Source: Aminobacter anthyllidis (GTDB lineage Bacteria > Pseudomonadota > Alphaproteobacteria > Rhizobiales > Rhizobiaceae). Taken from it: DNA of 64,000 nt. Under the pieces are notes generated by a model. That model had not been told where the DNA came from. It searched no databases and was given only the letters and a program-made list of their open reading frames with translations. Every line of letters begins with the position of its first letter. Within the stretch, counting starts at the first letter, position 1. Both the position numbers and the translations under genes were made by a program. Where the stretch lies: the NCBI RefSeq assembly GCF_018555685.1, contig NZ_JAFLWW010000005.1, positions 186,001-250,000 of the forward strand. Reading direction: 5' to 3'. Positions 1 to 64,000 of this stretch are shown one piece after another.

Positions 1-438
1 CTGGCCGCCCGAAAGCTGCGACGGGTAGCGGTCGCGGTACTTCTCGATGCCGAGCGTCTTCATCACCTTGTCGACGCGCTGCTCGCGCTCGGCCTTGGGC
101 ATCTTGCGCAGGCGCAGGCCAAAATCGGTGTTGCGCTCGATGGTCAGATGCGGCCACAGCGCGTAACTCTGGAACACCAGCCCCATCTCGCGCCGTTCCG
201 GCGGCACGAACACACCCTCGACGACCGAGTCGACGACGCGCGGGCCGACGCGGATCTCGCCCGCCGTCAGGTGCTCCAGCCCGGCGATCATGCGCAAAGT
301 CGTGGTCTTGCCGCAGCCGGAGGGCCCCAGCAGGCACATGAATTCGCCGTCGCCTATTTCGAGGTCGAGGTCGGCCACGGCATTTGCGGAGTTGCCGCCG
401 TAGTTCTTCTCGACGCCGTTCAGGTTGATCTTCGGCAT
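1..438 (-). CDS. ABC transporter ATP-binding protein, iron(III)/FbpC type (partial, C-terminus beyond window)
   Basis: Nucleotide-binding subunit of an importer, expected to hydrolyse ATP at the cytoplasmic face of the permease encoded just upstream. The visible 146 residues begin MPKINLNGVEKNY and contain a Walker A motif (GPSGCGKTT, about residues 38-46) and a Q-loop (FQSYALWPH). They end at the signature LSGGQ, so Walker B and the H-loop lie outside the window. The start is 1 nt after the permease stop codon (TGA-C-ATG), implying translational coupling. Sequence style resembles FbpC/PotA-type ATPases, and the fused permease next door favours the iron(III)/Fbp class. The substrate is inferred; no binding protein is visible. 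Confidence 0.9.
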   Translation of the reverse strand, partial: MPKINLNGVEKNYGGNSANAVADLDLEIGDGEFMCLLGPSGCGKTTTLRMIAGLEHLTAGEIRVGPRVVDSVVEGVFVPPERREMGLVFQSYALWPHLTIERNTDFGLRLRKMPKAEREQRVDKVMKTLGIEKYRDRYPSQLSGGQ

Positions 439-439
439 G

Positions 440-2302
440 TCAGTTCCCCAGTCCTTGCGCGAGATTGGTCTTGGTCAGCTTCTGGCCGAGCAGCGCGCCG
501 AAATAGGCGAGACCGGCGATGATGAGCACGACGGCGTTGGCGGCCTGCGTGTAGTGGTAGTCGACGAGCCGCAGCGAATAGGTCGTCAGCACGTCGGTCG
601 ACGGCACCGCCAGCACCACGAACAGGCTGAGCCCCTTGATGCCGGAGATGAAAGGCAACAGGATGCCTGTGGTCAGCGACCCCTTCTGGATCGGGATGAC
701 GATCGAGATCATGCGACGGAACCAGCCGGCGCCGGCGATCTGCGCCGCTTCCTCCGGCTCCTTGCCGAGCTGCGTCATCGCGGCGATGCCAGCGCGCGAG
801 GCATAGGGCATCTGGTCGGCGATCAGCGCCAGCATCAGGATCAGCGTCGTGCCGTAGAGGGCGGGGATCGGGCCGCGCGGCACGGCAAACAGCGAAAGAT
901 AGGCTGCGGCAAAGGCGATGCCCGGCACCAGATAAGGCAGGAACGTCACCTGGCGCAGGAAGGTGCCGAGCGGCCTGACCGGCGTGCGGGCCACGACATA
1001 GCCGACCAGCAGTCCGAGGATGCCTGACGTGATCGAGGCGACACCAACGATGCGCAGGCTGTTCCAGGCCGCGTTCCACAGATCCGGGCTGAGCAGGATG
1101 CCGGTCTGCAGCGCCACCGTATTGAGGTTGGTGCCGATCCAGTAGTCGAGCGTGAAATTGCCTAAATTGAACTGGCCCGGCACCCGCATGATCGTCGACA
1201 GGAACAGCGTTCCGATCGGCAGGCCGACACTGAGCACGAACATCAGCGCGGCAAAGCCGGTTGCCGGCATCCTGAGGATGCCGAGTGGGCTCAGCCTGTT
1301 CATCGAGCCCTTGGAGCCGATGGTCACGAAGCGGCGCGCTTCCCGCATCAGCCGGGCATCGATGGTGATTGTGACGATGCCGATCAGCATGATCGCGCCG
1401 GCAAGCACCGCACCGACGCCGACCTGGCGCGACGAGATGTTCTGGTACAGCGAAGTCGCCAGCACGTCGAAATTGACCGGCAGGCCGAGCACGTAAGGCA
1501 CGCCGAACTCGCCGAGGCACTTGGCGAAGATCAGCACCATCGCCGACATCAGCGACGGGCGCATCAGCGGCATGATGATCTTGCTTGCCACAGTCAGCCT
1601 GCTGGCACCGAGAATGCGGGCCGAATCCTCGAGCTGCGAGTCGAAGCGGCGCAGCGCATTGCCGAACAAAAGGATGACGAAGGGCGAGTAGTGCAGCGCC
1701 AGGATGATGGTCACCGGCAGCTGGCCGTAGGACAGCCAGTCGGGCGGCGAAAAGCCGAGCGATTCCAGCCAGCCGGGCTGGCCGCCGACGGTGCGGTTCT
1801 TGAACAACGTCGTCCAGGCGAGCGCGAAGGTCCAGGCCGGCAGCATGTAGGGCACGATGAGAGCCGTGGCGAACCAGCGCCGTCCGAACATGTCGGTGCG
1901 GCTGAGCAGCCAGGCGAGCGTGCCGCCGACAAGCATCGACAGCGTGATCGCGCCCGCCGCCACGCTCAGCGTGTTGATCAGCGGCTCCCAGAACAGGTCG
2001 TGCGAGATGCGCGAGAGGAAGACGCGGTCGATATAGTACCAGGTCAGCTCGCCGACATCCTGCTTGATGCGGCGCTCGTCGCCGAACTGCACCCGCATCG
2101 CATCCGACAGCATCGAGATGATCGGCACGACGATGAGATAGGCAAACAGCGCAGCGGCCAGTATGCCGATCGTCGTCGTCGGCTCGCGCAGCGCCACCTT
2201 CAGCCGGTAGCGCAGGCGCTGCCCGCGCGTCGGCGCGGCTATCGATGCCTTGAGCGGCCGCATCGCAACGACCTTGGCAGATGTCTGGGACGAGCTGGTC
2301 AC
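440..2302 (-). CDS. Fused two-domain ABC transporter permease, iron(III)/FbpB type
   Basis: Inner-membrane permease of about 620 residues made of two homologous halves, each with about six hydrophobic helices. Each half carries an EAA-type coupling loop: EDSARILGAS in the first and EEAAQIAGAG in the second, each followed by a P-containing helix start. Duplicated permeases of this size are typical of FbpB/FutB-like iron(III) importers. I place the start at a GTG (protein VTSSSQTSAK); an ATG 39 nt downstream (MRPLKASIAA) is equally possible. A longer Arg/Cys-rich upstream extension is open but not protein-like. The gene is followed within 1 nt by the ATPase gene. The periplasmic binding protein is not upstream, so it may lie beyond the ATPase or elsewhere. 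Confidence 0.88.
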   Translation of the reverse strand: MTSSSQTSAKVVAMRPLKASIAAPTRGQRLRYRLKVALREPTTTIGILAAALFAYLIVVPIISMLSDAMRVQFGDERRIKQDVGELTWYYIDRVFLSRISHDLFWEPLINTLSVAAGAITLSMLVGGTLAWLLSRTDMFGRRWFATALIVPYMLPAWTFALAWTTLFKNRTVGGQPGWLESLGFSPPDWLSYGQLPVTIILALHYSPFVILLFGNALRRFDSQLEDSARILGASRLTVASKIIMPLMRPSLMSAMVLIFAKCLGEFGVPYVLGLPVNFDVLATSLYQNISSRQVGVGAVLAGAIMLIGIVTITIDARLMREARRFVTIGSKGSMNRLSPLGILRMPATGFAALMFVLSVGLPIGTLFLSTIMRVPGQFNLGNFTLDYWIGTNLNTVALQTGILLSPDLWNAAWNSLRIVGVASITSGILGLLVGYVVARTPVRPLGTFLRQVTFLPYLVPGIAFAAAYLSLFAVPRGPIPALYGTTLILMLALIADQMPYASRAGIAAMTQLGKEPEEAAQIAGAGWFRRMISIVIPIQKGSLTTGILLPFISGIKGLSLFVVLAVPSTDVLTTYSLRLVDYHYTQAANAVVLIIAGLAYFGALLGQKLTKTNLAQGLGN

Positions 2303-2592
2303 GAGGCAACGCCTCGCGGGCAAGTTCCGCAATCGGCGCAACGCCCGCCGCCGGCAACGATCCGGCGCGAATGCACGGCACGACTTGCATGCAATGGCAT
2401 GAGCATGAATTCTCCTCCGTTGGGCGCCTTGAAGCGGGACTTGCCCCTTGCGACCGCAGCCGCCCGAACGCACCTCACCCGTCCTGCTTCCGACACCACC
2501 GCCACCTCCAGGCGGTGCGGCACATTCCCGTGCCTGTTGGCATATTCATTCCATTGGCGGTACGTTCATGTCAATCCGGAATCTGCAAAAAA

Positions 2593-2608
2593 TTGCACAG
2601 GCGTGCAA
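2593..2608. promoter_or_regulatory. Inverted repeat, candidate operator 1
   Basis: TTGCAC-AGGC-GTGCAA, perfect 6-bp arms around a 4-nt spacer, in the AT-rich part of the divergent region. A second element with the same core lies about 101 bp downstream. The regulator is not identified. Confidence 0.4.
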
Positions 2609-2695
2609 ATCATCGGAGTTTGTTTGAAATACCCATGTTTTATACAGCTAAGCTTGAACCAACCGCAGTCCAGAAGCTCCACGAAGATGAAAGCA

Positions 2696-2709
2696 TGCAC
2701 TGCCGTGCA
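2696..2709. promoter_or_regulatory. Inverted repeat, candidate operator 2
   Basis: TGCAC-TGCC-GTGCA, same TGCAC-N4-GTGCA core and spacer length as the element at 2593. Paired identical palindromes suggest one DNA-binding dimer type bound at two sites, possibly with looping. Confidence 0.4.
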
Positions 2710-2849
2710 ATGCACAAAACGCGGCATTGCCGAAACGTGTTGAAATCCACGGGAGAGCTCCGCCGGCGCCCGATCCGGACGGCGCCTCTTTCGCAGTGCA
2801 CTCAACATCTCTAGGGTGCGCGGCACGTAAGAACCGCAAGGAATCGGGA

Positions 2850-3941
2850 ATGTCGAACGAGCAGAAATCAGCGCCGGCAAAAAACGGCAAGGTAGCGCTG
2901 ATCACCGGTGTGACCGGACAGGACGGCGCCTATCTCGCCGAGATCCTGATATCAAAGGGTTACGTCGTCCACGGCATCAAGCGCCGTTCGTCGTCCTTCA
3001 ACACCGGCCGCATCGAACATCTCTACGAGGATCCTCATGTCGCCGACCCCAGGCTGGTCCTGCATCACGGCGACCTCACCGACGCCACCAACCTGATCCG
3101 CATCGTGCAGGAGACCCAGCCTGACGAGATCTACAATCTCGGCGCCCAATCGCATGTCCAGGTCAGCTTCGAAACGCCCGAGTATACCGCCAATTCCGAT
3201 GCGCTCGGCCCGCTCCGGCTGCTTGAGGCCATCCGCCTGCTCGGCCTCGTCGGCAAGACGCGCTTCTACCAGGCCTCGACCTCCGAGCTCTACGGCAACA
3301 TCCCCGCGCCGCAGCACGAAACCTCTGGCTTCGCGCCGCGCTCGCCTTATGCGGCTGCAAAACTCTATGCCTACTGGATCGTCGCCAACTACCGCGAAGC
3401 CTATGGCATCCACGCGTCCAACGGCATCCTGTTCAACCACGAAAGCCCGCTGCGCGGCGAAACCTTCGTCACCCGCAAGATCAGCCGCGCCGTGGCGGCG
3501 ATCGAGGCCGGCATCCAGGATCGCCTCTATCTCGGCAATCTCGATGCCCGGCGCGACTGGGGCCATGCCCGCGACTACGCGCTCGGCATGTGGATGATGC
3601 TGCAGCAGGACAAGCCCGACGACTATGTCCTCGCCACCGGCGAGGCCCACAAGATCCGCACCTTCGTCGAAAAGGCCTTCGCCGAGATCGGCACCACCAT
3701 CCAATGGCGTGGCGAGGGCGTTGGCGAAACCGGCATCGACAGCGCGAGCGGCCGCGTTCTCGTCGAGATCGACCCGCGCTATTTCCGCCCCACCGAGGTC
3801 GACCACCTGCTCGGCGACGCCTCCAAGGCGCGCAAAGCGCTTGGCTGGCATCACAACACCAGCTTCGACCAGCTGGTGGCCGAGATGGTACGTGAGGATC
3901 GGCGAGCGCTGGCAAAAACCAGTGAGCGGACGAATGGCTGA
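2850..3941 (+). CDS. gmd: GDP-mannose 4,6-dehydratase
   Basis: Converts GDP-D-mannose to GDP-4-keto-6-deoxy-D-mannose, the first step to GDP-L-fucose, in the cytoplasm. The 363-residue protein is an extended SDR enzyme: the NAD(P) motif [12 protein letters not shown] is near residue 20, the TSELYG active-site segment follows at about 145-150, and the YAAAK catalytic pair is near residue 170. [16 protein letters not shown] is a Gmd hallmark. The start ATG has AAGGAA upstream; a longer in-frame extension to 2727 is not protein-like. The stop overlaps the fcl start by 8 bp (ATGGCTGA), so the two genes form an operon. No glycosyltransferase genes are adjacent, so the sugar's destination (surface polysaccharide or a Nod-factor-like glycan) cannot be told. 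Confidence 0.97.
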
Positions 3942-4878
3942 CATTCTCTACCCGCTCGCCGGCAAGCGCGTCTGGGTCGCCGGACATCGCGGCATGGTCG
4001 GCTCAGCCCTTGTGCGCCGACTGGCGCAGGAAGACTGCGAAGTCATCACCGCCGGGCGCGACATTGTCGACCTGACCCGGCAGGCTGAGGTCGAGGCCTG
4101 GCTGGGTGAAACCCGTCCCCAGGCCGTGCTGCTTGCTGCCGCCAAGGTCGGCGGCATCCTCGCCAATGCCACCTACCCCGCCGAGTTTCTCTACGAGAAC
4201 CTCGCCATCGAGACCAACGTCATCCACGCCTCCCACAAGGTCGGCGTGGAGAAGCTGCTGTTTCTGGGCTCGAGCTGCATCTATCCGAAATTCGCGGCCC
4301 AGCCGATCACAGAGGATTCTCTGCTCACCGGTGCGCTCGAGCCGACCAACGAGTGGTATGCCATCGCCAAGATTGCCGGGCTCAAGCTTGCCGAGGCCTA
4401 CCGCAAGCAGCATGGCGTCGACTTCATCTCGGCCATGCCGACAAACCTCTACGGCCCAGGCGACAATTTCGACCTGACGTCGAGTCATGTCCTGCCAGCA
4501 CTTATTCGCAAGGCGCATGAGGCCAGGCTCGCAGGCGCCGCCGAGCTGACGATCTGGGGCAGCGGCACGCCGCGGCGCGAGTTCCTGCATGTCGACGATG
4601 CCGCCGATGCGCTGGTCTTCCTGCTCAAGTCCTATTCCGGCGACCAGCACGTCAATGTCGGGTCGGGCACTGACGTGACCATCCTCGAACTGGCCGAGAC
4701 CGTGGCGCGTGTCGTCGGCTTCGAAGGCCGCATCGCCCTCGACACCTCCAAGCCCGACGGCACGCCGCGCAAGCTGATGAGTGGCGACAAGCTCGCCCGC
4801 CTTGGCTGGCAGCCACGCATCGAACTCGAAAGCGGCATACGCTCGACCTACGACTGGTTCGTCAACAACAAGCTGTAG
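3934..4878 (+). CDS. fcl: GDP-L-fucose synthase (GDP-4-keto-6-deoxymannose epimerase/reductase)
   Basis: Bifunctional epimerase and NADPH-dependent reductase producing GDP-L-fucose from the Gmd product. The 314-residue protein starts [25 protein letters not shown], which carries the glycine-rich cofactor motif. It has the GSSCIYPK and YAIAKIAG segments (catalytic Ser and Tyr-Lys) characteristic of this family. Its start overlaps the end of gmd by 8 bp, so translation is probably coupled. In symbiotic Mesorhizobium the homologous pair is named noeL-nolK; nothing here proves a symbiotic role. Confidence 0.96.
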
Positions 4879-4915
4879 TCAAGACCGGCCGCGCCGGTCG
4901 TTGGCTGGCGCGCGT

Positions 4916-5377
4916 CTATTTGACGATCTGGATGCTGGTGTTGGACGGGCCGTAAGCCTGGACCAGCTGATAAAAGTCGGCGGCATTGTCGGGATGCAGG
5001 CGCACGCAACCGTGCGAGGCCGGCCGGCCGAGGCGGCTGATGTGGTTGGTCGCGTGCACAGCATAGCCGCCATTGAAGAACACCGAATGCGGCATCGGCG
5101 CGTTGTCGTATTTCTTCGAATACCACATCTCGTGCAAACGCGTCGGCTTGTAGGAGCCCTTGGGCGTGACATAGCCGCGGCCCGCCGTCGACACCTTCCA
5201 CACGAAGGCCGAACGGCCATCGATGATCACATGCATGCGCTGCTGGCTGATCGACACCCGCGCCACGATCTTGCTCGCCGCAAAGACGCTGCCCTGGCCG
5301 GCGGCCAGCAACAGTGCCGCGCCTGATATGGCGATGGCGGTGATGTTGATCAGTCGCTTCTTCAGTTCGGAATTCAT
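4916..5377 (-). CDS. L,D-transpeptidase (YkuD domain), exported
   Basis: Periplasmic cysteine transpeptidase expected to make 3-3 peptidoglycan cross-links or attach proteins to peptidoglycan. The 153-residue protein has an N-terminal signal or anchor segment (about residues 10-34, ending VFAAS) and then a single YkuD domain. The catalytic motif SHGCVRLHPDNA puts the nucleophile at Cys124, with His122 and the upstream YAVHATNH segment. It is a minimal-length family member with no LysM or peptidoglycan-binding domain. It is convergent with fcl and not part of that operon. Confidence 0.93.
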   Translation of the reverse strand: MNSELKKRLINITAIAISGAALLLAAGQGSVFAASKIVARVSISQQRMHVIIDGRSAFVWKVSTAGRGYVTPKGSYKPTRLHEMWYSKKYDNAPMPHSVFFNGGYAVHATNHISRLGRPASHGCVRLHPDNAADFYQLVQAYGPSNTSIQIVK

Positions 5378-5779
5378 GACGTCCCCTTGAGCCGGTCGTG
5401 CCGGCAGTAAAAATGCATTTCGGAATGGACGTCTTTTTGCCAGCTTCGTGTTTCAGACAAATTTCGTTTGTCTATTCTTTGTGTTTCATACTCGTTTCCA
5501 GATTGGCAATTTTAGTTTCGCTACAGCCCGCACCTCCCAAATTTGCAATCGCCACTGCCCCACGCGAATTGACCTGAATTCGCGCCTCCAGGCAGCCCAC
5601 CCCTTTATGAATCCCTTGCTGCTTCGGCGCGTTATGCTGCTGAAAGTGCAGCGCAAGCGCCCGACTGTCCCGCAACCTGGCTGAAACATTCGGAAGCACT
5701 AAAGACTATCCGGCGGCATCTTCCCGATACAGCCGGCCGGCACATTCAGCCTCGACGAAACGAACGTTGCGAAGGTTGG
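5378..5779. other. Intergenic region, about 400 bp, no gene seen
   Basis: AT-richer than its surroundings around 5400-5560. It contains a perfect inverted repeat AGACAAA-TTTCG-TTTGTCT at 5455-5473, which could be an operator or a small hairpin. The short overlapping frames on both strands do not look like proteins. Confidence 0.5.
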
Positions 5780-6094
5780 ATGAGCGCGAAACGGTTGGCT
5801 GCAAGATGGTTCCTGCGGGTGGGCGTCGCTACGGCGATTCTGTCAGGAATCGGCTTTCTGGCCAATCCGGGCAACGCCATGGCAGCTGAATTGCCGCCGG
5901 TGCAGGACATGGCCCCGGTGGCCTCCGCCGCCATCTTCTTCGCAGCAGCCTTGTTCGTCGCAACTCTGCGCATCTGCCGGGTCCATGGGCGTGGGTGCCT
6001 GGCCTGGGTGGGCAGAACCTCGCGCGTCACTCGCAGCGAGGACAGGATACCCGCGCCGTCCACGGCAGGTCAGGCGGCGCGGGTATCTCGGTAG
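5780..6094 (+). CDS. Small exported or membrane protein of unknown function
   Basis: A 104-residue protein with a basic N-terminus, a hydrophobic signal-like segment (about residues 9-32, ending AMAAE) and a second hydrophobic segment (about 45-66, VASAAIFFAAALFVATL). The tail is Arg-rich. GAAGG precedes the ATG by a few bases. I do not recognise a family. It could be a single-pass membrane protein with a cytoplasmic tail. The next gene, 45 bp downstream, is another small exported protein. Confidence 0.5.
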   Translation: MSAKRLAARWFLRVGVATAILSGIGFLANPGNAMAAELPPVQDMAPVASAAIFFAAALFVATLRICRVHGRGCLAWVGRTSRVTRSEDRIPAPSTAGQAARVSR

Positions 6095-6138
6095 CCGGTT
6101 TTGATTGAAACCCCTGAAACGGAAACGGGGCCACAGCG

Positions 6139-6303
6139 ATGAAGAGACAATTCGCAGCATCGGTGCTTTCGGCACTGCTCTATGCCCAGGGGCTGCTTGG
6201 CTTCGCGGGCGTGGCGAGCGTGCTCCTCAAGGACAGGGCCCATGCCGAAGAGATGGCGGTTGTCGAGATGGCCGCGCCGGCGGTCGTTAAGCCGGCCCGC
6301 TGA
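6139..6303 (+). CDS. Very small exported protein (54 aa)
   Basis: An open frame starting MKRQFAASVLSALLYAQG. It reads as a signal peptide with hydrophobic core and a plausible AHA cleavage site near residue 38, leaving a mature peptide of only about 16 residues rich in Ala, Val and Glu. It follows the 5780 gene in the same direction. Function is unknown. Support is the signal-peptide-like composition only. Confidence 0.4.
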   Translation: MKRQFAASVLSALLYAQGLLGFAGVASVLLKDRAHAEEMAVVEMAAPAVVKPAR

Positions 6304-6325
6304 CATTTTGGTCAGTGCAGCGTCA

Positions 6326-7051
6326 TCAGCTCGGGTTTTCGGTTGGAGTGGTTGTGCCGGCCTCCTGGCCGGCTGTCTTTGTCGGCGGATCGAAGCGATA
6401 GCCCGAACCCCGGATCGTGGTGATGCTTTCGGTGTCGAGCTTGCGGCGCAGGCGCACGATGCGCGAGTCGATCGAGCGGTCGAAGGCATCGGCACTTTCG
6501 GCCGGCGCGGCCGCCATGATGTCGTCGCGCGTCAGCACGCGCCTGGGCTGCGACAGGAACAGCTTCAGCAGCGCGATCTGCCCGGGCGACAGCTGCTCCT
6601 CCTCGCCGGTGCTGTGCATGACAAGCGCCGAGCGCAGGTCGACTGTCGAATTCTCCAGCACCACCAATTCCTGCGTGCCGCGTCCCCGGCGCGCGAGGAG
6701 GCCGCCGATGCGCGCGGCGAGCTCCCTCACATTGAGAGGGCTCTCCACGACATCGGCGGCGCCGAGTTCGAGTGCCAGCACCTTGTCGACGAGTTCGCCG
6801 GGGCGGCAGATCAGCACGAAATCAGGCCCGCCCTCGCCGCCGAAGCGGCGCAGCAGGTCGCGGCCCTCTGCCGGCGTCAGCCCGTCGCCCACCACCACGA
6901 CATCCATTCCCTTGGCGGAAAGCAGCGACTCGGCTTCCCACAGCCGCTTGGCCGACCGAATGTCATGACCGCGCCGGTCGAGATGATCAGTCAGGTCGGA
7001 GGCGACGACCTCCGCTATGGCGACAAGTGCTACGACCGATCTTCCAGCCAC
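6326..7051 (-). CDS. Atypical OmpR-family response regulator lacking the phosphoacceptor Asp
   Basis: Predicted DNA-binding regulator of 241 residues: receiver-like domain (about 1-120) and a winged-helix Trans_Reg_C domain (about 130-222, ending TTIRGSGYRFDPP). The receiver has lost key residues. The beta-1 acidic pair is absent (ALVAIAEV), the beta-3 Asp position aligns to Gly (VVVVGDGLTPAEG), and the conserved Lys before Pro is Ser (VVESPLN). It therefore probably works without phosphorylation, like other aspartate-less regulators, or through another signal. It is divergent from a canonical regulator/hybrid-kinase pair and may act on or with it. Confidence 0.85.
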   Translation of the reverse strand: MAGRSVVALVAIAEVVASDLTDHLDRRGHDIRSAKRLWEAESLLSAKGMDVVVVGDGLTPAEGRDLLRRFGGEGGPDFVLICRPGELVDKVLALELGAADVVESPLNVRELAARIGGLLARRGRGTQELVVLENSTVDLRSALVMHSTGEEEQLSPGQIALLKLFLSQPRRVLTRDDIMAAAPAESADAFDRSIDSRIVRLRRKLDTESITTIRGSGYRFDPPTKTAGQEAGTTTPTENPS

Positions 7052-7250
7052 GTTCCACCCCGCATCGTCAGCCTCAGTGCGACCATTGCCTGCCGGCGCG
7101 GACTGCGCGGCGCCTGCCGTGGCAAGAAAATGCCCAGGGATGCGCTTGGCCGGGGATGGGTCCCCAGTCGTCTCGCCCCAAGCCTCAAATCGCCCCTAAC
7201 GAGGCAGGACGCCATTGGCAACTGCCCACCTAAAATGATCGCTGGACATC

Positions 7251-8030
7251 ATGTTTATACCCAATCTACTTTCCGCCGGTAGCGGAGGCGAGACCAAACT
7301 GCGCGCTCGGATTGTCATCGTCGAAGATGAGCCCGACCTGAGGGACGCCGTTGCCGAGTATCTCGGCGCGAACGGCTTCGACGTGACCGCAGTCGAAAGT
7401 GCCGCTGCCCTGCGCACCCTCATCGAAACCGAACAATTCCAGCTTGCCATCCTCGACATCGCCATGCCCGGCGAAGACGGGCTTTCGCTTGGCCGCTGGC
7501 TGCGGGCGAAAATGCCGATCGGCATCATCTATGCCACTGCCGCCGGTACCGCACTCGACCGCATCGTCGGCCTCGAGATCGGTGCCGACGACTACATGGT
7601 CAAACCTTATGAACTGCGCGAACTTCTGGCGCGTGTGCGCTCCGTCATCCGGCGTGTGCCACAGCCCGAAAGCTACAGGCAGTCGCTGCTTGCCGCCCAG
7701 CCGCCGCGCCGCACCATCGCCTTCGGGCCGTTCCAGGCCGACCTCGACGGCCGCCTGGTCACCGGTGGCAGCGGCGCCATCATCGACCTCGCCAAGAGCG
7801 AATTCGACATGCTCGAGGTCTTCCTGACGCGGCCCAACCGGCTGCTCAGCCGCACCACCATATCGGAGGCCATCGGCTTTGCCGAAGACCCCGAATCCTC
7901 GCGCGCCGTCGACATTCGCATCATGCGGCTGAGGAAGAAGATCGAAGACGATCCGGCGAACCCGAAATTTCTGCGCACCGTGCGCGGGGAAGGCTATATC
8001 TTCTCCTTGCCCGGCAGCGAAGGCTACTAG
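7251..8030 (+). CDS. OmpR-family two-component response regulator
   Basis: A 259-residue regulator with a complete receiver: acidic pair VEDE near residues 24-27, phosphoacceptor Asp69 (AILDIAMPGEDG), and a Lys in DDYMVKPYE. A winged-helix output domain follows and ends FLRTVRGEGYIFSLPG. The start ATG is the first in frame; the N-terminal 18 residues before the receiver are longer than usual, so a later start is possible. The hybrid kinase 128 bp downstream in the same direction is the likely partner. Confidence 0.92.
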   Translation: MFIPNLLSAGSGGETKLRARIVIVEDEPDLRDAVAEYLGANGFDVTAVESAAALRTLIETEQFQLAILDIAMPGEDGLSLGRWLRAKMPIGIIYATAAGTALDRIVGLEIGADDYMVKPYELRELLARVRSVIRRVPQPESYRQSLLAAQPPRRTIAFGPFQADLDGRLVTGGSGAIIDLAKSEFDMLEVFLTRPNRLLSRTTISEAIGFAEDPESSRAVDIRIMRLRKKIEDDPANPKFLRTVRGEGYIFSLPGSEGY

Positions 8031-8137
8031 CGTATCGGCCCGAAAATCGGAGTCGATTTTCGGAAAGCACGCTGCGCAGAATCAGAAACTAGAGCGTCTT
8101 TTGTGCATTCGATTGGACGCACGGCGCTCTAAAGCCT
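8027..8137. repeat. Mosaic intergenic palindromic repeat, copy A
   Basis: Two adjacent palindromes. The first has CCGAAAATCG facing CGATTTTCGG. The second has TAGAGCGTC... facing ...GGCGCTCTA, with an inner GTGC/GCAC pair. The same two modules recur together in inverted order at 55676-55764, and the first also at 25503-25620. Such elements are common between genes in Mesorhizobium and relatives. Confidence 0.75.
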
Positions 8138-8158
8138 CCGGCCCCGCCAGGAACCGCG

Positions 8159-10243
8159 ATGACCTTGTTGACCGTCTCACGCACCGACAACCCGTCGGGC
8201 ACGCCGAGCCCCACCATCGTGGCCGGGCAGATCGTGCGCCGGCTGCGCGCTGCCCAGGACTGGCAGATCGAGATCGACCATATCCTGGAAAGCTTTGCGC
8301 GCGGCTTCGGCGGCCATCGCACCATCCTGTTTCGGCTGCGCGACGTGCCCGGCCAGGGCTTCGCGCAGTCGATCTCCGCCTACTGGGTCGATCCGAAGAT
8401 CGAGTCCATTGCCGCACCGCCAACGACAATCAACCAGACGCTTGTCGATTCCGACCCGCTGCTCGAACGTCTTGCCGAGGAAGGCCGCCAGGGCAAGATC
8501 TTCACCGGCCTGACACGCGACCTGACCGGCTTCCTGCGCACCGATTTCGAAAAGCAGCACATCAAGTCGTTCCTGTCGGTGTCGGTCTCGGCGCACGGCC
8601 ATCTCTGGGGCACGCTCGCCGTCAATGACTGCCTGGTCGAGCGTCACTGGAACGACGACGAGATCGCCGCGCTCGAAATCATCGCCGCAGCCCTTGGCGA
8701 TGCTATCGAGCGTTCGCTGTCGGAATATCATGTCAGCGAGATCATCCGCCGCACCATGCTGCAGGCCTCGCTCGACGCCATCATGGTCGTCGACGAGACG
8801 GGCTCGATCATCGAGTTCAACCCGGCGGCCGAAAAGATGTTCGGCTGGAGCCGCGACGAGATCCTTGGCAAGGACCTGCTCGATACGGTGATCCCCAGCT
8901 ACTACCGCAAGGGCTACAACAACGGCGCCGAGTACCTGGCCGGGCGTGGCTCGCCGATGGTCGGCCACCGGCTGGAGACCGTGACCCAGAACGCGTCAGG
9001 CGAGATCATCCCGATCGAGCTAACCGCCAACGAGATGCGGCTGGCCGACCGGCGGCTCGTGCTCGGCTCGATCCGTGACCTCAGGGAAAAGCACCGCGCC
9101 GAAGAAGAGATCAACCGCCAGCGCGAGAAGCTGCACCAGAACGAAAAGATGGCGGCGATGGGCTCGCTGCTCGCCGGCGTCTCGCACGAGCTCAACAACC
9201 CGCTTGCCGTGGTCGTTGCCCAGTCGACGCTGCTGCACGAATTCGCCCCCGACCCGCAGACCAAGATCCGCGCTGAAAAGGTACGCGCCGCCGCCGAACG
9301 TTGCGGCCGCATCGTCAAGAGTTTCCTCGGCATGGTGCGCCTGCACCCGACCTCACGGGCGGAGACCGACCTCAACCAGGTCATTCGCGCAGCACTTGAG
9401 GTCACCGCCTATGGCGCCCGCTCCAGCGGCATCAGCATTGCCACCGAGCTTGCACCCGGCACGCTGAGCGTGATGGCCGACGCCGACCATATGACCCAGG
9501 TCGCCGCCAACTTCCTGGTCAACAGCCAGCATGCGTTGGCTGCGGCACCCGCCGACCGGATCATCCGCGTCAGGACTTTCCGCAATGCCGACGGCAGCGC
9601 CGGCTTCTCGGTCGAGGACTCCGGCCCCGGCATCGCCGAGGCGATCCGCGACCGCATCTTCGAGTCCTATTTCACCACCAAGCCGGTCGGGGTCGGCACC
9701 GGCATCGGCCTGTCGATCTCGAAAGCCATCGTCGACCGCCACAACGGCAAGGTCTGGTTCGAGCCGGTGGTGCCGACGGGCGCGCGCTTCATCGTCGAAC
9801 TGCCGCCAATGGGCGCCGGCCACAGCACGATTCTGGAGGCAACGCCAAAGTCGAGCGGCCTGCGCCATGCCGTCATCATCGACGACGAGCCTGATGTCGC
9901 CGCATCGCTGGCCGACATCCTAGAACTGATGGGCGTCAAGTCGCGCATCGTTTCGACCTGGGATTCGGTCGCCGAAGCGCTGGCCGACCAGCCCGACATC
10001 ATCTTTTCCGACCTGCGCATGCCCGACCGCAGCGGCATCACCATCTTCCGCGAGATCGTCGCGTCGCAGCCCGAGATGGCGCCACGCTTCGTGCTCGTCA
10101 CCGGCGATCTGATCGGTGCCAAGGCCGAACTCGAGCAACTGCCGCCCAACCTCAAGCCGCATATACTGGAAAAGCCGTTCAGCACCTTCGATGTGCGCAG
10201 CGCGCTCAGCGCGGTCTCCGAACAGGTCGCCGACAGCGCCTGA
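8159..10243 (+). CDS. Hybrid sensor histidine kinase (GAF-like, PAS, HisKA, HATPase, receiver)
   Basis: Cytoplasmic 694-residue kinase with no membrane segments. Domains in order: a GAF-like sensor (about 30-185), PAS (about 195-312), a short coiled coil, HisKA with phospho-His343 in VSHELNNPLA, HATPase (about 445-550; N-box NFLVNSQHAL, G-boxes VEDSGPGIA and GTGIGLSI), and a C-terminal receiver (about 570-685) with Asp618 in FSDLRMPDRSG. The internal receiver suggests phosphorelay or autoregulation. It lies just downstream of a full OmpR-type regulator, its likely partner. The signal is probably cytosolic. Confidence 0.92.
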   Translation: MTLLTVSRTDNPSGTPSPTIVAGQIVRRLRAAQDWQIEIDHILESFARGFGGHRTILFRLRDVPGQGFAQSISAYWVDPKIESIAAPPTTINQTLVDSDPLLERLAEEGRQGKIFTGLTRDLTGFLRTDFEKQHIKSFLSVSVSAHGHLWGTLAVNDCLVERHWNDDEIAALEIIAAALGDAIERSLSEYHVSEIIRRTMLQASLDAIMVVDETGSIIEFNPAAEKMFGWSRDEILGKDLLDTVIPSYYRKGYNNGAEYLAGRGSPMVGHRLETVTQNASGEIIPIELTANEMRLADRRLVLGSIRDLREKHRAEEEINRQREKLHQNEKMAAMGSLLAGVSHELNNPLAVVVAQSTLLHEFAPDPQTKIRAEKVRAAAERCGRIVKSFLGMVRLHPTSRAETDLNQVIRAALEVTAYGARSSGISIATELAPGTLSVMADADHMTQVAANFLVNSQHALAAAPADRIIRVRTFRNADGSAGFSVEDSGPGIAEAIRDRIFESYFTTKPVGVGTGIGLSISKAIVDRHNGKVWFEPVVPTGARFIVELPPMGAGHSTILEATPKSSGLRHAVIIDDEPDVAASLADILELMGVKSRIVSTWDSVAEALADQPDIIFSDLRMPDRSGITIFREIVASQPEMAPRFVLVTGDLIGAKAELEQLPPNLKPHILEKPFSTFDVRSALSAVSEQVADSA

Positions 10244-10264
10244 CCTTGTCCTGCATCGATAGCG

Positions 10265-11038
10265 TCACTGGGCGGTGTAGCCACCGTCGATGACGAGCTC
10301 CGTCCCGGTTACGAAGCTCGATTCATCGGAAGCCAAGTAGAGTACGCCATAAGCGACGTCGTCAGGCTCTCCAACCCGGCCGAGCGGTGTCAGCTCGACG
10401 GCCTTGTTGCCCGCACCGCTGGCCGCAAGCCTGTCGAGCGCGCCCGTCGACATCGGCGTACGGACCCAGCCCGGGCAGATCGAGTTGACGCGGATGCCGT
10501 AGCGCTCCTTGGCGCAATGCAGCGCCGCCGACTTGCTGAACAGCTTGACCCCGCCCTTGCTCGCGACATAGGCGGCGGTCGAGGGGCTGCCGACGATGCC
10601 CATTGTCGACGAGAAGTTGACGATCGACCCGCCCTTGCCGGTCTTCCGCATCGCCTCGATGCCGTATTTGGTGCCGAGAAACACGCCTTCCATATTGACG
10701 GCCATCACCTTGCGCCAATCGTCGAGGCTGAGATCTTCGACGCTGCCGAAAGGAGCGCCGACACCGGCATTGTTGACCAGGATATGCAGGCCGCCAAACG
10801 CCTCGAGCGTCTTTGCCATCACGCCCTGCCAGCCGGTTTCCGAAGTCACGTCATGTTCGGCATAGAGGCTGCGCCCGCCAGCTATCCGGATGGCTTCGGC
10901 GACCTGGCGGCCTTTGTCGGCCTGCAGGTCGCTGACGACGACTGCCGCGCCCTGGCGCGCCAGCAGCTTGGCGCTCGCTTCCCCCATGCCTGACGCGGCA
11001 CCGGTCACGATCGCAACTTTTCCTTCGACGCGGCCCAT
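10265..11038 (-). CDS. SDR-family NAD(P)-dependent oxidoreductase
   Basis: A 257-residue classical short-chain dehydrogenase. It has the cofactor motif TGAASGMG (residues 12-19), NNAG near 89-92, and the catalytic set Ser144, Tyr157 and Lys161 (YVASK). The C-terminal segment FVTGTELVIDGGYTAQ is the usual family end. The fold resembles FabG and cyclopentanol or secondary-alcohol dehydrogenases; the substrate cannot be assigned. It stands alone on the minus strand, convergent with the hybrid kinase. Confidence 0.9.
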   Translation of the reverse strand: MGRVEGKVAIVTGAASGMGEASAKLLARQGAAVVVSDLQADKGRQVAEAIRIAGGRSLYAEHDVTSETGWQGVMAKTLEAFGGLHILVNNAGVGAPFGSVEDLSLDDWRKVMAVNMEGVFLGTKYGIEAMRKTGKGGSIVNFSSTMGIVGSPSTAAYVASKGGVKLFSKSAALHCAKERYGIRVNSICPGWVRTPMSTGALDRLAASGAGNKAVELTPLGRVGEPDDVAYGVLYLASDESSFVTGTELVIDGGYTAQ

Positions 11039-11130
11039 CGCTGATCCCCTTGCATGAGGAGTTCATGGTCGGGCAACGACGCTGGCCACTGCATCGTCCT
11101 GAGGGACTAACAGCACGCTTGCGCCAGAAC

Positions 11131-11163
11131 AAAAAAAGCCCCCGCAGCCGAAGCCGCGGGGGA
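11131..11163 (-). terminator. Rho-independent terminator for the 11221 gene
   Basis: On the minus strand a GC stem (CCCCCGCGGC / GCTGCGGGGG, TTCG loop) is followed by seven T residues, 58 bp past the stop of the minus-strand gene that ends at 11221. Confidence 0.85.
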
Positions 11164-11220
11164 GGTACGCGCTGGAGGATCTGTGTGCAGGCGCGGGGAT
11201 TGGTGGCAGCGCTCGGTGCG

Positions 11221-11631
11221 CTAGAAGATGTTGGGCGTGGTGCGGACCAGTTCGGCGCTGGCGATCAGCCTGACTTTGCGCGCTTCGCGCATGCCGGTTT
11301 CCTTGGCGATGGTCTCGACGCAGATCTTGCTTTCGGCGCCCCAGGCCTGCCCACGGCAGGCGATCTCGGTCTCGGACAGCGGCAACCTGTCGGTCTTGGC
11401 AGTCGTTTGCGCACCGTCGATGACCCGTGGCGTCGAGCCCATCGAGGCAAAGGCCGGACCGCTGGTCGGGGCCAGCACCATCGACGAAAGGGAGGCGATC
11501 ACGAAAACCGAAAACATGGCCATCGGGTGCTCGTTGGCACGCTGGCGGATGGCAAGGCGCGGACGGCGATAGATGTGCGAACGCGGCTGGAACTTGTGGT
11601 CGAACTCGGAAAGCTGGGTGGAACCGGACAT
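11221..11631 (-). CDS. Single-pass membrane protein of unknown function
   Basis: About 136 residues from MSGSTQLSEF. The N-terminal part is basic (HKFQPRSHIYRRPRLAIRQRANEHPMA), followed by one hydrophobic segment (about 42-62, FSVFVIASLSSMVLAPTSGPA) and a periplasmic-looking C-terminal domain containing two Cys (ACRGQAWG, KICVETIAKETG). An upstream in-frame ATG (MKFNEK, 27 nt earlier) is possible but its AGGGGA is too close. A terminator follows. The family is not recognised. The Cys pair could form a disulfide. Confidence 0.7.
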   Translation of the reverse strand: MSGSTQLSEFDHKFQPRSHIYRRPRLAIRQRANEHPMAMFSVFVIASLSSMVLAPTSGPAFASMGSTPRVIDGAQTTAKTDRLPLSETEIACRGQAWGAESKICVETIAKETGMREARKVRLIASAELVRTTPNIF

Positions 11632-11887
11632 TGGGCAGCTCTTTTCGTTAAATTTCATTCCCCTGTTGATATGAATGTAACCGCGCTTTGTAACGCGCCG
11701 ATGCTGATCAGCGACGTCTAATGCAACAACCGGCAAACCTCATAAACAGTCAGTATTTCTGTCCAATCGGTCACAATCAGTCGTCATATCAGTCATTTCG
11801 GCCGGCAAGCTGTACCATTCCGAGAAAGCGCCGAAAGTGCCTTTGTAACAGCCTGCCTGAAATTCAGGCATATACGAAAATAACGAA

Positions 11888-11915
11888 AGGCCGGTGCAGT
11901 CGCCTGCACCGGCCT
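11888..11915 (-). terminator. Terminator hairpin after the detoxification operon
   Basis: AGGCCGGTGCAG/CTGCACCGGCCT stem with a 4-nt loop, followed on the minus strand by TTTCGTTA. It lies about 40 bp beyond the stop of the acetyltransferase gene that ends the operon. Confidence 0.7.
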
Positions 11916-11956
11916 ATCGGATTGGACCGGGCGATGCCCGGCGTCGGTGTTTGAGC

Positions 11957-12256
11957 CTAGCCGTTCAGCACGTCAGCCCATTCGGGATGGCGGCGGAATT
12001 GCGCCGCCGCAAACGGGCACAGCGGGATGATCTTCTTGCCCGCGGCGCGTGCGTCTTCGACCGCCCGCGTCACCAGCCGCAGGCCCGCGCCTTGGCCACG
12101 GAAGGCATCGGGCACTTCGGTATGGTCGATGATGAACAGCTGTTCGCTGACATTGCTGTAGGTCATCTCGGCTTCGGCCCCGCCGGCGCCGCGTATGACG
12201 TAGCGCCCCTTGCTGCCGCGGTCCTCGTGCTCGATCGCCGCCAGTTCTTCAGCCAT
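11957..12256 (-). CDS. Small GNAT-like N-acetyltransferase (NATD1/YjdJ type)
   Basis: A 99-residue protein of the short GNAT-like family. It carries a VPDAFRGQGAGLRLVTRAV segment that matches the acetyl-CoA pyrophosphate-binding loop (R/Q-x-x-G-x-A/G) and the KIIPLCPFAAAQFRRHPEW end typical of this family. Such proteins are a minimal GNAT domain with unknown substrates. The start lies 2 bp from the upstream hydrolase stop, making this the third gene of the dioxygenase-hydrolase operon. Confidence 0.88.
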   Translation of the reverse strand: MAEELAAIEHEDRGSKGRYVIRGAGGAEAEMTYSNVSEQLFIIDHTEVPDAFRGQGAGLRLVTRAVEDARAAGKKIIPLCPFAAAQFRRHPEWADVLNG

Positions 12257-12258
12257 TG

Positions 12259-12879
12259 TTACAGCTCCTTTGTTGCGGTGGTGAAAAGGCGCTTCACCGC
12301 ATCGATTTCGTTGGGTCGCACTTCGTGGCCACCTTCATGCCACTCGAGACTGACATCGGCACCGACTTGCCGCAAATAGGCGTCGAGCCGGCTCGTCAGT
12401 TCGGGCGGACAGATCGGATCGCGCCGGCCGGCGGTAACAAGCACTTGCCGGCCAGCAAGGCTGCCCTTCACGTCAGGCGCAAACGGGATCAGCGGGTGCA
12501 TCAGCGCCACCGCGTCGAACAATCCGGGTTCGGCAAACAGCACCGAGGCCAGGATGTTGGCGCCATTGGAATAGCCGAGCGCCAGAATCCGCGACGGTTT
12601 TGCCGCCGCGATGTGCGCCCTGACGAAACCGGCCATCTTGTCGGTCGCCCTTGCAAGATCGTCCATGTCGTAGACGCCCTCGCCGGTGCGGCGGAAGAAG
12701 CGTGCCGCGCCCATTTCAGAGACGTCGCCGCGTGGCGACACGATCGTCGCGCCAGGCACCAGCTCCTGGGCAAAGCCCAGAAGCTGGTTTTCGTCGCCGC
12801 CGGTGCCGTGGAAGGCGAAGACCAACGCGCTGCCCGGTTCGCCGGGCAACAGCTTGTGGATGTAGCTATCCTTGCTCAT
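12259..12879 (-). CDS. Alpha/beta hydrolase, phospholipase/carboxylesterase (MhqD-like)
   Basis: A 206-residue serine hydrolase: HGTGGDENQ oxyanion region near residue 24, nucleophile in GYSNGA, Asp in GRRDPICP, and a late His in EGGHEV. This is the short carboxylesterase fold of MhqD/YodD. It lies 10 bp downstream of a ring-cleaving dioxygenase gene, the same pairing seen in the Bacillus mhq (methylhydroquinone) resistance loci, so a role in hydrolysing quinone or catechol breakdown products is inferred. Confidence 0.9.
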   Translation of the reverse strand: MSKDSYIHKLLPGEPGSALVFAFHGTGGDENQLLGFAQELVPGATIVSPRGDVSEMGAARFFRRTGEGVYDMDDLARATDKMAGFVRAHIAAAKPSRILALGYSNGANILASVLFAEPGLFDAVALMHPLIPFAPDVKGSLAGRQVLVTAGRRDPICPPELTSRLDAYLRQVGADVSLEWHEGGHEVRPNEIDAVKRLFTTATKEL

Positions 12880-12889
12880 TGGTCCCTCC

Positions 12890-13822
12890 TCAGTCGTCCA
12901 GCGGCTGCAGGTTGTTTTCGAGATAATCGCGGAGATGCGCGTGCTGCGACGGCAGCTTCAGCGCCTCACCGAGATGGGCGGTGTCCTCGTCGCGGTCGAA
13001 GCCGGGCTCGTTGGTCGCCACCTCGAACAGCACGCCGCCGGGGGTGCGGAAGTAGATCGCCCAGAAATAGTCGCGGTCGATGACCGGCGTCACCTGGTAA
13101 CCCGTATCCATCAACGCCTTGCGCACCTCGAGCTGCTTGGCCCGGTTCTCCACCGCAAAGGCGATGTGGTGCACGGATCCTGCGCCCATGCCGGCAAACG
13201 ATGCCCCAGGCAGCGTCTCGATGTCGATGAAGTCGGCACCGTTGCCGTCCTTCACCGCCAGCCGTTTGACGTTGCCGGACGTGTCGACCGCCTCATAGCC
13301 CATGAACTTCAGCAGCTCTTCGGTGGCACCACCGTCGCGCAGCCTGAGCGTCGCCGAATGAAAGCCGCGGATCGCCTCGTCATTGCCGACGCCGCCCTTG
13401 ACCCAGGGCGCACGGGTGTCGCCCTTGGCCTCGACCAGCGCGAAACCATCTCCATCGGGCCCGGCGAAGCTCAGGCGCTTCTCGCCAAACTGCTCGTTAC
13501 GGGCAAGCCCGCCCACGCCCTGTTCGGCAAAGCGCTTTTCCCAGAAAGGTAGCGTGCCATCGGGAACCGAAAACACCGTCGTGCCGACCTCGCCAACGCC
13601 GGGACGGCCCTGGCCGATGTTGGGGAACGGAAAGTAGGTCATGACCGAACCCGGCGTGCCCAGCTCGTCGGCATAATAGAGGTGGTAGACATCAGGCGCG
13701 TCGAAATTGACTGTCTTCTTGACCCGGCGCAGGCCGAGCTTGTGGGTAAAAAACTGGTTATTCTGTGCCGCATCCTTGGCCATCGAGGTGACGTGATGCA
13801 GACCCTTGATCTGGTCGAGCAT
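12890..13822 (-). CDS. Ring-cleaving dioxygenase, tandem VOC domains (MhqO-like)
   Basis: A 310-residue protein of two vicinal-oxygen-chelate domains, with motifs LHHVTSMAKDA at the N-terminus, VHHIAFAVENR mid-protein and GVLFEVATNEPGF near the C-terminus. These supply the His, His, Glu metal ligands of extradiol-type enzymes. Length and motifs match MhqO/MhqA-like dioxygenases that open hydroquinone rings. The chosen ATG has a good Shine-Dalgarno site (AAAGGGAG); a 25-residue upstream extension is not supported. It is first gene of the operon with the hydrolase and acetyltransferase. No MarR-type MhqR regulator is adjacent. Confidence 0.92.
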   Translation of the reverse strand: MLDQIKGLHHVTSMAKDAAQNNQFFTHKLGLRRVKKTVNFDAPDVYHLYYADELGTPGSVMTYFPFPNIGQGRPGVGEVGTTVFSVPDGTLPFWEKRFAEQGVGGLARNEQFGEKRLSFAGPDGDGFALVEAKGDTRAPWVKGGVGNDEAIRGFHSATLRLRDGGATEELLKFMGYEAVDTSGNVKRLAVKDGNGADFIDIETLPGASFAGMGAGSVHHIAFAVENRAKQLEVRKALMDTGYQVTPVIDRDYFWAIYFRTPGGVLFEVATNEPGFDRDEDTAHLGEALKLPSQHAHLRDYLENNLQPLDD

Positions 13823-13930
13823 GAACTTGCTCCCTTTCTCGCTGCGGCCCCTGCCGCGCTGTTGCGATGAATATGGTCGCATTGGCTGTGGCGGCAAAGT
13901 GGGCCGGCGCAGAATGGACTGTCGCCAATT

Positions 13931-13959
13931 TGTGAACGACGATCACACAAATGTTCACA
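13931..13959. promoter_or_regulatory. Inverted repeat in the dioxygenase/sulfatase divergent promoter region
   Basis: TGTGAAC at 13931-13937 faces GTTCACA at 13953-13959. A TGTGA-N7-TCACA subset is nested inside. It lies between divergent genes, so it is a candidate operator for the dioxygenase operon or the sulfatase. The binding protein is unknown. Confidence 0.4.
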
Positions 13960-14005
13960 GATTTTGGCATGAGCCATGCAGGCACAATGGCGCTTGCACG
14001 CGCCG

Positions 14006-15607
14006 ATGAATCCGGCTTCCTTGGCCGCGATTTCAGATTTGGGGGCGAGCTTGGCAGGCACCGGCAGACGGCAGAACATTCTTCTCATCACTTGCGACCA
14101 GTGGCGCGGCGACTCCTTGTCCGCCGCAGGCCATCCCGTGGTTAAGACACCCAACAGCGACGCGCTCGCCCGCGAAGGCGTCCTGTTCAAGCGCCATTAT
14201 GCCGGGGCAGCACCCTGCTCGCCGGCGCGGGCCTGCCTCTATACCGGCCTCTACCAGATGAACAACCGCGTCTGCCGCAATGGCACGCCGCTCGACGACA
14301 GGCACGACAACATCGCCCGCGCCGCCCGTCGCGTCGGCTACGACCCGACGCTGTTCGGCTACACCGATGTGTCGCCTGACCCGCGCAATCGTGCACCGGG
14401 CGATCCGTTCCTGCGCACCTATGAGGGCGTGCTTCCGGGGTTCACCACGAGGCAGCTGCTGCCCGAACACCAGAAGGGCTGGCTGTCCTGGCTCGCCGCT
14501 CGCGGCATCGATTCCAGCGCCGGCTTCCCCGACGTCCACCGGCCGGCGAACGCCGATGCTCCAGAAGTCAGCAACGCGATCCCCGTCTATTCGAAGGACG
14601 AAACGCCTGCCGCCTTCCTCACCGGCGAATTCCTGCGCTGGCTCGGCGAACTGGACGAAGGCGAACCATGGTTCGCCCATGTCTCGTTCCTCAGCCCGCA
14701 TCCACCCTTCATCGTGCCCGAGCCGTTCAACACAATGTACGACCCGGCCGAAGGCCCGGCCTATGCGCGCGCAGCGACCCTTGGCGCGGAGAAGGCGAGC
14801 CATCCGTTCCTCGCCTACCACCTCGAACATCACCAGAATAAGTCGAGCTTCATCCCCGGCGCCCCTGGCAATGTCGGCGACTGGAGTGAGGACGAGTTCC
14901 GCAAGATCCGCGCGCTCTATTACGGCATGATCTCGGAGGTCGATTCCCAGCTCGGCCGGATCTGGCAAGGCATCCGCGACAAGGGAGACTGGGACAACAC
15001 CATCGTCATCCTGACCTCCGACCATGCGGAGATGATGGGCGACCATTTCATGCTCGGCAAAGGCGGCTGGTTCGACGGCAGCTATCACATCCCGCTGATC
15101 GTCAAGGCGCCGGGCCACGAGCAGGCAGCGGGCAGCAGCGTCGACCGCTTCACCGCCGCCGTCGACATCATGCCGACCTTGCTCGACCTGATCGGCGGGG
15201 CAGCGCAACCGCATCTCGACGGCCAGTCGCTCAAGCCGTTCCTCGACGGCGACGAACCGGCTGGCTGGCGCGATGCCGCCCATTGGGAATACGACTTCCG
15301 CTCGGTCGCCGGCGGCACCACCGAAGCCCATTTCGGCACCGGCTCGCGCTCGCTCAACCTGTCAGTCATCCGCACCGAGGCGGTCAAGTACGTGCATTTC
15401 GGCGGCGGCCTGCCGCCTTTGCTTTACGACCTCGTCAACGACCCCGGCGAAACGCGCAATCTCGCCGATGATCCGGCCTGGCTGGCCGTGCGGCTCGATT
15501 TCGCGGAACGGCTCTTGGCCTGGCGTGCCAAGCACCTCGACCAGTCGCTGGCGCTGTCGGAGCTGGCCGAGACCGGTCCCACCGGCCATTTCCTGCGCCT
15601 GCCCTAG
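14006..15607 (+). CDS. Sulfatase-family hydrolase, phosphonate monoester hydrolase-like
   Basis: About 533 residues of the alkaline phosphatase superfamily. The metal site ITCDQWRGD lies near the N-terminus and CSPARACLYTG holds the Cys (about residue 71) that would be converted to formylglycine. HPPF and TSDHAEMMGDH supply further metal and active-site residues. The C-x-P-x-R signature fits both sulfatases and phosphonate/phosphodiester monoester hydrolases; the size and the MNNRVCRNGTPLD segment suggest the latter. The start is uncertain (13976 is an alternative, neither has a clear Shine-Dalgarno site). There is no signal peptide, so it is probably cytoplasmic. Confidence 0.9.
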   Translation: MNPASLAAISDLGASLAGTGRRQNILLITCDQWRGDSLSAAGHPVVKTPNSDALAREGVLFKRHYAGAAPCSPARACLYTGLYQMNNRVCRNGTPLDDRHDNIARAARRVGYDPTLFGYTDVSPDPRNRAPGDPFLRTYEGVLPGFTTRQLLPEHQKGWLSWLAARGIDSSAGFPDVHRPANADAPEVSNAIPVYSKDETPAAFLTGEFLRWLGELDEGEPWFAHVSFLSPHPPFIVPEPFNTMYDPAEGPAYARAATLGAEKASHPFLAYHLEHHQNKSSFIPGAPGNVGDWSEDEFRKIRALYYGMISEVDSQLGRIWQGIRDKGDWDNTIVILTSDHAEMMGDHFMLGKGGWFDGSYHIPLIVKAPGHEQAAGSSVDRFTAAVDIMPTLLDLIGGAAQPHLDGQSLKPFLDGDEPAGWRDAAHWEYDFRSVAGGTTEAHFGTGSRSLNLSVIRTEAVKYVHFGGGLPPLLYDLVNDPGETRNLADDPAWLAVRLDFAERLLAWRAKHLDQSLALSELAETGPTGHFLRLP

Positions 15608-15613
15608 CACGTA

Positions 15614-15645
15614 AAAAAGCCCGCGCCGAAGCGCGGGCCTTTCTT
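15614..15645. terminator. Bidirectional terminator between convergent genes
   Basis: GCCCGCGC/GCGCGGGC stem with a short loop, flanked by AAAAAA on the left and a T-rich CTTTCTT on the right, between the stops of the sulfatase gene and the PRC-barrel gene. Confidence 0.85.
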
Positions 15646-15662
15646 GCTCAGTGCCGCCGCAT

Positions 15663-16604
15663 CTACTGAACGATGATCAGGCGCTGCTCGTCGCGCTTGG
15701 CAGCCCAGCTGCCGGCGTCATAGGCCGGCTGGGCCTCGAGCTGTTCCTTGCTGAAGGTGGTGTAGAGATACTTCTTGCCTTCGGCATCAACCATGAAGGC
15801 GAGATTGTCGCTGCCCACGGCAACCTTCTTCTCACCCATGCCAAGGAAGCCTCCGACGTCGATGACATAAGCATCGATCTTGCCGTCCGCCGTCATCAGG
15901 ATATCGCCGATCTCGCCGATGTTGGCGTCGTCGGCGCCATAGACGGTGGTGCCCATCAGCTCCTCGGCGCGCAGATCGGCAGCAGGCAGCTCCTTGAGCG
16001 TCGACTTGTCGATGGCAGCGGTCTTGGTCTCGTCTGCCGTTGCCGCATCAGGCGTAGCCGGTACCTGGGCCGTCTCTTCCGTCGCCGGAGGCGTCGCCTC
16101 AGGTGCTACGGGAGCCTGTGCCGTCTGGTCGGTTGCCGGAGCAGCCGGATCCGTCGCTGCTACAGGTGCCGGCGCCGGCTCATAGCCACGGCGGTCGAAA
16201 TCGGGCAGCGCCTGCAGCTGCTCCTTGGTCGTGGCCATCACCAACCAGCGGTCGCCGTTCTTCTCGGCCCAGTCGAACTTGTCGAAGCTGACGGCGACAT
16301 TCTTTTCGCCGATGCCAAGGAAGCCACCGACACCGATGACGAGCTGATCGGCCTTGCCGTCTGCGGTCAGGACGATGTCGTTGACGTTGCCGATATTCTC
16401 GGCGTCGTCGGCGGTGCCGTTATAGACCTTCTCGCCAATGATGTTGGCGGCAAGAAAACCGTCGGCATGGGGGATCACTTCAGGCGTGGCCGGAGTGGCC
16501 TGGCTCGGTGCCGGTGCGGGAGCCGGTGCGGTGGTATCCTGGGCGTATGCGCCGGTTGCAACAAGCGTGGCAAAGGCGGTCGTGGCCAAAAGGTTGCGGA
16601 TCAT
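15663..16604 (-). CDS. Exported protein with two PRC-barrel domains
   Basis: A 313-residue protein with a signal peptide (cleavage near residue 21, GAYAQ). A Pro/Ala-rich linker leads to a first PRC-barrel domain (about 48-130). A long Ala/Pro/Thr linker (about 140-205) and a second PRC-barrel domain (about 212-295) follow. The two domains are clear repeats: IGNVNDIVLTADGKAD...GGFLGIGEKNVAV and IGEIGDILMTADGKID...GGFLGMGEKKVAV. PRC-barrel proteins of this type are frequent envelope stress proteins in Rhizobiales. An EcfG-type promoter lies upstream, placing it in the general stress regulon. Molecular function is unknown. Confidence 0.92.
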   Translation of the reverse strand: MIRNLLATTAFATLVATGAYAQDTTAPAPAPAPSQATPATPEVIPHADGFLAANIIGEKVYNGTADDAENIGNVNDIVLTADGKADQLVIGVGGFLGIGEKNVAVSFDKFDWAEKNGDRWLVMATTKEQLQALPDFDRRGYEPAPAPVAATDPAAPATDQTAQAPVAPEATPPATEETAQVPATPDAATADETKTAAIDKSTLKELPAADLRAEELMGTTVYGADDANIGEIGDILMTADGKIDAYVIDVGGFLGMGEKKVAVGSDNLAFMVDAEGKKYLYTTFSKEQLEAQPAYDAGSWAAKRDEQRLIIVQ

Positions 16605-16695
16605 GATATTCTCTCCTCGTGCGTGTTTTCATGCATGCCGCGCCTCGACCAGTCTTTTGCGGGAAGGGTCCGGCGCGGCCCCTTTACGGGTTCAC

Positions 16696-16720
16696 AACGT
16701 CGTGACCCGGTCATGGTTCC
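16696..16720 (-). promoter_or_regulatory. EcfG-type promoter for the PRC-barrel gene
   Basis: Minus strand GGAAC (16720-16716), 16-bp spacer, CGTT (16699-16696). It exactly matches the general stress sigma factor consensus. It lies about 90 bp upstream of the start codon. Confidence 0.85.
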
Positions 16721-16815
16721 GAAATTGTGGCAGGCTTATTTTCGGTGAGTGCCGGGAACCGAAGCGTCACTCGCATTTCGGCAAGCATTTCAAATTCCTC
16801 ATTCCCCAAGGGCAC

Positions 16816-16986
16816 TTAGCCCGGGGCGGCGGTGGTCTGGCTGGCGTTCTGGTCGATCATCTCGCCATAGAATTCCGCAGCACCCCATGCCGCCATTGCC
16901 AGCATCAGCGCTGCCAATAGCACCACCAAGACGTGGCGGCCGCGCGTTCCCTGGCGCGCATTTCGGGCTGGAATGATCCTGGTCAT
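16816..16986 (-). CDS. Small membrane protein (56 aa), predicted stress regulon member
   Basis: The frame begins MTRIIPARNARQGTRGRH, basic, followed by one hydrophobic helix (about 19-38, VLVVLLAALMLAMAAWGAAE) and a short polar tail. GGGAGAGCAAG precedes the ATG at good spacing. A longer upstream frame to 17055 has no such site. An EcfG-type promoter lies 31 bp upstream of the start. Family unknown; probably a single-pass inner-membrane protein. Confidence 0.75.
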   Translation of the reverse strand: MTRIIPARNARQGTRGRHVLVVLLAALMLAMAAWGAAEFYGEMIDQNASQTTAAPG

Positions 16987-17016
16987 CTTGCTCTCCCATC
17001 TGGTTCCAGAAAGGCT

Positions 17017-17041
17017 AACGACAGCATCACGGCATGGTTCC
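17017..17041 (-). promoter_or_regulatory. EcfG-type promoter for the 56-aa membrane protein
   Basis: Minus strand GGAAC (17041-17037), 16-bp spacer, CGTT (17020-17017), 31 bp before the start codon. Confidence 0.85.
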
Positions 17042-17111
17042 CAAGTTTCGACCAAGGCTTTTCAAGCGTGCCGCGCCCGTCTAGTTTCCCCAGGCCAAGA
17101 GGGGTGGCCGA

Positions 17112-18548
17112 GTGCAGGACGACAGAACCAACCCAGTCACCATCGCCGAGGACAGCGAAAACGCTGCGCACAAGCGTGGGCCGCGTGACGCCGATTTCGA
17201 CCGGCTGGCACGCCTTGCTGCAAAGCTGATGGCGGCACCCGCGGCCCTGCTGACCCTCACCAACACGGCAGGGCAGCAAGTCGTCCATGCACATGTCGGA
17301 ACGTCTCCCGCGCAGGCCGCGGAGGCGCTCGGCCTGGCAGAACGGTTCCTGGCAAACGACCCGGCCGAAGCGCGTGATGGCACATTTCTCCTGTATGCCG
17401 GCGCGCCGATCGTCGCATCCGGCCGCGGCGTCGGTGCCTTGCTGGTTCTCGACGGCGGGGAGCGCCCCGCCCCCGATCCGGACATGCTCGAGCAGTTGCA
17501 GGACGTCGCGGCACTTGCCGGAAGCCTGATTGTCCTGCGCGACCGCTCGCAGGCCGGCGCGCGCGCCGAGGCGGCGCTTGTGCATGCCGAAACCCGTCGT
17601 GCGATCGCGCTTGAAGCCGCTGCCCTTGCCAGCTGGGTCTGGGACCCGCGTACCGGCGTCGTCGAATGCGACGCGCTCTTGCCCGAACTCTTCAACATGC
17701 CGCCGGCAACGAGAATGCGGGCGCGCGATATTGTCGTCGCCATCGATCGCCGCGACATCGGCAGGACGCGGAAGATCTTCCAGGAAGCGCTTGAAGGCAG
17801 CGACGACTATTCCGGCGAATACCGCATCCGCGGCTTTGATCCGCCGCGCTGGCTCGCCGCCCGCGGCCGCGTCGTCGAGCGTGATGCCGATGGCCGTCCG
17901 ACGCTGGTCTTCGGCGTCAACTACGACATTTCAGAGCGCCGCAGTGGCGAGGAGCGCCAGCGCCTCCTGCTGCGCGAGATCAACCACCGGGTCAAGAACA
18001 CGCTCGCCACCGTTCAGGCGCTTGCCACCCAGACGGTGCGACATGCACGCGAGCCGCGCGAGTTCCTTGACGCCTTCAGCCAGCGCCTGCGCGCACTCGG
18101 CGTCGCTCACGGGCTTTTGTCGGAATATGAATGGCGCGGCATCGGCATCCGCGATCTCGCGCGGCTGGAGCTCTCGCCGTTCGACGACGCGGACACCCCG
18201 CGCATTGCGATATCAGGCCCCGACGCGCTGCTGACCCCGGACCAGACACTGGGCCTGGCGCTGATCCTGCACGAACTGGCCAGCAATGCGCTCAAATATG
18301 GCGCCCTTTCAGTGCCGGCCGGTCGGGTTTCCGTGTCGTGGACCGTGAGCGGCGAAAAACAGCTGGAGCTGGAATGGGTCGAGAGCGGCGGGCCCAAGGT
18401 CACCCCGCCCGCCCATCATGGTTTCGGCTCGATCCTTATCCGCCGCAGCCTCGCCAAGGTCATCTCCAGCGAGGTGACACACGAGTTTCCGGCAGACGGC
18501 GTGCGCGCCCACATCTCGATGCCGCTTGGCGAACTGGCTGAGGCCTGA
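17112..18548 (+). CDS. HWE-family sensor histidine kinase (GAF-like + PAS)
   Basis: A 478-residue soluble kinase with a GTG start supported by AAGAGGGG. A GAF-like domain (about 25-145) and a PAS domain (about 160-278) precede an HWE/HisKA_2 dimerisation domain with LLREINHRVKNTLAT (His292), then an ATPase domain with HELASNALKYGALS. HWE and HisKA_2 kinases are the class that phosphorylates PhyR-type regulators. This gene sits 4-6 kb from phyR and beside EcfG-driven genes, so it is a candidate input kinase. No EcfG box lies in front of it on its own strand. It has no receiver of its own. Confidence 0.93.
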   Translation: MQDDRTNPVTIAEDSENAAHKRGPRDADFDRLARLAAKLMAAPAALLTLTNTAGQQVVHAHVGTSPAQAAEALGLAERFLANDPAEARDGTFLLYAGAPIVASGRGVGALLVLDGGERPAPDPDMLEQLQDVAALAGSLIVLRDRSQAGARAEAALVHAETRRAIALEAAALASWVWDPRTGVVECDALLPELFNMPPATRMRARDIVVAIDRRDIGRTRKIFQEALEGSDDYSGEYRIRGFDPPRWLAARGRVVERDADGRPTLVFGVNYDISERRSGEERQRLLLREINHRVKNTLATVQALATQTVRHAREPREFLDAFSQRLRALGVAHGLLSEYEWRGIGIRDLARLELSPFDDADTPRIAISGPDALLTPDQTLGLALILHELASNALKYGALSVPAGRVSVSWTVSGEKQLELEWVESGGPKVTPPAHHGFGSILIRRSLAKVISSEVTHEFPADGVRAHISMPLGELAEA

Positions 18549-18559
18549 AGGCCGCAGAC

Positions 18560-19012
18560 CTACTCGCCCGCCACGCCGTCGGTGTCGTCGGGCTTGTGAT
18601 TTTCGCGATAGATCGCATAGGCGGCCAACGCCACCACCGGCCCCAGCAGTGCGCCGATACCGCCCTTGCTGCGCAGCAGTGTCGGCAGCACGGCCATCGC
18701 CGCCGTCGTGCCCAATGCTGCGATGTCGGCGCGCCGCCGCCGCTGGTCCTCGCGAGCCCGCGACCCTGCCATCAGCTTGTGCACAAGCAGGATCAATCCC
18801 GCCAGCACCAGGAAACCGAGGCCAAAGCCGATTGCCGCTTCAAGATGGCCATATTTCTCGGCCGCCCAGATGAAGGCGGCACCGACGAGAAAGCCGGTGC
18901 CACACAGGCCAGCGATCGCAGCGGCCAGATAAGCCGCTGCCGCGCGGCGCGTCCGCCTCAGCGCCAGTGTCGTCTCGCCGGTGGCGAAACCCGCAATCAA
19001 TGATGCCAGCAT
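18560..19012 (-). CDS. Phage-holin-superfamily-like membrane protein (Actinobacterial-holin/DUF1469-like)
   Basis: About 150 residues from MLASLIAGFATGE, with GGGGGA upstream. Two adjacent hydrophobic helices (about 27-52 and 60-80) are followed by a basic RAREDQRRRR segment and a third weaker hydrophobic segment. The layout resembles the bacterial 'phage holin family' of housekeeping membrane proteins, which often sit beside DUF883 proteins. It lies 19 bp downstream of the DUF883-type gene and shares its EcfG promoter. It is not evidence of a prophage. Confidence 0.75.
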   Translation of the reverse strand: MLASLIAGFATGETTLALRRTRRAAAAYLAAAIAGLCGTGFLVGAAFIWAAEKYGHLEAAIGFGLGFLVLAGLILLVHKLMAGSRAREDQRRRRADIAALGTTAAMAVLPTLLRSKGGIGALLGPVVALAAYAIYRENHKPDDTDGVAGE

Positions 19013-19031
19013 GTGTCCCCCGACCTGGTTA

Positions 19032-19358
19032 CTAGCGCCGCGCCAGAAGCGCGATGAGGAACCCAACGCCGGCGGCGATGGCAAGCGACGTCACCGGCTT
19101 TTCGCGCACGGTCGTCATGAACTGCTCTTCGATGTCGCGGGCGTTGGCGCGCAAGGCTTCGACCGCCGCGTCGCCCTGTGCCTTCAATTGCTCGGCACCT
19201 TGCGACGCCGCGCGCCGCGCAGCACCGTAGCCATGCTCGCCGGTCGCGGCCAACTGCTTGGCGAGCGCTTCGATGTCGGCCTTCAACTGCTTGATGTCGG
19301 CCTCGAGGTCCGGCGTCGTCTTGGTGCCGTTGCCGGTCTTGCCTGTCGCTGTCGCCAT
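19032..19358 (-). CDS. DUF883 (ElaB/YqjD)-type membrane-anchored protein
   Basis: A 108-residue protein. A long helical, charged region (about 15-85, coiled-coil-like, DLEADIKQLKADIEALAKQLA) is followed by a single C-terminal transmembrane helix (SLAIAAGVGFLIALLARR). This is the architecture of ElaB/YqjD, stress-induced proteins that anchor ribosomes to the inner membrane in E. coli. The ATG has AAGGAGC upstream. An EcfG promoter lies 31 bp upstream, and the gene forms an operon with the holin-like gene. Confidence 0.9.
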   Translation of the reverse strand: MATATGKTGNGTKTTPDLEADIKQLKADIEALAKQLAATGEHGYGAARRAASQGAEQLKAQGDAAVEALRANARDIEEQFMTTVREKPVTSLAIAAGVGFLIALLARR

Positions 19359-19389
19359 GTCATTGCTCCTTGCATTTCGATGGGGCCGA

Positions 19390-19414
19390 AACGCCTGATA
19401 TCCCTGTCGGTTCC
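19390..19414 (-). promoter_or_regulatory. EcfG-type promoter for the DUF883/holin-like operon
   Basis: Minus strand GGAAC (19414-19410), 16-bp spacer, CGTT (19393-19390), 31 bp before the start codon. Its -35 box is 9 bp from the -35 box of a second, opposite EcfG promoter. Confidence 0.87.
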
Positions 19415-19423
19415 GTCGTCGCA

Positions 19424-19449
19424 GGAACCATCGCCGACCGCCGGACGTT
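19424..19449 (+). promoter_or_regulatory. EcfG-type promoter for the AI-2E family gene
   Basis: GGAAC (19424-19428), 17-bp spacer, CGTT (19446-19449), 32 bp before the ATG. It is head-to-head with the promoter at 19390-19414. Confidence 0.87.
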
Positions 19450-19481
19450 TTGCCAGTCTCATTCAGCTGGAAAAATCATCG

Positions 19482-20594
19482 ATGCCGTCCCGCACCATCA
19501 AGAAGGCGCCGACCGTGCGCCTGCCGCCAAAATCCAATTTCGAGATCCTGCTTACGCGCGGCGCCCAGGTATCGATCATCTTCATCGGCATCGTCGTCAC
19601 CGTCTTTGCCCTTCACGCCGGCGAGTTCATCCTCACCCCCATCGGCCTCGGCGTCGTCATCGGCCTGATGCTCGGCCCGCTCGCCTCGCGGCTTGAACGC
19701 TTCAAGGTTCCGCCGGCACTGTCGGCGGCGATCGTCTTTCTGCTGTTCATCGTCTCCGTTGGCATCTTTGCGCTTCTGATCAGCTCTCCGCTCAGCTTCT
19801 GGCTTCAGCGCCTGCCGCAGATCTGGGCGCAGCTCGCCACCCAGCTGTCCGACCTCAAGGGGCCACTCGAAACCTTCAAGAGCATGCGCGATCAGCTGCG
19901 CCAGGTCACCGGCGGCGAAGGTGTGTCGGTCTCTGTCGACGAAGGCATGGGCGTAGAGACGATGGCGACGCTGGCCCCGGCCGTCATTGCCCAGGTGCTG
20001 TTGTTCTTCGCCAGCCTCTACTTCTTTGTCGCGACGCGCTACCAGACACGTACCGCCATCCTCAGGGTGTGCTTCAACCGCCGCCTGCGCTGGCGTGTCG
20101 CCCACATCTTCCGCGACGTCGAAAGGCTCGTCTCGCAATATCTGCTGTCGATCACCGTCATCAACTTCGCCGAAGGCCTGACCGTCGGCATCGGCCTTTA
20201 CCTGCTCGGCGTGCCCTCCGCGCCGTTATGGGGCGCGCTGGCGATCGTAACCAATTTCGTGCCCTTCGTCGGCCCGCTGGTCATGGTCGCGATCCTGTTT
20301 GCCGTCGGCCTGACCGAGTTCGACACTTTGGGCGCGAGCCTGCTACCGGTCGCACTCTATCTCGGCGTCAACACCATCGAGGGCCAGTTCGTCACGCCCC
20401 TGGTCATCGGCAGGACGATGACGCTCAACCCCTTCGTCGTGCTGCTCGCTCTGGCGTTCTGGATCTGGCTGTGGGGTGCCATCGGCGGCTTCATCGCCAT
20501 CCCCGCTTTGCTCGTAGGCTACGCCATCATCCGCAACGTGCTGCCCGGCGTGAACTGGGGTGTCGACGAACTCGACCGGCAATACGAGCGCTAG
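19482..20594 (+). CDS. AI-2E family transporter (PerM/TqsA-type membrane protein)
   Basis: A 370-residue polytopic membrane protein with about seven or eight hydrophobic helices. Paired N-terminal helices (about 25-70) are followed by a soluble segment (about 105-160), then the conserved block TIEGQFVTPLVIGRTMTLNPFVVLLALAFWIWLWG typical of the family. Family members include autoinducer-2 exporters and Na+/H+ antiporters; the substrate here is unknown. An EcfG promoter suggests a stress role. The ATG was chosen because it follows that promoter and matches family length; the long upstream extension is shadow. Confidence 0.9.
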   Translation: MPSRTIKKAPTVRLPPKSNFEILLTRGAQVSIIFIGIVVTVFALHAGEFILTPIGLGVVIGLMLGPLASRLERFKVPPALSAAIVFLLFIVSVGIFALLISSPLSFWLQRLPQIWAQLATQLSDLKGPLETFKSMRDQLRQVTGGEGVSVSVDEGMGVETMATLAPAVIAQVLLFFASLYFFVATRYQTRTAILRVCFNRRLRWRVAHIFRDVERLVSQYLLSITVINFAEGLTVGIGLYLLGVPSAPLWGALAIVTNFVPFVGPLVMVAILFAVGLTEFDTLGASLLPVALYLGVNTIEGQFVTPLVIGRTMTLNPFVVLLALAFWIWLWGAIGGFIAIPALLVGYAIIRNVLPGVNWGVDELDRQYER

Positions 20595-20637
20595 GGGCAT
20601 GGCTGCAAATGTCGGGGAGGTCATGCATCGGTGCGTT

Positions 20638-21399
20638 TCACAGCAGTGGTCGCACACCCTCGTCGAGGCCGCTCCAGTTCGCTAGCGCCATGAGCCCCTC
20701 AATGTCGAGTACCTTGCAGCCGCCATCGCGCCACTGCACCAGCTTTCGGTCCATCAACTTGCGGATCGTCTTGTTGGTGTGGACGACCGAAAGCCCGAGC
20801 GTGTCGGCCAGGTGCTGCTGGGTGATCGGGATTTCGACATCGCCCTTGCCGTCCATGCCGACCTTGTGGGCGCGGCTGGCAATGAAGGCGAGAAGATAGG
20901 CCGCGCGTTCCAGTGCCGAGCGGCGCCCGACGCTCAACAGGTTTTCATCGAGCATGCGCTCTTCGCGCGCCGCGATCCAGGTGATGTCGTAGGCAAGGCC
21001 AGGATAGTCGCGATAAAGGTCCATCAGCCGGTCGCGCTCGAACATGCACAACAGCATCGGCGACAGCGCTTCCACCGAATGCTGCATCTCGCCCATCAGG
21101 GTGCCCTGCAGGCCGATCATGTCGCCGGGCAGCACGTAGTTCAGTATCTGGCGGCGGCCATCCTCGAGCAGCTTGTAGCGAAAGCCCCATCCTGCCAGCA
21201 CAGTAAACAGATGCGCGCTGTTGCTGCCTTCGGAAAGCAGCGTCGCACCCTTGTCGACCGCAAGTTCGCCGCGCTTGAAGCTGCTGACGAAAGCCAGTTC
21301 CGCCTTGTCGAATGGCCTGAAGGCCGGCAATGGCCTGAGCGGACACTTCTCGCACGGAACCTGCCGCGCCATGTCGGTTGGAATGCTCTGCGCCGTCAT
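20638..21399 (-). CDS. Crp/Fnr-family transcriptional regulator
   Basis: A 253-residue regulator. A cyclic-nucleotide-binding-like domain (about 25-145) and a helix-turn-helix Crp domain follow (ITQQHLADTLGLSVVHTNKTIRKL recognition region, about 188-215). A CEKCPLR motif near residue 16 gives two N-terminal Cys but not the full Fnr iron-sulfur set, so oxygen sensing by Fe-S is doubtful. The ATG at 21399 has a strong GGAGGG; an earlier frame start is less likely. An EcfG promoter 26 bp upstream puts this regulator downstream of the general stress response. Confidence 0.92.
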   Translation of the reverse strand: MTAQSIPTDMARQVPCEKCPLRPLPAFRPFDKAELAFVSSFKRGELAVDKGATLLSEGSNSAHLFTVLAGWGFRYKLLEDGRRQILNYVLPGDMIGLQGTLMGEMQHSVEALSPMLLCMFERDRLMDLYRDYPGLAYDITWIAAREERMLDENLLSVGRRSALERAAYLLAFIASRAHKVGMDGKGDVEIPITQQHLADTLGLSVVHTNKTIRKLMDRKLVQWRDGGCKVLDIEGLMALANWSGLDEGVRPLL

Positions 21400-21424
21400 G
21401 AAACCCTCCAGGAATGTGACCGGC

Positions 21425-21450
21425 AACGCCGTGAGACCACCGAAGGTTCC
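21425..21450 (-). promoter_or_regulatory. EcfG-type promoter for the Crp/Fnr regulator
   Basis: Minus strand GGAAC (21450-21446), 17-bp spacer, CGTT (21428-21425), 26 bp before the start codon. Confidence 0.84.
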
Positions 21451-21558
21451 TCATCCGCGCGCCAATGCCTGCTACTCGACCGCGGCATGTCTTTTTTAAA
21501 TGACAGCAAGCGCAACTGCCGCCATGTTCTGCTTCGATTTCATGGAGTGCCCCGCGAC

Positions 21559-21942
21559 GTGCCAACCCCGCTTTCAGGACTACGTATCCTCGTGCTCGAA
21601 GACGAGGCACTGATTGCACTCGATGTCGAGCAGCTCTGCCGGGACCACGGTGCCGGAGAAGTCGCCATCGCCGGCAATCTTCGCGAAGCACGCGAAGTCG
21701 CAGTGCCCTATGATGCCGCCATCATCGACGTCATGCTCGGCGGCGAGCCGACTTTCGATTTCGCACGCTCCCTCGAGGCTGCCGGCGTGCCGTTTGTCTT
21801 TGCTTCCGGCTACGACCAGCTTGACGAGATCTTTGCCGGCTTCCCGGGCGTCGCCCTGGTGAGCAAGCCCTATGCCGGCGCCGACCTCATCGAGGCCGTT
21901 GCCGAGAGCATCCGCAAGGCTGCGCGTTCAGCCGACAGTTGA
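21559..21942 (+). CDS. Single-domain response regulator
   Basis: About 127 residues, receiver only. It has the acidic pair in VLEDEALIALD, phosphoacceptor Asp57 (AAIIDVMLGGEPTFD) and Lys in LVSKPYAGADL. It is of the class that partners HWE/HisKA_2 kinases in rhizobia. GTG at 21559 with GGAG 11 nt upstream gives normal family length; an ATG at 21487 would add 24 residues without a ribosome-binding site. Its last 15 bp overlap the end of the convergent ecfG gene. It may act as a phosphate sink or relay in the PhyR pathway. Confidence 0.85.
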   Translation: MPTPLSGLRILVLEDEALIALDVEQLCRDHGAGEVAIAGNLREAREVAVPYDAAIIDVMLGGEPTFDFARSLEAAGVPFVFASGYDQLDEIFAGFPGVALVSKPYAGADLIEAVAESIRKAARSADS

Positions 21943-22476
21943 TCCCATCACCTGAGCGGCAATGGCGTCGGGGCCGTAATCGGCCTCGCCGGAGATATCG
22001 AGTATCTCCTGCAGCCGGTTGCGGGCGCGGCTGACGCGGCTCTTGATGGTGCCGACAGCACAGCCGCAGATCTCCGCCGCTTCCTCATAGGAAAAACCCG
22101 AAGCGCCGATCAGGATGATCGCCTCGCGCTGGTCTTCCGGCAATTGCTCCAGCGCCTTGCGGAAGTCGTCAAGATCGAGTCGCCCGTGCTGGCTCGGATG
22201 CACGGCCAGGCGGGCTGTCAAAAGACCCTCGCTGTCCTGCACCTCGCGTCCGCGCTTGCGCATCTGCGAATAGAACTCGTTGCGCAGGATGGTGAACAGC
22301 CAGGCCTTGAGGTTGGTGCCCGGCTGAAAGCTGGACTGCTTGTCCCACGCCTTGACAAGCGTTTCCTGGACCAGGTCGTCGGCCCTGTCGGCGTTCTGCG
22401 ACAGCGACATGGCAAAAGCGCGCAGGCCAGGGATGGTCGCGAGCAAGTCGCCCTTGAAACCGAGAGATGCTGCCAT
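21928..22476 (-). CDS. ecfG: General stress response ECF sigma factor EcfG
   Basis: A 182-residue ECF sigma factor: region 2 (about 15-85, with DDLVQETLVKAWDKQSSF and LKAWLFTILRNEF) and region 4 (about 110-165, LPEDQREAIILIGASGFSYEEAAEICGCAVGTIKSRVSRAR). Sequence and linkage to nepR and phyR identify the EcfG (sigma-15 group) factor that drives the general stress regulon. It is encoded 6 bp downstream of nepR on the same strand, so sigma and anti-sigma are co-transcribed from an autoregulated promoter. It should be held by NepR until PhyR is phosphorylated. Confidence 0.96.
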   Translation of the reverse strand: MAASLGFKGDLLATIPGLRAFAMSLSQNADRADDLVQETLVKAWDKQSSFQPGTNLKAWLFTILRNEFYSQMRKRGREVQDSEGLLTARLAVHPSQHGRLDLDDFRKALEQLPEDQREAIILIGASGFSYEEAAEICGCAVGTIKSRVSRARNRLQEILDISGEADYGPDAIAAQVMGSTVG

Positions 22477-22482
22477 GCCCGG

Positions 22483-22680
22483 TCAGTCCTTCTGCTGCTC
22501 AGGTTCGGCTTGTTCCAGCTGGCTGAGCAGCTGGGCAAATCGATCCGGCACCTCGTCGGACACGAGCTCATCGTAATATTGTTTGAGTTTGCGGCCTATT
22601 TCGGAATTTGCCCCAAGAGGTTCCCCGTCGCGTCGACGGTTCGGCCCGGCGCTGGCTACGCCACTGGTCTGCTTGGTCAT
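22483..22680 (-). CDS. nepR: Anti-sigma factor NepR
   Basis: A 65-residue protein whose C-terminal part (about 22-58, LGANSEIGRKLKQYYDELV then VPDRFAQLLSQLE) is the two-helix NepR core that wraps EcfG and, alternatively, the sigma-like domain of phospho-PhyR. The ATG MTKQTSG gives normal family length; longer frames would start at or above the predicted transcription start. It lies immediately upstream of ecfG and divergent from phyR, the standard arrangement. Confidence 0.94.
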   Translation of the reverse strand: MTKQTSGVASAGPNRRRDGEPLGANSEIGRKLKQYYDELVSDEVPDRFAQLLSQLEQAEPEQQKD

Positions 22681-22766
22681 ATGCTTGTCTTTGCCCTTTT
22701 GCCCCGTCGGACGTCCCGCCCCAAACGGCGCGCAACAACCTTGTTGGTTTATCGAATTTTGCATCC

Positions 22767-22791
22767 AACTCCTCAAATGCGGATAGGTTCC
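22767..22791 (-). promoter_or_regulatory. EcfG-type promoter for nepR-ecfG (autoregulatory)
   Basis: Minus strand GGAAC (22791-22787), 16-bp spacer, AGTT (22770-22767); one mismatch to CGTT. Its -35 box lies 8 bp from the -35 box of the phyR promoter, so the two face away from each other. Confidence 0.78.
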
Positions 22792-22799
22792 ACAAACGA

Positions 22800-22824
22800 G
22801 GAACTTTTGCACAAACCAAGCGTT
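22800..22824 (+). promoter_or_regulatory. EcfG-type promoter for phyR
   Basis: GGAAC (22800-22804), 16-bp spacer, CGTT (22821-22824), about 52 bp before the phyR start. An exact consensus match, implying positive feedback. Confidence 0.9.
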
Positions 22825-22876
22825 GTGTGTCGCTTCACAACAGTTTCAGCAACGTCGAATGAGGGAGACGTCAATC

Positions 22877-23671
22877 ATGACACTATCCACGAGAATCGCC
22901 CCGCACCTGCCCTATCTCCGCCGCTTCTCACGCGCGGTGGCGGGGTCCCAGGAGAGCGGCGATGCGCTGGTGGCCGCGATGCTCGAAGCACTGATCGACG
23001 ATATCGATGTTTTCCCATCCGCTTCCAACGACCGCATTGCGCTTTACAAGATTTTTGCCCGCCTTTTCACCTCAGTCTCCATCCGCGTGCCGCAGGATTC
23101 TCCAACGCTCGGCTGGGAAAAGCGAGCCGCTGCCAATCTTTCCGCTCTTTCGCCGCGCCCGCGCCAGGCATTCCTTCTGGTTGCCGTCGAAGGCTTCAAT
23201 GAAGCCGAAGCCGCCGAGGTCCTCGACGCCGACCAGGATGAGTTCACAAGGCTCCTGCAGGAAGCGAGCGGCGAAATCTCGCGTCAGGTGGCAACCGACA
23301 TCCTGATCATCGAGGACGAACCGCTCATCGCCATGGACATCGAAGAGATGGTGGAGAGCCTGGGCCATCGTGTCGTCGGCACGGCACGCACCCGTGCCGA
23401 GGCCATCGCGCTGTTCAAGAAGACCCGGCCCAAGATGATCCTGGCCGACATCCAGCTTGCCGATGGCAGTTCCGGAATCGACGCCGTCAACGAGATGTTG
23501 TCTTCGGCACCGCTGCCCGTGATCTTCATCACTGCCTTTCCCGAACGCCTGTTGACAGGCGAGCGCCCGGAGCCGGCGTTCCTCGTCACCAAGCCGTTCA
23601 ACCCCGATATGGTCAAGGCGCTGATTAGTCAGGCTTTGTTCTTTGACAGACAGGCAAAGGCTGCTGCATAG
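22877..23671 (+). CDS. phyR: Anti-anti-sigma response regulator PhyR
   Basis: A 264-residue protein with a sigma-factor-like N-terminal domain (about 1-130) that mimics EcfG and a C-terminal receiver (about 140-258). Phosphoacceptor Asp191 lies in ILADIQLADGSSG and Lys239 in LVTKPF. Phosphorylation exposes the sigma-like domain, which takes NepR away from EcfG. The ATG (MTLSTRIAPH) is preceded by GGGAG; the longer open frame from 22823 begins at the -10 region and cannot be translated from this promoter. A terminator follows. Confidence 0.97.
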   Translation: MTLSTRIAPHLPYLRRFSRAVAGSQESGDALVAAMLEALIDDIDVFPSASNDRIALYKIFARLFTSVSIRVPQDSPTLGWEKRAAANLSALSPRPRQAFLLVAVEGFNEAEAAEVLDADQDEFTRLLQEASGEISRQVATDILIIEDEPLIAMDIEEMVESLGHRVVGTARTRAEAIALFKKTRPKMILADIQLADGSSGIDAVNEMLSSAPLPVIFITAFPERLLTGERPEPAFLVTKPFNPDMVKALISQALFFDRQAKAAA

Positions 23672-23682
23672 GGTTTTTTAGC

Positions 23683-23720
23683 ACCGCCCCAGGGAACCAA
23701 CCTTGGGGCGGTACGTTTTT
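23683..23720 (+). terminator. phyR terminator, overlapping an EcfG promoter
   Basis: ACCGCCCC/GGGGCGGT stem with a 14-nt interior containing a further CAGGGAACC/..CCTTGG partial pairing, followed by five T residues at 23716-23720. The stem and loop include the -35 and spacer of the next gene's promoter. Confidence 0.8.
23693..23717 (+). promoter_or_regulatory. EcfG-type promoter for the DUF1328 gene
   Basis: GGAAC (23693-23697), 16-bp spacer, CGTT (23714-23717), 29 bp before the ATG. It is embedded in the phyR terminator hairpin. Confidence 0.85.
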
Positions 23721-23746
23721 CATTCATCATTTGAAGGAGATAGATC

Positions 23747-23911
23747 ATGCTGTACTGGGCGCTAGTATTCCTCGTCGTCGCGATTATTGCCGGCGCCCTC
23801 GGCTTCGGCGGCATCGCTGGAACATCTGCCGGCATCGCGCAAATCTTGTTCTTCATCTTCTTGGCGTTCCTGGTCATTTCACTGATCGCGGGCCTGTTCA
23901 GGCGCGCTTGA
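23747..23911 (+). CDS. DUF1328 (YtjA-type) small membrane protein
   Basis: A 54-residue protein, [19 protein letters not shown]..., almost entirely two hydrophobic helices joined by a Gly/Ala-rich turn ([13 protein letters not shown]) and ending LFRRA. Length and sequence match the DUF1328 family. GAAGGAGA precedes the ATG. It is driven by an EcfG promoter and lies 170 bp upstream of an HWE-type kinase gene with no intervening terminator. Confidence 0.9.
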
Positions 23912-24081
23912 TGACACCGGGAATATGAAGAACCAACCCGAGACTGGAAGCCGGCCCCCTCAGTCGGAATCCAGCGCCGCCGGGTAGCGCCTCACTATTG
24001 AAGCGTTGCCCGGCGGTCCCATCTGGTTCTTCCGAAATCATTCGGCCGAACCGCAATGAGCGGAGCAAAGGCTCTCGTCGC

Positions 24082-25089
24082 ATGGCCAATTCCCCCACAG
24101 CGGGACAGAGTAAACGGGTCGACGTCGCCCTGCTCCATGCCTCCCGCAATGCGGGCATTGCCGTGCTCTACCAGGATCACACGCTCCACACGGTCTGGTC
24201 GCACAATCTGCAGCCGCCTTGGGCAGGCGCCCTGGAAGAGCAGACCGGCGAAGGCGGCTTTCTCCCCGAACAGCAGGCCGATCGCCTCGTGGCCGCCAAG
24301 AAGAACGTCCTTGCAACAGGCAATTCGGACGGGCTCGAGGTCAGCATCGCCGACAATTCCGCCGGCATGCGCTGGTTCGACGTCTGCATCGACGCCGACC
24401 GATCCCCCGGCGGCCAGGTCCAGGGTGTCGTCGTCACCGTCATCGAAACCACCGAGCAGAAGCGCCGCGAGCAGACCCTGAAGGCGCTGCTGCGCGAGGT
24501 CAGCCACCGTTCCAAGAACCTGCTTGCCATCATCCAGAGCATCGCCAGCCAGACTGGCCACTATTCCGGTTCCATCGACATCTTCCTCGAGCGCTTCCGC
24601 GGGAGGCTCCAGTCCCTCGCCTCGTCGCAGGATCTGGTCACCTCGTCCAACTGGCGCGGCGCTGGCTTCCGCGAACTGGTTGTCGGCCAGGTCAAGCGCT
24701 ACAGCAACGATACCGAGCATGCCGTGCGCATCCTGGGCGAAGACCCGTATCTCAATCCCAATGCCGCCCTGCATATCGGACTTGCCGTGCACGAACTGGC
24801 CGTCAATTCGGTGAGTTATGGCGCGCTTTCGCGCGTGGACGGCCATGTCGAGGTGACTGCCAGCAAGATAAAGGGTCCCGACGGCGAAGAGCAGATTGCC
24901 CTGCACTGGTCGGAGATAATCGATCCCGTTGCGGATGCGTCGATGCGCAAGAAGCGGTTTGGCAGTGTCGCGCTCGAACGTGTCGTCCCGGCCGCGCTGA
25001 ACGGCAACGCCGAACTCGAAATCGGCGTCGACAAGCTGCAGTACCGCCTCGTCATGCCCCAGGCGAACTTCGAGCTGGAGCAGGATTAG
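24082..25089 (+). CDS. HWE/HisKA_2-type sensor histidine kinase with N-terminal PAS-like domain
   Basis: A 335-residue soluble kinase. A PAS-like domain (about 15-125; FDVCIDADRSPGGQVQGVVVTVIETTEQ) leads to a HisKA_2-type dimerisation segment LLREVSHRSKNLLAII (His142). The ATPase domain has HELAVNSVSYGALS as N-box and a weak G-box (RFGSVALERVV). The ATG MANSPTAG is chosen over a 28-residue extension. It sits downstream of phyR and DUF1328 in the same direction, where Rhizobiales often encode the PhyR kinase, so it is the best positional candidate for phosphorylating PhyR. Confidence 0.9.
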   Translation: MANSPTAGQSKRVDVALLHASRNAGIAVLYQDHTLHTVWSHNLQPPWAGALEEQTGEGGFLPEQQADRLVAAKKNVLATGNSDGLEVSIADNSAGMRWFDVCIDADRSPGGQVQGVVVTVIETTEQKRREQTLKALLREVSHRSKNLLAIIQSIASQTGHYSGSIDIFLERFRGRLQSLASSQDLVTSSNWRGAGFRELVVGQVKRYSNDTEHAVRILGEDPYLNPNAALHIGLAVHELAVNSVSYGALSRVDGHVEVTASKIKGPDGEEQIALHWSEIIDPVADASMRKKRFGSVALERVVPAALNGNAELEIGVDKLQYRLVMPQANFELEQD

Positions 25090-25129
25090 CTCGATTCGAA
25101 ATTCAAACGGTTCAGCTCCGTCGCGCCAT

Positions 25130-25155
25130 GGAACTTTTAGCCGCCACCCGCCGTT
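25130..25155 (+). promoter_or_regulatory. EcfG-type promoter for the 106-aa protein
   Basis: GGAAC (25130-25134), 17-bp spacer, CGTT (25152-25155), 21 bp before the ATG at 25177. Confidence 0.84.
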
Positions 25156-25176
25156 TCTTGGCCGAGGTGGTTTGCC

Positions 25177-25497
25177 ATGGAACACATCGCAGCATTTCTG
25201 TTGGTCGTTTCCTGCTCCCAGGATTTGTCGGGCTGCCGCGAGATTCCGGCGCCTGCGCCCCTGTTCGAGGCCTATGACGCATGTCAGGCCGAACTGCCGA
25301 AGGTTCTCGGCGCGTTCAGGTCAAGCAGCAACCGCACTTTTGCCAAGTGCCTGGAGGTCGATCCAGCCCTTGAAGACGATTACGACCAGCTGACCTGGAA
25401 TGTCCTGCCCAATGGCACCATCGAGGCGTCTCTTACCGTTTCCAGCGTCGTTGTGGCGTCGGGTACGGCCACCGGCAAGCCGGCTTATCTCCATTGA
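25177..25497 (+). CDS. Conserved small protein of unknown function, predicted stress regulon member
   Basis: A 106-residue protein starting MEHIAAFLLVVSCSQDLSGC. Four Cys (about residues 13, 20, 36 and 58) and a Pro-rich stretch (EIPAPAPLFEAYDACQAELP) stand out. The N-terminus is only weakly hydrophobic, so export is uncertain. GAGG lies upstream of the ATG. An EcfG promoter directly precedes it. I do not recognise a domain. The four Cys could bind a metal or form disulfides. Confidence 0.75.
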   Translation: MEHIAAFLLVVSCSQDLSGCREIPAPAPLFEAYDACQAELPKVLGAFRSSSNRTFAKCLEVDPALEDDYDQLTWNVLPNGTIEASLTVSSVVVASGTATGKPAYLH

Positions 25498-25502
25498 TGG
25501 GG

Positions 25503-25620
25503 CAGCGTATCCGCCCACCCCCCTCATACCAAGGAGCCGACATCATGCGGATACGCTAAGCCGTTGAATTGATGCGGCGAGCGGAAAAACGATTCCGATT
25601 TTCAGACCAATACGCTAAGT
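25503..25620. repeat. Mosaic intergenic palindromic repeat, copy B
   Basis: GCGTATCCGC at about 25505 faces GCGGATACGC at 25548, and a module with CGATTCCGATTTTCAG...TACGCTAAG follows. Read on the minus strand it aligns with the first module at 8027 (TAGCGTAT.GG..CGAAAATCGG). It occupies the gap between the 106-aa gene and the glycine-zipper gene. Confidence 0.6.
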
Positions 25621-25657
25621 ATTCACAGGGCGATGTTAAAGTGAGAGGACTGACCAC

Positions 25658-25903
25658 ATGAAGAAGCTTATCCTTGTCGTTGCAGCCGTCGTTGCAATCT
25701 CAGGCTGCACGACGACCGAGCGCGACGTCGCGACCGGCACGGGTGTCGGCGCTGTTGCCGGCGCGCTCATCGGCGGCGGCCGCGGTGCACTCATCGGCGG
25801 TGCCGTAGGCGCTGCGTCGGGCCTGCTGGTTCGCAACCTGCGCAATGGCTACTGCGAATACCGCAACAGCCGCGGCCAGATCTACACGGCGCGCTGCCGC
25901 TAA
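25658..25903 (+). CDS. Glycine-zipper lipoprotein
   Basis: An 81-residue lipoprotein: signal peptide with lipobox ISGC (Cys17), a glycine-zipper segment (about 27-58, GTGVGAVAGALIGGGRGALIGGAVGAASG with GxxxG spacing) and a short tail with two Cys (NGYCEYRNSRGQIYTARCR). Small outer-membrane glycine-zipper lipoproteins of this shape are common in Rhizobiales. The ribosome-binding site is GTGAGAGGAC. A strong terminator follows. No EcfG box is seen. Confidence 0.9.
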   Translation: MKKLILVVAAVVAISGCTTTERDVATGTGVGAVAGALIGGGRGALIGGAVGAASGLLVRNLRNGYCEYRNSRGQIYTARCR

Positions 25904-25920
25904 CACGGTTTGCCAGACAA

Positions 25921-25957
25921 AGCCCGGCGTCGGCCTTGGTCGGCGCCGGGCTTTTTT
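25921..25957 (+). terminator. Rho-independent terminator of the glycine-zipper gene
   Basis: GCCCGGCG/CGCCGGGC stem followed by six T residues at 25952-25957, 18 bp after the stop codon and ahead of the convergent kinase gene. Confidence 0.9.
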
Positions 25958-25975
25958 CATGCCTGCGCGAGGCTT

Positions 25976-27607
25976 TCAGCCGCGATAGGGTATGTCGATT
26001 TCCACCCGCAGCCCGTCTTCGGCATAGCGCCGCACGATCTGGCCATCGAGTTCGCGGGTAATGTTCATGTCGATCAGCTTGGTGCCGAAGCCGGTCTTTT
26101 CAGGTGCCGATACGCCGTTGGCGTTGCGTTCGGCCCAATTGAGGAGCAGCCGCCGCTGCTTGCCCTGGCCGCTTACACGCCAATTCACCTTCACCCCACC
26201 AACCGAATTGTCGCCATCGCCATACTTCAGTGCGTTGGTCGCCAGCTCATGGAAGGTCAGCCCAAGCGCCTGCGTCGTCGTCTCGTCGAGTTCGACCGTA
26301 GGACCGGTCATCATGTCCACGGGGAGCTCCTTGCCGAACACCTGGCCGAGCTCGATGCGCAGCAACTCGCCGAGATCCGCCTTTTGCCAGCGCGAACGCG
26401 TCAGCATGTCCTGCGACGACGCCATCGCCTGAAGCCGCGCTGAAAACGACGCCGAGAATTCGTCGATGTTTTCGGAGTGAGCCGCCGTTTGCCGCGCCAT
26501 CGCCAACACACGGGCGATCGAGTTCTTGATGCGATGCTTCATTTCCTGAAGCATCAGGTCCTTCTCCAGAAGGCTCTTCTCCGTCGTTTCGTGAAGCAGT
26601 ACCGCCACTTCGTAGGCGCGCTGCTGGTAACGGGCAACCAGCGCGATCGAGCCGGCCAGCACCAGCCCGAACAGCCCCAGCATCAACGGCGCGGCGCGCG
26701 GCGATGGCGGCACGAAAGCGGTGCTCGGCCTGAAATTGATCGTCCACTTACGGCCGGCGACATCGGCCTCGCGCGTCACCGAGAAGTCGTGGCCATAGCT
26801 TGGGTCGGGCGGCGCCTCCGAGCGGAACAGCAAGGTGTCGTCGCCCATCGTGCCGTCGAACACTTCGACCACAACCGGCAGCAGCGGCGCCTTGCCGAGT
26901 GCGGCCTGGAACAGCTCGGAGGTGCGGAAGGCAACATAGAGGAACCCCGCAGGCGCCGTACCCTCGCCATCGGGCCGGTCGACGCGCGAAAACACCAATA
27001 TCCCCGGCTGGCGCGGGCCGTTGTCGCCCTGGCCGAGCAACACCCGGCCGGTTGCCCGCGGCTCGCCTTTTGCCGCCAATGCCGCTTCGATCGCCGGGCG
27101 GCGCAGCGGGTCGGTCGCCATGTCGAAGCCCATGGCGTCTAGACTGGCCTTGCTCATCGGCTCGAACAGCACGATCGGCGTTCGCCATGGCAGGTTTGTA
27201 TCAGGAAAAGGTCGCCGGTCGATGCCGTAGCCTTCTTTCAGCTCGGCTGTAATGGAGTCGCTTTGTCCACTGTCGATGAGCCTGACAAAGCCGATGCCGC
27301 GCAGGCTCGGGAAACTCCGCTCGGCATCGAGCGAAGCGAAATAACTGCGAAACTGGTCGCGCGAGAGATTGCCCTTCTGGGCCGCAAACATCGCTTGCGT
27401 CGCATGCAGCAAGGCAAGGTCGAACTCCATCCTGCCCTCGATGCGGTTGAGCGCATCGTCGGCCACCGACTGGAACTTGATGCGCGCCGCCTCGACCGTG
27501 GCAAAATAAACGAGCGCCGCCATCGTCAGGCTGACCAGCGCGACGGCTATGAATATCAAAGTGGGGAAGTATTTTTTCAATTCCGGCTGGCTCGCGTCAC
27601 CCTCCAC
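25976..27607 (-). CDS. Membrane CHASE-domain HisKA_2/HWE-type sensor histidine kinase
   Basis: A 543-residue kinase with a GTG start. The first membrane helix (about 14-37) is followed by a periplasmic CHASE-type sensor (about 70-290; FPSLRGIGFVRLI is typical) and a second helix (about 306-327). A short coiled coil then leads to LMLQEMKHRIKNSIARV (His358) and an ATPase domain with HELATNALKYGDGDNS and GFGTKLID. It has no receiver or regulator of its own. It is the third kinase of this class within about 10 kb of phyR, and the only one that senses the periplasm. The start is uncertain within about 10 codons. Confidence 0.92.
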   Translation of the reverse strand: MEGDASQPELKKYFPTLIFIAVALVSLTMAALVYFATVEAARIKFQSVADDALNRIEGRMEFDLALLHATQAMFAAQKGNLSRDQFRSYFASLDAERSFPSLRGIGFVRLIDSGQSDSITAELKEGYGIDRRPFPDTNLPWRTPIVLFEPMSKASLDAMGFDMATDPLRRPAIEAALAAKGEPRATGRVLLGQGDNGPRQPGILVFSRVDRPDGEGTAPAGFLYVAFRTSELFQAALGKAPLLPVVVEVFDGTMGDDTLLFRSEAPPDPSYGHDFSVTREADVAGRKWTINFRPSTAFVPPSPRAAPLMLGLFGLVLAGSIALVARYQQRAYEVAVLLHETTEKSLLEKDLMLQEMKHRIKNSIARVLAMARQTAAHSENIDEFSASFSARLQAMASSQDMLTRSRWQKADLGELLRIELGQVFGKELPVDMMTGPTVELDETTTQALGLTFHELATNALKYGDGDNSVGGVKVNWRVSGQGKQRRLLLNWAERNANGVSAPEKTGFGTKLIDMNITRELDGQIVRRYAEDGLRVEIDIPYRG

Positions 27608-27616
27608 TCATTAAAG

Positions 27617-27655
27617 CATGATCGCGAAAAGTGGGAACTGCTTTTCGCGATCATG
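27617..27655. repeat. Perfect palindromic repeat unit
   Basis: CATGATCGCGAAAAG (27617-27631) and its exact reverse complement (27641-27655) around a 9-nt loop. Elements built on this pattern are spread through Mesorhizobium and Rhizobium genomes. Here it lies between the kinase start and the end of the sugar ABC operon. Confidence 0.75.
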
Positions 27656-27698
27656 TTTTGAGCCAGATTCGTAGCCGGCAAAGCCGATGGCTGGTCGA

Positions 27699-28487
<789 letters not shown>

Positions 28488-28508
28488 GATCTTGCCTCCC
28501 GGATTTCG

Positions 28509-29861
28509 TTAGACGCGCTTGCGGTAGAGCGTGTCGAGCCACACGGCCACGACCAGCACCAGGCCGACGACGACGTTCTGCAGCGGCGTGTCGAGGCCGA
28601 GCAGCACCATGCCCGACTGCAGCGACTGCATCAAAAGCGCGCCGAGCATGGCGCCCGCAATTGTGCCGGCACCGCCAGCGAGCGACGTGCCGCCAATGAC
28701 CGCTGCCGCGATGACCAGCAGTTCGTCCAGCGTGCCGAGCGAGTTGGTGGCCGAGTTCAGGCGGGCACTCGAAACCGCTGCGCTGATCGCCGCCAGCACG
28801 CCCATGATCATGAACACCTTCATGGTGATCCAGCGCGTGTTGATGCCGGCGAGGTTGGCGGCTTCAGGGTTGCCGCCGATGGCGAACACATAGCGGCCGA
28901 AGCGGGTGCGGTTGGTGACGAAGGTCATGATGATGCCCACGGCGACCGCAATCAGCACGGGGATGGCGATGCCATGGGCGATGAACAGCCCGCCTTCGGG
29001 GATGGTGATGCCGTTGGCCTCGGCATACTTGCGTACAATCCCGATGGGCCAGGGATAGGAGTTGGCAATCCAGACCGCACCGAGGATCACACCGCAGGTG
29101 ATGGTGCCGAGAAATGCCTCGGCCCAGAGCGGCCTCAGCGGGAACTTGAAGCGCTTGCGTTGCTGGCGACCATTCAGCAGCGCGAGCACCACGGCAAGGC
29201 ATGCGGCAAGGCCGACGATCCAGCTCCACATCGCGCCGATGGCACCTTGCGGACCACCGCCCATGAGCTGGAAGTTCGCATCGAGCGGCGCAATCGTCTG
29301 GCCTGAGGTGACCCACCATGCCGCGCCACGCCAGATCAACAGTCCGCCCAGCGTCACGATGAAGGCAGGGACCTCCATATAGGCGATGACGAAGCCCTGC
29401 AGCCCGCCGATCACCAAGCCAAGTACGATGCCGATGACGAGTGCCAAGGCCCAGATCCACGGATTTCCAAGTTCGAGACCGACGGCCTTGATCAGGAAAT
29501 GCACCTGGGCGAACCCCATCACCATCCCGATCAGGCCTTCTGCCGAGCCGACCGACAGGTCGATGTTGCGCATGACGATGACCAGAACCATGCCGGTAGC
29601 CATGATAGCTACGGCAGAAGCCTGCACCGACAGGTTCCATAGGTTGCGGAAGGTCAGGAAGGTACGGCTGTCGAAATCGAGCGGATTGACGCCAAGGCGC
29701 AGGCTCGAGATCACCTGAAGCCCAACCCAGATCAGCAGCAGCGCGCCAACCATGCCGAGCATGCGGGTATCGATTTCCGTGTCTCTGAGGAAGCGCCCGA
29801 TCGGGCTAAGCTCCGTCGTTCGCGCACGGTCGGTCGGCGCGTTGGATGTCGTATCTGTCAT
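28509..29861 (-). CDS. xylH: Xylose-type sugar ABC transporter permease
   Basis: A 450-residue inner-membrane permease of the ribose/xylose (BPD_transp_2) family, with about ten hydrophobic helices. A long insert between central helices (QQRKRFKFPLRPLWAEAFL and the following loop) is typical of XylH rather than RbsC. The conserved blocks GTSLAGGAGTIAGAMLGALLMQSLQSGMVLLG and NIDLSVGSAEGLIG are present. It lies between the binding protein and ATPase genes of one operon. Confidence 0.93.
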   Translation of the reverse strand: MTDTTSNAPTDRARTTELSPIGRFLRDTEIDTRMLGMVGALLLIWVGLQVISSLRLGVNPLDFDSRTFLTFRNLWNLSVQASAVAIMATGMVLVIVMRNIDLSVGSAEGLIGMVMGFAQVHFLIKAVGLELGNPWIWALALVIGIVLGLVIGGLQGFVIAYMEVPAFIVTLGGLLIWRGAAWWVTSGQTIAPLDANFQLMGGGPQGAIGAMWSWIVGLAACLAVVLALLNGRQQRKRFKFPLRPLWAEAFLGTITCGVILGAVWIANSYPWPIGIVRKYAEANGITIPEGGLFIAHGIAIPVLIAVAVGIIMTFVTNRTRFGRYVFAIGGNPEAANLAGINTRWITMKVFMIMGVLAAISAAVSSARLNSATNSLGTLDELLVIAAAVIGGTSLAGGAGTIAGAMLGALLMQSLQSGMVLLGLDTPLQNVVVGLVLVVAVWLDTLYRKRV

Positions 29862-29947
29862 TGTTACCTCCCGACCGGGGGCCGTCTACGCGGCAGCCGG
29901 TGCGCGCATGATAGGGTCAATCTGCCATGTCATGAAGCGGCGCTTTT

Positions 29948-29978
29948 GAAAAACGCCGCGGCATTGCCGCGGCGTTTG
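29948..29978 (-). terminator. Intercistronic hairpin between xylF and xylH (partial terminator)
   Basis: AAACGCCGCGGCA/TGCCGCGGCGTTT stem followed on the minus strand by a T-rich run (TTTTTC). It lies about 20 bp after the xylF stop. Such hairpins let the binding protein gene be expressed more than the membrane genes. Confidence 0.7.
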
Positions 29979-29999
29979 ACCAATCGGATCAAGCCGATC

Positions 30000-31040
30000 T
30001 TAGTTGCAGGCTGCGACCGAGCCGGCTGCCACGCCCTGGCAGACGACGTCCTTGCCAACCCAGCCGGCGTCGATGACGACGTTGAGGTTGTCCTTGGTGA
30101 TCGGAACCGGCGTCAGGAACACCGAGTTCAGCTCGAGGCCGCCAGGCGTCTTGAACTTGGTGACGTTGGCGATCTCTTCCATCTTCTTGCCGTCGGCGAG
30201 CTGCGAGGCGATCTCGGCCGCGTTCTTGCCGAGTTCGCGCGCGTCCTTCCACACCGAAACGGTCTGGGTGCCGAGTGCGATGCGGTTCAGCGCGGCATGG
30301 TCGCCGTCCTGGCCCGAAACCGGCACCGAGCCGGCAAGGCCCTGTGCCTGGAGCGCTGCGATCGCGCCGCCGGCGGCGCCGTCGTTCGAGGCCACGACCG
30401 CATCGATCTTGTTGTCGTTGGCGGTCAGGAACTGCTCCATGTTCTTCTGGGCATTGGCGGGCAGCCAGCCGTCGGTATAGGCCTCGCCGACATTCTTGAT
30501 CTTGCCGGCGTCGACGGCTTCCTTGAGCACTTCCATCTGGCCGGCGAACAGGAAGTCGGCGTTCGGATCGGCACCGCTGCCCTTGATGAAGACGTAGTTG
30601 CCTTCGGGCTTCGCGGCGAGCACGCCCTTGGCCTGCATGCGGCCGACTTCCTTGTTGTCGAAGGTCAGGTAGAAGGCGTCCTTGTTTTCGATCAGGCGGT
30701 CGTAGCCGACGACAGGAATGCCCTCGGCGACAGCCTTGTCGACGGCCGGTCCGATGGCCGAGGCATCCTGCGCCAGGATGATCAGGGCGTTGGCGCCCTG
30801 CGAGATCAGGCTCTCGACGTCGGTCAGCTGCTTGGCCGGCGAAGACTGCGCGTCAGCCGAGATGTACTTGTCGCCGGCAGCCTCGATGGCGGCCTTCATG
30901 GCGGCTTCGTCGGTCTTCCAGCGTTCTTCCTGGAAGTTCGACCACGACACGCCGATGACCTTGTCCTTTGCCGAAGCCACTGCCGAAAGCGACAGAGTCA
31001 TGGCAACACCCGCCAGGATGGCGGTGGTAAACTTTTTCAT
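30000..31040 (-). CDS. xylF: D-xylose-type periplasmic sugar-binding protein
   Basis: A 346-residue periplasmic binding protein. The signal peptide [24 protein letters not shown] is followed by a type I sugar-binding fold ([58 protein letters not shown]). The EERW segment and overall sequence match XylF. The ATG is placed by GGGAGGAAATC; a 37-residue upstream extension is spurious. It is the first gene of the importer operon and divergent from a ROK regulator, with two inverted repeats between them. No xylA or xylB gene is in the window. Confidence 0.94.
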
Positions 31041-31099
31041 GATTTCCTCCCTGCGCCCAACGGGCGCGCCTACTTCGCGATAGCCCTTGGAGAAGCTCT

Positions 31100-31120
31100 T
31101 TTTTTCGAGCCTCGAAAAAA
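31100..31120. promoter_or_regulatory. ROK-type operator candidate 1 (xylF side)
   Basis: Perfect 21-bp palindrome: TTTTTTCGAG, central C, CTCGAAAAAA. It lies 60 bp upstream of the xylF start codon, between xylF and the divergent ROK gene. Confidence 0.65.
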
Positions 31121-31175
31121 TAGTGACGCAACGGCCCGCCACTGTCAACATGGTTTCGCTTACGCTCCTTATTTT

Positions 31176-31190
31176 TTTCGGAACCCGAAA
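31176..31190. promoter_or_regulatory. ROK-type operator candidate 2 (regulator side)
   Basis: TTTCGG-AAC-CCGAAA inside an AT-rich flank (TTATTT... and ...TAAATA). It shares the TTTCG/CGAAA core with the palindrome 70 bp away. It is positioned to autoregulate the ROK gene. Confidence 0.6.
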
Positions 31191-31288
31191 TAAATAGAGA
31201 CATTTTGCACTGGCTCTGTCACAATCACTTGGCGCGTAAGGGACTGCCGCTTAAGAAGGCAGCGCTTCGCCGGGAGGAAGACGAGCAC

Positions 31289-32530
31289 ATGTCGGTCGGC
31301 ATACGTCACGACGATCTGAGACGGCGCAACCGCGCCATGGTTATATCCGCGGTTCGCCGCGCCAGCCAGCCGTCGCGCACCGAAATCGCCGCCACCACCG
31401 GCCTCAGCCATTCGACGATCTCGACGATTTCCTCCGATCTCATTTCAGAAGGCATCCTCGCCGAAGCCAAGAGCAACGAGCCGGTTTCGATGAAGCGCGG
31501 CCGCCCCCAGGTCGCCCTGACGCTGGAGCCCAAGGCCGCGTCGGTCGTTGCCGTCGTGCTTTCCCTCAACAGCCTGTCGGCCGCCGTCATCGACTATGCC
31601 GGCAACACGGTCGTCGAGGAAACCACGCGGCTGGTGACCCAGCATATGTCCGCCGAAGCGTTGATCGACGAATGCGTCGCCATGATCCGCCGACTGACCC
31701 AAAGTGACGCGGCTTCCGGCGGAGCCGTCCTGCGCATCGCCATGGCGGTGCAGGGCATCACCGATGCCGCCTCGCGCAAGCTGTTGTGGTCGCCGATCAC
31801 CCCGCACGACGACATCCCCTTCGCCGACCGGCTCGAGCAGGAGTTCGGCGTGCCGGTCTCGGTCGAAAACGACTGCAACATGATCGCCGAAGCGCTGCGC
31901 TGGCGCGACCCGGTCCGCTATCGCGACGACTTCATCGCCATCCTTTTGTCGCACGGCATCGGCATGGGCCTGGTCATCAAGGGCGAACTGTTCACCGGCA
32001 CGCAGTCCTCCGGCGCCGAATTCGGCCACATGATTCATCGGCCTGATGGCGCGCTGTGCCGATGCGGCCGCCGCGGCTGCATCGAAGCCTATGCCGGCAA
32101 CTACGCCATCTGGCGCAACGCTCGCCTCGGCGACGAAAACGCCGAGCCGCTGGCCGACCTGTCCGACGACGACATCAGGGCACTCGCCGATGCCGCCCGC
32201 GACCATGACGGTCCCGAGCGCGAAGCCTTCCGCAAGGCCGGTGAGGCCATCGGCTTCGGGCTCGGTTCGATGTTCGCCCTGTTCGACCCCGCCCCGCTCG
32301 CCTTCGTCGGCGTCGGCGCCACTGCCTTCGACATCATGGAGCCGCATGTGCGCAGTGCAATCGCCAAGACGGCAGGCGGGTTGCACTCGAAGGCGATCTC
32401 GTTCGACACCGAACCCAACGAGGTTCCGCTCAAGCGCGAGGGCGCGACGATGCGCGCCCTGCTTACCGTCGATCAGGAAATCTTCGCCGCCGGCACCGCT
32501 CCGCGCCGTGCCGAGGCGGATGTCGCCTAA
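31289..32530 (+). CDS. ROK-family transcriptional regulator of the xylose-type operon (XylR-like)
   Basis: A 413-residue repressor. The N-terminal winged helix-turn-helix (about 10-75; RTEIAATTGLSHSTISTISSDLISEGIL) is followed by a ROK sugar-kinase-like domain with the zinc motif CRCGRRGCIEAY. GGGAGGAAG precedes the ATG at 31289. It is divergent from xylF, with two palindromes between them, so it probably represses the importer and responds to the sugar. Its last bases overlap the phoB stop on the opposite strand. Confidence 0.93.
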   Translation: MSVGIRHDDLRRRNRAMVISAVRRASQPSRTEIAATTGLSHSTISTISSDLISEGILAEAKSNEPVSMKRGRPQVALTLEPKAASVVAVVLSLNSLSAAVIDYAGNTVVEETTRLVTQHMSAEALIDECVAMIRRLTQSDAASGGAVLRIAMAVQGITDAASRKLLWSPITPHDDIPFADRLEQEFGVPVSVENDCNMIAEALRWRDPVRYRDDFIAILLSHGIGMGLVIKGELFTGTQSSGAEFGHMIHRPDGALCRCGRRGCIEAYAGNYAIWRNARLGDENAEPLADLSDDDIRALADAARDHDGPEREAFRKAGEAIGFGLGSMFALFDPAPLAFVGVGATAFDIMEPHVRSAIAKTAGGLHSKAISFDTEPNEVPLKREGATMRALLTVDQEIFAAGTAPRRAEADVA

Positions 32531-33216
32531 TCCTCGCGGATGGCGTAGCCGGCGCCGCGGATGGTGCGGATCACGTCGGGCATGCGGCCGTTGTTGACCG
32601 CCTTGCGCAGGCGTCCGACATGAACGTCGACGGTGCGTTCGTCGATGTAGATCGTCTCGCCCCAGACATTGTCGAGCAGTTGGCTGCGCGAAAACACCCG
32701 GCCCGGATGCCGCATCATGAATTCGAGCAGGCGGAACTCGGTCGGGCCGAGCTTGATCTCGCTCTTCTTGCGGTAGACGCGGTGCGACTCGCGGTCCAGC
32801 ATGATGTCGCCGACCTTGAGCACCGACGACAGCACTTCGGGCTTGGCCCGGCGCAGCAGCGCCTTGACCCGTGCCATGAACTCCGGCGTCGAGAACGGCT
32901 TGACCAGATAGTCGTCGGCACCCGTCGAAAGCCCGCGCACGCGGTCGCTCTCCTCGCCGCGCGCCGTCAGCATGATGATCGGCAGGCGCTCGGTGTCGGG
33001 CCTCATCCGAAGCCTGCGGCACAGTTCGATGCCGGAAAGTGCCGGCACCATCCAGTCGAGAACCAGAAGGTCGGGCACGTTTTCCTGGAGCCTGATCTCG
33101 GCCTCGTCGCCACGCGTGACGACCTCGACCTGGTAGCCTTCGGATTCGAGGTTGTAGCGAAGCAGCACGCCCAGCGGCTCTTCATCTTCGACGACCATGA
33201 TCTTGGGAGCGATCAT
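32527..33216 (-). CDS. phoB: Phosphate regulon response regulator PhoB
   Basis: A 229-residue OmpR-family regulator. The receiver has acidic residues VVEDEEPLG and phosphoacceptor Asp54 (LVLDWMVPALSG), with Lys in DDYLVKPFS. The winged helix includes GPTEFRLLEFMMRHPGRVFSRSQLLD and ends IRTIRGAGYAIRE. Residue pattern and position after phoU identify PhoB, which binds Pho boxes under phosphate limitation. The ATG MIAPKIMVVEDEE is preferred over an upstream ATG 24 nt earlier. It is the last gene of the pst operon. Confidence 0.95.
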   Translation of the reverse strand: MIAPKIMVVEDEEPLGVLLRYNLESEGYQVEVVTRGDEAEIRLQENVPDLLVLDWMVPALSGIELCRRLRMRPDTERLPIIMLTARGEESDRVRGLSTGADDYLVKPFSTPEFMARVKALLRRAKPEVLSSVLKVGDIMLDRESHRVYRKKSEIKLGPTEFRLLEFMMRHPGRVFSRSQLLDNVWGETIYIDERTVDVHVGRLRKAVNNGRMPDVIRTIRGAGYAIRED

Positions 33217-33313
33217 CGGCGATACCTTGTCCTGGCGCATGGCCCCTTGCGGACCATGCGCTGATTTAACCTGTGCAGCGCCCCCGCGCCAAACGCATGC
33301 GGTTGCGGAGTGC

Positions 33314-34018
33314 TCAGGCCGGAACCGTCGCCGTGGTCTCGTCGACCTTCGGCCGGTTCAGCGGCAGCTGCGTGCCGGTCACCACGAAGTAGGCGTTCTC
33401 GGCGATATTGGTGACGTGATCGCCAATCCGCTCGAGGTTCTTGGCGCAGAACAGAAGATGCGTGCAGGCGGTGATGTTGCGCGGATCTTCCATCATGTAG
33501 GTCAGGAGTTCGCGGAACACCGCAGTGTACTGGATGTCGATCTTCTGGTCGTCGGCGCGCAGCTCCTTCAGGCCCTCGGCCTGGCGCGCGACATAGAGGT
33601 CGACGACGCCGCGGACCTGGCCAAGCACCAGCTGTGCCATGGCGTCGATCGAATGCGACAGGTTGCGCGGTGTCGCCGACTGGCCGACAGCGCCGACGCG
33701 CTTGGCGATGTTCTTGGCAAGGTCGCCGATGCGTTCGAGATCACCGGCCATGCGGATGGCGCCGACAACCGCGCGCAGATCCTGCGCCATCGGCTGGCGC
33801 TTGGCGATCAGCGTGATCGCCGAATTGTCGAGGTCCCGCTGCTTGGCGTCCATGATGGTGTCGTCAGCAACCACGTTCTGCGCCAGCGACTGGTCGGACG
33901 ACAAAAGCGCGCGAATGGCGCCGGCGACCATCGCGCTGGCGAGATCGCCCATGTCGCGGATGAGCTGGTCGACGTGCTGGAGTTCTTCGTCGAAGGACCG
34001 GACTGTATGTTCGCCCAT
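33314..34018 (-). CDS. phoU: Phosphate signalling protein PhoU
   Basis: A 234-residue all-helical protein with two PhoU repeats. Each carries the metal-binding type E/D-xxx-D motif: DLERIGDLAKNIAKR (about 95-110) and NLERIGDHVTNIAENA (about 194-209). It links Pst transporter activity to the PhoR-PhoB system. The start MGEHTVRSFDEEL is fixed by homologous length. It lies between pstB and phoB. Confidence 0.95.
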   Translation of the reverse strand: MGEHTVRSFDEELQHVDQLIRDMGDLASAMVAGAIRALLSSDQSLAQNVVADDTIMDAKQRDLDNSAITLIAKRQPMAQDLRAVVGAIRMAGDLERIGDLAKNIAKRVGAVGQSATPRNLSHSIDAMAQLVLGQVRGVVDLYVARQAEGLKELRADDQKIDIQYTAVFRELLTYMMEDPRNITACTHLLFCAKNLERIGDHVTNIAENAYFVVTGTQLPLNRPKVDETTATVPA

Positions 34019-34059
34019 GATTTCTTCCTCGTCTCGTGTACCGCGGCGAAAACGCTCAC

Positions 34060-34884
34060 TCAGCCGAAGCGGCCGGTGATGTAGTCCTGCGTCCGCTTGT
34101 CGTCGGGGTTGGTGAACATCTTGTCGGTCGGGCCTTCCTCGACGAGATAGCCGAGGTGGAACATCGCCGTGCGCTGCGACACGCGTGCTGCCTGCTGCAT
34201 CGAGTGCGTCACGATGACGATGGTGTAGTTCTCGCGCAACTCGTCGATAAGCTCCTCGACCTTCGCGGTGGCGATCGGATCGAGCGCCGAGCACGGCTCG
34301 TCCATCAGGATCACCTCGGGCGCAACGGCGATGGCACGTGCGATGCACAGGCGCTGCTGCTGGCCGCCCGACAGGCCGGTGCCCGGCTCGTTGAGACGGT
34401 CCTTGGCCTCGTTCCAAAGGGCTGCCTTCTGCAGGGACTTCTCGACGATCACGTCGAGATCGGCCTTGTTCTTGGCAAGGCCATGGATGCGCGGGCCGTA
34501 GGCGACGTTTTCGTAGATCGACTTGGGGAATGGGTTCGGCTTCTGGAACACCATGCCGACACGAGCGCGCAGCTCGACGACGTCGATCTTGGGATCGTAG
34601 ATGTCTTCGTTGTCGAGCGTGATCTTGCCGCCGACGCTGGCGCTGTCGATGGTGTCGTTCATGCGGTTGAGGCAGCGCAGGAAAGTCGACTTGCCGCAGC
34701 CGGACGGGCCGATCAGAGCTGTCACCTGGTTCTGGCGAACGTCGAGATCGACGCCGAACAGCGCTTGCTTGTCGCCATAGTGCACGGTGACCTTGTCGCC
34801 GCGCATCTTGATGATTTCATTCGATCTGGCGTTCATCTCAGCATTCACCGCGTCGTCAAGGGATTTTTCGGTCATGATGTTCAT
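34060..34884 (-). CDS. pstB: Phosphate ABC transporter ATP-binding protein PstB
   Basis: A 274-residue ATPase of the high-affinity phosphate importer. Walker A is GPSGCGKST, the Q-loop segment [18 protein letters not shown] is diagnostic for PstB, the signature is [14 protein letters not shown] and Walker [13 protein letters not shown]. The [11 protein letters not shown] has AAGGAG nine bases upstream; an ATG 21 nt earlier would lack this spacing. It begins 24 bp after pstA. Confidence 0.97.
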
Positions 34885-34908
34885 AGCAGGATACTCCTTG
34901 TCCATGCC

Positions 34909-36225
34909 CTACCAGCGGCGCTCGAAGCGGCGGCGCAGGACGATGGCGACGATGTTCATGGCCATGAGGAAGATCAAAAGGATGATGATGGCACCCGACA
35001 TGCGTTCGACGAAGGCGCGTTCGGCCTCGTTCGCCCACATGTAGATCTGCACCGGCAAAGCCGTCGCCGGATCGAAAGGCGTCGTGGGATAGTCGGCAAC
35101 GAAGGCGACCATGCCAATGAGAAGCAGTGGCGCTGTCTCGCCGAGCGCGCGCGCCAGGCCAATGATCGTGCCGGTCAGGATGCCGGGTGCGGCCAGCGGC
35201 AGGATGTGCTGGAACACCATCTGCATCTTCGAAGCACCCAGACCCAGCGCTGCCGAGCGGATCGACGGCGGCACGGCAGCCAGGGCGGCACGTGTTGCGA
35301 TGATGATCGTCGGCAACGTCATCAGCGTCAGCACCAGGCCACCGACGAAGGAAGCCGAGCGCGGCAGGCCGAGGAAGTTGATGAACACCGCAAGGCCGAG
35401 CAGACCGAAGACGATCGACGGCACGGCGGCGAGGTTGTTGATGTTGACTTCGATCAGGTCGGTGAAGCGGCTCTTCTTGGCGAATTCCTCGAGATAGATC
35501 GAGGCTGCGACGCCGATCGGCAGCGCCAGCAAAAGCACGATGACCATCATGTAGAACGAGCCGATGAGAGCGACGCCGACACCAGAGGTTTCAGGCCGGC
35601 TCGATGCGCCGTAGCTGAACAGTCCGGTGTTGAAGTGCTCGGCCATCACGCCTTCGGCCTTGAGCTTGTTCATCCACTCGACCTGCTGGTCGGACACCTT
35701 GCGGCGGCTTTCCGGCACTTCGAGATCGATCTGGCCCTTGAAAGCCGAGTCGAGATTGGCGGCAGCCAGGATGTCGACATTGCGCGTCGTGCCAATGACC
35801 GACGGGTCGGCGGCGACGATCGCCCGGAGCTGGACACGCGAACTGTCGGACAGGAAGCCCTTGAGCTTGCGCACCTCGGCCTTGTCGTTCGGGTCGATGC
35901 CGAGCTTCTCGATCAGCGCAGCCTCGGCGATCTTGGGATAGTTCGCCGTGATCAGCACGTTCGGATCGGTCGCCCGCTTGTTGGACGGGTCGATGATCTT
36001 TTCGTCGAAATTGATCGGCAGCGTCACCGTCGTCTGCCAGAAGGCAGTGTAGCCCTTGGAGATGATCGAGGTCAGCATGACACCCAGGAACGCCAGGCCA
36101 ACGGCAATCGCCAGCACGCCGTAAAGGCGGAAGCGGCGTTCGGCGGCGTAGCGTTTCTTGATGCCGATGTCGCGGCGTGGTCGGGCAGCCGACGTGGTCA
36201 GCGTGTCGAGCGAAATATCGGTCAT
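34909..36225 (-). CDS. pstA: Phosphate ABC transporter permease PstA
   Basis: A 438-residue inner-membrane permease. An extended N-terminal region with one helix (about 34-56) and a periplasmic domain (about 60-225) precedes about five permease helices. The coupling loop IRSAALGLGASKMQMVFQHILPLAAPG is present. The long N-terminus is the DUF3333 arrangement seen in alphaproteobacterial PstA. The start overlaps the pstC stop (ATGA). Confidence 0.95.
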   Translation of the reverse strand: MTDISLDTLTTSAARPRRDIGIKKRYAAERRFRLYGVLAIAVGLAFLGVMLTSIISKGYTAFWQTTVTLPINFDEKIIDPSNKRATDPNVLITANYPKIAEAALIEKLGIDPNDKAEVRKLKGFLSDSSRVQLRAIVAADPSVIGTTRNVDILAAANLDSAFKGQIDLEVPESRRKVSDQQVEWMNKLKAEGVMAEHFNTGLFSYGASSRPETSGVGVALIGSFYMMVIVLLLALPIGVAASIYLEEFAKKSRFTDLIEVNINNLAAVPSIVFGLLGLAVFINFLGLPRSASFVGGLVLTLMTLPTIIIATRAALAAVPPSIRSAALGLGASKMQMVFQHILPLAAPGILTGTIIGLARALGETAPLLLIGMVAFVADYPTTPFDPATALPVQIYMWANEAERAFVERMSGAIIILLIFLMAMNIVAIVLRRRFERRW

Positions 36226-37688
36226 TCGTATTGCTCCCGGTACTTCCGGACGATGTAAAGCGCGACGATGTTCATCACCAAGGTCAGCGCGAAGAGCGTG
36301 ATGCCGAGCGCGAAGGCAACAAGCGTCTGCGGCGTGTTGAACTCGAGGTCGCCGGTCAGCTGGTTGACGATCTTGACGGTGATGGTGGTCATCGCCTCGA
36401 ACGGATTGAGCGTCAGGTTGGCCGCAACGCCAGCCGCCAGCACCACGATCATCGTTTCGCCGATGGCGCGCGAAGCGGTGAGCAGGATGGCGCCGACGAT
36501 GCCGGGCAAGGCGGCCGGGAGGATGACGCGCTTGATCGTTTCGGAGCGCGTGGCGCCAAGGCCGAGCGAACCGTCACGCATGGCGCGCGGCACCGCGGTG
36601 ATGATATCGTCGGAGAGGGAAGAGACCACCGGGATCAGCATCACGCCCATCACGAGGCCGGCGGTCAGGATCGACTGCGCCTGGATAAACGGGGTGCCGC
36701 CGGTCAAGGCCGCGCTGATGTCGCGCAGGAAGGGTCCGAGGGTGACGAGCGCGAAGATACCGTAGACGATGGTCGGGATGCCGGCGAGCAGTTCAAGCGC
36801 CGGCTTGACCACCGCGCGCACCTTGGGAGCGGCGTATTCCGACATGTAGACCGCCGACATCAGGCCGATCGGCACGGCGACGAGCAGCGCCACGAAGGCG
36901 ATGTAGAGCGTGCCGGCGAGCAGCGGGATCAGGCCGAACTGGCCTTCGCTGGCGCCCGCGCCGGCAGCGGCGAAGCGCGGATCCCACACGGTGCCGAAGA
37001 AGAAGTTGCTCAGCGGCACCTTCTCGAAGAAGGCGATGGTCTGGAACAGCATCGACAGCACGATGCCGATGGTCGTCAGGATGGCGAGCGTCGAGGCGCC
37101 GAGCAGGCTCCACAGCATCACCTTCTCGACATTGTTGCGCGCCCTGGCGCGGGGGCTGATGCCCTTCAAGCCGTAACCGACACCGATCAAGGCGAGGCCG
37201 ATCGAGACGACGGCGGAAATCATGCCGAGCCGATCGGAGACACGGTTGGCCTCGGTCGCGATCGGGATCATGTAGTCTTGCGTGTCGGGCGCCAGCGCCA
37301 CGCCCTTTGCGGCGAGCATCGGCTGCAGGTCGGCAAAGCTCGAAGGCAATGCACCAAGCGTCTGGCTGTCGAGTTTGCGCAGGCCGCTGGCGAGGCTCTT
37401 GACCAGGCCGGCGGCGAGATCTTCATGCGCGACGGTGCCGTCGGCGACGTCGGCCGGCAGCGCCGAATGGATGTGGCTGTTAAGATAGGCGCTCGCGCCG
37501 ATATCCCACGCAGCGAGAAACAATACCGCCGGAACAACGCCCGTCAGGAACGCCCACCAGCCGTGGTAATGCGCACGCGAGTGCGGCTTGACCGTTCCGT
37601 CATCCTGCGAACGCGCCCTTTGCCGGCCGGCCACGAAGGCCGCCAGTCCGATTGCAAGTACGATGGCGAAGACAAGCAGGAAAGACAT
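36222..37688 (-). CDS. pstC: Phosphate ABC transporter permease PstC
   Basis: A 488-residue inner-membrane permease, longer than E. coli PstC, with N-terminal helices and a large periplasmic stretch before the core. The coupling loop is MRDGSLGLGATRSETIKRVILPAALPG. It follows pstS after a strong intercistronic hairpin and overlaps pstA by 4 bp, so PstC and PstA are probably made in equal amounts. Confidence 0.95.
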   Translation of the reverse strand: MSFLLVFAIVLAIGLAAFVAGRQRARSQDDGTVKPHSRAHYHGWWAFLTGVVPAVLFLAAWDIGASAYLNSHIHSALPADVADGTVAHEDLAAGLVKSLASGLRKLDSQTLGALPSSFADLQPMLAAKGVALAPDTQDYMIPIATEANRVSDRLGMISAVVSIGLALIGVGYGLKGISPRARARNNVEKVMLWSLLGASTLAILTTIGIVLSMLFQTIAFFEKVPLSNFFFGTVWDPRFAAAGAGASEGQFGLIPLLAGTLYIAFVALLVAVPIGLMSAVYMSEYAAPKVRAVVKPALELLAGIPTIVYGIFALVTLGPFLRDISAALTGGTPFIQAQSILTAGLVMGVMLIPVVSSLSDDIITAVPRAMRDGSLGLGATRSETIKRVILPAALPGIVGAILLTASRAIGETMIVVLAAGVAANLTLNPFEAMTTITVKIVNQLTGDLEFNTPQTLVAFALGITLFALTLVMNIVALYIVRKYREQYE

Positions 37689-37745
37689 GGGCCAGCCTCG
37701 GTGGATTCAGATCATTGTGCCGAACGGAACAGCCGGCGAAATAGT

Positions 37746-37779
37746 CCAAGGGGCGGCAGTTTTTTCCGCCGCCCCTTGG
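37746..37779 (-). other. Intercistronic hairpin between pstS and pstC
   Basis: Perfect 12-bp stem CCAAGGGGCGGC/GCCGCCCCTTGG around a 10-nt loop, just after the pstS stop. On the transcript strand it has no T-tract afterwards, so it looks like an mRNA-stabilising or attenuating hairpin, not a full terminator. It fits the higher need for the binding protein. Confidence 0.75.
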
Positions 37780-37787
37780 CAGTTCAA

Positions 37788-38825
37788 TTACATGGTCTTG
37801 CCGGCGCCGAAGGCTTCGCGCTGGGCAGCGCGCTCAGCGTCCGGAGCGGCAACCAGGCCGTATTCGGCAAGCGGGCTTTCCGGGCCGACCATCTGGTCGT
37901 CGAGGAAGAACTCGACATATTCCTTGAGGCCGGGAACGACGCCGAGATGTGCCTTCTTGACGTAGAAGAACAGCGGACGCGACACCGGATACTCGCCCTT
38001 GGCGATGGTCTCGACCGAAGGCGTGATGCCGCCGACGGTGGCGACCTTCAGCTTGTCGGCGTTGTTTTCGTAGAAGGCCAGGCCGAACACGCCGACGCCG
38101 GTCTTGTTGGAGTCGATGCGGGCGAGCGTCTCGGAGTAGTCGCCGTCGATGTCGACAGCCTTGCCGTCCTTGCGCACTGCCTTGCACGCGGCTTCGGCGG
38201 CCTTGTCGTCGAGGCCCGCAGCCTTGCCGGCTTCAACGCCGCCGAGCTTCTTGCAGCCGGCGATCAGCAGCTTCTCTTCGAAGACTTCGCGGGTGCCGTG
38301 CTTTTCGCCCGGAATGTAGGCGGCGATGTCCCAGTCGGGCAGGTTCGGGTTGACCTGGTTCCACTTGGTGTTCGGGTTGTCGACCAGCTTGCCGTCAACG
38401 GCGATCTTGGCGGCGAGCGCCTTGTAGACGTCTTCAGGCGTCAGCGCCCAGTCCGGGCCCTTGACGTCGGTTGCGAAGACGATGCCGTCATAGCCGATCT
38501 TCACTTCCTGGATTTCCTTGACGCCAGCGTCGACGCAGGACTGCACTTCGTCCTTCTTCATCGGACGCGAGGAGTTGGCGATGTCGATGGTGTTCTCGCC
38601 GACGCCCTTGCAGAATTCCTTGATGCCGGCGCCCGAACCGCCTGATTCAACGACCGGGGTCTTGAAGTTGGTGAAGGTTTCACCGAACTGCTCGGCGACG
38701 ATCTTGGCATAAGGCAGAACGGTCGAGGAACCGGCAACCTGGATCTGGTCGCGGGCCGAGGCATAGCCTACCGAGGCTGCGATCGCGAAGGCAGCAGCCG
38801 ACGCGGTGAGAAGAGCTTTTTTCAT
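37788..38825 (-). CDS. pstS: Periplasmic phosphate-binding protein PstS
   Basis: A 345-residue binding protein. The signal peptide MKKALLTASAAAFAIAASVGYASA is followed by a phosphate-binding fold (IQVAGSSTVLPYAKIVAEQF; VVESGGSGAGIKEFCKGVG; ANSSRPMKKDE). These hold the Ser, Gly and Arg ligands. It is the larger PstS type with SPLAEYGLVAAP near the end. GGAGCAGG precedes the ATG. First gene of the operon; a Pho box lies upstream. Confidence 0.96.
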   Translation of the reverse strand: MKKALLTASAAAFAIAASVGYASARDQIQVAGSSTVLPYAKIVAEQFGETFTNFKTPVVESGGSGAGIKEFCKGVGENTIDIANSSRPMKKDEVQSCVDAGVKEIQEVKIGYDGIVFATDVKGPDWALTPEDVYKALAAKIAVDGKLVDNPNTKWNQVNPNLPDWDIAAYIPGEKHGTREVFEEKLLIAGCKKLGGVEAGKAAGLDDKAAEAACKAVRKDGKAVDIDGDYSETLARIDSNKTGVGVFGLAFYENNADKLKVATVGGITPSVETIAKGEYPVSRPLFFYVKKAHLGVVPGLKEYVEFFLDDQMVGPESPLAEYGLVAAPDAERAAQREAFGAGKTM

Positions 38826-38898
38826 TGGGGCCTGCTCCTGTGGGAGTATCTCGTATGACGCCATTCCTCGGCGCCCGGTGAGCCAATAGCCCCCCTCT

Positions 38899-38916
38899 AT
38901 TACAGTTGCATGACAG
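38899..38916 (-). promoter_or_regulatory. Pho box upstream of pstS
   Basis: Minus strand CTGTCATGCAACTGTAAT: two direct 7-bp half-sites 11 bp apart, one mismatch from the CTGTCAT-N4-CTGTCAT consensus. A weaker third half-site (GTGACAC) lies 11 bp upstream in phase. It is the expected PhoB site for the pst operon. Confidence 0.8.
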
Positions 38917-39114
38917 TTTCGTGTCACCCCTGTAACGGTTGCAGTGCTTGGCGCTGAAGGGGTCGTTTCCTCGGTCCTTTGCCGGCGCGAGGCAAACTAC
39001 AGGCAGGCAACGAATGCAAGCCGCCTACCCAACGTCAGGCCGGCCTTTGGCGTGTGGAACTGTCACATTTCCACAGTCTTTGAGATACGGCCCGGTCTGT
39101 GTCCCGGATTCGGG

Positions 39115-42060
39115 TCAGACGGCGCCGCGGCGCTCCTCGTCCTGCCACGACCAGCGCTCGATCTTTTCGAGCAGCGCGCGCGGGCTGATCGGCTTGGGCA
39201 GGTAGTCGTCCATGCCGGCTTCGAGGCAGCGTTCCTTGTCGCCTTTCAGGGCGTGGGCGGTGACGCCGATGATTGGCACGCGCATGCCCGTGCCGCGTTC
39301 GAGCTTGCGGATTTCGCTCGTCGCCTCGAGCCCGTTCATCTCGGGCATCGACACGTCCATCAGGATCATCCTGGGACGGCGCTCGCCATAGGCGGCGACC
39401 GCGCGCCGGCCATTGCCGACGATCTCGAAGCTGAGCTCGGTCTCGGCAAGGATCTGGCTGAACACCATCTGGTTCACCTCGTTGTCTTCGGCAACGAGAA
39501 TGTCGAGACCGCCATCGCCGCCTGGCCGCTGGCCGCCACGCAGGCGCGCGACGCTGGGCGCCGGATTGCTGGCATGTTTAGCCGGCACCTGCGCATCGGC
39601 CATCTGCGCCGGCGTGAGATTGGGCGCCCGCTTGCGCTGGATCGCCGCGACGAGCGCCTCCAGCAGCGCCGAGGAGCGCGCCGGCTTGATCAGCTGGGCA
39701 TCGATGGCGAGATCGCGGTGCGCGGGCCCCGAAAGCGACTGGTCGACCGACGTCAGCATGACGATTGGCGTTTCAGACAGGGTCGGTGATTGCCTGACGA
39801 TCCGCGCCATCTCGGCGCCGGTCATGCCGGGCATCTGGTAGTCGAGCACGATGCAATCGACTTTGACGCCCATCGCCTGCGCGGCCTGCAGCACCTGCAG
39901 GCCCTCGGCACCGCTTTTCGCGGCGCAGGAATCGAAACCCCACGACAGCATCTGTTCGGTCAGGATGGTGCGGTTGACCGCGTTGTCGTCGACGATCAGC
40001 ACGCGCGCGCCGGTCACGTCGATCAGCGCCGCCGGCCGCGTTTCGAGCCGCCCCGCATTGGGCAGGGTTAGCGTGAACCAGAAGGTCGAGCCGGCGCCCT
40101 CGCCGCTTTCAACGCCGATCTCGCCGCCCATCATGTCGACGAGCCGGGAGGTAATGGCGAGGCCGAGGCCGGTGCCTTCGTGCCGGCGCGTCGACGACGC
40201 ATCGACCTGGCTGAACTTTTCGAACACCAGCTTGAGCTTGGCTTCGGGGATACCGATGCCGGTGTCGGTAACGGCTACGTGCAGCTTGGTGGCCTCGCCA
40301 TCGCTGCGACCAGTCACATCGACGAGCACATGGCCAGAATCGGTGAACTTCACCGCATTGCCGAGCAAATTGGTGATGATCTGCCTGATGCGGCCGACGT
40401 CGCCGACATAGAGGTGCCGGAGATCGGGCTGCATCCGGACGATCAGTTCGAGGTCCTTCTCCTTGGCCCGCGTCGACATCAGCGTGGCAACGTCCTCGAT
40501 CGCCTCCGACAGGTTGAACGGGATCGGGTCGAGCACCAGCTGGCCGGCATCGATCTTCGAGAAATCGAGGATGTCGTTGATGATCGTCAGCAGCGCATTG
40601 CCTGACTTGACGATGATGTCGGTGAAGGTTTTCTGCTTCGGATCGAGATCGGACTTCGCCAGAAGCTCGGCCATGCCGAGCACGCCGTTCATCGGCGTGC
40701 GGATTTCATGGCTCATATTGGCGAGGAACTCCGACTTGGCGCGGTCGGCCAGCACGGCCCGGCGCTGCGCTTCCTCAAGCTCCGTCTCGCGCTGCTTGAG
40801 CTCGGTGATGTCGGTGGTCGAGCCGATCAGGTAAAGCGAGCCGTCGGACGCCACCATCGCGCCCTTGCGTGCGAACTGATGGCGCACCATCCCGTCGGCG
40901 CTTGTCGCCGTCTCTTCGATCTCCACCGTCGTGCCGCTACGCATGACCTCGCGGTCGGCCTCCATGAAGGGCTCGCCTTCGGCGCCGAAGATCTCCAGGT
41001 CGGTCTTGCCGATGGCTTCCTCTTTGGAATAGCCGGTCAGCTCGCACCAGCCCTGGTTGACATACATCAGCCTGAGGTCGGCGTGCTTGGCGTAGATCGA
41101 CACCGGAACATTGTCGATCAGGCTGCGGAACACCTCGTTCTCGCGCATCGAGTCCTGCAGCGCGCGCTCGCGCTGCTTGAGTTCGGTGATGTCGACGCGC
41201 ACGCCGATGAAGGTTCCGTCGGCCAGCCGCTGGTCAAAGATCTGGTACCAGCGCCCGTCGGGATTGCGCCGTTCCCGCACCGCCTGGCTGGTGTGATAGC
41301 GCTCGACCATGCCCTCGACCCAGGCTTCGGGATCGGCGTCATACAGGTCATCGAGATCTTCGTCGCTGGTGTCGCGGAAGTAGCCCGAGCGCTGCGCCAG
41401 CACCATGCTGTCGCGCAGTGTGTGGCCCTCGGTCAAGACGCCGCTGAGCGCCGGCAACGCGCTCTTGAGCTTGCGGTTGGCAAGCACGAAACGGTCGTCG
41501 CGGTCGTAGATGATGACGCCCGCCGGCAGCGATTCCAGCACTTCGGCCAGCCGGTGGCGGGCCTCGACGGCTTCGACCTCGCGCCGCTTCATCTCGCTGA
41601 CGTCGTAGTACGAAACCAACCGCTTGCCGCCGGAAAGGGCCGTGACCGAATAGATCATGGTGCAGCCGTCGGCGCGGCGGAATTCGCGCGGCGCGACATC
41701 GCCGGCCGAGATCTCGGACTCGCGCAAGGCGACGTAGCTTTCCCAGTCGCCGTCGGGAATGGCGTAGACCCCGCTATAGCGGTTGATGTCCATCAGGGCC
41801 CTGAACGGGCAGCCCATGGCGACCTGGCCGACGGTCAGCTTCCAGATGTCGTAGAAGGCCCTGTTGATGAACTGCACGTTCAGGCCGGCATCAACCAGCA
41901 CCACGCCCATGTTCATCGAATCGATGGTGCGTTCGAGATCGGCATAAGGCAGGCTGAGATCGTCCCGGGCCCGCGCATCGCCAGCCTGGTTCGTCAGCCC
42001 CCGCTCATTGGCCGGCTCGCCGGTCGGATCGTTGACGTCCGAGCCCAGAATTTTCCGCAT
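39115..42060 (-). CDS. Soluble hybrid histidine kinase: three PAS domains, HisKA, HATPase, two receivers
   Basis: A 981-residue kinase with no membrane helix. PAS domains lie at about 42-155, 170-292 and 305-422. HisKA has [15 protein letters not shown] (His451), and the ATPase domain carries [20 protein letters not shown] and GTGLGLAI. Receiver 1 (about 685-805) has Asp740 in [11 protein letters not shown] and receiver 2 (about 853-970) has Asp902 in [11 protein letters not shown]. There is no Hpt domain, so a separate phosphotransfer protein is implied. It occupies the place upstream of pstS, on the same strand, where phoR is often found, but its architecture is not PhoR. Confidence 0.93.
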
Positions 42061-42306
42061 CCGTCAGCCCTGCATGCATGGAGCGATGCTGCTCCCCCGC
42101 AGACCGCCGCGACAAACCTTGCCGCAGAAGCATTAACGACTGACTAACCTTAACGCCGCGGCGCCATACATGAGCGGATTCAAATGTAATCGAAATGAGA
42201 AGCTGCGAAAAGCTACCGCCGAATCTGCACTTACTTTCCGCAGCGTCACAAGCGGACGACCAGGAAACCGCCAGTCGCAGCCTCAAGAGCGTCCGAAACC
42301 TCTCGG

Positions 42307-42672
42307 CTAATCGTCATTGGCCGCGTTGAGCTCTTCCGGCCGCATGCCGCCATTGGGATCGACGAGGCCGAGCGACCTGGCCCGGATCATCCGGCGCGAC
42401 TTGAGCAAGGGCGAGAGTGCCGCCTGCACATCCGACATACGCGGATTGCGCTCATGCGCAGCAACCGCCGAGTCGTCGGCATAAAGCTCGTTGACCATCA
42501 CCTTGTTGGCGATCGGCGTGCCGTCACGCTCCACCGGCTTGATGACCTCGAAGCGCAGGCAGCCCGGCTCTTCCTGCAACGTGGCGCGGGCATGTTCCGA
42601 GATCAGGTCGAGGAACTGCTCCTCCGCCCCGTCCAGTGTCTCGAATTCAACGATGATGGTCATTTCAGCCAA
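42307..42672 (-). CDS. Antibiotic biosynthesis monooxygenase (ABM)-fold protein, putative quinol monooxygenase
   Basis: A 121-residue protein. The ABM dimeric alpha/beta-barrel core (about 4-95) starts MTIIVEFETLDGAEEQFLDL and includes EPGCLRFEVIKPVERDGT and VMVNELYADDSAVAAHE. A C-terminal tail is less conserved. Related enzymes oxidise quinols without cofactor or serve as dimer platforms. The start may be a TTG at 42672 (AAGGAAAGG nine bases upstream) or the ATG three codons later. Nothing nearby defines a substrate. Confidence 0.85.
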   Translation of the reverse strand: MAEMTIIVEFETLDGAEEQFLDLISEHARATLQEEPGCLRFEVIKPVERDGTPIANKVMVNELYADDSAVAAHERNPRMSDVQAALSPLLKSRRMIRARSLGLVDPNGGMRPEELNAANDD

Positions 42673-43382
42673 GCTTTTGTGCCTTTCCTTCGATCCCGCG
42701 GTCCGGTGCCGCCATCCGGCTGGCCGGCAGGACGGTGACGTCAGGCTAAGTCATGCAGGCAGCGTTGGAAAGGCCATGGCAGGCCTGAGGCGCACCGGCG
42801 GGCGAAGGGTTGTGCAGCCCGCCGGGCGTTGCCAAAGACGCGCACTCGATACATTGCGCATGTGAATGGTGCGGAGTTGATGGTGAACAAATGATAAAGG
42901 ATTGCGATCACGGTCGATGTCAGGATGTAAGGCAAAGCCTCTTGCGCGGAACCATTTCCCGCCCCGGAGAGTTGCATCCAGGCACATCGGGCGTGGTCTT
43001 TTCCTTTCAGCCACGCTCAGAAAGGGCCCGCCGCCCCCCTCGCGGCGGGTCCTTTCACCAGGTTTTCAGCACCTTTGCTTGCAACTCCGATGCAACCCAG
43101 AGTGACTCGACATCACACAGGTTGTAGAGCAGAATTTCCGCCCTGAAATGACCCACGCCAGCATGCAACCTTTGCCTCAAGGAGGCATATCGATGCTATC
43201 GCCTGCGGCAGATGCTTCCACATACGTGACGATGCTGAACTCTATCCTCGTTCTATACCCACGGGCATAGGCGGGGATTTAGTTGTCGATCGCGATCAGC
43301 TTTGCTGACCGTGACAGCAAGCAGGCAAAAACTCAGCAGCAAAGCATAAGACAAAAGAACAAGCACCATATGGGAGAAGACT
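42673..43382. other. Long intergenic region, about 700 bp
   Basis: I see no ordinary-length gene. It holds a GC hairpin at about 43024-43055 (GGGCCCGCCGC / GCGGCGGGTCC followed by TTTC), which could end a small RNA or an unseen transcript, and a 25-codon open frame with a strong ribosome-binding site at 43193. Short overlapping minus-strand frames at 42741-43014 have no supporting signals. Confidence 0.5.
43193..43270 (+). CDS. Candidate micro-ORF (25 aa)
   Basis: ATG at 43193 is preceded by AAGGAGG (43179-43185) at 7-nt spacing, the strongest Shine-Dalgarno match in this gap. The frame reads MLSPAADASTYVTMLNSILV and five more residues to a TAG stop. It could be a leader peptide or a small protein. 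Support is the ribosome-binding site only. Confidence 0.3.
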   Translation: MLSPAADASTYVTMLNSILVLYPRA

Positions 43383-43610
43383 ATGGAGCACGTACTTTTC
43401 ACCCAGCCTAACTCCCCGATTTATCCCAGGGATCTCGCGCTTCTTCAGCATGTGTTCGACCAGATTTGCCACGAACGCGGCGAAGATCCGAGCTCGGTAT
43501 GGGCAAGCGAAATAGCGAGGACGCTCCTCAAGCTTTATCGTAGCGGCGTGCGTGACAAGGACCTGCTGCTGGCAAGCATACCCCGTTTCAGGACGAGAAC
43601 CGCCGCCTGA
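43383..43610 (+). CDS. Small soluble protein of unknown function (75 aa)
   Basis: The protein starts MEHVLFTQPNSPIYPRDLAL and is predicted helical: LLQHVFDQICHER, then SVWASEIARTLLKLYRSG and DKDLLLASIPRF. GGGAGAAG precedes the ATG. There is no signal peptide or membrane segment. The composition is protein-like and the gene is followed by two hairpins. Small proteins of this appearance are common in Rhizobiales but I cannot name the family. Confidence 0.7.
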   Translation: MEHVLFTQPNSPIYPRDLALLQHVFDQICHERGEDPSSVWASEIARTLLKLYRSGVRDKDLLLASIPRFRTRTAA

Positions 43611-43641
43611 CGAAAAGGCGGACTGCAACCCCGAATTGATA

Positions 43642-43666
43642 GCCCGAAAGCACTCGGCTTTCGGGC
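43642..43666. other. Hairpin after the 75-aa gene
   Basis: GCCCGAAAG/CTTTCGGGC stem with a 7-nt loop, 32 bp after the stop. There is no T-tract directly after it, so it is a weak or Rho-assisted terminator at best. Confidence 0.5.
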
Positions 43667-43729
43667 GGTGGTGATGTTGATGCCAGGCTGCTGGCACGCT
43701 TCACCGAGCGCTTTGGGCGGCCCTGATGT

Positions 43730-43757
43730 CCGAGCGCACTGGGCGCTCGGGTTTTTT
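43730..43757 (+). terminator. Rho-independent terminator
   Basis: CCGAGCGC/GCGCTCGG stem followed by six T residues at 43752-43757. It lies 120 bp beyond the 75-aa gene; the two hairpins with the 64 bp between them may form a 3' UTR or a small RNA. Confidence 0.8.
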
Positions 43758-43966
43758 GTGTCGATTCATTTTCCCGAATTTTCTCTGACCCCTGGCAATC
43801 AATCTGCGGATTTGATCCCGCCATTGATCCCGCTACGGCAAGCGGCGACAATGACGTCGACTGATTCTTTCCCGAAAACTGGGAAACGGGTTCTCGGGCA
43901 AGGTCACGCTCCAACGAGAAAATTGGCGCTCGTTCCGGTCAGGGACGGGCTCCAAGGCCCGGGCAC

Positions 43967-44461
43967 ATGTCGCGACGCATCGCCACGCTGCTTGCCGCCA
44001 TCGCGGCCATTGCCATGGCCACAGCGGTTCATGCTGCCGAAAGCCGTGCCCGGCAGTTGCTGGTCGATCCGCATCAGCATGGCGTTGGCTTTCTTTACGC
44101 GCGCTGGCCGTCCATCGCCGCCGACTACACCACCGCGATGATGCGCTATCGCATGGCGGCCGAATACGAAGACCTGCCACTCAGGACCTATCCGTTTGTC
44201 ATGTTCTCCCGACCGCCACTCGGCGGGCCGTGGACGTGGACCGCAACCAACGGCTCACATGCGCGGCGCCTCAAGGACGGCGCCTTGCGCATCAGTCTGA
44301 CCGACCAACTCGGCAACTGGTTCGTCGAGATCCTGTGCGCCGACAGCGGCTGGCCGGTATTTTCCTGCAGCGATGGCGTCCAGCGCATCGCCGCCGCCCC
44401 CGAGCCCCGCCTGCTCGTCATCGACGGCGTCGAGTTCGTGCGGGCACTGCCAAACGAGTGA
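43967..44461 (+). CDS. Exported protein of unknown function
   Basis: A 164-residue protein with a clear signal peptide (MSRRIATLLAAIAAIAMATAVHA, cleavage after HAAE or AHA). The mature part has several Trp and Tyr (RWPSIAADYTTAMMRYRMAAEYEDLP; GGPWTWTATNG) and two Cys (ILCADSGWPVFSCSDG) that may form a disulfide. No family recognised. Followed by a terminator and convergent with an outer-membrane protein gene. Confidence 0.7.
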   Translation: MSRRIATLLAAIAAIAMATAVHAAESRARQLLVDPHQHGVGFLYARWPSIAADYTTAMMRYRMAAEYEDLPLRTYPFVMFSRPPLGGPWTWTATNGSHARRLKDGALRISLTDQLGNWFVEILCADSGWPVFSCSDGVQRIAAAPEPRLLVIDGVEFVRALPNE

Positions 44462-44487
44462 AAGCCGACGGCCTTGTCGATGCGGGC

Positions 44488-44514
44488 GCCCGGCGCGAGG
44501 CCGGGCTTTGTTTT
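44488..44514 (+). terminator. Terminator between convergent genes
   Basis: GCCCGGC/GCCGGGC stem with a 5-nt loop followed by TTTGTTTT, 27 bp after the stop of the exported protein gene. Confidence 0.8.
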
Positions 44515-44528
44515 GCAAGCAGTGCCGG

Positions 44529-45203
44529 TCAGAACTTGTAGCTGATGCCGGCGCGCACTGTGTGCTCCTTGAGATCGATCTTGACGTCTCCAGGAAACGT
44601 CTCGGACCCGAAGTCGGCATAGCGGTATTCGAAGCGGCCGATCCAGTTGTCGGTGAACGCATGCTCGATGCCGGCGCCCACGGTCCAGCCGAGGAACGTC
44701 TTGCTTTCGTCGTATGCCTGCATCTTCACGTAGGTGTTGGCGAAGCCCACGCCGCCGGTTGCGAAAAGCAGCGTGCGGTCCATCGCGTAGCCGGCACGCA
44801 GGCGCGCGCTGCCCTGCCAATCGGTCCCGGCTTCGACGGGCACGTTCATCGGCGGGAAATCGGGAAGGCTGACGCGGACGACCAGGTCACGCTTGGTCCA
44901 GCTGTGCGAGATGTCGGCCTCGACGCCAGCGATGAAGTTGCCATTGAGCTGCCAATTGTAGCCTGCGTGGACACCCAGCAGCCCGTTGTCGAAGCCATCG
45001 ATATCGAAGGGCCGTTCGGCCGTAGCGACATCGACCGTGCCATTGAGCCAGGCGTAGCCGCCATGCAGGCCGACATAGCCGCCGGTCCAGACAAAACCTG
45101 CGGGCGCTGCCGCGGGCGCCGGCTCGCGGGCAACCACATCGGCAGCAAGGGCGCTGCCTGCAACGGCAAACAGGAAGGTCGAAGCAAGAAGAACTGTTTT
45201 CAT
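44529..45203 (-). CDS. Outer-membrane beta-barrel protein, Omp25/Omp31-like
   Basis: A 224-residue protein. The signal peptide MKTVLLASTFLFAVAGSALA is followed by a short Ala/Pro-rich segment and an eight-strand-like barrel. Markers are FVWTGGYVGLHGGYAW at the start, LLGVHAGYNWQLNGNFIAGVEADIS in the middle, and the C-terminal HTVRAGISYKF ending in Phe. This is the small porin-like family of Brucella Omp25/31 and rhizobial homologues. The 12-residue upstream frame extension is not needed. Confidence 0.92.
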   Translation of the reverse strand: MKTVLLASTFLFAVAGSALAADVVAREPAPAAAPAGFVWTGGYVGLHGGYAWLNGTVDVATAERPFDIDGFDNGLLGVHAGYNWQLNGNFIAGVEADISHSWTKRDLVVRVSLPDFPPMNVPVEAGTDWQGSARLRAGYAMDRTLLFATGGVGFANTYVKMQAYDESKTFLGWTVGAGIEHAFTDNWIGRFEYRYADFGSETFPGDVKIDLKEHTVRAGISYKF

Positions 45204-45328
45204 GAAAAACCCCTGGAATGAAGGGGCACAACACGGCAACTATTCGTTGCCCTGAAAACTGACTGCTGCACGCCCTGCGGTGCGTGATAGAGGCTAGCTC
45301 CGCGCCCGGTAAACGACCAAATCTGGTG

Positions 45329-46291
45329 CTATTCTGCCGCTCCAGCATGTTGTGACAGTTCTGCCGCATCAGGCGGTGACGCAGTGGTGTCTCCGGCGAC
45401 GTTCTGAACCGCCCAGCAATAGGCCTCGTCCAGGGCTGCGAATTTCTGCGCCTGCCACAGGAAATAGTCGTCCAGGAACGCGGCCGACAGCCACAGTACC
45501 CGCTGTTCCGATGTCACCGGCCAGCCAATCAGGCCGCTTGTCTCCGCCTTCCTGAACATCCTGCGCAGGTTCGTGACGGAGATAAAGTATTGCGCGGCGA
45601 GTTCCGCGAGGCTGGAGGGGCCGACGACCACCTTGCCGTCCCGCGGCGTGAAGTCGTCGATGCGCGAGATGATCTCGTGCAGGATCATCCCGCCCAGTTC
45701 CGACTGCAGGAACGAATTGATGCTTTCGGCCGGATAGCGCCACAACGGGTTTTCGATGAGCCGGCGCGCGGCGCGCGGCTGGGCCGCCCGGAAGATCCTG
45801 CCGTCGGCCGCACAGCGGGCATGGCGGCCGCCATTGTCCAGTTCATCGAGGCAGCTCATATGCCCCATGAACCAGCCCGTCATCGCCTTCCGGCTCGCCT
45901 CGGTCGTATCGAGCAGGCGCAGCCGCTTGTCGTGAGGGGTGGGTATCTCAGCCAGAAACTTGTAGGTCAGCAACTCCTGCAGAAAGGCCCTTGCCGTGTT
46001 GTGGCTCACAGCGCCGATGCTGGTGGCGATTTCGACCAGGCGCGACTGGGAAAGACCGGAATCGGGGTCGTCCTCGGTGCGTTCGAGCGTCAGCGCATAG
46101 AGCGACTGGGTCATCAGCCATTTGCGATGCGAAGCCTTGAGCCGTGCCAGCCTTGGCGTCTGCTCGTGGATGGCGATCAGGTGGAGAGCCAGGCGGCGGT
46201 CAATGCGTGGAAAGAGCGGATGCGCCGTCAACTCCTCTGCACTCATTGGGTCTGTCGGGCGGCGGGGCGAACTCTGGACGGGCGTGTGCAT
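45329..46291 (-). CDS. Candidate transcriptional regulator with two winged-helix-like regions
   Basis: About 320 residues from MHTPVQSSPR (the start is uncertain; MSAEEL 45 nt later is possible). Two helix-turn-helix-like stretches are visible: LVEIATSIGAVSHNTARAFLQELL (about residues 85-108) and SLAELAAQYFISVTNLRRMFRKAETSGLIG (about 235-264). There are no membrane segments. The double arrangement suggests a DNA-binding regulator of unknown family. It precedes the divergent lipoprotein/protease genes and follows the outer-membrane gene, either of which might be its target. Confidence 0.6.
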   Translation of the reverse strand: MHTPVQSSPRRPTDPMSAEELTAHPLFPRIDRRLALHLIAIHEQTPRLARLKASHRKWLMTQSLYALTLERTEDDPDSGLSQSRLVEIATSIGAVSHNTARAFLQELLTYKFLAEIPTPHDKRLRLLDTTEASRKAMTGWFMGHMSCLDELDNGGRHARCAADGRIFRAAQPRAARRLIENPLWRYPAESINSFLQSELGGMILHEIISRIDDFTPRDGKVVVGPSSLAELAAQYFISVTNLRRMFRKAETSGLIGWPVTSEQRVLWLSAAFLDDYFLWQAQKFAALDEAYCWAVQNVAGDTTASPPDAAELSQHAGAAE

Positions 46292-46616
46292 TTCAACGTC
46301 GCGATGCAATTGCATTTTGTGGCAATGGGCCGCCTGTCGGGCAGCTCCGGTTCCGGGCAGCAACCCAGCCAGCTGATATCGAGCAATACTGGATTGAGCA
46401 CTGCTCATGCCCAAGGAGAACCGACAGCACAAGATGATTTCGTGTCGGCAAGGCAAGTCCAGCGCTGTCGGCCGATGCTTTCTCCTGACTGCGAAATGCC
46501 ACTGATCGACCGCCGTCGATCGTCAAACCAACAACCACGGGACAAGGCTTCGGCTTTCTGCTAAATTTAAAGTTGTATAAATTCTACAAAGCAACTTTTG
46601 ATAGCAGGGGGACTGC

Positions 46617-47429
46617 ATGGGTTGCGATACCAGGGACTATTTGCGGTACGCCATCGCCGCCGCCACGCTTGCGCTCACAGCCTGCTCGGCAGTCAACAGC
46701 CAGCCAGTGACGCAAGCCTACACCTCGGGCGACGGCCAGAAGGCCGGCGTCTATTACCTGCCCAAGCATTTGCTCAATGTGAAGCTCTACGGCGACAAGA
46801 CCAGCCAGCGGATCGTCGTTGCCAGCACGCCGGTGCAGGACCGCCGGCTGGCACTCGAAACCGGCCTGGCGCTTTCGCCGCTTTCCGATGACGACATCAC
46901 CGTCGATTACGAGAACGGCCTGCTCAAATCGGTGAGCGCAACGCTTACGGACAGGACCGCCGATATCCTGGTCGAGGTCGCCAAGCTTGTCGTGCGACTG
47001 CGCGACACTCCCATAAGCCAGCCATTGCTCAAGGACATTTCCTTCGACCCGTTCAGCTATCGCGATGCGATGGCCGTCAACGCCAGCCTCAGCCAGCACA
47101 ACTCCTGCGTCGAGGTCGAGGTAGCACCCGGGCTATGGAGCCCGGGCTGCGGCAAGCACTCGCTCGGCACCACCTACGTGCAGGGCGCAATGGTCGACAC
47201 CACATTGCCGCCTCGCGCGGCACCCGGCATCTACTATCGCCGTCCGGCCTCGCTGATGGTCCATGTCGTCGAAAAGGGCGTCACCACCCAGCTCGTGCCG
47301 CACGCTTTCGCCAATGGCTCGCCGATGTTCCGGATTGACATCAGGCGCACCCTGTTCGTCGCGCGCGCGACGACGATCACCTTCGTCGACGGCGCCTTGA
47401 CCCAGGTAAAGGTCAACAAACCCTCCTAA
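46617..47429 (+). CDS. Lipoprotein of unknown function, apparently truncated by an in-frame stop
   Basis: A 270-residue protein with lipobox LTAC (Cys23) after a hydrophobic signal segment, and AGGGGG before the ATG. The mature part contains KAGVYYLPKHLLNVKLYGDK, a repeat of beta-strand-like stretches and two further Cys (HNSCVEVEV, SPGCGKHS). It ends KVNKPS-TAA. The same reading frame stays open for another 100 codons with protein-like content, so the original product was probably about 371 residues. The protease gene follows. Confidence 0.75.
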   Translation: MGCDTRDYLRYAIAAATLALTACSAVNSQPVTQAYTSGDGQKAGVYYLPKHLLNVKLYGDKTSQRIVVASTPVQDRRLALETGLALSPLSDDDITVDYENGLLKSVSATLTDRTADILVEVAKLVVRLRDTPISQPLLKDISFDPFSYRDAMAVNASLSQHNSCVEVEVAPGLWSPGCGKHSLGTTYVQGAMVDTTLPPRAAPGIYYRRPASLMVHVVEKGVTTQLVPHAFANGSPMFRIDIRRTLFVARATTITFVDGALTQVKVNKPS

Positions 47430-47732
47430 GGCCTCGCCGTCGCCCAATTGCCGCTCAAGATCATCGAGGCGACAGTCAATTCAGCCACCGGCGGCGTGGC
47501 GGGGGCCCGTTCGACCCGACTACAATCACAGGCATCCCTGAACGACAGCGAAGCCGCGCTCAACAAGGTCGTGGCGGCGCGCCTCTCTGCCGGAGACAAT
47601 GTCGACGCTCTCGCTCCTCGCAGCACCGTTCTGCCTTCGCCACGGTCGGCCGCGCTGACCGCGGACGAAATGGCGCGGTGCGAACGCATCAAATTCGCCT
47701 CTGAAGACTGCCTCAGATATTACGCCGAGTGA
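47430..47732 (+). pseudogene. In-frame C-terminal remainder of the 46617 lipoprotein gene
   Basis: Directly after the TAA the frame continues GLAVAQLPLKIIEATVNSAT and runs to SEDCLRYYAE, with a TGA 5 bp before the protease start. The only start available is a TTG at 47448 with no good ribosome-binding site. This reads as the lost end of the lipoprotein, separated by one nonsense codon (TAA where GAA or AAA would restore the frame). Alternatives are readthrough or a sequencing error. Confidence 0.6.
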
Positions 47733-47737
47733 CGGTC

Positions 47738-48667
47738 ATGCGCCTGGCGTTCGTGCGCGCTGCGATTGCCTTGCTGGTCATTCTGTCGAGTTGGTTGCCA
47801 GCGGCCGCAGACCCGACGCAGACGGGCCGCCTGCCGGCTGGCGTGACCGTGCCCGCGCCGCTGCCACTCGGCATTTCGGTGATCGGCGGCACGCCGAGCG
47901 ACGATCGCAAGATCGTCGGCATCGCCTTTGCCCAGGATAACGAAACAAGGGTGTGCAGCGGGCTCTACGTCTCGGCCCGTCGCATTCTCACCGCCGCCCA
48001 CTGCACCTGCGGCGCCACCAACTACCGGGTCACCAACGAGGACTTCGACAAGGGCAAGTTTCGTTCGGGCACGTTTGTTTCGCGCTTCGGCAACTACAAC
48101 TGTGACAAGCACTACATTCCGCGCGGCGACGACCTGGCGCTGCTGGAGATCACGCAACCGCTGTGGTCGACCGACATCGCCACGACCTGCCCGCAATACA
48201 GCCTGTTGCCGGCAATCGAGTTCGCCGCCCACTGGTTTCCGACACCGCCCGAAAACATCAGCGTCGCCGGCTACGGCTTCAGCGGCTCGGCGGCCCAGGA
48301 TCTCGGCAGTCGCCAGGAAGCCGTCGTCAGCCTCGACTCGGTCCTGTGCGCCACAAGGCAGGCGCGCGGCCTGAGCTGCCTGCCATTCGCCGAATTCATC
48401 GCCGGCGCCACGCCCATTCGCGGCACAGCGCGCGACACCTGCGGCGGCGACAGCGGCGGGCCGGCCTTCTTTCGCGCCCGTGGCAACTTCATCCCGTTTG
48501 GCGTCATTTCGCGCGCCCTCCCCGTCAACCACCGCTTTCCCGACAAGGCCTGCGGTTCGGGCGGCGTCTACACCCATCTCGGCCGCAGCGACGTGATTGC
48601 CTGGCTCAAGGACAGGGGCGTGCCGGACGGCGAGCCGAATTGCGGAGCCGCGGCCGTTACCGAATGA
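47738..48667 (+). CDS. Secreted trypsin-like serine protease (S1 family)
   Basis: A 309-residue protein with a signal peptide (about 1-24, PAAADP). A chymotrypsin-fold domain carries all three catalytic residues: His88 in TAAHC, Asp132 in DDLALLE and Ser239 in CGGDSGGPA. Several Cys could form the usual disulfides. The mature segment RKIVGIAF lacks a clear zymogen cleavage Ile-Val-Gly-Gly start, so activation is unclear. S1 proteases of this classical type are uncommon in Rhizobiales cores. It follows the broken lipoprotein gene by 5 bp, suggesting a former two-gene module. Confidence 0.88.
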   Translation: MRLAFVRAAIALLVILSSWLPAAADPTQTGRLPAGVTVPAPLPLGISVIGGTPSDDRKIVGIAFAQDNETRVCSGLYVSARRILTAAHCTCGATNYRVTNEDFDKGKFRSGTFVSRFGNYNCDKHYIPRGDDLALLEITQPLWSTDIATTCPQYSLLPAIEFAAHWFPTPPENISVAGYGFSGSAAQDLGSRQEAVVSLDSVLCATRQARGLSCLPFAEFIAGATPIRGTARDTCGGDSGGPAFFRARGNFIPFGVISRALPVNHRFPDKACGSGGVYTHLGRSDVIAWLKDRGVPDGEPNCGAAAVTE

Positions 48668-48776
48668 GTTCCGGTTAGCAGCGCCGAGAGATGCCGGGCA
48701 TGCGGCGTGCGACAACAGCGCCGCGGCCAGCAAAGACGGCCGATGCAACTCTCCGTCCTCAGCCGCGTTTTGGTGG

Positions 48777-49025
48777 ATGGATTTTACACCGAACGTCTGG
48801 ATCAGGGATGGAGAGTTTTCGTTGCGCGAGGTCGTCTCGGTGCCTGACGCCGTCGAGTTTCTTGGCGGTTGGCCTCAGGACAAGCGTAATCCGTTCTTCT
48901 ACCTGGCTGAAAACGCCATGCAGGCCGCGATCAACGGTTCGATCCCTGTCGACGAGGCCCGGGAAGCTTTCGAAAGCTTCTGCAACGAGGCCGGAATACT
49001 GGCCATGCCACCAGGCACGGCTTGA
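48777..49025 (+). CDS. DUF982 protein, copy 1
   Basis: An 82-residue protein starting MDFTPNVWIRDGEFSL. The DUF982 core includes VPDAVEFLGGWPQDKRNPFFYLAENAMQAAINGSIPVDEAREAFESFCNEAGI. DUF982 proteins are small and largely confined to Rhizobiales; their function is unknown. No good ribosome-binding site precedes the ATG, so the start could differ. A second DUF982 gene follows after 109 bp. Confidence 0.8.
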   Translation: MDFTPNVWIRDGEFSLREVVSVPDAVEFLGGWPQDKRNPFFYLAENAMQAAINGSIPVDEAREAFESFCNEAGILAMPPGTA

Positions 49026-49134
49026 ACTGCATTCTTGACTGGGAAGGCAGCCGTCGCCATTTTCCTGGTCAGCTTGTCGCGCCATTGCCGGCAGGTCGCT
49101 TGCTCGAAAGACGGTCCATGACCAGGAGGAAGTG

Positions 49135-49434
49135 ATGACAGCAACAAACTTTTCCAGCCCGATTTTCGTCAAGGACGCGGATCAGGCAATCCTGCAGATC
49201 GCAAGCGTCGCCGACGCGCTCGGCTTTTTGGCAAGGTGGCCCGAACAGCGGCGTGGTCCGATCTACAACACGGCGATGCGGGCATGTCATGCGGCGCGCG
49301 AGGACCGCCTGTCGGTCGACGGAGCCCGCAACGCCTTCGCCGGATTCGCCCGTTCCGTCGGAATCCGCGAAGCCGATCCGGTGTCGATCGATCCGTGGAT
49401 AGTCACGCCGAAACGTGGCCGCATGCCGCTTTAG
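49135..49434 (+). CDS. DUF982 protein, copy 2
   Basis: A 99-residue protein starting MTATNFSSPIFVKDADQAIL. The core VADALGFLARWPEQRRGPIYNTAMRACHAAREDRLSVDGARNAFAGFARSVGI aligns with copy 1 (DAVEFLGGWP... and ...ARNAF/AREAF). AGGAGG precedes the ATG. The two genes probably arose by tandem duplication but have diverged considerably. Confidence 0.85.
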   Translation: MTATNFSSPIFVKDADQAILQIASVADALGFLARWPEQRRGPIYNTAMRACHAAREDRLSVDGARNAFAGFARSVGIREADPVSIDPWIVTPKRGRMPL

Positions 49435-49439
49435 CGTCG

Positions 49440-49465
49440 GGAACGTTTGGCCATAGCTTTCCGTT
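49440..49465 (+). promoter_or_regulatory. EcfG-type promoter for the GFA-family gene
   Basis: GGAAC (49440-49444), 17-bp spacer, CGTT (49462-49465), 21 bp before the ATG. It starts 6 bp after the stop codon of the second DUF982 gene. Confidence 0.82.
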
Positions 49466-49486
49466 GAAGCGGAAAGGAGCCCTGCC

Positions 49487-49978
49487 ATGGAAAATCGTAG
49501 CGGCGAAACCATTCGATTTGGCAGCTGCTATTGCCGTGCCGTTGCCTTCCGGGTCACCGGTCAACCTCTCAGGGTGGGAATTTGCCACTGCGCCGATTGC
49601 CGCAAGACCAGCGGTTCGGCGTTTTCCGCCTATGCGGTCTGGCCGATCTCGGCCCTCGAACAGAGCGGCCAGGTCAGCACATATGGCAACAGGAGCTTCT
49701 GCGTCACCTGCGGCAGCCGCGTGACCTTTGTCCGCGGCGACGAGGCCGAAGTCATGCTTGGCAGCCTCGACGTCGTGCCGTCAGATCTCACGCCTGAATA
49801 TGAATTGTGGACCGGCCGTCGCGAAAACTGGCTGCACCCGTTGCCGGAGGCACAGCAGTTCGAGCACGATCGCGACACAGCGGCCGAGCCTGAACCGCCC
49901 GAAACCGAGCAGCCGGAGCGGATCCGAACCCTCGAGACGGAGGTCCCGCGTCCCACCGAACTCGTTCGGCCGGCTTAA
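49487..49978 (+). CDS. GFA-family protein (glutathione-dependent formaldehyde-activating enzyme-like)
   Basis: A 163-residue zinc-binding CENP-V/GFA fold. Cys pairs are CYC (14, 16), CHCADC (33, 35, 38) and CVTC (72, 75), followed by the conserved SRVTF and GSLD segments. The family includes Gfa, which helps formaldehyde react with glutathione, but most members are uncharacterised. The C-terminal 45 residues are an acidic, Pro-rich extension (AEPEPPETEQPE) beyond the usual domain. The ATG has GGAAAGGAG upstream. An EcfG promoter links it to the stress regulon. Confidence 0.9.
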   Translation: MENRSGETIRFGSCYCRAVAFRVTGQPLRVGICHCADCRKTSGSAFSAYAVWPISALEQSGQVSTYGNRSFCVTCGSRVTFVRGDEAEVMLGSLDVVPSDLTPEYELWTGRRENWLHPLPEAQQFEHDRDTAAEPEPPETEQPERIRTLETEVPRPTELVRPA

Positions 49979-49995
49979 GGCTAATCCAAGCAACC

Positions 49996-50178
49996 TCAGT
50001 GCGTGGTCGCCGCGGCCCCAGCCTTGGCACTCGGCTTCGCGGCCGGCTTGCGGTGGCGCTTGGGCGTAGCCGAGGGCGCAGGCACCGGATCGAAATCCGA
50101 CGGCACGCTGGCGATGAACTCCCGGCCCATCCTGTAGGCGGCATAACCGACGACAAGCAGTGCTAGCGCTCGAAACAT
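49996..50178 (-). CDS. Small single-pass membrane protein (60 aa), predicted stress regulon member
   Basis: The protein starts MFRALALLVVGYAAYRMGREF: one N-terminal membrane helix, then a short Pro/Asp segment and a Lys/Ala/Pro-rich basic tail (KRHRKPAAKPSAKAG). AAAGGAGA precedes the ATG; the 73-residue longer frame is shadow. An EcfG promoter lies 25 bp upstream. Function is unknown; the basic tail could contact nucleic acid or anionic lipid. Confidence 0.8.
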   Translation of the reverse strand: MFRALALLVVGYAAYRMGREFIASVPSDFDPVPAPSATPKRHRKPAAKPSAKAGAAATTH

Positions 50179-50203
50179 GGCAATGGTTCTCCTTTGCCAA
50201 CGC

Positions 50204-50228
50204 AACGCCCGTCGGCACGCAAGGTTCC
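50204..50228 (-). promoter_or_regulatory. EcfG-type promoter for the 60-aa membrane protein
   Basis: Minus strand GGAAC (50228-50224), 16-bp spacer, CGTT (50207-50204), 25 bp before the start codon. Confidence 0.84.
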
Positions 50229-50385
50229 GCCGGTCGTCCGGCGGTTCAAGGACGTCCAGCACAGCACCGTCGCCGGCCGAATTATGTGGGTCCGGCGAGA
50301 CAATTTTCACCGTGCATTCACATCGGCTCACATATGGATGCTTACGCAGCTCAATGGGGGCTGGGGTAATCCCAAGGGTGAAATT

Positions 50386-50760
50386 TTGACGCGACATCTT
50401 TCAGTTCTACTGGCTGCAGGCGCCATGCTCGCCACCGCAGGCATGGCGAGCGCCCAGACGACGGGCGACTGGGTACTGGGCAACTACAAGGGCTCCGGCT
50501 ACTGGTTCGCGGGCGTCATCGAAAAGGTGCAGGGCGACACGATCACCGTCCGCTACGACGACAACGAGCGCGAAACGACAAACCTCAGCAAGGTCCGTCC
50601 CTACGACTGGATGATCGGCACCAAGGTCGAGTGCAACTTCAAGGGCGCCGGCGAGTGGTACAAGGGCACCATCACCTCGCTGGCCGGCGAAAAAGTCACC
50701 ATCGCCTATGACGATGGTGACAAGGAAACCACCAAGACCGGCCGCTGCCGCACAAAATGA
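50386..50760 (+). CDS. Exported protein with two Tudor/agenet-like repeats
   Basis: A 124-residue protein from a TTG start with AAGGGTGAAA upstream, giving a clean signal peptide (MTRHLSVLLAAGAMLATAGMASA). Two similar repeats follow: GDWVLGNYKGSGYWFAGVIEK...ITVRYDDNERET and VECNFKGAGEWYKGTITSL...VTIAYDDGDKET. The W-x(n)-G-x-I...V-x-Y-D-D-G pattern is that of Tudor-like or SH3-like beta barrels, mostly known from eukaryotic chromatin readers. A role in the periplasm is unknown. An upstream ATG at 50338 would spoil the signal peptide. Confidence 0.8.
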   Translation: MTRHLSVLLAAGAMLATAGMASAQTTGDWVLGNYKGSGYWFAGVIEKVQGDTITVRYDDNERETTNLSKVRPYDWMIGTKVECNFKGAGEWYKGTITSLAGEKVTIAYDDGDKETTKTGRCRTK

Positions 50761-50931
50761 GTGTTTCGGGCAGGCTAAGCGCCTGCCCGTTCACCTGCGC
50801 CGATCGATGAATGAGTCTGGAGAAGCTGTCGGCTCCAGATCGATCCGTACCCGGTCAAGAACGTCTGTCCGCCTTACCGCTTGTCTTGTTCGGCTCGATG
50901 CTACCAGGAGAGGCGTTTCAGGGGCGAAGGG

Positions 50932-51390
50932 TCACGCCGCTGAAACTGGCGCGACAGCGTTTCGCATGCCGTCACGCAGCAACTGCACCTTGCGGTTCAG
51001 TTCGATCATGTCGGGCACCGTGAAGCCCGAATTGAGCAGCAGCGCTGATGTCAGGCAGCCCGTCTCGGCGTGAAGGTCCGCGCCCTTCTTGCTCAGTTGG
51101 ACCTGCACCTGTCTTTCATCTGTCGTGCTGCGTTGACGGGCCACAAAGCCTGCGGCCTCCAGCCGTTTGACCGCCGGCGTGATCGTGCTTGGCTCCAGCG
51201 CCAGCCTGTCGGCGATGGCGCCGATCGTCAGCCCGTCGCGCTCCCAAAGGGTGCTCAGAACCAGATACTGCGTGTAGGTGACGCCAAGCTCGTCCAGCAT
51301 CGGCTTATATACCCGCTGGATGGCGAGTGAGGCGGAATAGATCGAAAAGCAAAGCTGGCCATCAAGCGGCAGCACTGGGTCGTTGGCCAT
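50932..51390 (-). CDS. MarR-family transcriptional regulator, OhrR-like
   Basis: A 152-residue regulator with a winged helix (LTIGAIADRLALEPSTITPAVKRLEAAGFVARQRSTTDERQVQVQL) and an N-terminal LDGQLCFSIYSAS segment. Cys14 matches the redox-active position of OhrR peroxide sensors. GGAG precedes the ATG MANDPVLP. It is divergent from an alpha/beta hydrolase gene, and the region between them contains two TATCGCGATA palindromes, so it probably represses both genes and is released by an oxidant or electrophile. Confidence 0.92.
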   Translation of the reverse strand: MANDPVLPLDGQLCFSIYSASLAIQRVYKPMLDELGVTYTQYLVLSTLWERDGLTIGAIADRLALEPSTITPAVKRLEAAGFVARQRSTTDERQVQVQLSKKGADLHAETGCLTSALLLNSGFTVPDMIELNRKVQLLRDGMRNAVAPVSAA

Positions 51391-51437
51391 TGTGGTCTCC
51401 ATCTGGTGGCTCGGACACCCCTTACCACACAAAATGA

Positions 51438-51447
51438 TATCGCGATA
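51438..51447. promoter_or_regulatory. MarR-type operator candidate, regulator side
   Basis: TATCGCGATA palindrome 48 bp upstream of the MarR start codon, sharing its core with the longer palindrome 54 bp away. Confidence 0.65.
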
Positions 51448-51489
51448 AAGAAATCGCTTTACAAGGGAAGCGTGCTGCCATACACAGTG

Positions 51490-51503
51490 ATTATCGCGAT
51501 AAT
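51490..51503. promoter_or_regulatory. MarR-type operator candidate, hydrolase side
   Basis: ATTATCGCGATAAT, a perfect 14-bp palindrome, 35 bp upstream of the hydrolase start codon and overlapping its likely promoter. Confidence 0.7.
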
Positions 51504-51537
51504 GATTGTCGCGGCAAACACAAAAGGAGATACCGAA

Positions 51538-52302
51538 ATGACCAACACGCTCATCACCGCCGCAGCCGCAACGCTCGCCCTGGCTGCAACCGCTCTCACC
51601 CCCGCCGCAGCCCAGCCGACAGGCGCAAAGAACGTCGTCCTCGTCCATGGCGGTTTCGTCGACGGTTCGGGCTGGCAGGGCGTCTACAACATCCTCAAGA
51701 AGGACGGCTACAACGTCACCATCGTTCAGAACTCGACGACCTCGCTGGCTGACGACGTGGCTGTCACCAAGCGCGCGATTGCCGAGCAGGACGGTCCGGT
51801 TGTTCTCGTGGGCCATTCTTATGGCGGCGTGGTCGTCAGTGAAGCCGGCACGGACGAGAAGGTGAAGGCTGTCGTCTACATCGCCGCTTTCGCACCCGAC
51901 AAGGGCGAGTCCGTGTCCTCGCTGATCGCCAATCCGCCTGCCGGCGCTCCCGTGCCGCCGATCCTGCCGCCCGTCGATGGTTTCCTGTTCCTCGACAAGG
52001 GCAAGTTCGCCGCCTCCTTCGCCGCTGACGTTGACGCCGATGTCGCGTCCTTCATGGCCGACTCGCAGGTTCCGTGGGGTGTCGAAGCCCTGGCTGGCGC
52101 CGTCACCGATCCGGCCTGGAAGGCCAAGCCGAGCTACTACCTGGTCGCCTCCGACGACCGCATGATCCCGCCGGCAGCGCAGCGCATGATGGCCGAGCGC
52201 GCCGGGTCGACCGTAATCGAAACGGCAGGCAGCCATGCCGTCTATGTCTCGAAGCCCGAAGCCGTTGCCGCCATCGTCGAGCAGGCGGCGACAAGCAAGT
52301 GA
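51538..52302 (+). CDS. Exported alpha/beta hydrolase
   Basis: A 254-residue protein. The signal peptide (about 1-25, ALTPAAAQP) is followed by an alpha/beta hydrolase fold with oxyanion motif LVHGGFVDGSGW, nucleophile in GHSYGG, Asp in VASDDRMIP and late His in AGSHAVYVSKPEAVA. It resembles salicylate esterase/RsbQ-like hydrolases often found under MarR or AraC control. AAAGGAGA precedes the ATG. Divergent from and presumably controlled by the MarR regulator. Confidence 0.92.
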   Translation: MTNTLITAAAATLALAATALTPAAAQPTGAKNVVLVHGGFVDGSGWQGVYNILKKDGYNVTIVQNSTTSLADDVAVTKRAIAEQDGPVVLVGHSYGGVVVSEAGTDEKVKAVVYIAAFAPDKGESVSSLIANPPAGAPVPPILPPVDGFLFLDKGKFAASFAADVDADVASFMADSQVPWGVEALAGAVTDPAWKAKPSYYLVASDDRMIPPAAQRMMAERAGSTVIETAGSHAVYVSKPEAVAAIVEQAATSK

Positions 52303-52330
52303 CTACAGGCAAGTGACTACAGGCAAGTGA
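52296..52330. repeat. Tandem 14-bp repeat overlapping the hydrolase stop
   Basis: The unit CAAGTGACTACAGG occurs twice in tandem and a third time in part (CAAGTGA). The first copy contains the hydrolase stop codon, and each further copy would provide a TGA stop, so copy number changes would not alter the protein. Confidence 0.8.
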
Positions 52331-52502
52331 ATGACGTCGACAATATGCCCCGAAGTGTCGTCCGGCGCTTCGGGGATTGTTGCATGAAGCGCTCGGACCC
52401 CCGGCGACGATCGCCGATGCGAGCTTCACGATCACGACCGCCGTCTTGCTTGACCGTCATTTGACGGTTTCAGCCCGAAGTAAAACAAGTGCTTGGAAAA
52501 CT

Positions 52503-52577
52503 TGGTACGCCCAAGGGGAATCGAACCCCTGTTCCCGCCGTGAGAGGGCGGTGTCCTGACCGCTAGACGATGGGCGC
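52503..52577 (-). tRNA. tRNA-Glu (anticodon CTC)
   Basis: Minus-strand cloverleaf: acceptor GCGCCCA pairs TGGGCGT (G-U at the first pair), anticodon stem CCGCC/GGCGG around a CTCTCAC loop, TTCGATT in the T loop, and an encoded 3' CCA. Sequence matches tRNA-Glu of Alphaproteobacteria. Confidence 0.95.
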
Positions 52578-52666
52578 AGCCGAGATCGGCGATATAGGCT
52601 GGCGGTTTCGAAAAAGCAACAGCCCCAAAGCCGTTATTTGCGCCCGGCCTTGCTGCCGCAGGGGTA

Positions 52667-53077
52667 TCAGCGCTTCGGCTCGAGCAGATCCCAGAGATTG
52701 CCGTGGATATCGGCGAACACAGCAACGGTGCCGTAGGCCTCGTGGCGCGGCTCCTCGCGAAATTCGACGCCCTTGGCCAGCATCAGCGCATGGTCGCGGG
52801 CAAAATCGTCGGTTTCGAGAAACAGGAAGACGCGGCCGCCGGTCTGGTTGCCTATCGCGGCCACTTGGCTCTCGCTATCCGCCTTGGCGAGCAGCAGTCT
52901 GGCGCCTTGGCCGCCGCCCGGCGCGACCGTCACCCAGCGCTTGCCGCCGCCGAGGTCGACATCCTCGGCAAGCATGAAGCCGAGCTTGTCGACATACCAG
53001 GCGATCGCCTGGTCGTAGTCGGCGACGACGACCGAGACAGTAGCGACACGGCGCCCCGAAGCGGCAAAGCCGCTCAC
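52667..53077 (-). CDS. VOC-family (glyoxalase/bleomycin-resistance fold) protein
   Basis: A 136-residue single VOC domain: VATVSVVVADYDQAIAWYVDKLGF at the start, VFLFLETDDFARDHALMLAKGVEF in the middle and YGTVAVFADIHGNLWDLLEPKR at the end. The first metal-ligand His position seems to be replaced (VATVSVVV), so metal-dependent catalysis is uncertain. It overlaps the upstream membrane-protein gene by 4 bp (ATGA), hence co-translated. Confidence 0.9.
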   Translation of the reverse strand: MSGFAASGRRVATVSVVVADYDQAIAWYVDKLGFMLAEDVDLGGGKRWVTVAPGGGQGARLLLAKADSESQVAAIGNQTGGRVFLFLETDDFARDHALMLAKGVEFREEPRHEAYGTVAVFADIHGNLWDLLEPKR

Positions 53078-53454
53078 TTGTTGCGCACCTGGAACTGGCC
53101 GATCAGGCGACGCGCGGCGATGTCGTAGAGGAAGATGGTCCGGCTGCCGTCGACGAGTTCGGCGTCGATCGAGATGCGGTTGCCCGACAGCGCCTGCGAC
53201 ATGATCTTGGCGCCCACCGGCAACACGATCTCGCCGCTGATCTGGCCGCCCGCCGGCACCTGGATGTCGCCGCTGGCCACCGGGGCCGTTGCCTCGAGCG
53301 TCTGTGATTTGTAGACAACGCCGCCGAGGACGGCCATAAGGGCGATGAACAACAGCCCTATATTGATGATGAAGAAGCGGACGAGTTTCCTGCGGACGCG
53401 CTCAACCGATGGGTCGAGCGGCTTGTCTTCTTCTTCGATGGCGGGCCGAGACAT
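53074..53454 (-). CDS. Single-pass membrane protein, conserved in Rhizobiales, unknown function
   Basis: A 126-residue protein. A charged cytoplasmic N-terminus (MSRPAIEEEDKPLDPSVERVRRKLVRF) precedes one membrane helix (about 29-50) and a periplasmic beta-rich domain with SGEIVLPVGAKIMSQALSGNRISIDAELVDGSRTIFLYD. The divergent gene rluD starts 24 bp away, so promoters overlap. It is co-transcribed with the VOC gene. No function can be assigned. Confidence 0.82.
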   Translation of the reverse strand: MSRPAIEEEDKPLDPSVERVRRKLVRFFIINIGLLFIALMAVLGGVVYKSQTLEATAPVASGDIQVPAGGQISGEIVLPVGAKIMSQALSGNRISIDAELVDGSRTIFLYDIAARRLIGQFQVRNK

Positions 53455-53477
53455 GTCAAACTTCCGGAACAATTGTT

Positions 53478-54506
53478 ATGAGCGCATCAGATAGCGAAGC
53501 GACAGGCACTTTGATAGTGCTCGAGGCCGACGCCGATGCCGCAGGCCTGCGGCTCGACCAGTGGCTGGCCGGCCGCCTCGCGCCCGACCTGTCGCGCAGC
53601 CGCGTCCAGGCGCTGATCAAGCAAGGTGCCGTGCGCATTGCCGGCAATGTCGTCGGCGAAGCCAAGCGCAAGCTCGCCGCGGGCGACCAGATTGCCATCG
53701 ACATGCCCGAACCCGAACCGGCCGATCCCGAGGGCGAAGCGATCCCGCTCGACATCCTCTATGAAGACGACGAGCTGATCGTCATCAACAAGCCGGCCGG
53801 CCTCGTCGTCCATCCCGGCGCCGGCAACTGGACCGGCACGCTGGTCAATGCGCTGATCCATCACTGCGGCGACAGCTTGTCGGGCATCGGCGGCGTCAAG
53901 CGGCCGGGCATCGTCCATCGCCTCGACAAGGAAACCTCGGGCGTCATGGTCGTCGCCAAGACCGACCGCGCCCACAAGTCGCTGTCGGAGGCCTTCGCCG
54001 ACCACGGCCGCACCGGCGATCTCGAACGCGCTTATGACGCGCTCGTCTGGGGCTTCCCGCAGCGCATGACCGGCACCATCGATGCCCCGCTCGGCCGCCA
54101 CGCCGACCGCGTTCGCCGCGCGGTCGTGCCGGAGCACCGCGACGACGCCCGCCACGCCATCACCCATTTCACCGTGCTGGAGCGTTTCGGTTCCGAACAA
54201 GGGGAGTTTGCCGCCGCCAGCCTGGTCGAGTGCCGGCTCGAAACCGGCCGCACCCACCAGATCCGCGTCCACATGGCCCATATCGGCCACCCCGTCCTCG
54301 GCGACCCCGATTACGGCCAGGCTTTCCGCACCAAGTCGAACCGCCTGCCCGAGCCACTGAAGTCGAACGTCAAGGCGTTTCCGCGCCAGGCTTTGCACGC
54401 CCGCCTCCTTGCATTTCGCCATCCGGCTACCCACTTGATCATGCGGTTCGAGGCACCCTTGCCTCGCGACATGGGGGAATTGGTCGAAGGCTTTCGCAAT
54501 CTCTGA
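53478..54506 (+). CDS. rluD: Ribosomal large subunit pseudouridine synthase, RluD type
   Basis: A 342-residue enzyme. An S4 RNA-binding domain (about 20-70; GLRLDQWLAGRLAPDLSRSRVQALIKQGAVRI) is followed by the RluA-family catalytic domain with HRLDKETSGVMVVAKT (catalytic Asp150) and LETGRTHQIRVHMAHIGHPVLGD. It is expected to modify helix 69 of 23S rRNA. The ATG MSASDSEATG follows CCGGAAC. It lies upstream of rpoH in the same direction, a conserved Rhizobiales arrangement. Confidence 0.94.
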   Translation: MSASDSEATGTLIVLEADADAAGLRLDQWLAGRLAPDLSRSRVQALIKQGAVRIAGNVVGEAKRKLAAGDQIAIDMPEPEPADPEGEAIPLDILYEDDELIVINKPAGLVVHPGAGNWTGTLVNALIHHCGDSLSGIGGVKRPGIVHRLDKETSGVMVVAKTDRAHKSLSEAFADHGRTGDLERAYDALVWGFPQRMTGTIDAPLGRHADRVRRAVVPEHRDDARHAITHFTVLERFGSEQGEFAAASLVECRLETGRTHQIRVHMAHIGHPVLGDPDYGQAFRTKSNRLPEPLKSNVKAFPRQALHARLLAFRHPATHLIMRFEAPLPRDMGELVEGFRNL

Positions 54507-54692
54507 ACCTTCGATCAGAAAACCTGACTCGTATTGTTCACTTAGGCGTGACAGTCTGTTTCGCGTTGAACAAATCGTGTCTTTTCTGGTTTTGTTCCTG
54601 TATTATACCCCATGGCGCGACAGGCATCCGGCAGCCGCGCCACATGCTCGCCTGGATCAGGGAGCATTTCTCGCAAAGAGGGAGGGCGCTTT

Positions 54693-55592
54693 ATGGCCCA
54701 GTCACTACCCAGTATCGTCTCCGGCGAAGGCGGCCTCAGCCGCTACCTGGAAGAAATCCGCCGCTTTCCGATGCTCCAGCCGCAGGAAGAGTACATGCTC
54801 GCCAAGCGGTATAACGAGCATGAGGACACCTCAGCCGCCCACAAGCTGGTCACCAGCCACCTGCGTCTCGTGGCCAAGATCGCCATGGGCTATCGCGGCT
54901 ACGGCCTGCCCATCGGCGAGGTCATCTCGGAAGGCAATGTCGGCCTGATGCAGGCCGTCAAGAAATTCGAGCCGGAGCGTGGCTTCCGTCTCGCCACCTA
55001 TGCCATGTGGTGGATCAAGGCCTCGATCCAGGAGTACATCCTGCGCTCGTGGTCCTTGGTCAAGATGGGCACCACCGCCAACCAGAAGCGCCTGTTCTTC
55101 AACCTGCGCAAGGTCAAGGGCAAGATCCAGGCACTCGACGATGGCGACCTGAAGCCCGAGCACATCACCGAGATCGCCACCCGCCTCAACGTATCCGAGG
55201 CCGAGGTCGTGTCGATGAACCGCCGCCTGTCTGGCGACGCCTCGCTCAACGCGCCGATCCGCGCCAGCGAAGGCGAGTCGGGCGAGTGGCAGGACTGGCT
55301 TGTCGACGACCATGACAGCCAGGAAACCATGCTCATCGAGCAGGACGAGCTCGACAACCGCCGCGGCATGCTGGCGAGCGCCATGTCGGTGCTCAACGAC
55401 CGCGAAAAGCGCATCTTCGAGGCGCGCCGTCTGTCCGACGAGCCGCTGACGCTGGAAGAGCTTTCGGCCGAGTTCGACATCTCCCGCGAGCGTGTCCGCC
55501 AGATCGAGGTCCGCGCTTTCGAAAAGGTGCAGGACGCGGTCAAGGCCGCCGCCAAGAAGCAGGCCCAGGCGCTCCGCACCATCGACGCCTGA
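54693..55592 (+). CDS. rpoH: Heat-shock sigma factor RpoH (sigma-32)
   Basis: A 299-residue sigma-70 family factor with region 2 (about 45-115; GYGLPIGEVISEGNVGLMQAVKKFEPERGFRLATYAMWWIKASIQEYILRSWSLVKMGTT), the RpoH-box-like segment QKRLFFNLRK typical of sigma-32, and region 4 (about 225-285; LSDEPLTLEELSAEFDISRERVRQIEVRAFEKVQ). GGGAGGG precedes the ATG. The 186-bp leader is AT-rich and could hold thermosensor structure as in other rpoH genes. A strong terminator follows. Confidence 0.97.
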   Translation: MAQSLPSIVSGEGGLSRYLEEIRRFPMLQPQEEYMLAKRYNEHEDTSAAHKLVTSHLRLVAKIAMGYRGYGLPIGEVISEGNVGLMQAVKKFEPERGFRLATYAMWWIKASIQEYILRSWSLVKMGTTANQKRLFFNLRKVKGKIQALDDGDLKPEHITEIATRLNVSEAEVVSMNRRLSGDASLNAPIRASEGESGEWQDWLVDDHDSQETMLIEQDELDNRRGMLASAMSVLNDREKRIFEARRLSDEPLTLEELSAEFDISRERVRQIEVRAFEKVQDAVKAAAKKQAQALRTIDA

Positions 55593-55618
55593 GCCTTACA
55601 GCTTCGACAAACAAAAAA

Positions 55619-55646
55619 ACGCGCCGGCAAAACCGGCGCGTTTTTC
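55619..55646 (+). terminator. rpoH terminator
   Basis: CGCGCCGG/CCGGCGCG stem with a 5-nt loop, A-run before and five T residues after, 27 bp past the rpoH stop. Confidence 0.9.
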
Positions 55647-55675
55647 GTTTTGGTCTCCATCTTCCCCTACATCGC

Positions 55676-55764
55676 CGCGCGTCCACTTGGACGCGCAAAG
55701 GACGCACTTTGAACCGGTGCATGGCCTTTTCCGAAAATCGTTTCCGATTTTCGGGGTCATGCAC
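55676..55764. repeat. Mosaic intergenic palindromic repeat, copy C
   Basis: Module 1 is a GCGTCCACTTGGACGC palindrome with CAAAGGACGCAC beside it. Module 2 is GTGCATG...CCGAAAATCG facing CGATTTTCGG...CATGCAC (55717-55764). It is the same pair of modules as at 8027, in reverse orientation, in the convergent gap between rpoH and zapA. Confidence 0.75.
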
Positions 55765-55784
55765 GGGAAGCTGGAAGCCCGTCC

Positions 55785-56147
55785 CTAAACTTTCTTCACC
55801 AGGCTCAGCGCCAGCTGCTCCATGCGCTCGGCCAGCGAGCCCAGCGCGCCGGTCAGCGCGGCGTCGTTCTTGTCGGCTTTGGTCAGTGCGTCGTCACGCG
55901 TCTTGCGCAGCGTCAGGACCTCGGTTTCCATGCCCTTGACGCGTTTCTGCAGTTCCGACAGCTCGTCCATCACCATGATGCCGGCCATCACGGTCAGGCG
56001 TTGGTCGCCGATTTCGCCGAACGAGTCCTTGAGGTGCAGCACGTAGCGGTCGAAGCGGCTGGCGAGATCGATGAGGTGCTCTTCCTGCCCCTCGTCACAG
56101 GCCATGCGGTATTGCTTGCCGTCGATGGTAACCGTGACTTGCGCCAT
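55785..56147 (-). CDS. zapA: Cell division protein ZapA
   Basis: A 120-residue protein with a small N-terminal beta domain (MAQVTVTIDGKQYRMACDEGQEEHLIDLA) and a long C-terminal coiled coil (about 60-115), the ZapA fold that cross-links FtsZ filaments. AGGTAGG favours the second of two close ATGs. It starts 7 bp after the DUF4164 gene stop and shares its operon. Confidence 0.92.
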   Translation of the reverse strand: MAQVTVTIDGKQYRMACDEGQEEHLIDLASRFDRYVLHLKDSFGEIGDQRLTVMAGIMVMDELSELQKRVKGMETEVLTLRKTRDDALTKADKNDAALTGALGSLAERMEQLALSLVKKV

Positions 56148-56154
56148 CTCCATC

Positions 56155-56427
56155 CTACCTGTCCAGCACGGCGCGGATCGTCTCCATGGCGGTCACGAGC
56201 CGCCGGGAAACTTCCTTGTTGGCTTCTTCCAGACGTTCGGCGCGGGCTTCGGAATTGTCGAGCTCCTGCGCCAGGCGCGCCCGGTCGGCATTCATGCGCT
56301 GGACCTCCGCTTCGGCTTCGCCGTAGTCCTGCTCATGTTCCAGCCGTGCGGCGACCGCGCCCTCAAGCGTATCGATCGCCTTGCCTAGCCGGCCAATGAC
56401 TTCCCTGAGTGTCGTATCCCCGGTCAT
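56155..56427 (-). CDS. DUF4164 coiled-coil protein
   Basis: A 90-residue, almost entirely coiled-coil protein (IGRLGKAIDTLEGAVAARLE through RAERLEEANKEVSRRL). The DUF4164 family is restricted to Alphaproteobacteria and is usually found directly upstream of zapA, as here, suggesting a part in division. It is divergent from tkt. Confidence 0.88.
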   Translation of the reverse strand: MTGDTTLREVIGRLGKAIDTLEGAVAARLEHEQDYGEAEAEVQRMNADRARLAQELDNSEARAERLEEANKEVSRRLVTAMETIRAVLDR

Positions 56428-56625
56428 GGCTCCCGTAGACCCTCGCCCATCACCGAATCGCGCACGTTTCAGAACGCGTTATCACCGAAACATTAGGCAC
56501 CGGTTGAAGGAGGCGTCAACAAAGCTGTTTTGTCTTTCCCCCACTAAGCGTGTCCAGCCCGACACAGGAAAGTGGCCGGGGCGTGACTTGGCGCCGCAAT
56601 GCGGCTGTGAAAACGCACCGATTTA

Positions 56626-56653
56626 TTGACTCAAGCCCTGTGCCTGCTATGTG
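56626..56653 (+). promoter_or_regulatory. Predicted sigma-70 promoter of tkt
   Basis: TTGACT (56626-56631), 16-bp spacer, TATGTG (56648-56653), about 58 bp before the tkt start. A good -35 with a moderate -10. Confidence 0.5.
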
Positions 56654-56710
56654 TCGCGCACTTTTCCGGGGCTCCCATCGCCCCAGTTTCCACGGCTTAT
56701 GGGAGGGACG

Positions 56711-58699
56711 ATGTCCTCGCGCGAAAAACACGACCGGATGGCCAATGCGATCCGCTTTCTGTCCATGGATGCGGTCGAGAAGGCCAATTCCGGCCATCCC
56801 GGCCTGCCGATGGGCGCCGCCGACATCGCCACCGTGCTCTACACCCGCTTCCTCAAGCATGATCCGGCCAACCCGCATTGGCACGACCGCGACCGCTTCG
56901 TGCTGTCGGCCGGCCATGGCTCGATGCTGCTCTACTCGCTGCTCTATCTCTCGGGCTACGAGGACATGACCATCGAGCAGATCAAGAATTTCCGCCAGCT
57001 CGGCTCCAAGACCGCCGGCCACCCCGAATACGGCCACGCCGCCGGCATCGAGACGACCACCGGTCCGCTCGGCCAGGGCCTCGCCAACGCGGTCGGCATG
57101 GCGCTCGCCGAACGCATCATGAATGCCCAGTTCGGCGACAAGCTCGTCGACCACTACACCTACGTGCTCGCCGGCGACGGCTGCCTCATGGAAGGCATCT
57201 CGCAGGAAGCGCTGTCTTTTGCCGGTCACCTCAAGCTCAACAAGCTGGTCGTCTTCTGGGACCACAACAACATTTCCATCGACGGCCCGATCTCGCTTGC
57301 CGACTCGACCGACCAGCTCGCCCGTTTCGCCGCATCCGGCTGGAACACGCTGGCCATCGACGGCCATGATCCCGAAGCGATCGCCGGCGCCATCGAGGCC
57401 GCCAAGCGTTCCGACCGCCCGACCCTGATCGCCGCCAAGACCACCATCGGCTTCGGCTCGCCGGCCAAGGCCGGCACCAACAAGGTCCATGGTTCGCCGC
57501 TCGGTGCCGCCGAAATCGAAGCCACCCGCAAGGCGCTCGGCTGGGAATACCCGGCCTTCGAGATTCCTTCCGACATCCTCGACGCATGGCGCCTCGCCGG
57601 CCTCAACTCGGCCAAGAAGCGCAATGACTGGGAAAAGCGCCTCGCCGAGACCGAGACCGAAATCCGCGCCGAGTTCGAGCGCCGCATGCGGGGCGACCTG
57701 CCGGCCGGCTTCGACGCCGCGATTGCCGACTACAAGAAGAAGCTCGCCGCCGACAAGCCGAAGGTCGCCACCCGCAAGTCTTCGGAAATGGCGCTCGAGG
57801 TCATCAACGGCGTCGTGCCCGAGACCATCGGCGGCTCCGCCGACCTGACCGGCTCCAACAACACCAAGACCAGCCAGACCAAGCCGATCTCGGCCGAAGA
57901 CTACGGCCAGCGCTTCGTCCACTACGGCATCCGCGAACTCGGCATGTGCGCTGCCATGAACGGCATGTCGCTGCATGGCGGCGTCATCCCCTACTCCGGC
58001 ACCTTCCTGTGCTTCTCCGACTATGCCCGCCCGGCCATGCGCCTGGCCTCGCTGATGGGCATCCGCGTCGGCTTCGTCATGACCCACGATTCGATCGGTC
58101 TCGGCGAAGACGGCCCGACCCACCAGCCGGTCGAGCACCTGGCGGCACTGCGCGCCATCCCCAACCACATCGTCTTCCGCCCGGCTGATGCGACCGAGGC
58201 GGCCGAATGCTGGCAGCTGACGCTCGAAAACCGCACCACACCGTCGACGCTGGCCCTCACCCGCCAGAACCTGCCGGCGGTACGCACCGAATATGTCGAG
58301 GAAAACCTCTGCGGCTACGGCGCCTATGAACTCGCCACCGCCGACGGCGATGCCGAAGTCACCATCTTCGCCACCGGCTCCGAGGTCGAGATCGCGCTCG
58401 ACGCCCGCAAGCTTTTGCAGGCCGCCGGCCACCCGACCCGCGTCGTGTCGGTTCCTGCTTTCGAGCTGTTCGAACAGCAGAGCCCCGAATACCGCAAGGC
58501 GATGATCGGCAACGCCAAGGTCAAGGTCGCCATCGAGGCCGGCATCCGCATGGGCTGGGACAGCTTCATCGGCACCGACGGCATCTTCATCGGCATGCAC
58601 GGCTTCGGCGCCAGCGCCCCGATCGAAGAGCTCTACAAGCATTTCGGCATCACCGCCGAGGCCGCCGCCCAGGCTGCCACGGCTCGGCTTCAGGCTTAA
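56711..58699 (+). CDS. tkt: Transketolase
   Basis: A 662-residue thiamine-diphosphate enzyme of the pentose phosphate pathway, transferring two-carbon units between sugar phosphates. Markers are the [16 protein letters not shown] start, the cofactor motif [14 protein letters not shown] with NN further on (DHNNISIDG), and the pyrimidine domain ([39 protein letters not shown]). GGGAGGGACG precedes the ATG. It heads the tkt-gap cluster, 24 bp before gap. Confidence 0.97.
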
Positions 58700-58723
58700 G
58701 ACGTTCCCCCAGGAGGATCAGAC

Positions 58724-59734
58724 ATGACCGTTAGAGTTGCCATCAATGGTTTCGGCCGCATCGGCCGCAACATCGTGCGTGCGATCTATGAATCGGGCCG
58801 CAAGGACATTGACGTCGTTGCCGTCAACGATCTCGGCCCGGTCGAGACCAATGCCCACCTGCTGCGCTACGACAGCGTGCATGGCCGCTTCCCGCACGAA
58901 GTGAAGGTCGAAGGCGATTCCATCAACATCGGCACCGACAGCTTTAAGGTCACCGCGATCAAGGATCCGTCGCAGCTGCCGTGGAAGGAACTCGGCGTCG
59001 ACATCGCGCTCGAATGCACCGGCATCTTCACCTCGAAGGACAAGGCTTCGGCGCACCTGACCGCCGGCGCCAAGCGCGTCATCGTTTCGGCGCCTGCCGA
59101 CGGTGCCGACCTGACCGTGGTCTACGGCGTCAACCACGACAAGATCACCAAGGACCACATCGTCATTTCGAACGCGTCCTGCACCACCAACTGCCTGGCT
59201 CCCGTCGCCATGGTCCTCAACAATGCCTTCGGCATCGAAAAGGGCTTCATGACCACGATCCACGCCTACACCGGCGACCAGCCGACGCTCGACACCATGC
59301 ACAAGGACCTCTACCGCGCCCGTGCAGCGGCGATGTCGATGATCCCGACCTCGACCGGTGCTGCCAAGGCCGTCGGCCTGGTGCTGCCGGAACTCAAGGG
59401 CAAGCTCGACGGCGTCTCGATCCGCGTGCCGACCCCCAACGTCTCGTGCATCGACTTCAAGTTTGTGGCCAAGAGGAACGTCACGGTCGAAGAGGTCAAC
59501 GCGGTGCTGATCGCCGCCGCCAACGGCCCGCTCAAGGGCGTGCTTGCCTTCACCGACGAGCCGCTGGTTTCCATCGACATGAACCACAACCCGGCCTCGT
59601 CGACCTTCGCGCTCGACCAGACCAAGGTCATCGAAGGCAACCTCGTCCGGGTCATGTCCTGGTACGACAACGAGTGGGGCTTCTCCAACCGCATGGCCGA
59701 CACGGCCGTCGTGATGGGCCGCACCATCGGCTGA
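58724..59734 (+). CDS. gap: Glyceraldehyde-3-phosphate dehydrogenase, type I
   Basis: A 336-residue enzyme. The NAD motif [10 protein letters not shown] is at the start, the catalytic Cys in [12 protein letters not shown], the phosphate-site segment STGAAKAVG, and the C-terminal [19 protein letters not shown] precedes the ATG. It is transcribed with tkt and followed by a terminator-like hairpin. Confidence 0.97.
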
Positions 59735-59762
59735 TTTGCCGGTACCCAGCTAACCCATTGGC

Positions 59763-59795
59763 AACGCCCGGCTTCGGCCGGGCGTTTTCATTTTT
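59763..59795 (+). terminator. Terminator after gap
   Basis: AACGCCCGGC/GCCGGGCGTT stem with a tight TTCG-type loop, followed by TTCATTTTT. It separates tkt-gap from the antiporter gene. Confidence 0.85.
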
Positions 59796-59915
59796 GCCGC
59801 AATGCAAAAAACTTTGGTCCAAGCCGGCAAAAATCCATTCTTGCTTGCACACGGCCTTTTCTTCGCCGCACTCTCAACCGACGCAACTAACAGGTGCTTC
59901 GCAGACGGGTCGGGG

Positions 59916-61775
59916 ATGGAACAGGCGGTATATCTAATCACGCTGGTAGGCACCGCGCTGGTCGTGGCGGCGGCGTTTTCGAGCCTGATCGCCTTCCGCT
60001 TCGGTGCACCGCTGCTGCTGCTGTTCCTTGGCATCGGCCTTGCCAGCGGCGTCGACGGCCTCGGCATCGTCTTCGACAATGCCCACATCGCCTATTTCGT
60101 CGGCGCCATAGCGCTTGCCGTCATCCTGTTCGATTCCGGCTTCGGCACGCCTGTTGGCGTACTTCGTCAGGCAGGCCTGCCTGCGCTCACGCTTGCAACC
60201 GTCGGCGTCGGCATCACCACCGTCATCTTCGGCATTGCCGCCTATTATCTCACCGGCTTCACCTGGCTCGAATCCTTCCTGCTCGGTGCCGCCGTGGCCT
60301 CGACCGACGCGGCGGCGGTGTTCTTCCTGCTGCGCGCCGGCAACATCAACCTGCGCGAGCGTGTCCGCTCGACGCTCGAAATCGAGTCCGGCACCAACGA
60401 CCCGATCGCCATCTTCCTGACCATCACGCTTGTCGAGATCATCGCGCTCGGCGCCAAGCCCGACGCCGACCTCCTGTTCATCGACCTCGTCGTCGGCTTC
60501 TTCGTCCAGATGATCCTCGGTGCCGCCATCGGCCTGCTCGGCGGCTTCCTTATCGTCAAGCTTGTCGAGCGCCTCAACCTCGACCGTGGCCTGTTGCCGA
60601 TCTTCGTGCTGACGCTGTCGCTGCTGGTCTTCGCCGCGGCCGGCGCCGTCGGCGGCTCGGGCTTCCTCGCCGTCTATCTCGCCGGTCTGGTCGCCGGCAA
60701 TTCCGACATCCGCGCCGTCTCGACGCTCAAGCGTTTCCAGGACGGCATGTCCTGGCTCGCCCAGATCATCATGTTTCTGGTGCTCGGGCTGTTTGCCACG
60801 CCGTCGCAGTTTCCCGAGATCGTCCTGTCAGCGCTGCTGCTCGGCTTCTTCCTGATGTTCGTCGCCAGGCCCATCGCGGTGTGGCTGTGCCTGATCCCGT
60901 TCAAGTTCCCGCGCCAGGAAACCGCCTTCATCTCCTGGGTCGGCCTGCGCGGTGCCGTCTCGATCCTGCTCGCCATCACGCCGCTGCTCGGCGGCCTCGA
61001 AAATGGCCGCGCCATCTTCAACATCGCCTTCATCATCGTGCTGTCGTCGCTGGTGGTCCAGGGCTGGACCGTCGGCCCGCTCGCCCGCCGCCTCGGCCTG
61101 ATCGTGCCGCAGCGCTTCGGCCCGCTCGACAAGGTCGAGCTCGAACTGCCCGGCTCGGCCCATCACGAACTGCTCGCCTATCGCGTCGTGCCGGGCTCGC
61201 CCGTCGCCAAGGGCCAGCGCATCCCGCGCTGGGCCCGGCCTTCGCTGGTCGTGCGCGACGGCCGCTCGATGCGTTTCCAGGACATGGGCCGCCTGCAGGC
61301 GGGCGACAACGTCTACATCTTCGTGCCCGACCGCTATCCGCGCCTGCTCGACAGGCTGTTCGCCTCCCGCGCCGAGGTCCATGCCGAGGACGAGGATTTC
61401 TTCGGCGCCTTCACCGTCGACCAGACCCACCTCGCCGGCGAGCTCGTCGCCATCTACGGCGCGTCGGTGAAGGACGAGGAGCTCAAGCTCACCATCGCCG
61501 ACCTGATCAAGCAGCGGCTGCGCGGCCACGTCGAATATGCCGACCGCGTCTCGCTCGGCCTGATCGACCTGATCGTCCGCGACGTCGACGAAAAGGGCCG
61601 CATCATGTCGGTCGGCCTGTCGATCGAACCGGCCCCGCCACCACCGCCAGTGCCAGTGTTCCTGAGCGGCGGCGAAATCAGCGACCGCATCAAGCGCTTC
61701 CTTGCCGGGCGGTCAGGCAAGGCCAAGCCCGAAGCGCCAGCGACCACCTCCGAGGGCCTGCCCGAGGACGCGTAG
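59916..61775 (+). CDS. Potassium/proton antiporter, CvrA/NhaP2-type
   Basis: A 619-residue protein. About 12-13 membrane helices of the CPA1 Na+(K+)/H+ exchanger fold (about 5-395) include the ion-binding segment STDAAAVFFLL and ESGTNDPIAIFLT. A TrkA-C-like domain (about 415-480) and a CorC/HlyC-type transporter-associated domain (about 500-580) follow, with a Pro-rich and basic tail. This architecture is that of NhaP2/CvrA. GGGTCGGGG lies upstream of the ATG; a 38-residue extension is not supported. It sits between gap and pgk. Confidence 0.93.
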   Translation: MEQAVYLITLVGTALVVAAAFSSLIAFRFGAPLLLLFLGIGLASGVDGLGIVFDNAHIAYFVGAIALAVILFDSGFGTPVGVLRQAGLPALTLATVGVGITTVIFGIAAYYLTGFTWLESFLLGAAVASTDAAAVFFLLRAGNINLRERVRSTLEIESGTNDPIAIFLTITLVEIIALGAKPDADLLFIDLVVGFFVQMILGAAIGLLGGFLIVKLVERLNLDRGLLPIFVLTLSLLVFAAAGAVGGSGFLAVYLAGLVAGNSDIRAVSTLKRFQDGMSWLAQIIMFLVLGLFATPSQFPEIVLSALLLGFFLMFVARPIAVWLCLIPFKFPRQETAFISWVGLRGAVSILLAITPLLGGLENGRAIFNIAFIIVLSSLVVQGWTVGPLARRLGLIVPQRFGPLDKVELELPGSAHHELLAYRVVPGSPVAKGQRIPRWARPSLVVRDGRSMRFQDMGRLQAGDNVYIFVPDRYPRLLDRLFASRAEVHAEDEDFFGAFTVDQTHLAGELVAIYGASVKDEELKLTIADLIKQRLRGHVEYADRVSLGLIDLIVRDVDEKGRIMSVGLSIEPAPPPPPVPVFLSGGEISDRIKRFLAGRSGKAKPEAPATTSEGLPEDA

Positions 61776-62044
61776 GCTCATCGAGTTTCGTGCCGGCACC
61801 GTGGGCTCGATACCTGCTGCCTTTGCAGTTTGGGACCGTAATAGCGGTGGCCATGCCTCTGCGGCAGTGAAGTCTGTGACGGTCCAGAAAGCCGCGATCA
61901 ACACCAAGCCGGTCCAGAAGACCCCACTATTTTCCACCCGCTACCCCCTCGAACCTTGCATCCGCGTCGGCGCTGGCTATGGTCCGCGCGATCTCGCGGC
62001 GTATCGGCAGCCCGATGCGCGCCCCAATGAGGAAAGGGAAACCC

Positions 62045-63241
62045 ATGGCCGGCTTCAGGACTCTCGACACCATCGGCAACGTCAGCGGCAAGCGGGTTCT
62101 GGTCCGCGTCGACCTCAACGTTCCCATGGCCGACGGCCAGGTTTCCGACGCCACCCGCATCGAGCGCGTAGCACCCACCATCACCGAGCTTGCCGACAAG
62201 GGCGCCAAGGTCATCCTGCTCGCCCATTTCGGCCGCCCCAAGGATGGGCCCGATCCGGCCCTGTCGCTGGCCCCCATCGCCGCAGCAACATCAGAGGTTA
62301 TCGGCCGCCCGGTCGGCTTTGCCGCCGACTGCATCGGCGACAAGGCGGCAAGCGCCGTCGCCGCGATGAAGGACGGCGACATCCTGCTTTTGGAAAACAC
62401 CCGCTTCTACAAAGCCGAGGAGAAGAACGATCCGGCCTTTGTCGAGCAGCTTGCCGCCAATGGCGACATCTTCGTCAATGACGCCTTCTCCGCCGCCCAC
62501 CGCGCGCACGCCTCGACCGAGGGCCTCGCCCACAAGCTGCCGGCTTTTGCCGGGCGAACCATGCAGGCCGAGCTCGAGGCGCTGGAAAAGGGCCTCGGTA
62601 ACCCGGTCAAGCCGGTCGTCGCCATCGTCGGCGGCGCCAAGGTCTCGTCCAAGATCGACCTGCTGATGAACCTGGTGAAGAAGGTCGACGCGCTGGTCAT
62701 CGGCGGCGGCATGGCCAACACCTTCCTGGCCGCGCGCGGCACCGACGTCGGCAAGTCACTGTGCGAGCACGACCTCGCCCCGACCGCCAAGCAGATCATG
62801 ATCGAGGCGGCACAGTCTGGCTGCGCCATCATCCTGCCGTCGGACGGCGTCATCGCCCGCGAGTTCAAGGCCGGTGCTGCCAACGAGGTCGTCGCCGTCG
62901 ACGCCGTTCCCGCCGATGCCATGATCCTCGACGTCGGCCCGAAGACCGTCGCCACCATCAACGAGTGGATCGACCGTGCGGCAACGCTGGTCTGGAACGG
63001 CCCGCTCGGCGCCTTCGAGATCGAGCCCTTCGACAAGGCGACCGTCTCGGCCGCCCAGCACGCCGCCGCCCGCACCAAGGCCGGCAAGCTCGTCTCGGTG
63101 GCTGGTGGCGGCGATACGGTCGCAGCGCTCAACCACGCCGGCGTCGCCGACGACTTCTCTTACGTCTCCACCGCCGGCGGCGCCTTCCTTGAATGGATGG
63201 AAGGCAAGGAACTGCCCGGCGTCGAAGTGCTCAAGGCCTGA
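62045..63241 (+). CDS. pgk: Phosphoglycerate kinase
   Basis: A 398-residue glycolytic kinase. The N-terminal substrate domain has [21 protein letters not shown] and [16 protein letters not shown]. The C-terminal nucleotide domain has [28 protein letters not shown] and the [13 protein letters not shown] phosphate loop. GAGGAAAGGG precedes the ATG. Linked with tkt and gap, but the antiporter lies between them. Confidence 0.97.
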
Positions 63242-63251
63242 ACGGCGGCTT

Positions 63252-63275
63252 CCTCCCTCGCGGAAGCGAGGGAGG
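63252..63275 (+). terminator. Palindrome at the end of pgk
   Basis: CCTCCCTCGC/GCGAGGGAGG around GGAA, 10 bp after the pgk stop, followed by AATTTC rather than a T-run. A possible weak terminator or a repeat unit. Confidence 0.5.
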
Positions 63276-63312
63276 AATTTCTCCACGGCAATCGGCTTGG
63301 CTTGCGCCAGGC

Positions 63313-63451
63313 ACCCCTCTCCGCCTCGCTGCGCTCGGCACCTCTCCCCAAAGGGGCGAGGAAGCAAGCCGGAGAGGCACAGTCGCTGCAACAGATTTCC
63401 TCGCCCCTCTGGGGAGAGGTGGCTCGCCCGCAGGGCGAGACGGAGAGGGGT
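63313..63451. repeat. Large imperfect inverted repeat
   Basis: Left arm of about 50 bp starting ACCCCTCTCCGCCTCGC and ending GGGGCGAGGAA faces a similar right arm (TTCCTCGCCCC... to ...GGAGAGGGGT) across about 33 bp. The text resembles the 'CTCCGCCTCGCTGCGCTCGGCACC' type elements found between genes in Mesorhizobium and Brucella relatives. The arms differ in the middle, so it is probably a pair of elements in opposite orientation. Confidence 0.75.
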
Positions 63452-63486
63452 CCACGCCGCCCGTCCCGCCTCCGCGCCAGCTCCAC

Positions 63487-63867
63487 CTAAGCCGGCTTGG
63501 CGTACTGCTCGGCGCTCATCACCTCGATGCAGACGAAGCGTTCGTTGCCTTCGACCCAGGCGTCGTGGCCGGGCGGGATGGTGTAGGACGCGCCCTGCTT
63601 CAACGTCTTCTGCGTGCCGTCGTTCAGCCTGACGGTCAGGGTCCCCGAGACGACGTAGCCGACATGCGAAACCTGGCAGCTGTCGGTCTTGACCACCGGC
63701 TTGACGCACTCCGACCACCTCCATCCCGGCTCCATGTTGAGCCGGCCAAGCGTGAAACCGGTTAGCCTGACTACCTCGACCCGCGTCTTGTCGGGCGCAC
63801 GGACTTCGTCCGGTTCGTTGTGGGACTTGAACTCGAATTTCGTGACGTTCATTCCGCCATCGGCCAT
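63487..63867 (-). CDS. Cupin-domain protein
   Basis: A 126-residue small cupin. The first motif region is GWRWSECVKPVVKTDSCQVSHVGYVVSG and the second YTIPPGHDAWVEGNERFVCIEVM. Only some of the usual metal-binding His and Glu residues are present, so metal binding is uncertain. GGGAGGAAG precedes the ATG; a second ATG five codons later is possible. No neighbour suggests a role. The 133 bp beyond it to the window end show nothing convincing. Confidence 0.88.
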   Translation of the reverse strand: MADGGMNVTKFEFKSHNEPDEVRAPDKTRVEVVRLTGFTLGRLNMEPGWRWSECVKPVVKTDSCQVSHVGYVVSGTLTVRLNDGTQKTLKQGASYTIPPGHDAWVEGNERFVCIEVMSAEQYAKPA

Positions 63868-64000
63868 GGCTTCCTCCCATCATCGTCATACGCATGGGCG
63901 CATGGCGAGGGTCATTATTTTAGCATTCGCTGATATAATAGATAGGCAAGCACCGGGACCATCCGGGCGGTCCACATCACCCGGTCGCTTCAAGTCAGGC

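Follow-up and report, generated by a model that had tools for sequence, protein, structure and literature searches.

The DNA around phyR, nepR and ecfG in the soil bacterium Aminobacter anthyllidis is very probably an autoregulated general-stress locus, in which the EcfG/PhyR/NepR switch sits together with a portion of the regulon that it controls. Within the window, that is, the whole 64,000-nt stretch analysed, a scan for GGAAC-N16/17-CGTT returned ten exact matches, eight of them between positions 16696 and 25155 (Table 1). A ninth island site, ahead of nepR, is an AGTT variant (GGAAC-N16-AGTT), and all nine are oriented toward the next gene, confirming the count (eight CGTT, one AGTT, within 8.5 kb) that an earlier note had made by eye. 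Its further statement that most sites lie 20–35 bp upstream of a start holds for six of the nine (DUF883, 31 bp; AI-2E, 32; Crp/Fnr, 25; DUF1328, 29; the 106-aa protein, 21; the 56-aa protein, 30, with its start at 16986), but not for the PRC-barrel gene, nepR and phyR (91, 86 and 52 bp). Our reading of the locus draws its support from the gene identities, the sites and their orientation, their density, the conservation of motif blocks over spacers and that of the cluster as a whole.

How unusual is this density? Dinucleotide-shuffled versions of the window held 0.96 exact sites on average and 5 at most, versus the 10 observed. The whole-genome comparison proposed in the earlier note gave 0.95 exact sites per kb in the island versus 0.017 per kb across the remaining 6.7 Mb, making the island 55-fold denser (0.145 sites expected; P(≥8) = 4e-12, or about 3e-9 after correction for windows). 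Across all 6,714,122 bp, the 123 exact sites were outnumbered by those of a reversed-pattern control (184), so that genome-wide the motif shows no enrichment. A motif this short, matching 123 times and no more often than its reversal, might suggest that chance or base composition produced the island sites as well; however, the density probability and the block-over-spacer footprints make this exceedingly improbable, and both the island-versus-flank density and the per-gene site counts in relatives, described below, contradict it.

Table 1. Features of the phyR-nepR-ecfG island and its surroundings (positions in the window; promoters are putative)
Feature	Position	Strand	Details
PRC-barrel protein, 313 aa	15663..16604	-	PF05239, 83 bits
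EcfG-type promoter of PRC-barrel gene	16696..16720	-	exact motif
56-aa protein	16816..16986	-	one hydrophobic stretch
EcfG-type promoter of 56-aa protein	17017..17041	-	exact motif
HWE histidine kinase (HWE1)	17112..18548	+	PAS + GAF-like part; PF07536, 95 bits
150-aa membrane protein	18560..19012	-	second gene after DUF883
DUF883 protein, 108 aa	19032..19358	-	PF19029 (DUF883_C), 29.5 bits, above cut-off
EcfG-type promoter of DUF883 and the membrane gene behind it	19390..19414	-	
EcfG-type promoter of AI-2E transporter	19424..19449	+	in 7/7 relatives with the gene
AI-2E family transporter	19482..20594	+	PF01594, 150 bits
Crp/Fnr-type regulator	20638..21399	-	PF00027 and PF13545
EcfG-type promoter of Crp/Fnr regulator	21425..21450	-	exact motif
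Single-domain response regulator (SDRR)	21559..21942	+	PF00072, 26.1 bits, below cut-off
ecfG	21928..22476	-	Sigma70_r2 and r4_2
nepR	22483..22680	-	PF18557, 60.5 bits (cut-off 25.7)
EcfG-type promoter of nepR-ecfG	22767..22791	-	AGTT variant
EcfG-type promoter of phyR	22800..22824	+	exact motif
phyR	22877..23671	+	PF22029, PF22233, PF00072 over cut-off
EcfG-type promoter of DUF1328	23693..23717	+	exact motif; 79/80 relatives
DUF1328 protein, 54 aa	23747..23911	+	PF07043, 60.7 bits
HWE histidine kinase (HWE2)	24082..25089	+	after phyR, tcrY position; PF07536, 78.7 bits
EcfG-type promoter of 106-aa protein	25130..25155	+	exact motif
106-aa conserved protein	25177..25497	+	four invariant Cys; dN/dS 0.178
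Exact EcfG-type site outside island	49440..49465	+	motif match
Exact EcfG-type site outside island	50204..50228	-	motif match

Pfam agrees with the gene names first read from the sequence (PRC, DUF883, AI-2E, Crp, ECF sigma, NepR, PhyR and DUF1328) and also supports the naming of HWE kinases within the island, the HWE_HK domain exceeding its cut-off in three proteins at the locus. The name "holin-like" given to the 150-aa membrane protein is backed by neither collection, as no Pfam or NCBIfam family scores over cut-off. NepR has a single match genome-wide; its gene is adjoined by that of an ECF sigma factor and diverges from phyR, which encodes a sigma-like domain fused to a receiver. For HWE1, the GAF match is below cut-off, and no EcfG-type site was found upstream, either here or in 46 relatives. 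The SDRR, matched below cut-off by NCBIfam response-regulator models as well, is likewise preceded by no exact site here or in any of 77 relatives; it reads PFVFASGY, one residue off the motif PFXFATG[G/Y] of FATGUY single-domain response regulators (SdrG/MrrA; PMC5964349).

The cluster recurs in the 80 relatives compared, most of them Mesorhizobium or Aminobacter; these are close kin picked by PhyR similarity and not independent. In the interval −7 to +3 kb around phyR they hold 700 exact sites in ~775 kb (0.90/kb), versus 9 in ~831 kb of flanking DNA (0.011/kb), with 19 and 8 matches, respectively, for the reversed-pattern control. Each relative carries at least five exact sites at phyR-nepR-ecfG, and of the 80 loci, 78 encode EcfG, 79 NepR and all 80 PhyR on the strand expected. 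At eight of the nine promoters the two blocks are 88–100% conserved and the spacer 58–77%, the exception being the PRC site (17 of the 72 relatives having the gene show it in exact form, and its footprint is weak); conservation is fairly high, too, in the stretches that follow the sites (0.56–0.77). The exact site precedes the DUF883 gene in 77/77 relatives (blocks 0.97 and 1.00, spacer 0.60), the 56-aa gene in 61 of the 70 loci holding a relative (0.94 and 0.91; 0.66), the Crp/Fnr gene in 43/55 (0.88 and 0.90; 0.61), phyR in 79/80 and the 106-aa gene in 63/64 (blocks 0.99; spacer 0.59), and the nepR promoter has the exact CGTT form in 75/79 (1.00 and 0.99; 0.58). Directly upstream of ecfG, the second gene of its operon, an exact site occurs in 0/78 relatives, as it does in 0/77 for the 150-aa membrane protein, present in 77 of the 80 loci. 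HWE2, with no exact site here, has one in 57/78 relatives; among other genes inside the relatives' islands, the glycine-zipper gene has one in 3/71 and the CHASE kinase in 0/70. A similar, weaker clustering trend extends across the family (60 genera) and to 20 further families of the order: of these 80 more distant loci, hand-picked one per genus or family from the 105/121 and 76/120 genomes with NepR, 68 hold at least two exact sites and 12 fewer than two (6 have none). At least three of the 80 distant loci (L185, L193, L198) look like genomes already among the 80 relatives.

Is the grouping itself of any consequence? The chances are about even that the promoters are real but their grouping functionless, recruited neighbours having stayed on a stable chromosomal backbone. 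In favour of this, genes of the flanks have been kept as well (of 80 loci, 71 have the dioxygenase, 63 the sulfatase and 74 the ABC transporter), and numerous EcfG-type sites occur elsewhere in the genome. Yet the motif ends sharply at the island edges, six flanking genes having an exact upstream site in 0 of 35 to 72 relatives each, and different genes fill the island slots by lineage but still bear the motif, as with the AI-2E gene (7 loci) and one of diacylglycerol-kinase type (62 loci). A mobile island found no support, the flanks being retained. The earlier proposal that the regulon is physically clustered with its regulators stands as far as density, orientation, footprints and conservation of the cluster go, but only part of the regulon resides here: among exact sites at most 60 bp from a start, 7 of 20 lie in the island with hand-checked starts and 5 of 17 with one gene caller throughout, and at least 12 further candidate EcfG-type promoters are found elsewhere. 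These genome sites were sorted with a simple codon-usage gene caller, which missed the 56-aa gene and picked later starts for Crp and 49487; 98 of the 123 sites were examined, and removal of two repeated site sequences before counting reduced the places outside the window from 88 to 86. Genes with atypical codon usage have probably escaped this caller, and some of the 31 sites classed as "intergenic-other" may therefore be true promoters.

A different ECF sigma factor, alone or together with EcfG, is an improbable reader of the island promoters. The genome does encode paralogues, the closest 38% identical to EcfG, and in the available account of Sinorhizobium meliloti the target sets of RpoE6 and RpoE2 overlap, RpoE6 inducing 27 genes that belong to the RpoE2 set (PMC6180224), so that a related ECF could use some of the sites. 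Against this, all 80 relatives and 68 of the 80 distant loci have exact sites grouped at phyR-nepR-ecfG, and the promoters of these very regulators are among them.

In the established mechanism of this family, an HWE kinase phosphorylates PhyR, which binds NepR and so frees EcfG. In A. anthyllidis, a stress-sensing HWE kinase would phosphorylate PhyR, and phosphorylated PhyR would bind NepR, releasing EcfG. EcfG, presumably the sigma factor used here, would then initiate at nine GGAAC-N16/17-NGTT promoters within 8.5 kb, switching on the nepR-ecfG operon that encodes it, phyR and a further seven units of effectors or regulators (PRC-barrel, 56-aa, DUF883 plus membrane protein, AI-2E, Crp/Fnr, DUF1328 and 106-aa), whose products would confer stress protection.

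The two promoters at the core of this putative circuit stand back to back, their −35 boxes 8 bp apart. In most family loci with both boxes recognisable, this distance is near-fixed at 6–11 bp, although the bases in between vary; other divergent EcfG pairs of the same islands, scanned over 0–150 bp, are spaced from under 6 to 137 bp, and the AI-2E and DUF883 sites here by 9 bp. No nepR|phyR pair was recovered in 1/80 relatives, 27/60 family loci and 12/20 order loci. In the 0–150 bp scan, one 9-bp order pair counted among the other divergent pairs (L227) could in fact be the core pair. With a relaxed pattern, family loci gave further spacings of −27 (four loci), −61, −83, −175 and 13, the value of −27 denoting one site readable on both strands. 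The near-fixed spacing seems to be a new observation. Two EcfG-RNA polymerases should not fit simultaneously, and the nepR-ecfG and phyR promoters would therefore compete; tentatively, and with the odds rather against it, both may form one constrained unit in which competition fixes the ratio of sigma plus anti-sigma to anti-anti-sigma factor under stress. The spacing makes it possible to ask directly whether promoter geometry determines the balance of the switch. A helical phasing of divergent pairs, suggested by spacings near 8, 19, 29 and 39 bp, was dropped because a period of 10.5 bp suits the 87 pairs only via the 5–11 bp peak; there was no signal without the 4–13 bp class (p about 0.36) and none in the other divergent pairs.

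While the partner-switch core is well known, many EcfG-controlled genes lack a known function. Because the ~9-kb block is conserved and most transcription units in it begin with a shared promoter type, several nameless small genes can be connected with the stress response, and the compact island yields a short list: the 106-aa and 56-aa families, the DUF883 pair and DUF1328. Location and promoter tie these proteins to the response across many species, and they can be deleted singly or jointly; the testable role that the earlier note foresaw for such small unknowns is strongest for them. The 56-aa protein belongs to no Pfam or NCBIfam family. In profile searches including both collections, the 106-aa protein matched no known family, and its structure model (pLDDT 74.8) no PDB fold at E ≤ 0.001. 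At DUF1328, the A. anthyllidis promoter sits inside a terminator-like hairpin (23683–23712, 12 pairs). Stems of at least 6 pairs occur at this site in 22 of 76 distinct relatives (~9% of shuffled flanks), and those of at least 8 in only 2 of 76; a strong hairpin is therefore not general, and we rejected a promoter nested in a terminator as a common feature.

How does the island compare with known systems? Its motif agrees with the EcfG promoters of Rhizobium etli (GGAAC-N16..., in the available text of PMC3892343) and resembles that of Sphingomonas melonis Fr1 (PMC6599016). In S. melonis, the motif is enriched within 100 bp of starts and a PRC-barrel gene is among the strongest EcfG targets; the available portion of that regulon account mentions no promoter island at the phyR locus, unlike here. 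Divergent nepR-ecfG and phyR with EcfG promoters are stated to be the commonest arrangement in Alphaproteobacteria, the same as here, and the accessible sections of that paper make no mention of two-promoter spacing (PMC4814048). According to partial accounts of S. meliloti (PMC3616915, PMC6180224), rsiA1 (SMc01505) and rsiB1 (SMc01504) are RpoE2-dependent, and RpoE2 also raises SMc01509 and SMc01508, which are only a few locus tags further on; going by tag order, these two would fit the DUF883 pair. The R. etli locus (rpoE4/ecfG1, tcrX/phyR, tcrY) has the same core order and, as far as the available descriptions go (PMC3892343, PMC2881028, PMC4167512), shares with ours nepR-ecfG divergent from phyR, a kinase after phyR and an EcfG promoter downstream of that kinase. 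From the latter arises ReC64, with a 5′ RACE-mapped start, a reporter silent in the ecfG1 mutant and a level that rises in salt, SigA and RpoH promoters having been predicted instead in one report (PMC4167512). The R. etli transcript was called an 88-nt ncRNA, although a larger ReC64 band was also seen (PMC2881028); the Aminobacter promoter, by contrast, leads into a conserved protein gene, as does the corresponding promoter in five family loci; placed from the published descriptions, ReC64 occupies the position of the 106-aa gene. ReC64 may thus be the 5′ end of the mRNA of this gene, a reading that seems to be new and by which, if true, a reported non-coding RNA becomes a protein gene.

The promoter island around phyR-nepR-ecfG is confirmed and well conserved, and the earlier note's description of it mostly holds. 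Its nine EcfG-type sites were recovered as eight exact matches to GGAAC-N16/17-CGTT plus one AGTT variant, and the placement of most of them 20–35 bp before a start codon holds for six (21–32 bp from the site end), the others lying at 52, 86 and 91 bp. Across the 6.71-Mb genome (by PhyR, the closest named relative among the matches listed is Aminobacter carboxidus, 98%), the exact motif occurs 123 times versus 184 for the reversed control pattern, which means that chance must account for many of the matches genome-wide. Compared with the genome, as the note had proposed, the island is 55-fold denser in sites (0.95 versus 0.017 per kb in the rest). NepR has a single match in the whole genome, and the other ECF sigmas found share at most 38% identity with EcfG.

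Genes in order from 15.6 to 27.6 kb, followed by other features of the window; the last column gives relatives with an exact site upstream, out of those with the gene
Feature	Position	Strand	Exact site upstream
PRC-barrel protein			17/72
56-aa membrane protein			61/70
HWE kinase (HWE1)	17112-18548	+	0/46
DUF883			77/77
150-aa membrane protein (holin-like)	18560-19012	-	0/77
AI-2E transporter			7/7
Crp/Fnr regulator			43/55
Single-domain response regulator	21559-21942	+	0/77
ecfG			0/78
nepR			75/79
phyR			79/80
DUF1328			79/80
HWE kinase (HWE2)	24082-25089	+	57/78
106-aa unknown			63/64
Glycine-zipper protein			3/71
CHASE-HWE kinase			0/70
Promoter island	16696-25155
Response regulator/ecfG shared 3' ends	21928-21942
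Terminator-like hairpin	23683-23712
Exact site before GFA-family gene	49440-49465
GFA-family gene, start	49487

Conservation was followed in 80 relatives, the best 80 of at least 564 phyR-bearing stretches. Between −7 and +3 kb relative to phyR, 700 exact sites were counted over about 775 kb of sequence (reversed control, 19); the remaining flank has nine in about 831 kb (control, 8), and each of the 80 relatives has at least five. Gene content and strands are mostly retained, flanks included; upstream of six flanking genes, exact sites numbered zero in 35–72 loci each. When 703 sites were assigned to the nearest downstream ORF, two fell to ecfG and one to the holin-like gene. In alignments made without conditioning on the motif, the −35 and −10 blocks of eight of the nine promoters show conservation of 0.88–1.00 and the spacers 0.58–0.77, the AI-2E values coming from seven sequences only; the PRC promoter is the exception (blocks 0.55 and 0.64, spacer 0.53). 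Mesorhizobium islands carry an additional site before a gene of about 312–320 aa (62 loci), with DAGK_cat and YegS_C domains in both products scanned. HWE2, which often has its own site in relatives, shows a best fit with two mismatches in this genome. The DUF1328 promoter sits within a strong hairpin directly 3' of phyR (12 pairs, about −25 kcal/mol); equally strong stems are rare among relatives. The response regulator gene and ecfG are convergent, sharing 15 bp.

The wider sample took one locus from each of 60 genera of the family, its own genus among them, and added 20 loci belonging to other families in the same order. Family loci hold 248 exact sites in the bins from −6 to +2 kb of nepR (reversed control, 15), 6 and 8 in the −7 and +3 kb bins (control, 0 and 3) and 19 in the outer bins (control, 8). 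Order loci total 94 versus 10 in the control, with 25 in the first kb after nepR and 0.0–0.5 per kb in other bins. At least two exact sites occur in 51/60 family and 17/20 order loci, and none in five and one, respectively. Given these per-locus counts, with 0 to 4 sites in each of L152–L159 (presumed Rhizobium-like), the clustering extends widely and peaks in the Mesorhizobium/Aminobacter group.

That the regulon is clustered with its regulators stands as regards site density, but the island holds only a minority of close sites. Among the 98 of 123 genomic sites that were examined, 86 distinct ones outside the window sorted into 35 intragenic sites, 31 intergenic ones lacking a called gene, and 20 promoter-like ones, 12 of the latter no more than 60 bp from a called start. 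Scans of 11 of these 12 genes gave a Pfam family over the cut-off for eight (CsbD and PRC twice each, DUF3008, BA14K, HWE kinase, DUF1236), a set resembling the usual company of EcfG regulons. With hand-checked starts, seven island sites and one elsewhere in the window lie equally close, thus placing 7/20 in the island (5/17 with one caller throughout). The one outside the island lies 21 bp before an ATG of the GFA-family gene (PF04828). More exact-site groups occur in this genome in stretches of 56–57% GC (L151, at the end of contig C25, and L121, contig C11) near DUF892 and CsbD genes; these are perhaps plasmid-borne stress genes.

Where both motifs are exact, the nepR and phyR −35 boxes lie 6–11 bp apart in 73/75 pairs in relatives, 17/19 in the family and 3/8 in other families; for other divergent pairs of up to 150 bp in the same loci, the counts are 3/73, 3/29 and 1/5. 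Two polymerases might compete at such a promoter pair. The near-fixed spacing may instead reflect shared ancestry or plain compactness; the sequence between the boxes varies. The window itself has an 8-bp nepR|phyR gap, with 9 bp separating the DUF883|AI-2E pair. Allowing any divergent pair with a 0–30-bp gap, and only one of the two spacers to vary, 106 of 397 genomes of the order matched (reversed control, seen in one genome). The 87 places listed, not restricted to nepR|phyR and many sharing descent, comprise 46 gaps of 5–11 bp and a second group of 26 at 23–30 bp. Four family loci (L155, L182, L184, L194) have a nepR-phyR intergenic region with one site readable on both strands under a relaxed pattern, which could form a bidirectional promoter.

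The 106-aa gene has a median pairwise dN/dS of 0.178 (64 sequences, the window and 63 loci), and C13, C20, C36 and C58 do not vary among 31 aligned members; searches of Pfam, NCBIfam, PHROGs and PDB sequences gave no hit for the protein, and fold comparison yielded nothing at E<=0.001. In five family loci (L152, L154, L155, L159, L168), a GGAAC site, a AAAGGAGAG ribosome site and the 106-aa-protein gene come after the kinase gene, the −10 reading CGTT in two of the five, a different NGTT in two more and CATT in the fifth. According to the accessible parts of the Rhizobium etli reports, an EcfG1-dependent 88-nt RNA, ReC64, begins downstream of the equivalent kinase gene (PMC3892343), and an unexplained larger transcript was also detected (PMC2881028). 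We give about an even chance that ReC64 is the 5' part of the 106-aa protein mRNA; however, its 88-nt size agreed with the array prediction, and another paper predicted SigA and RpoH promoters instead (PMC4167512).

In the literature available, partly as excerpts, neither a conserved promoter island nor the near-fixed nepR|phyR spacing was described, which is weak evidence of novelty as subscription papers were thinly covered. Published work, as far as its accessible portions go, describes the core locus and how it regulates itself, along with several regulons; the island extends this known system rather than constituting a new one.
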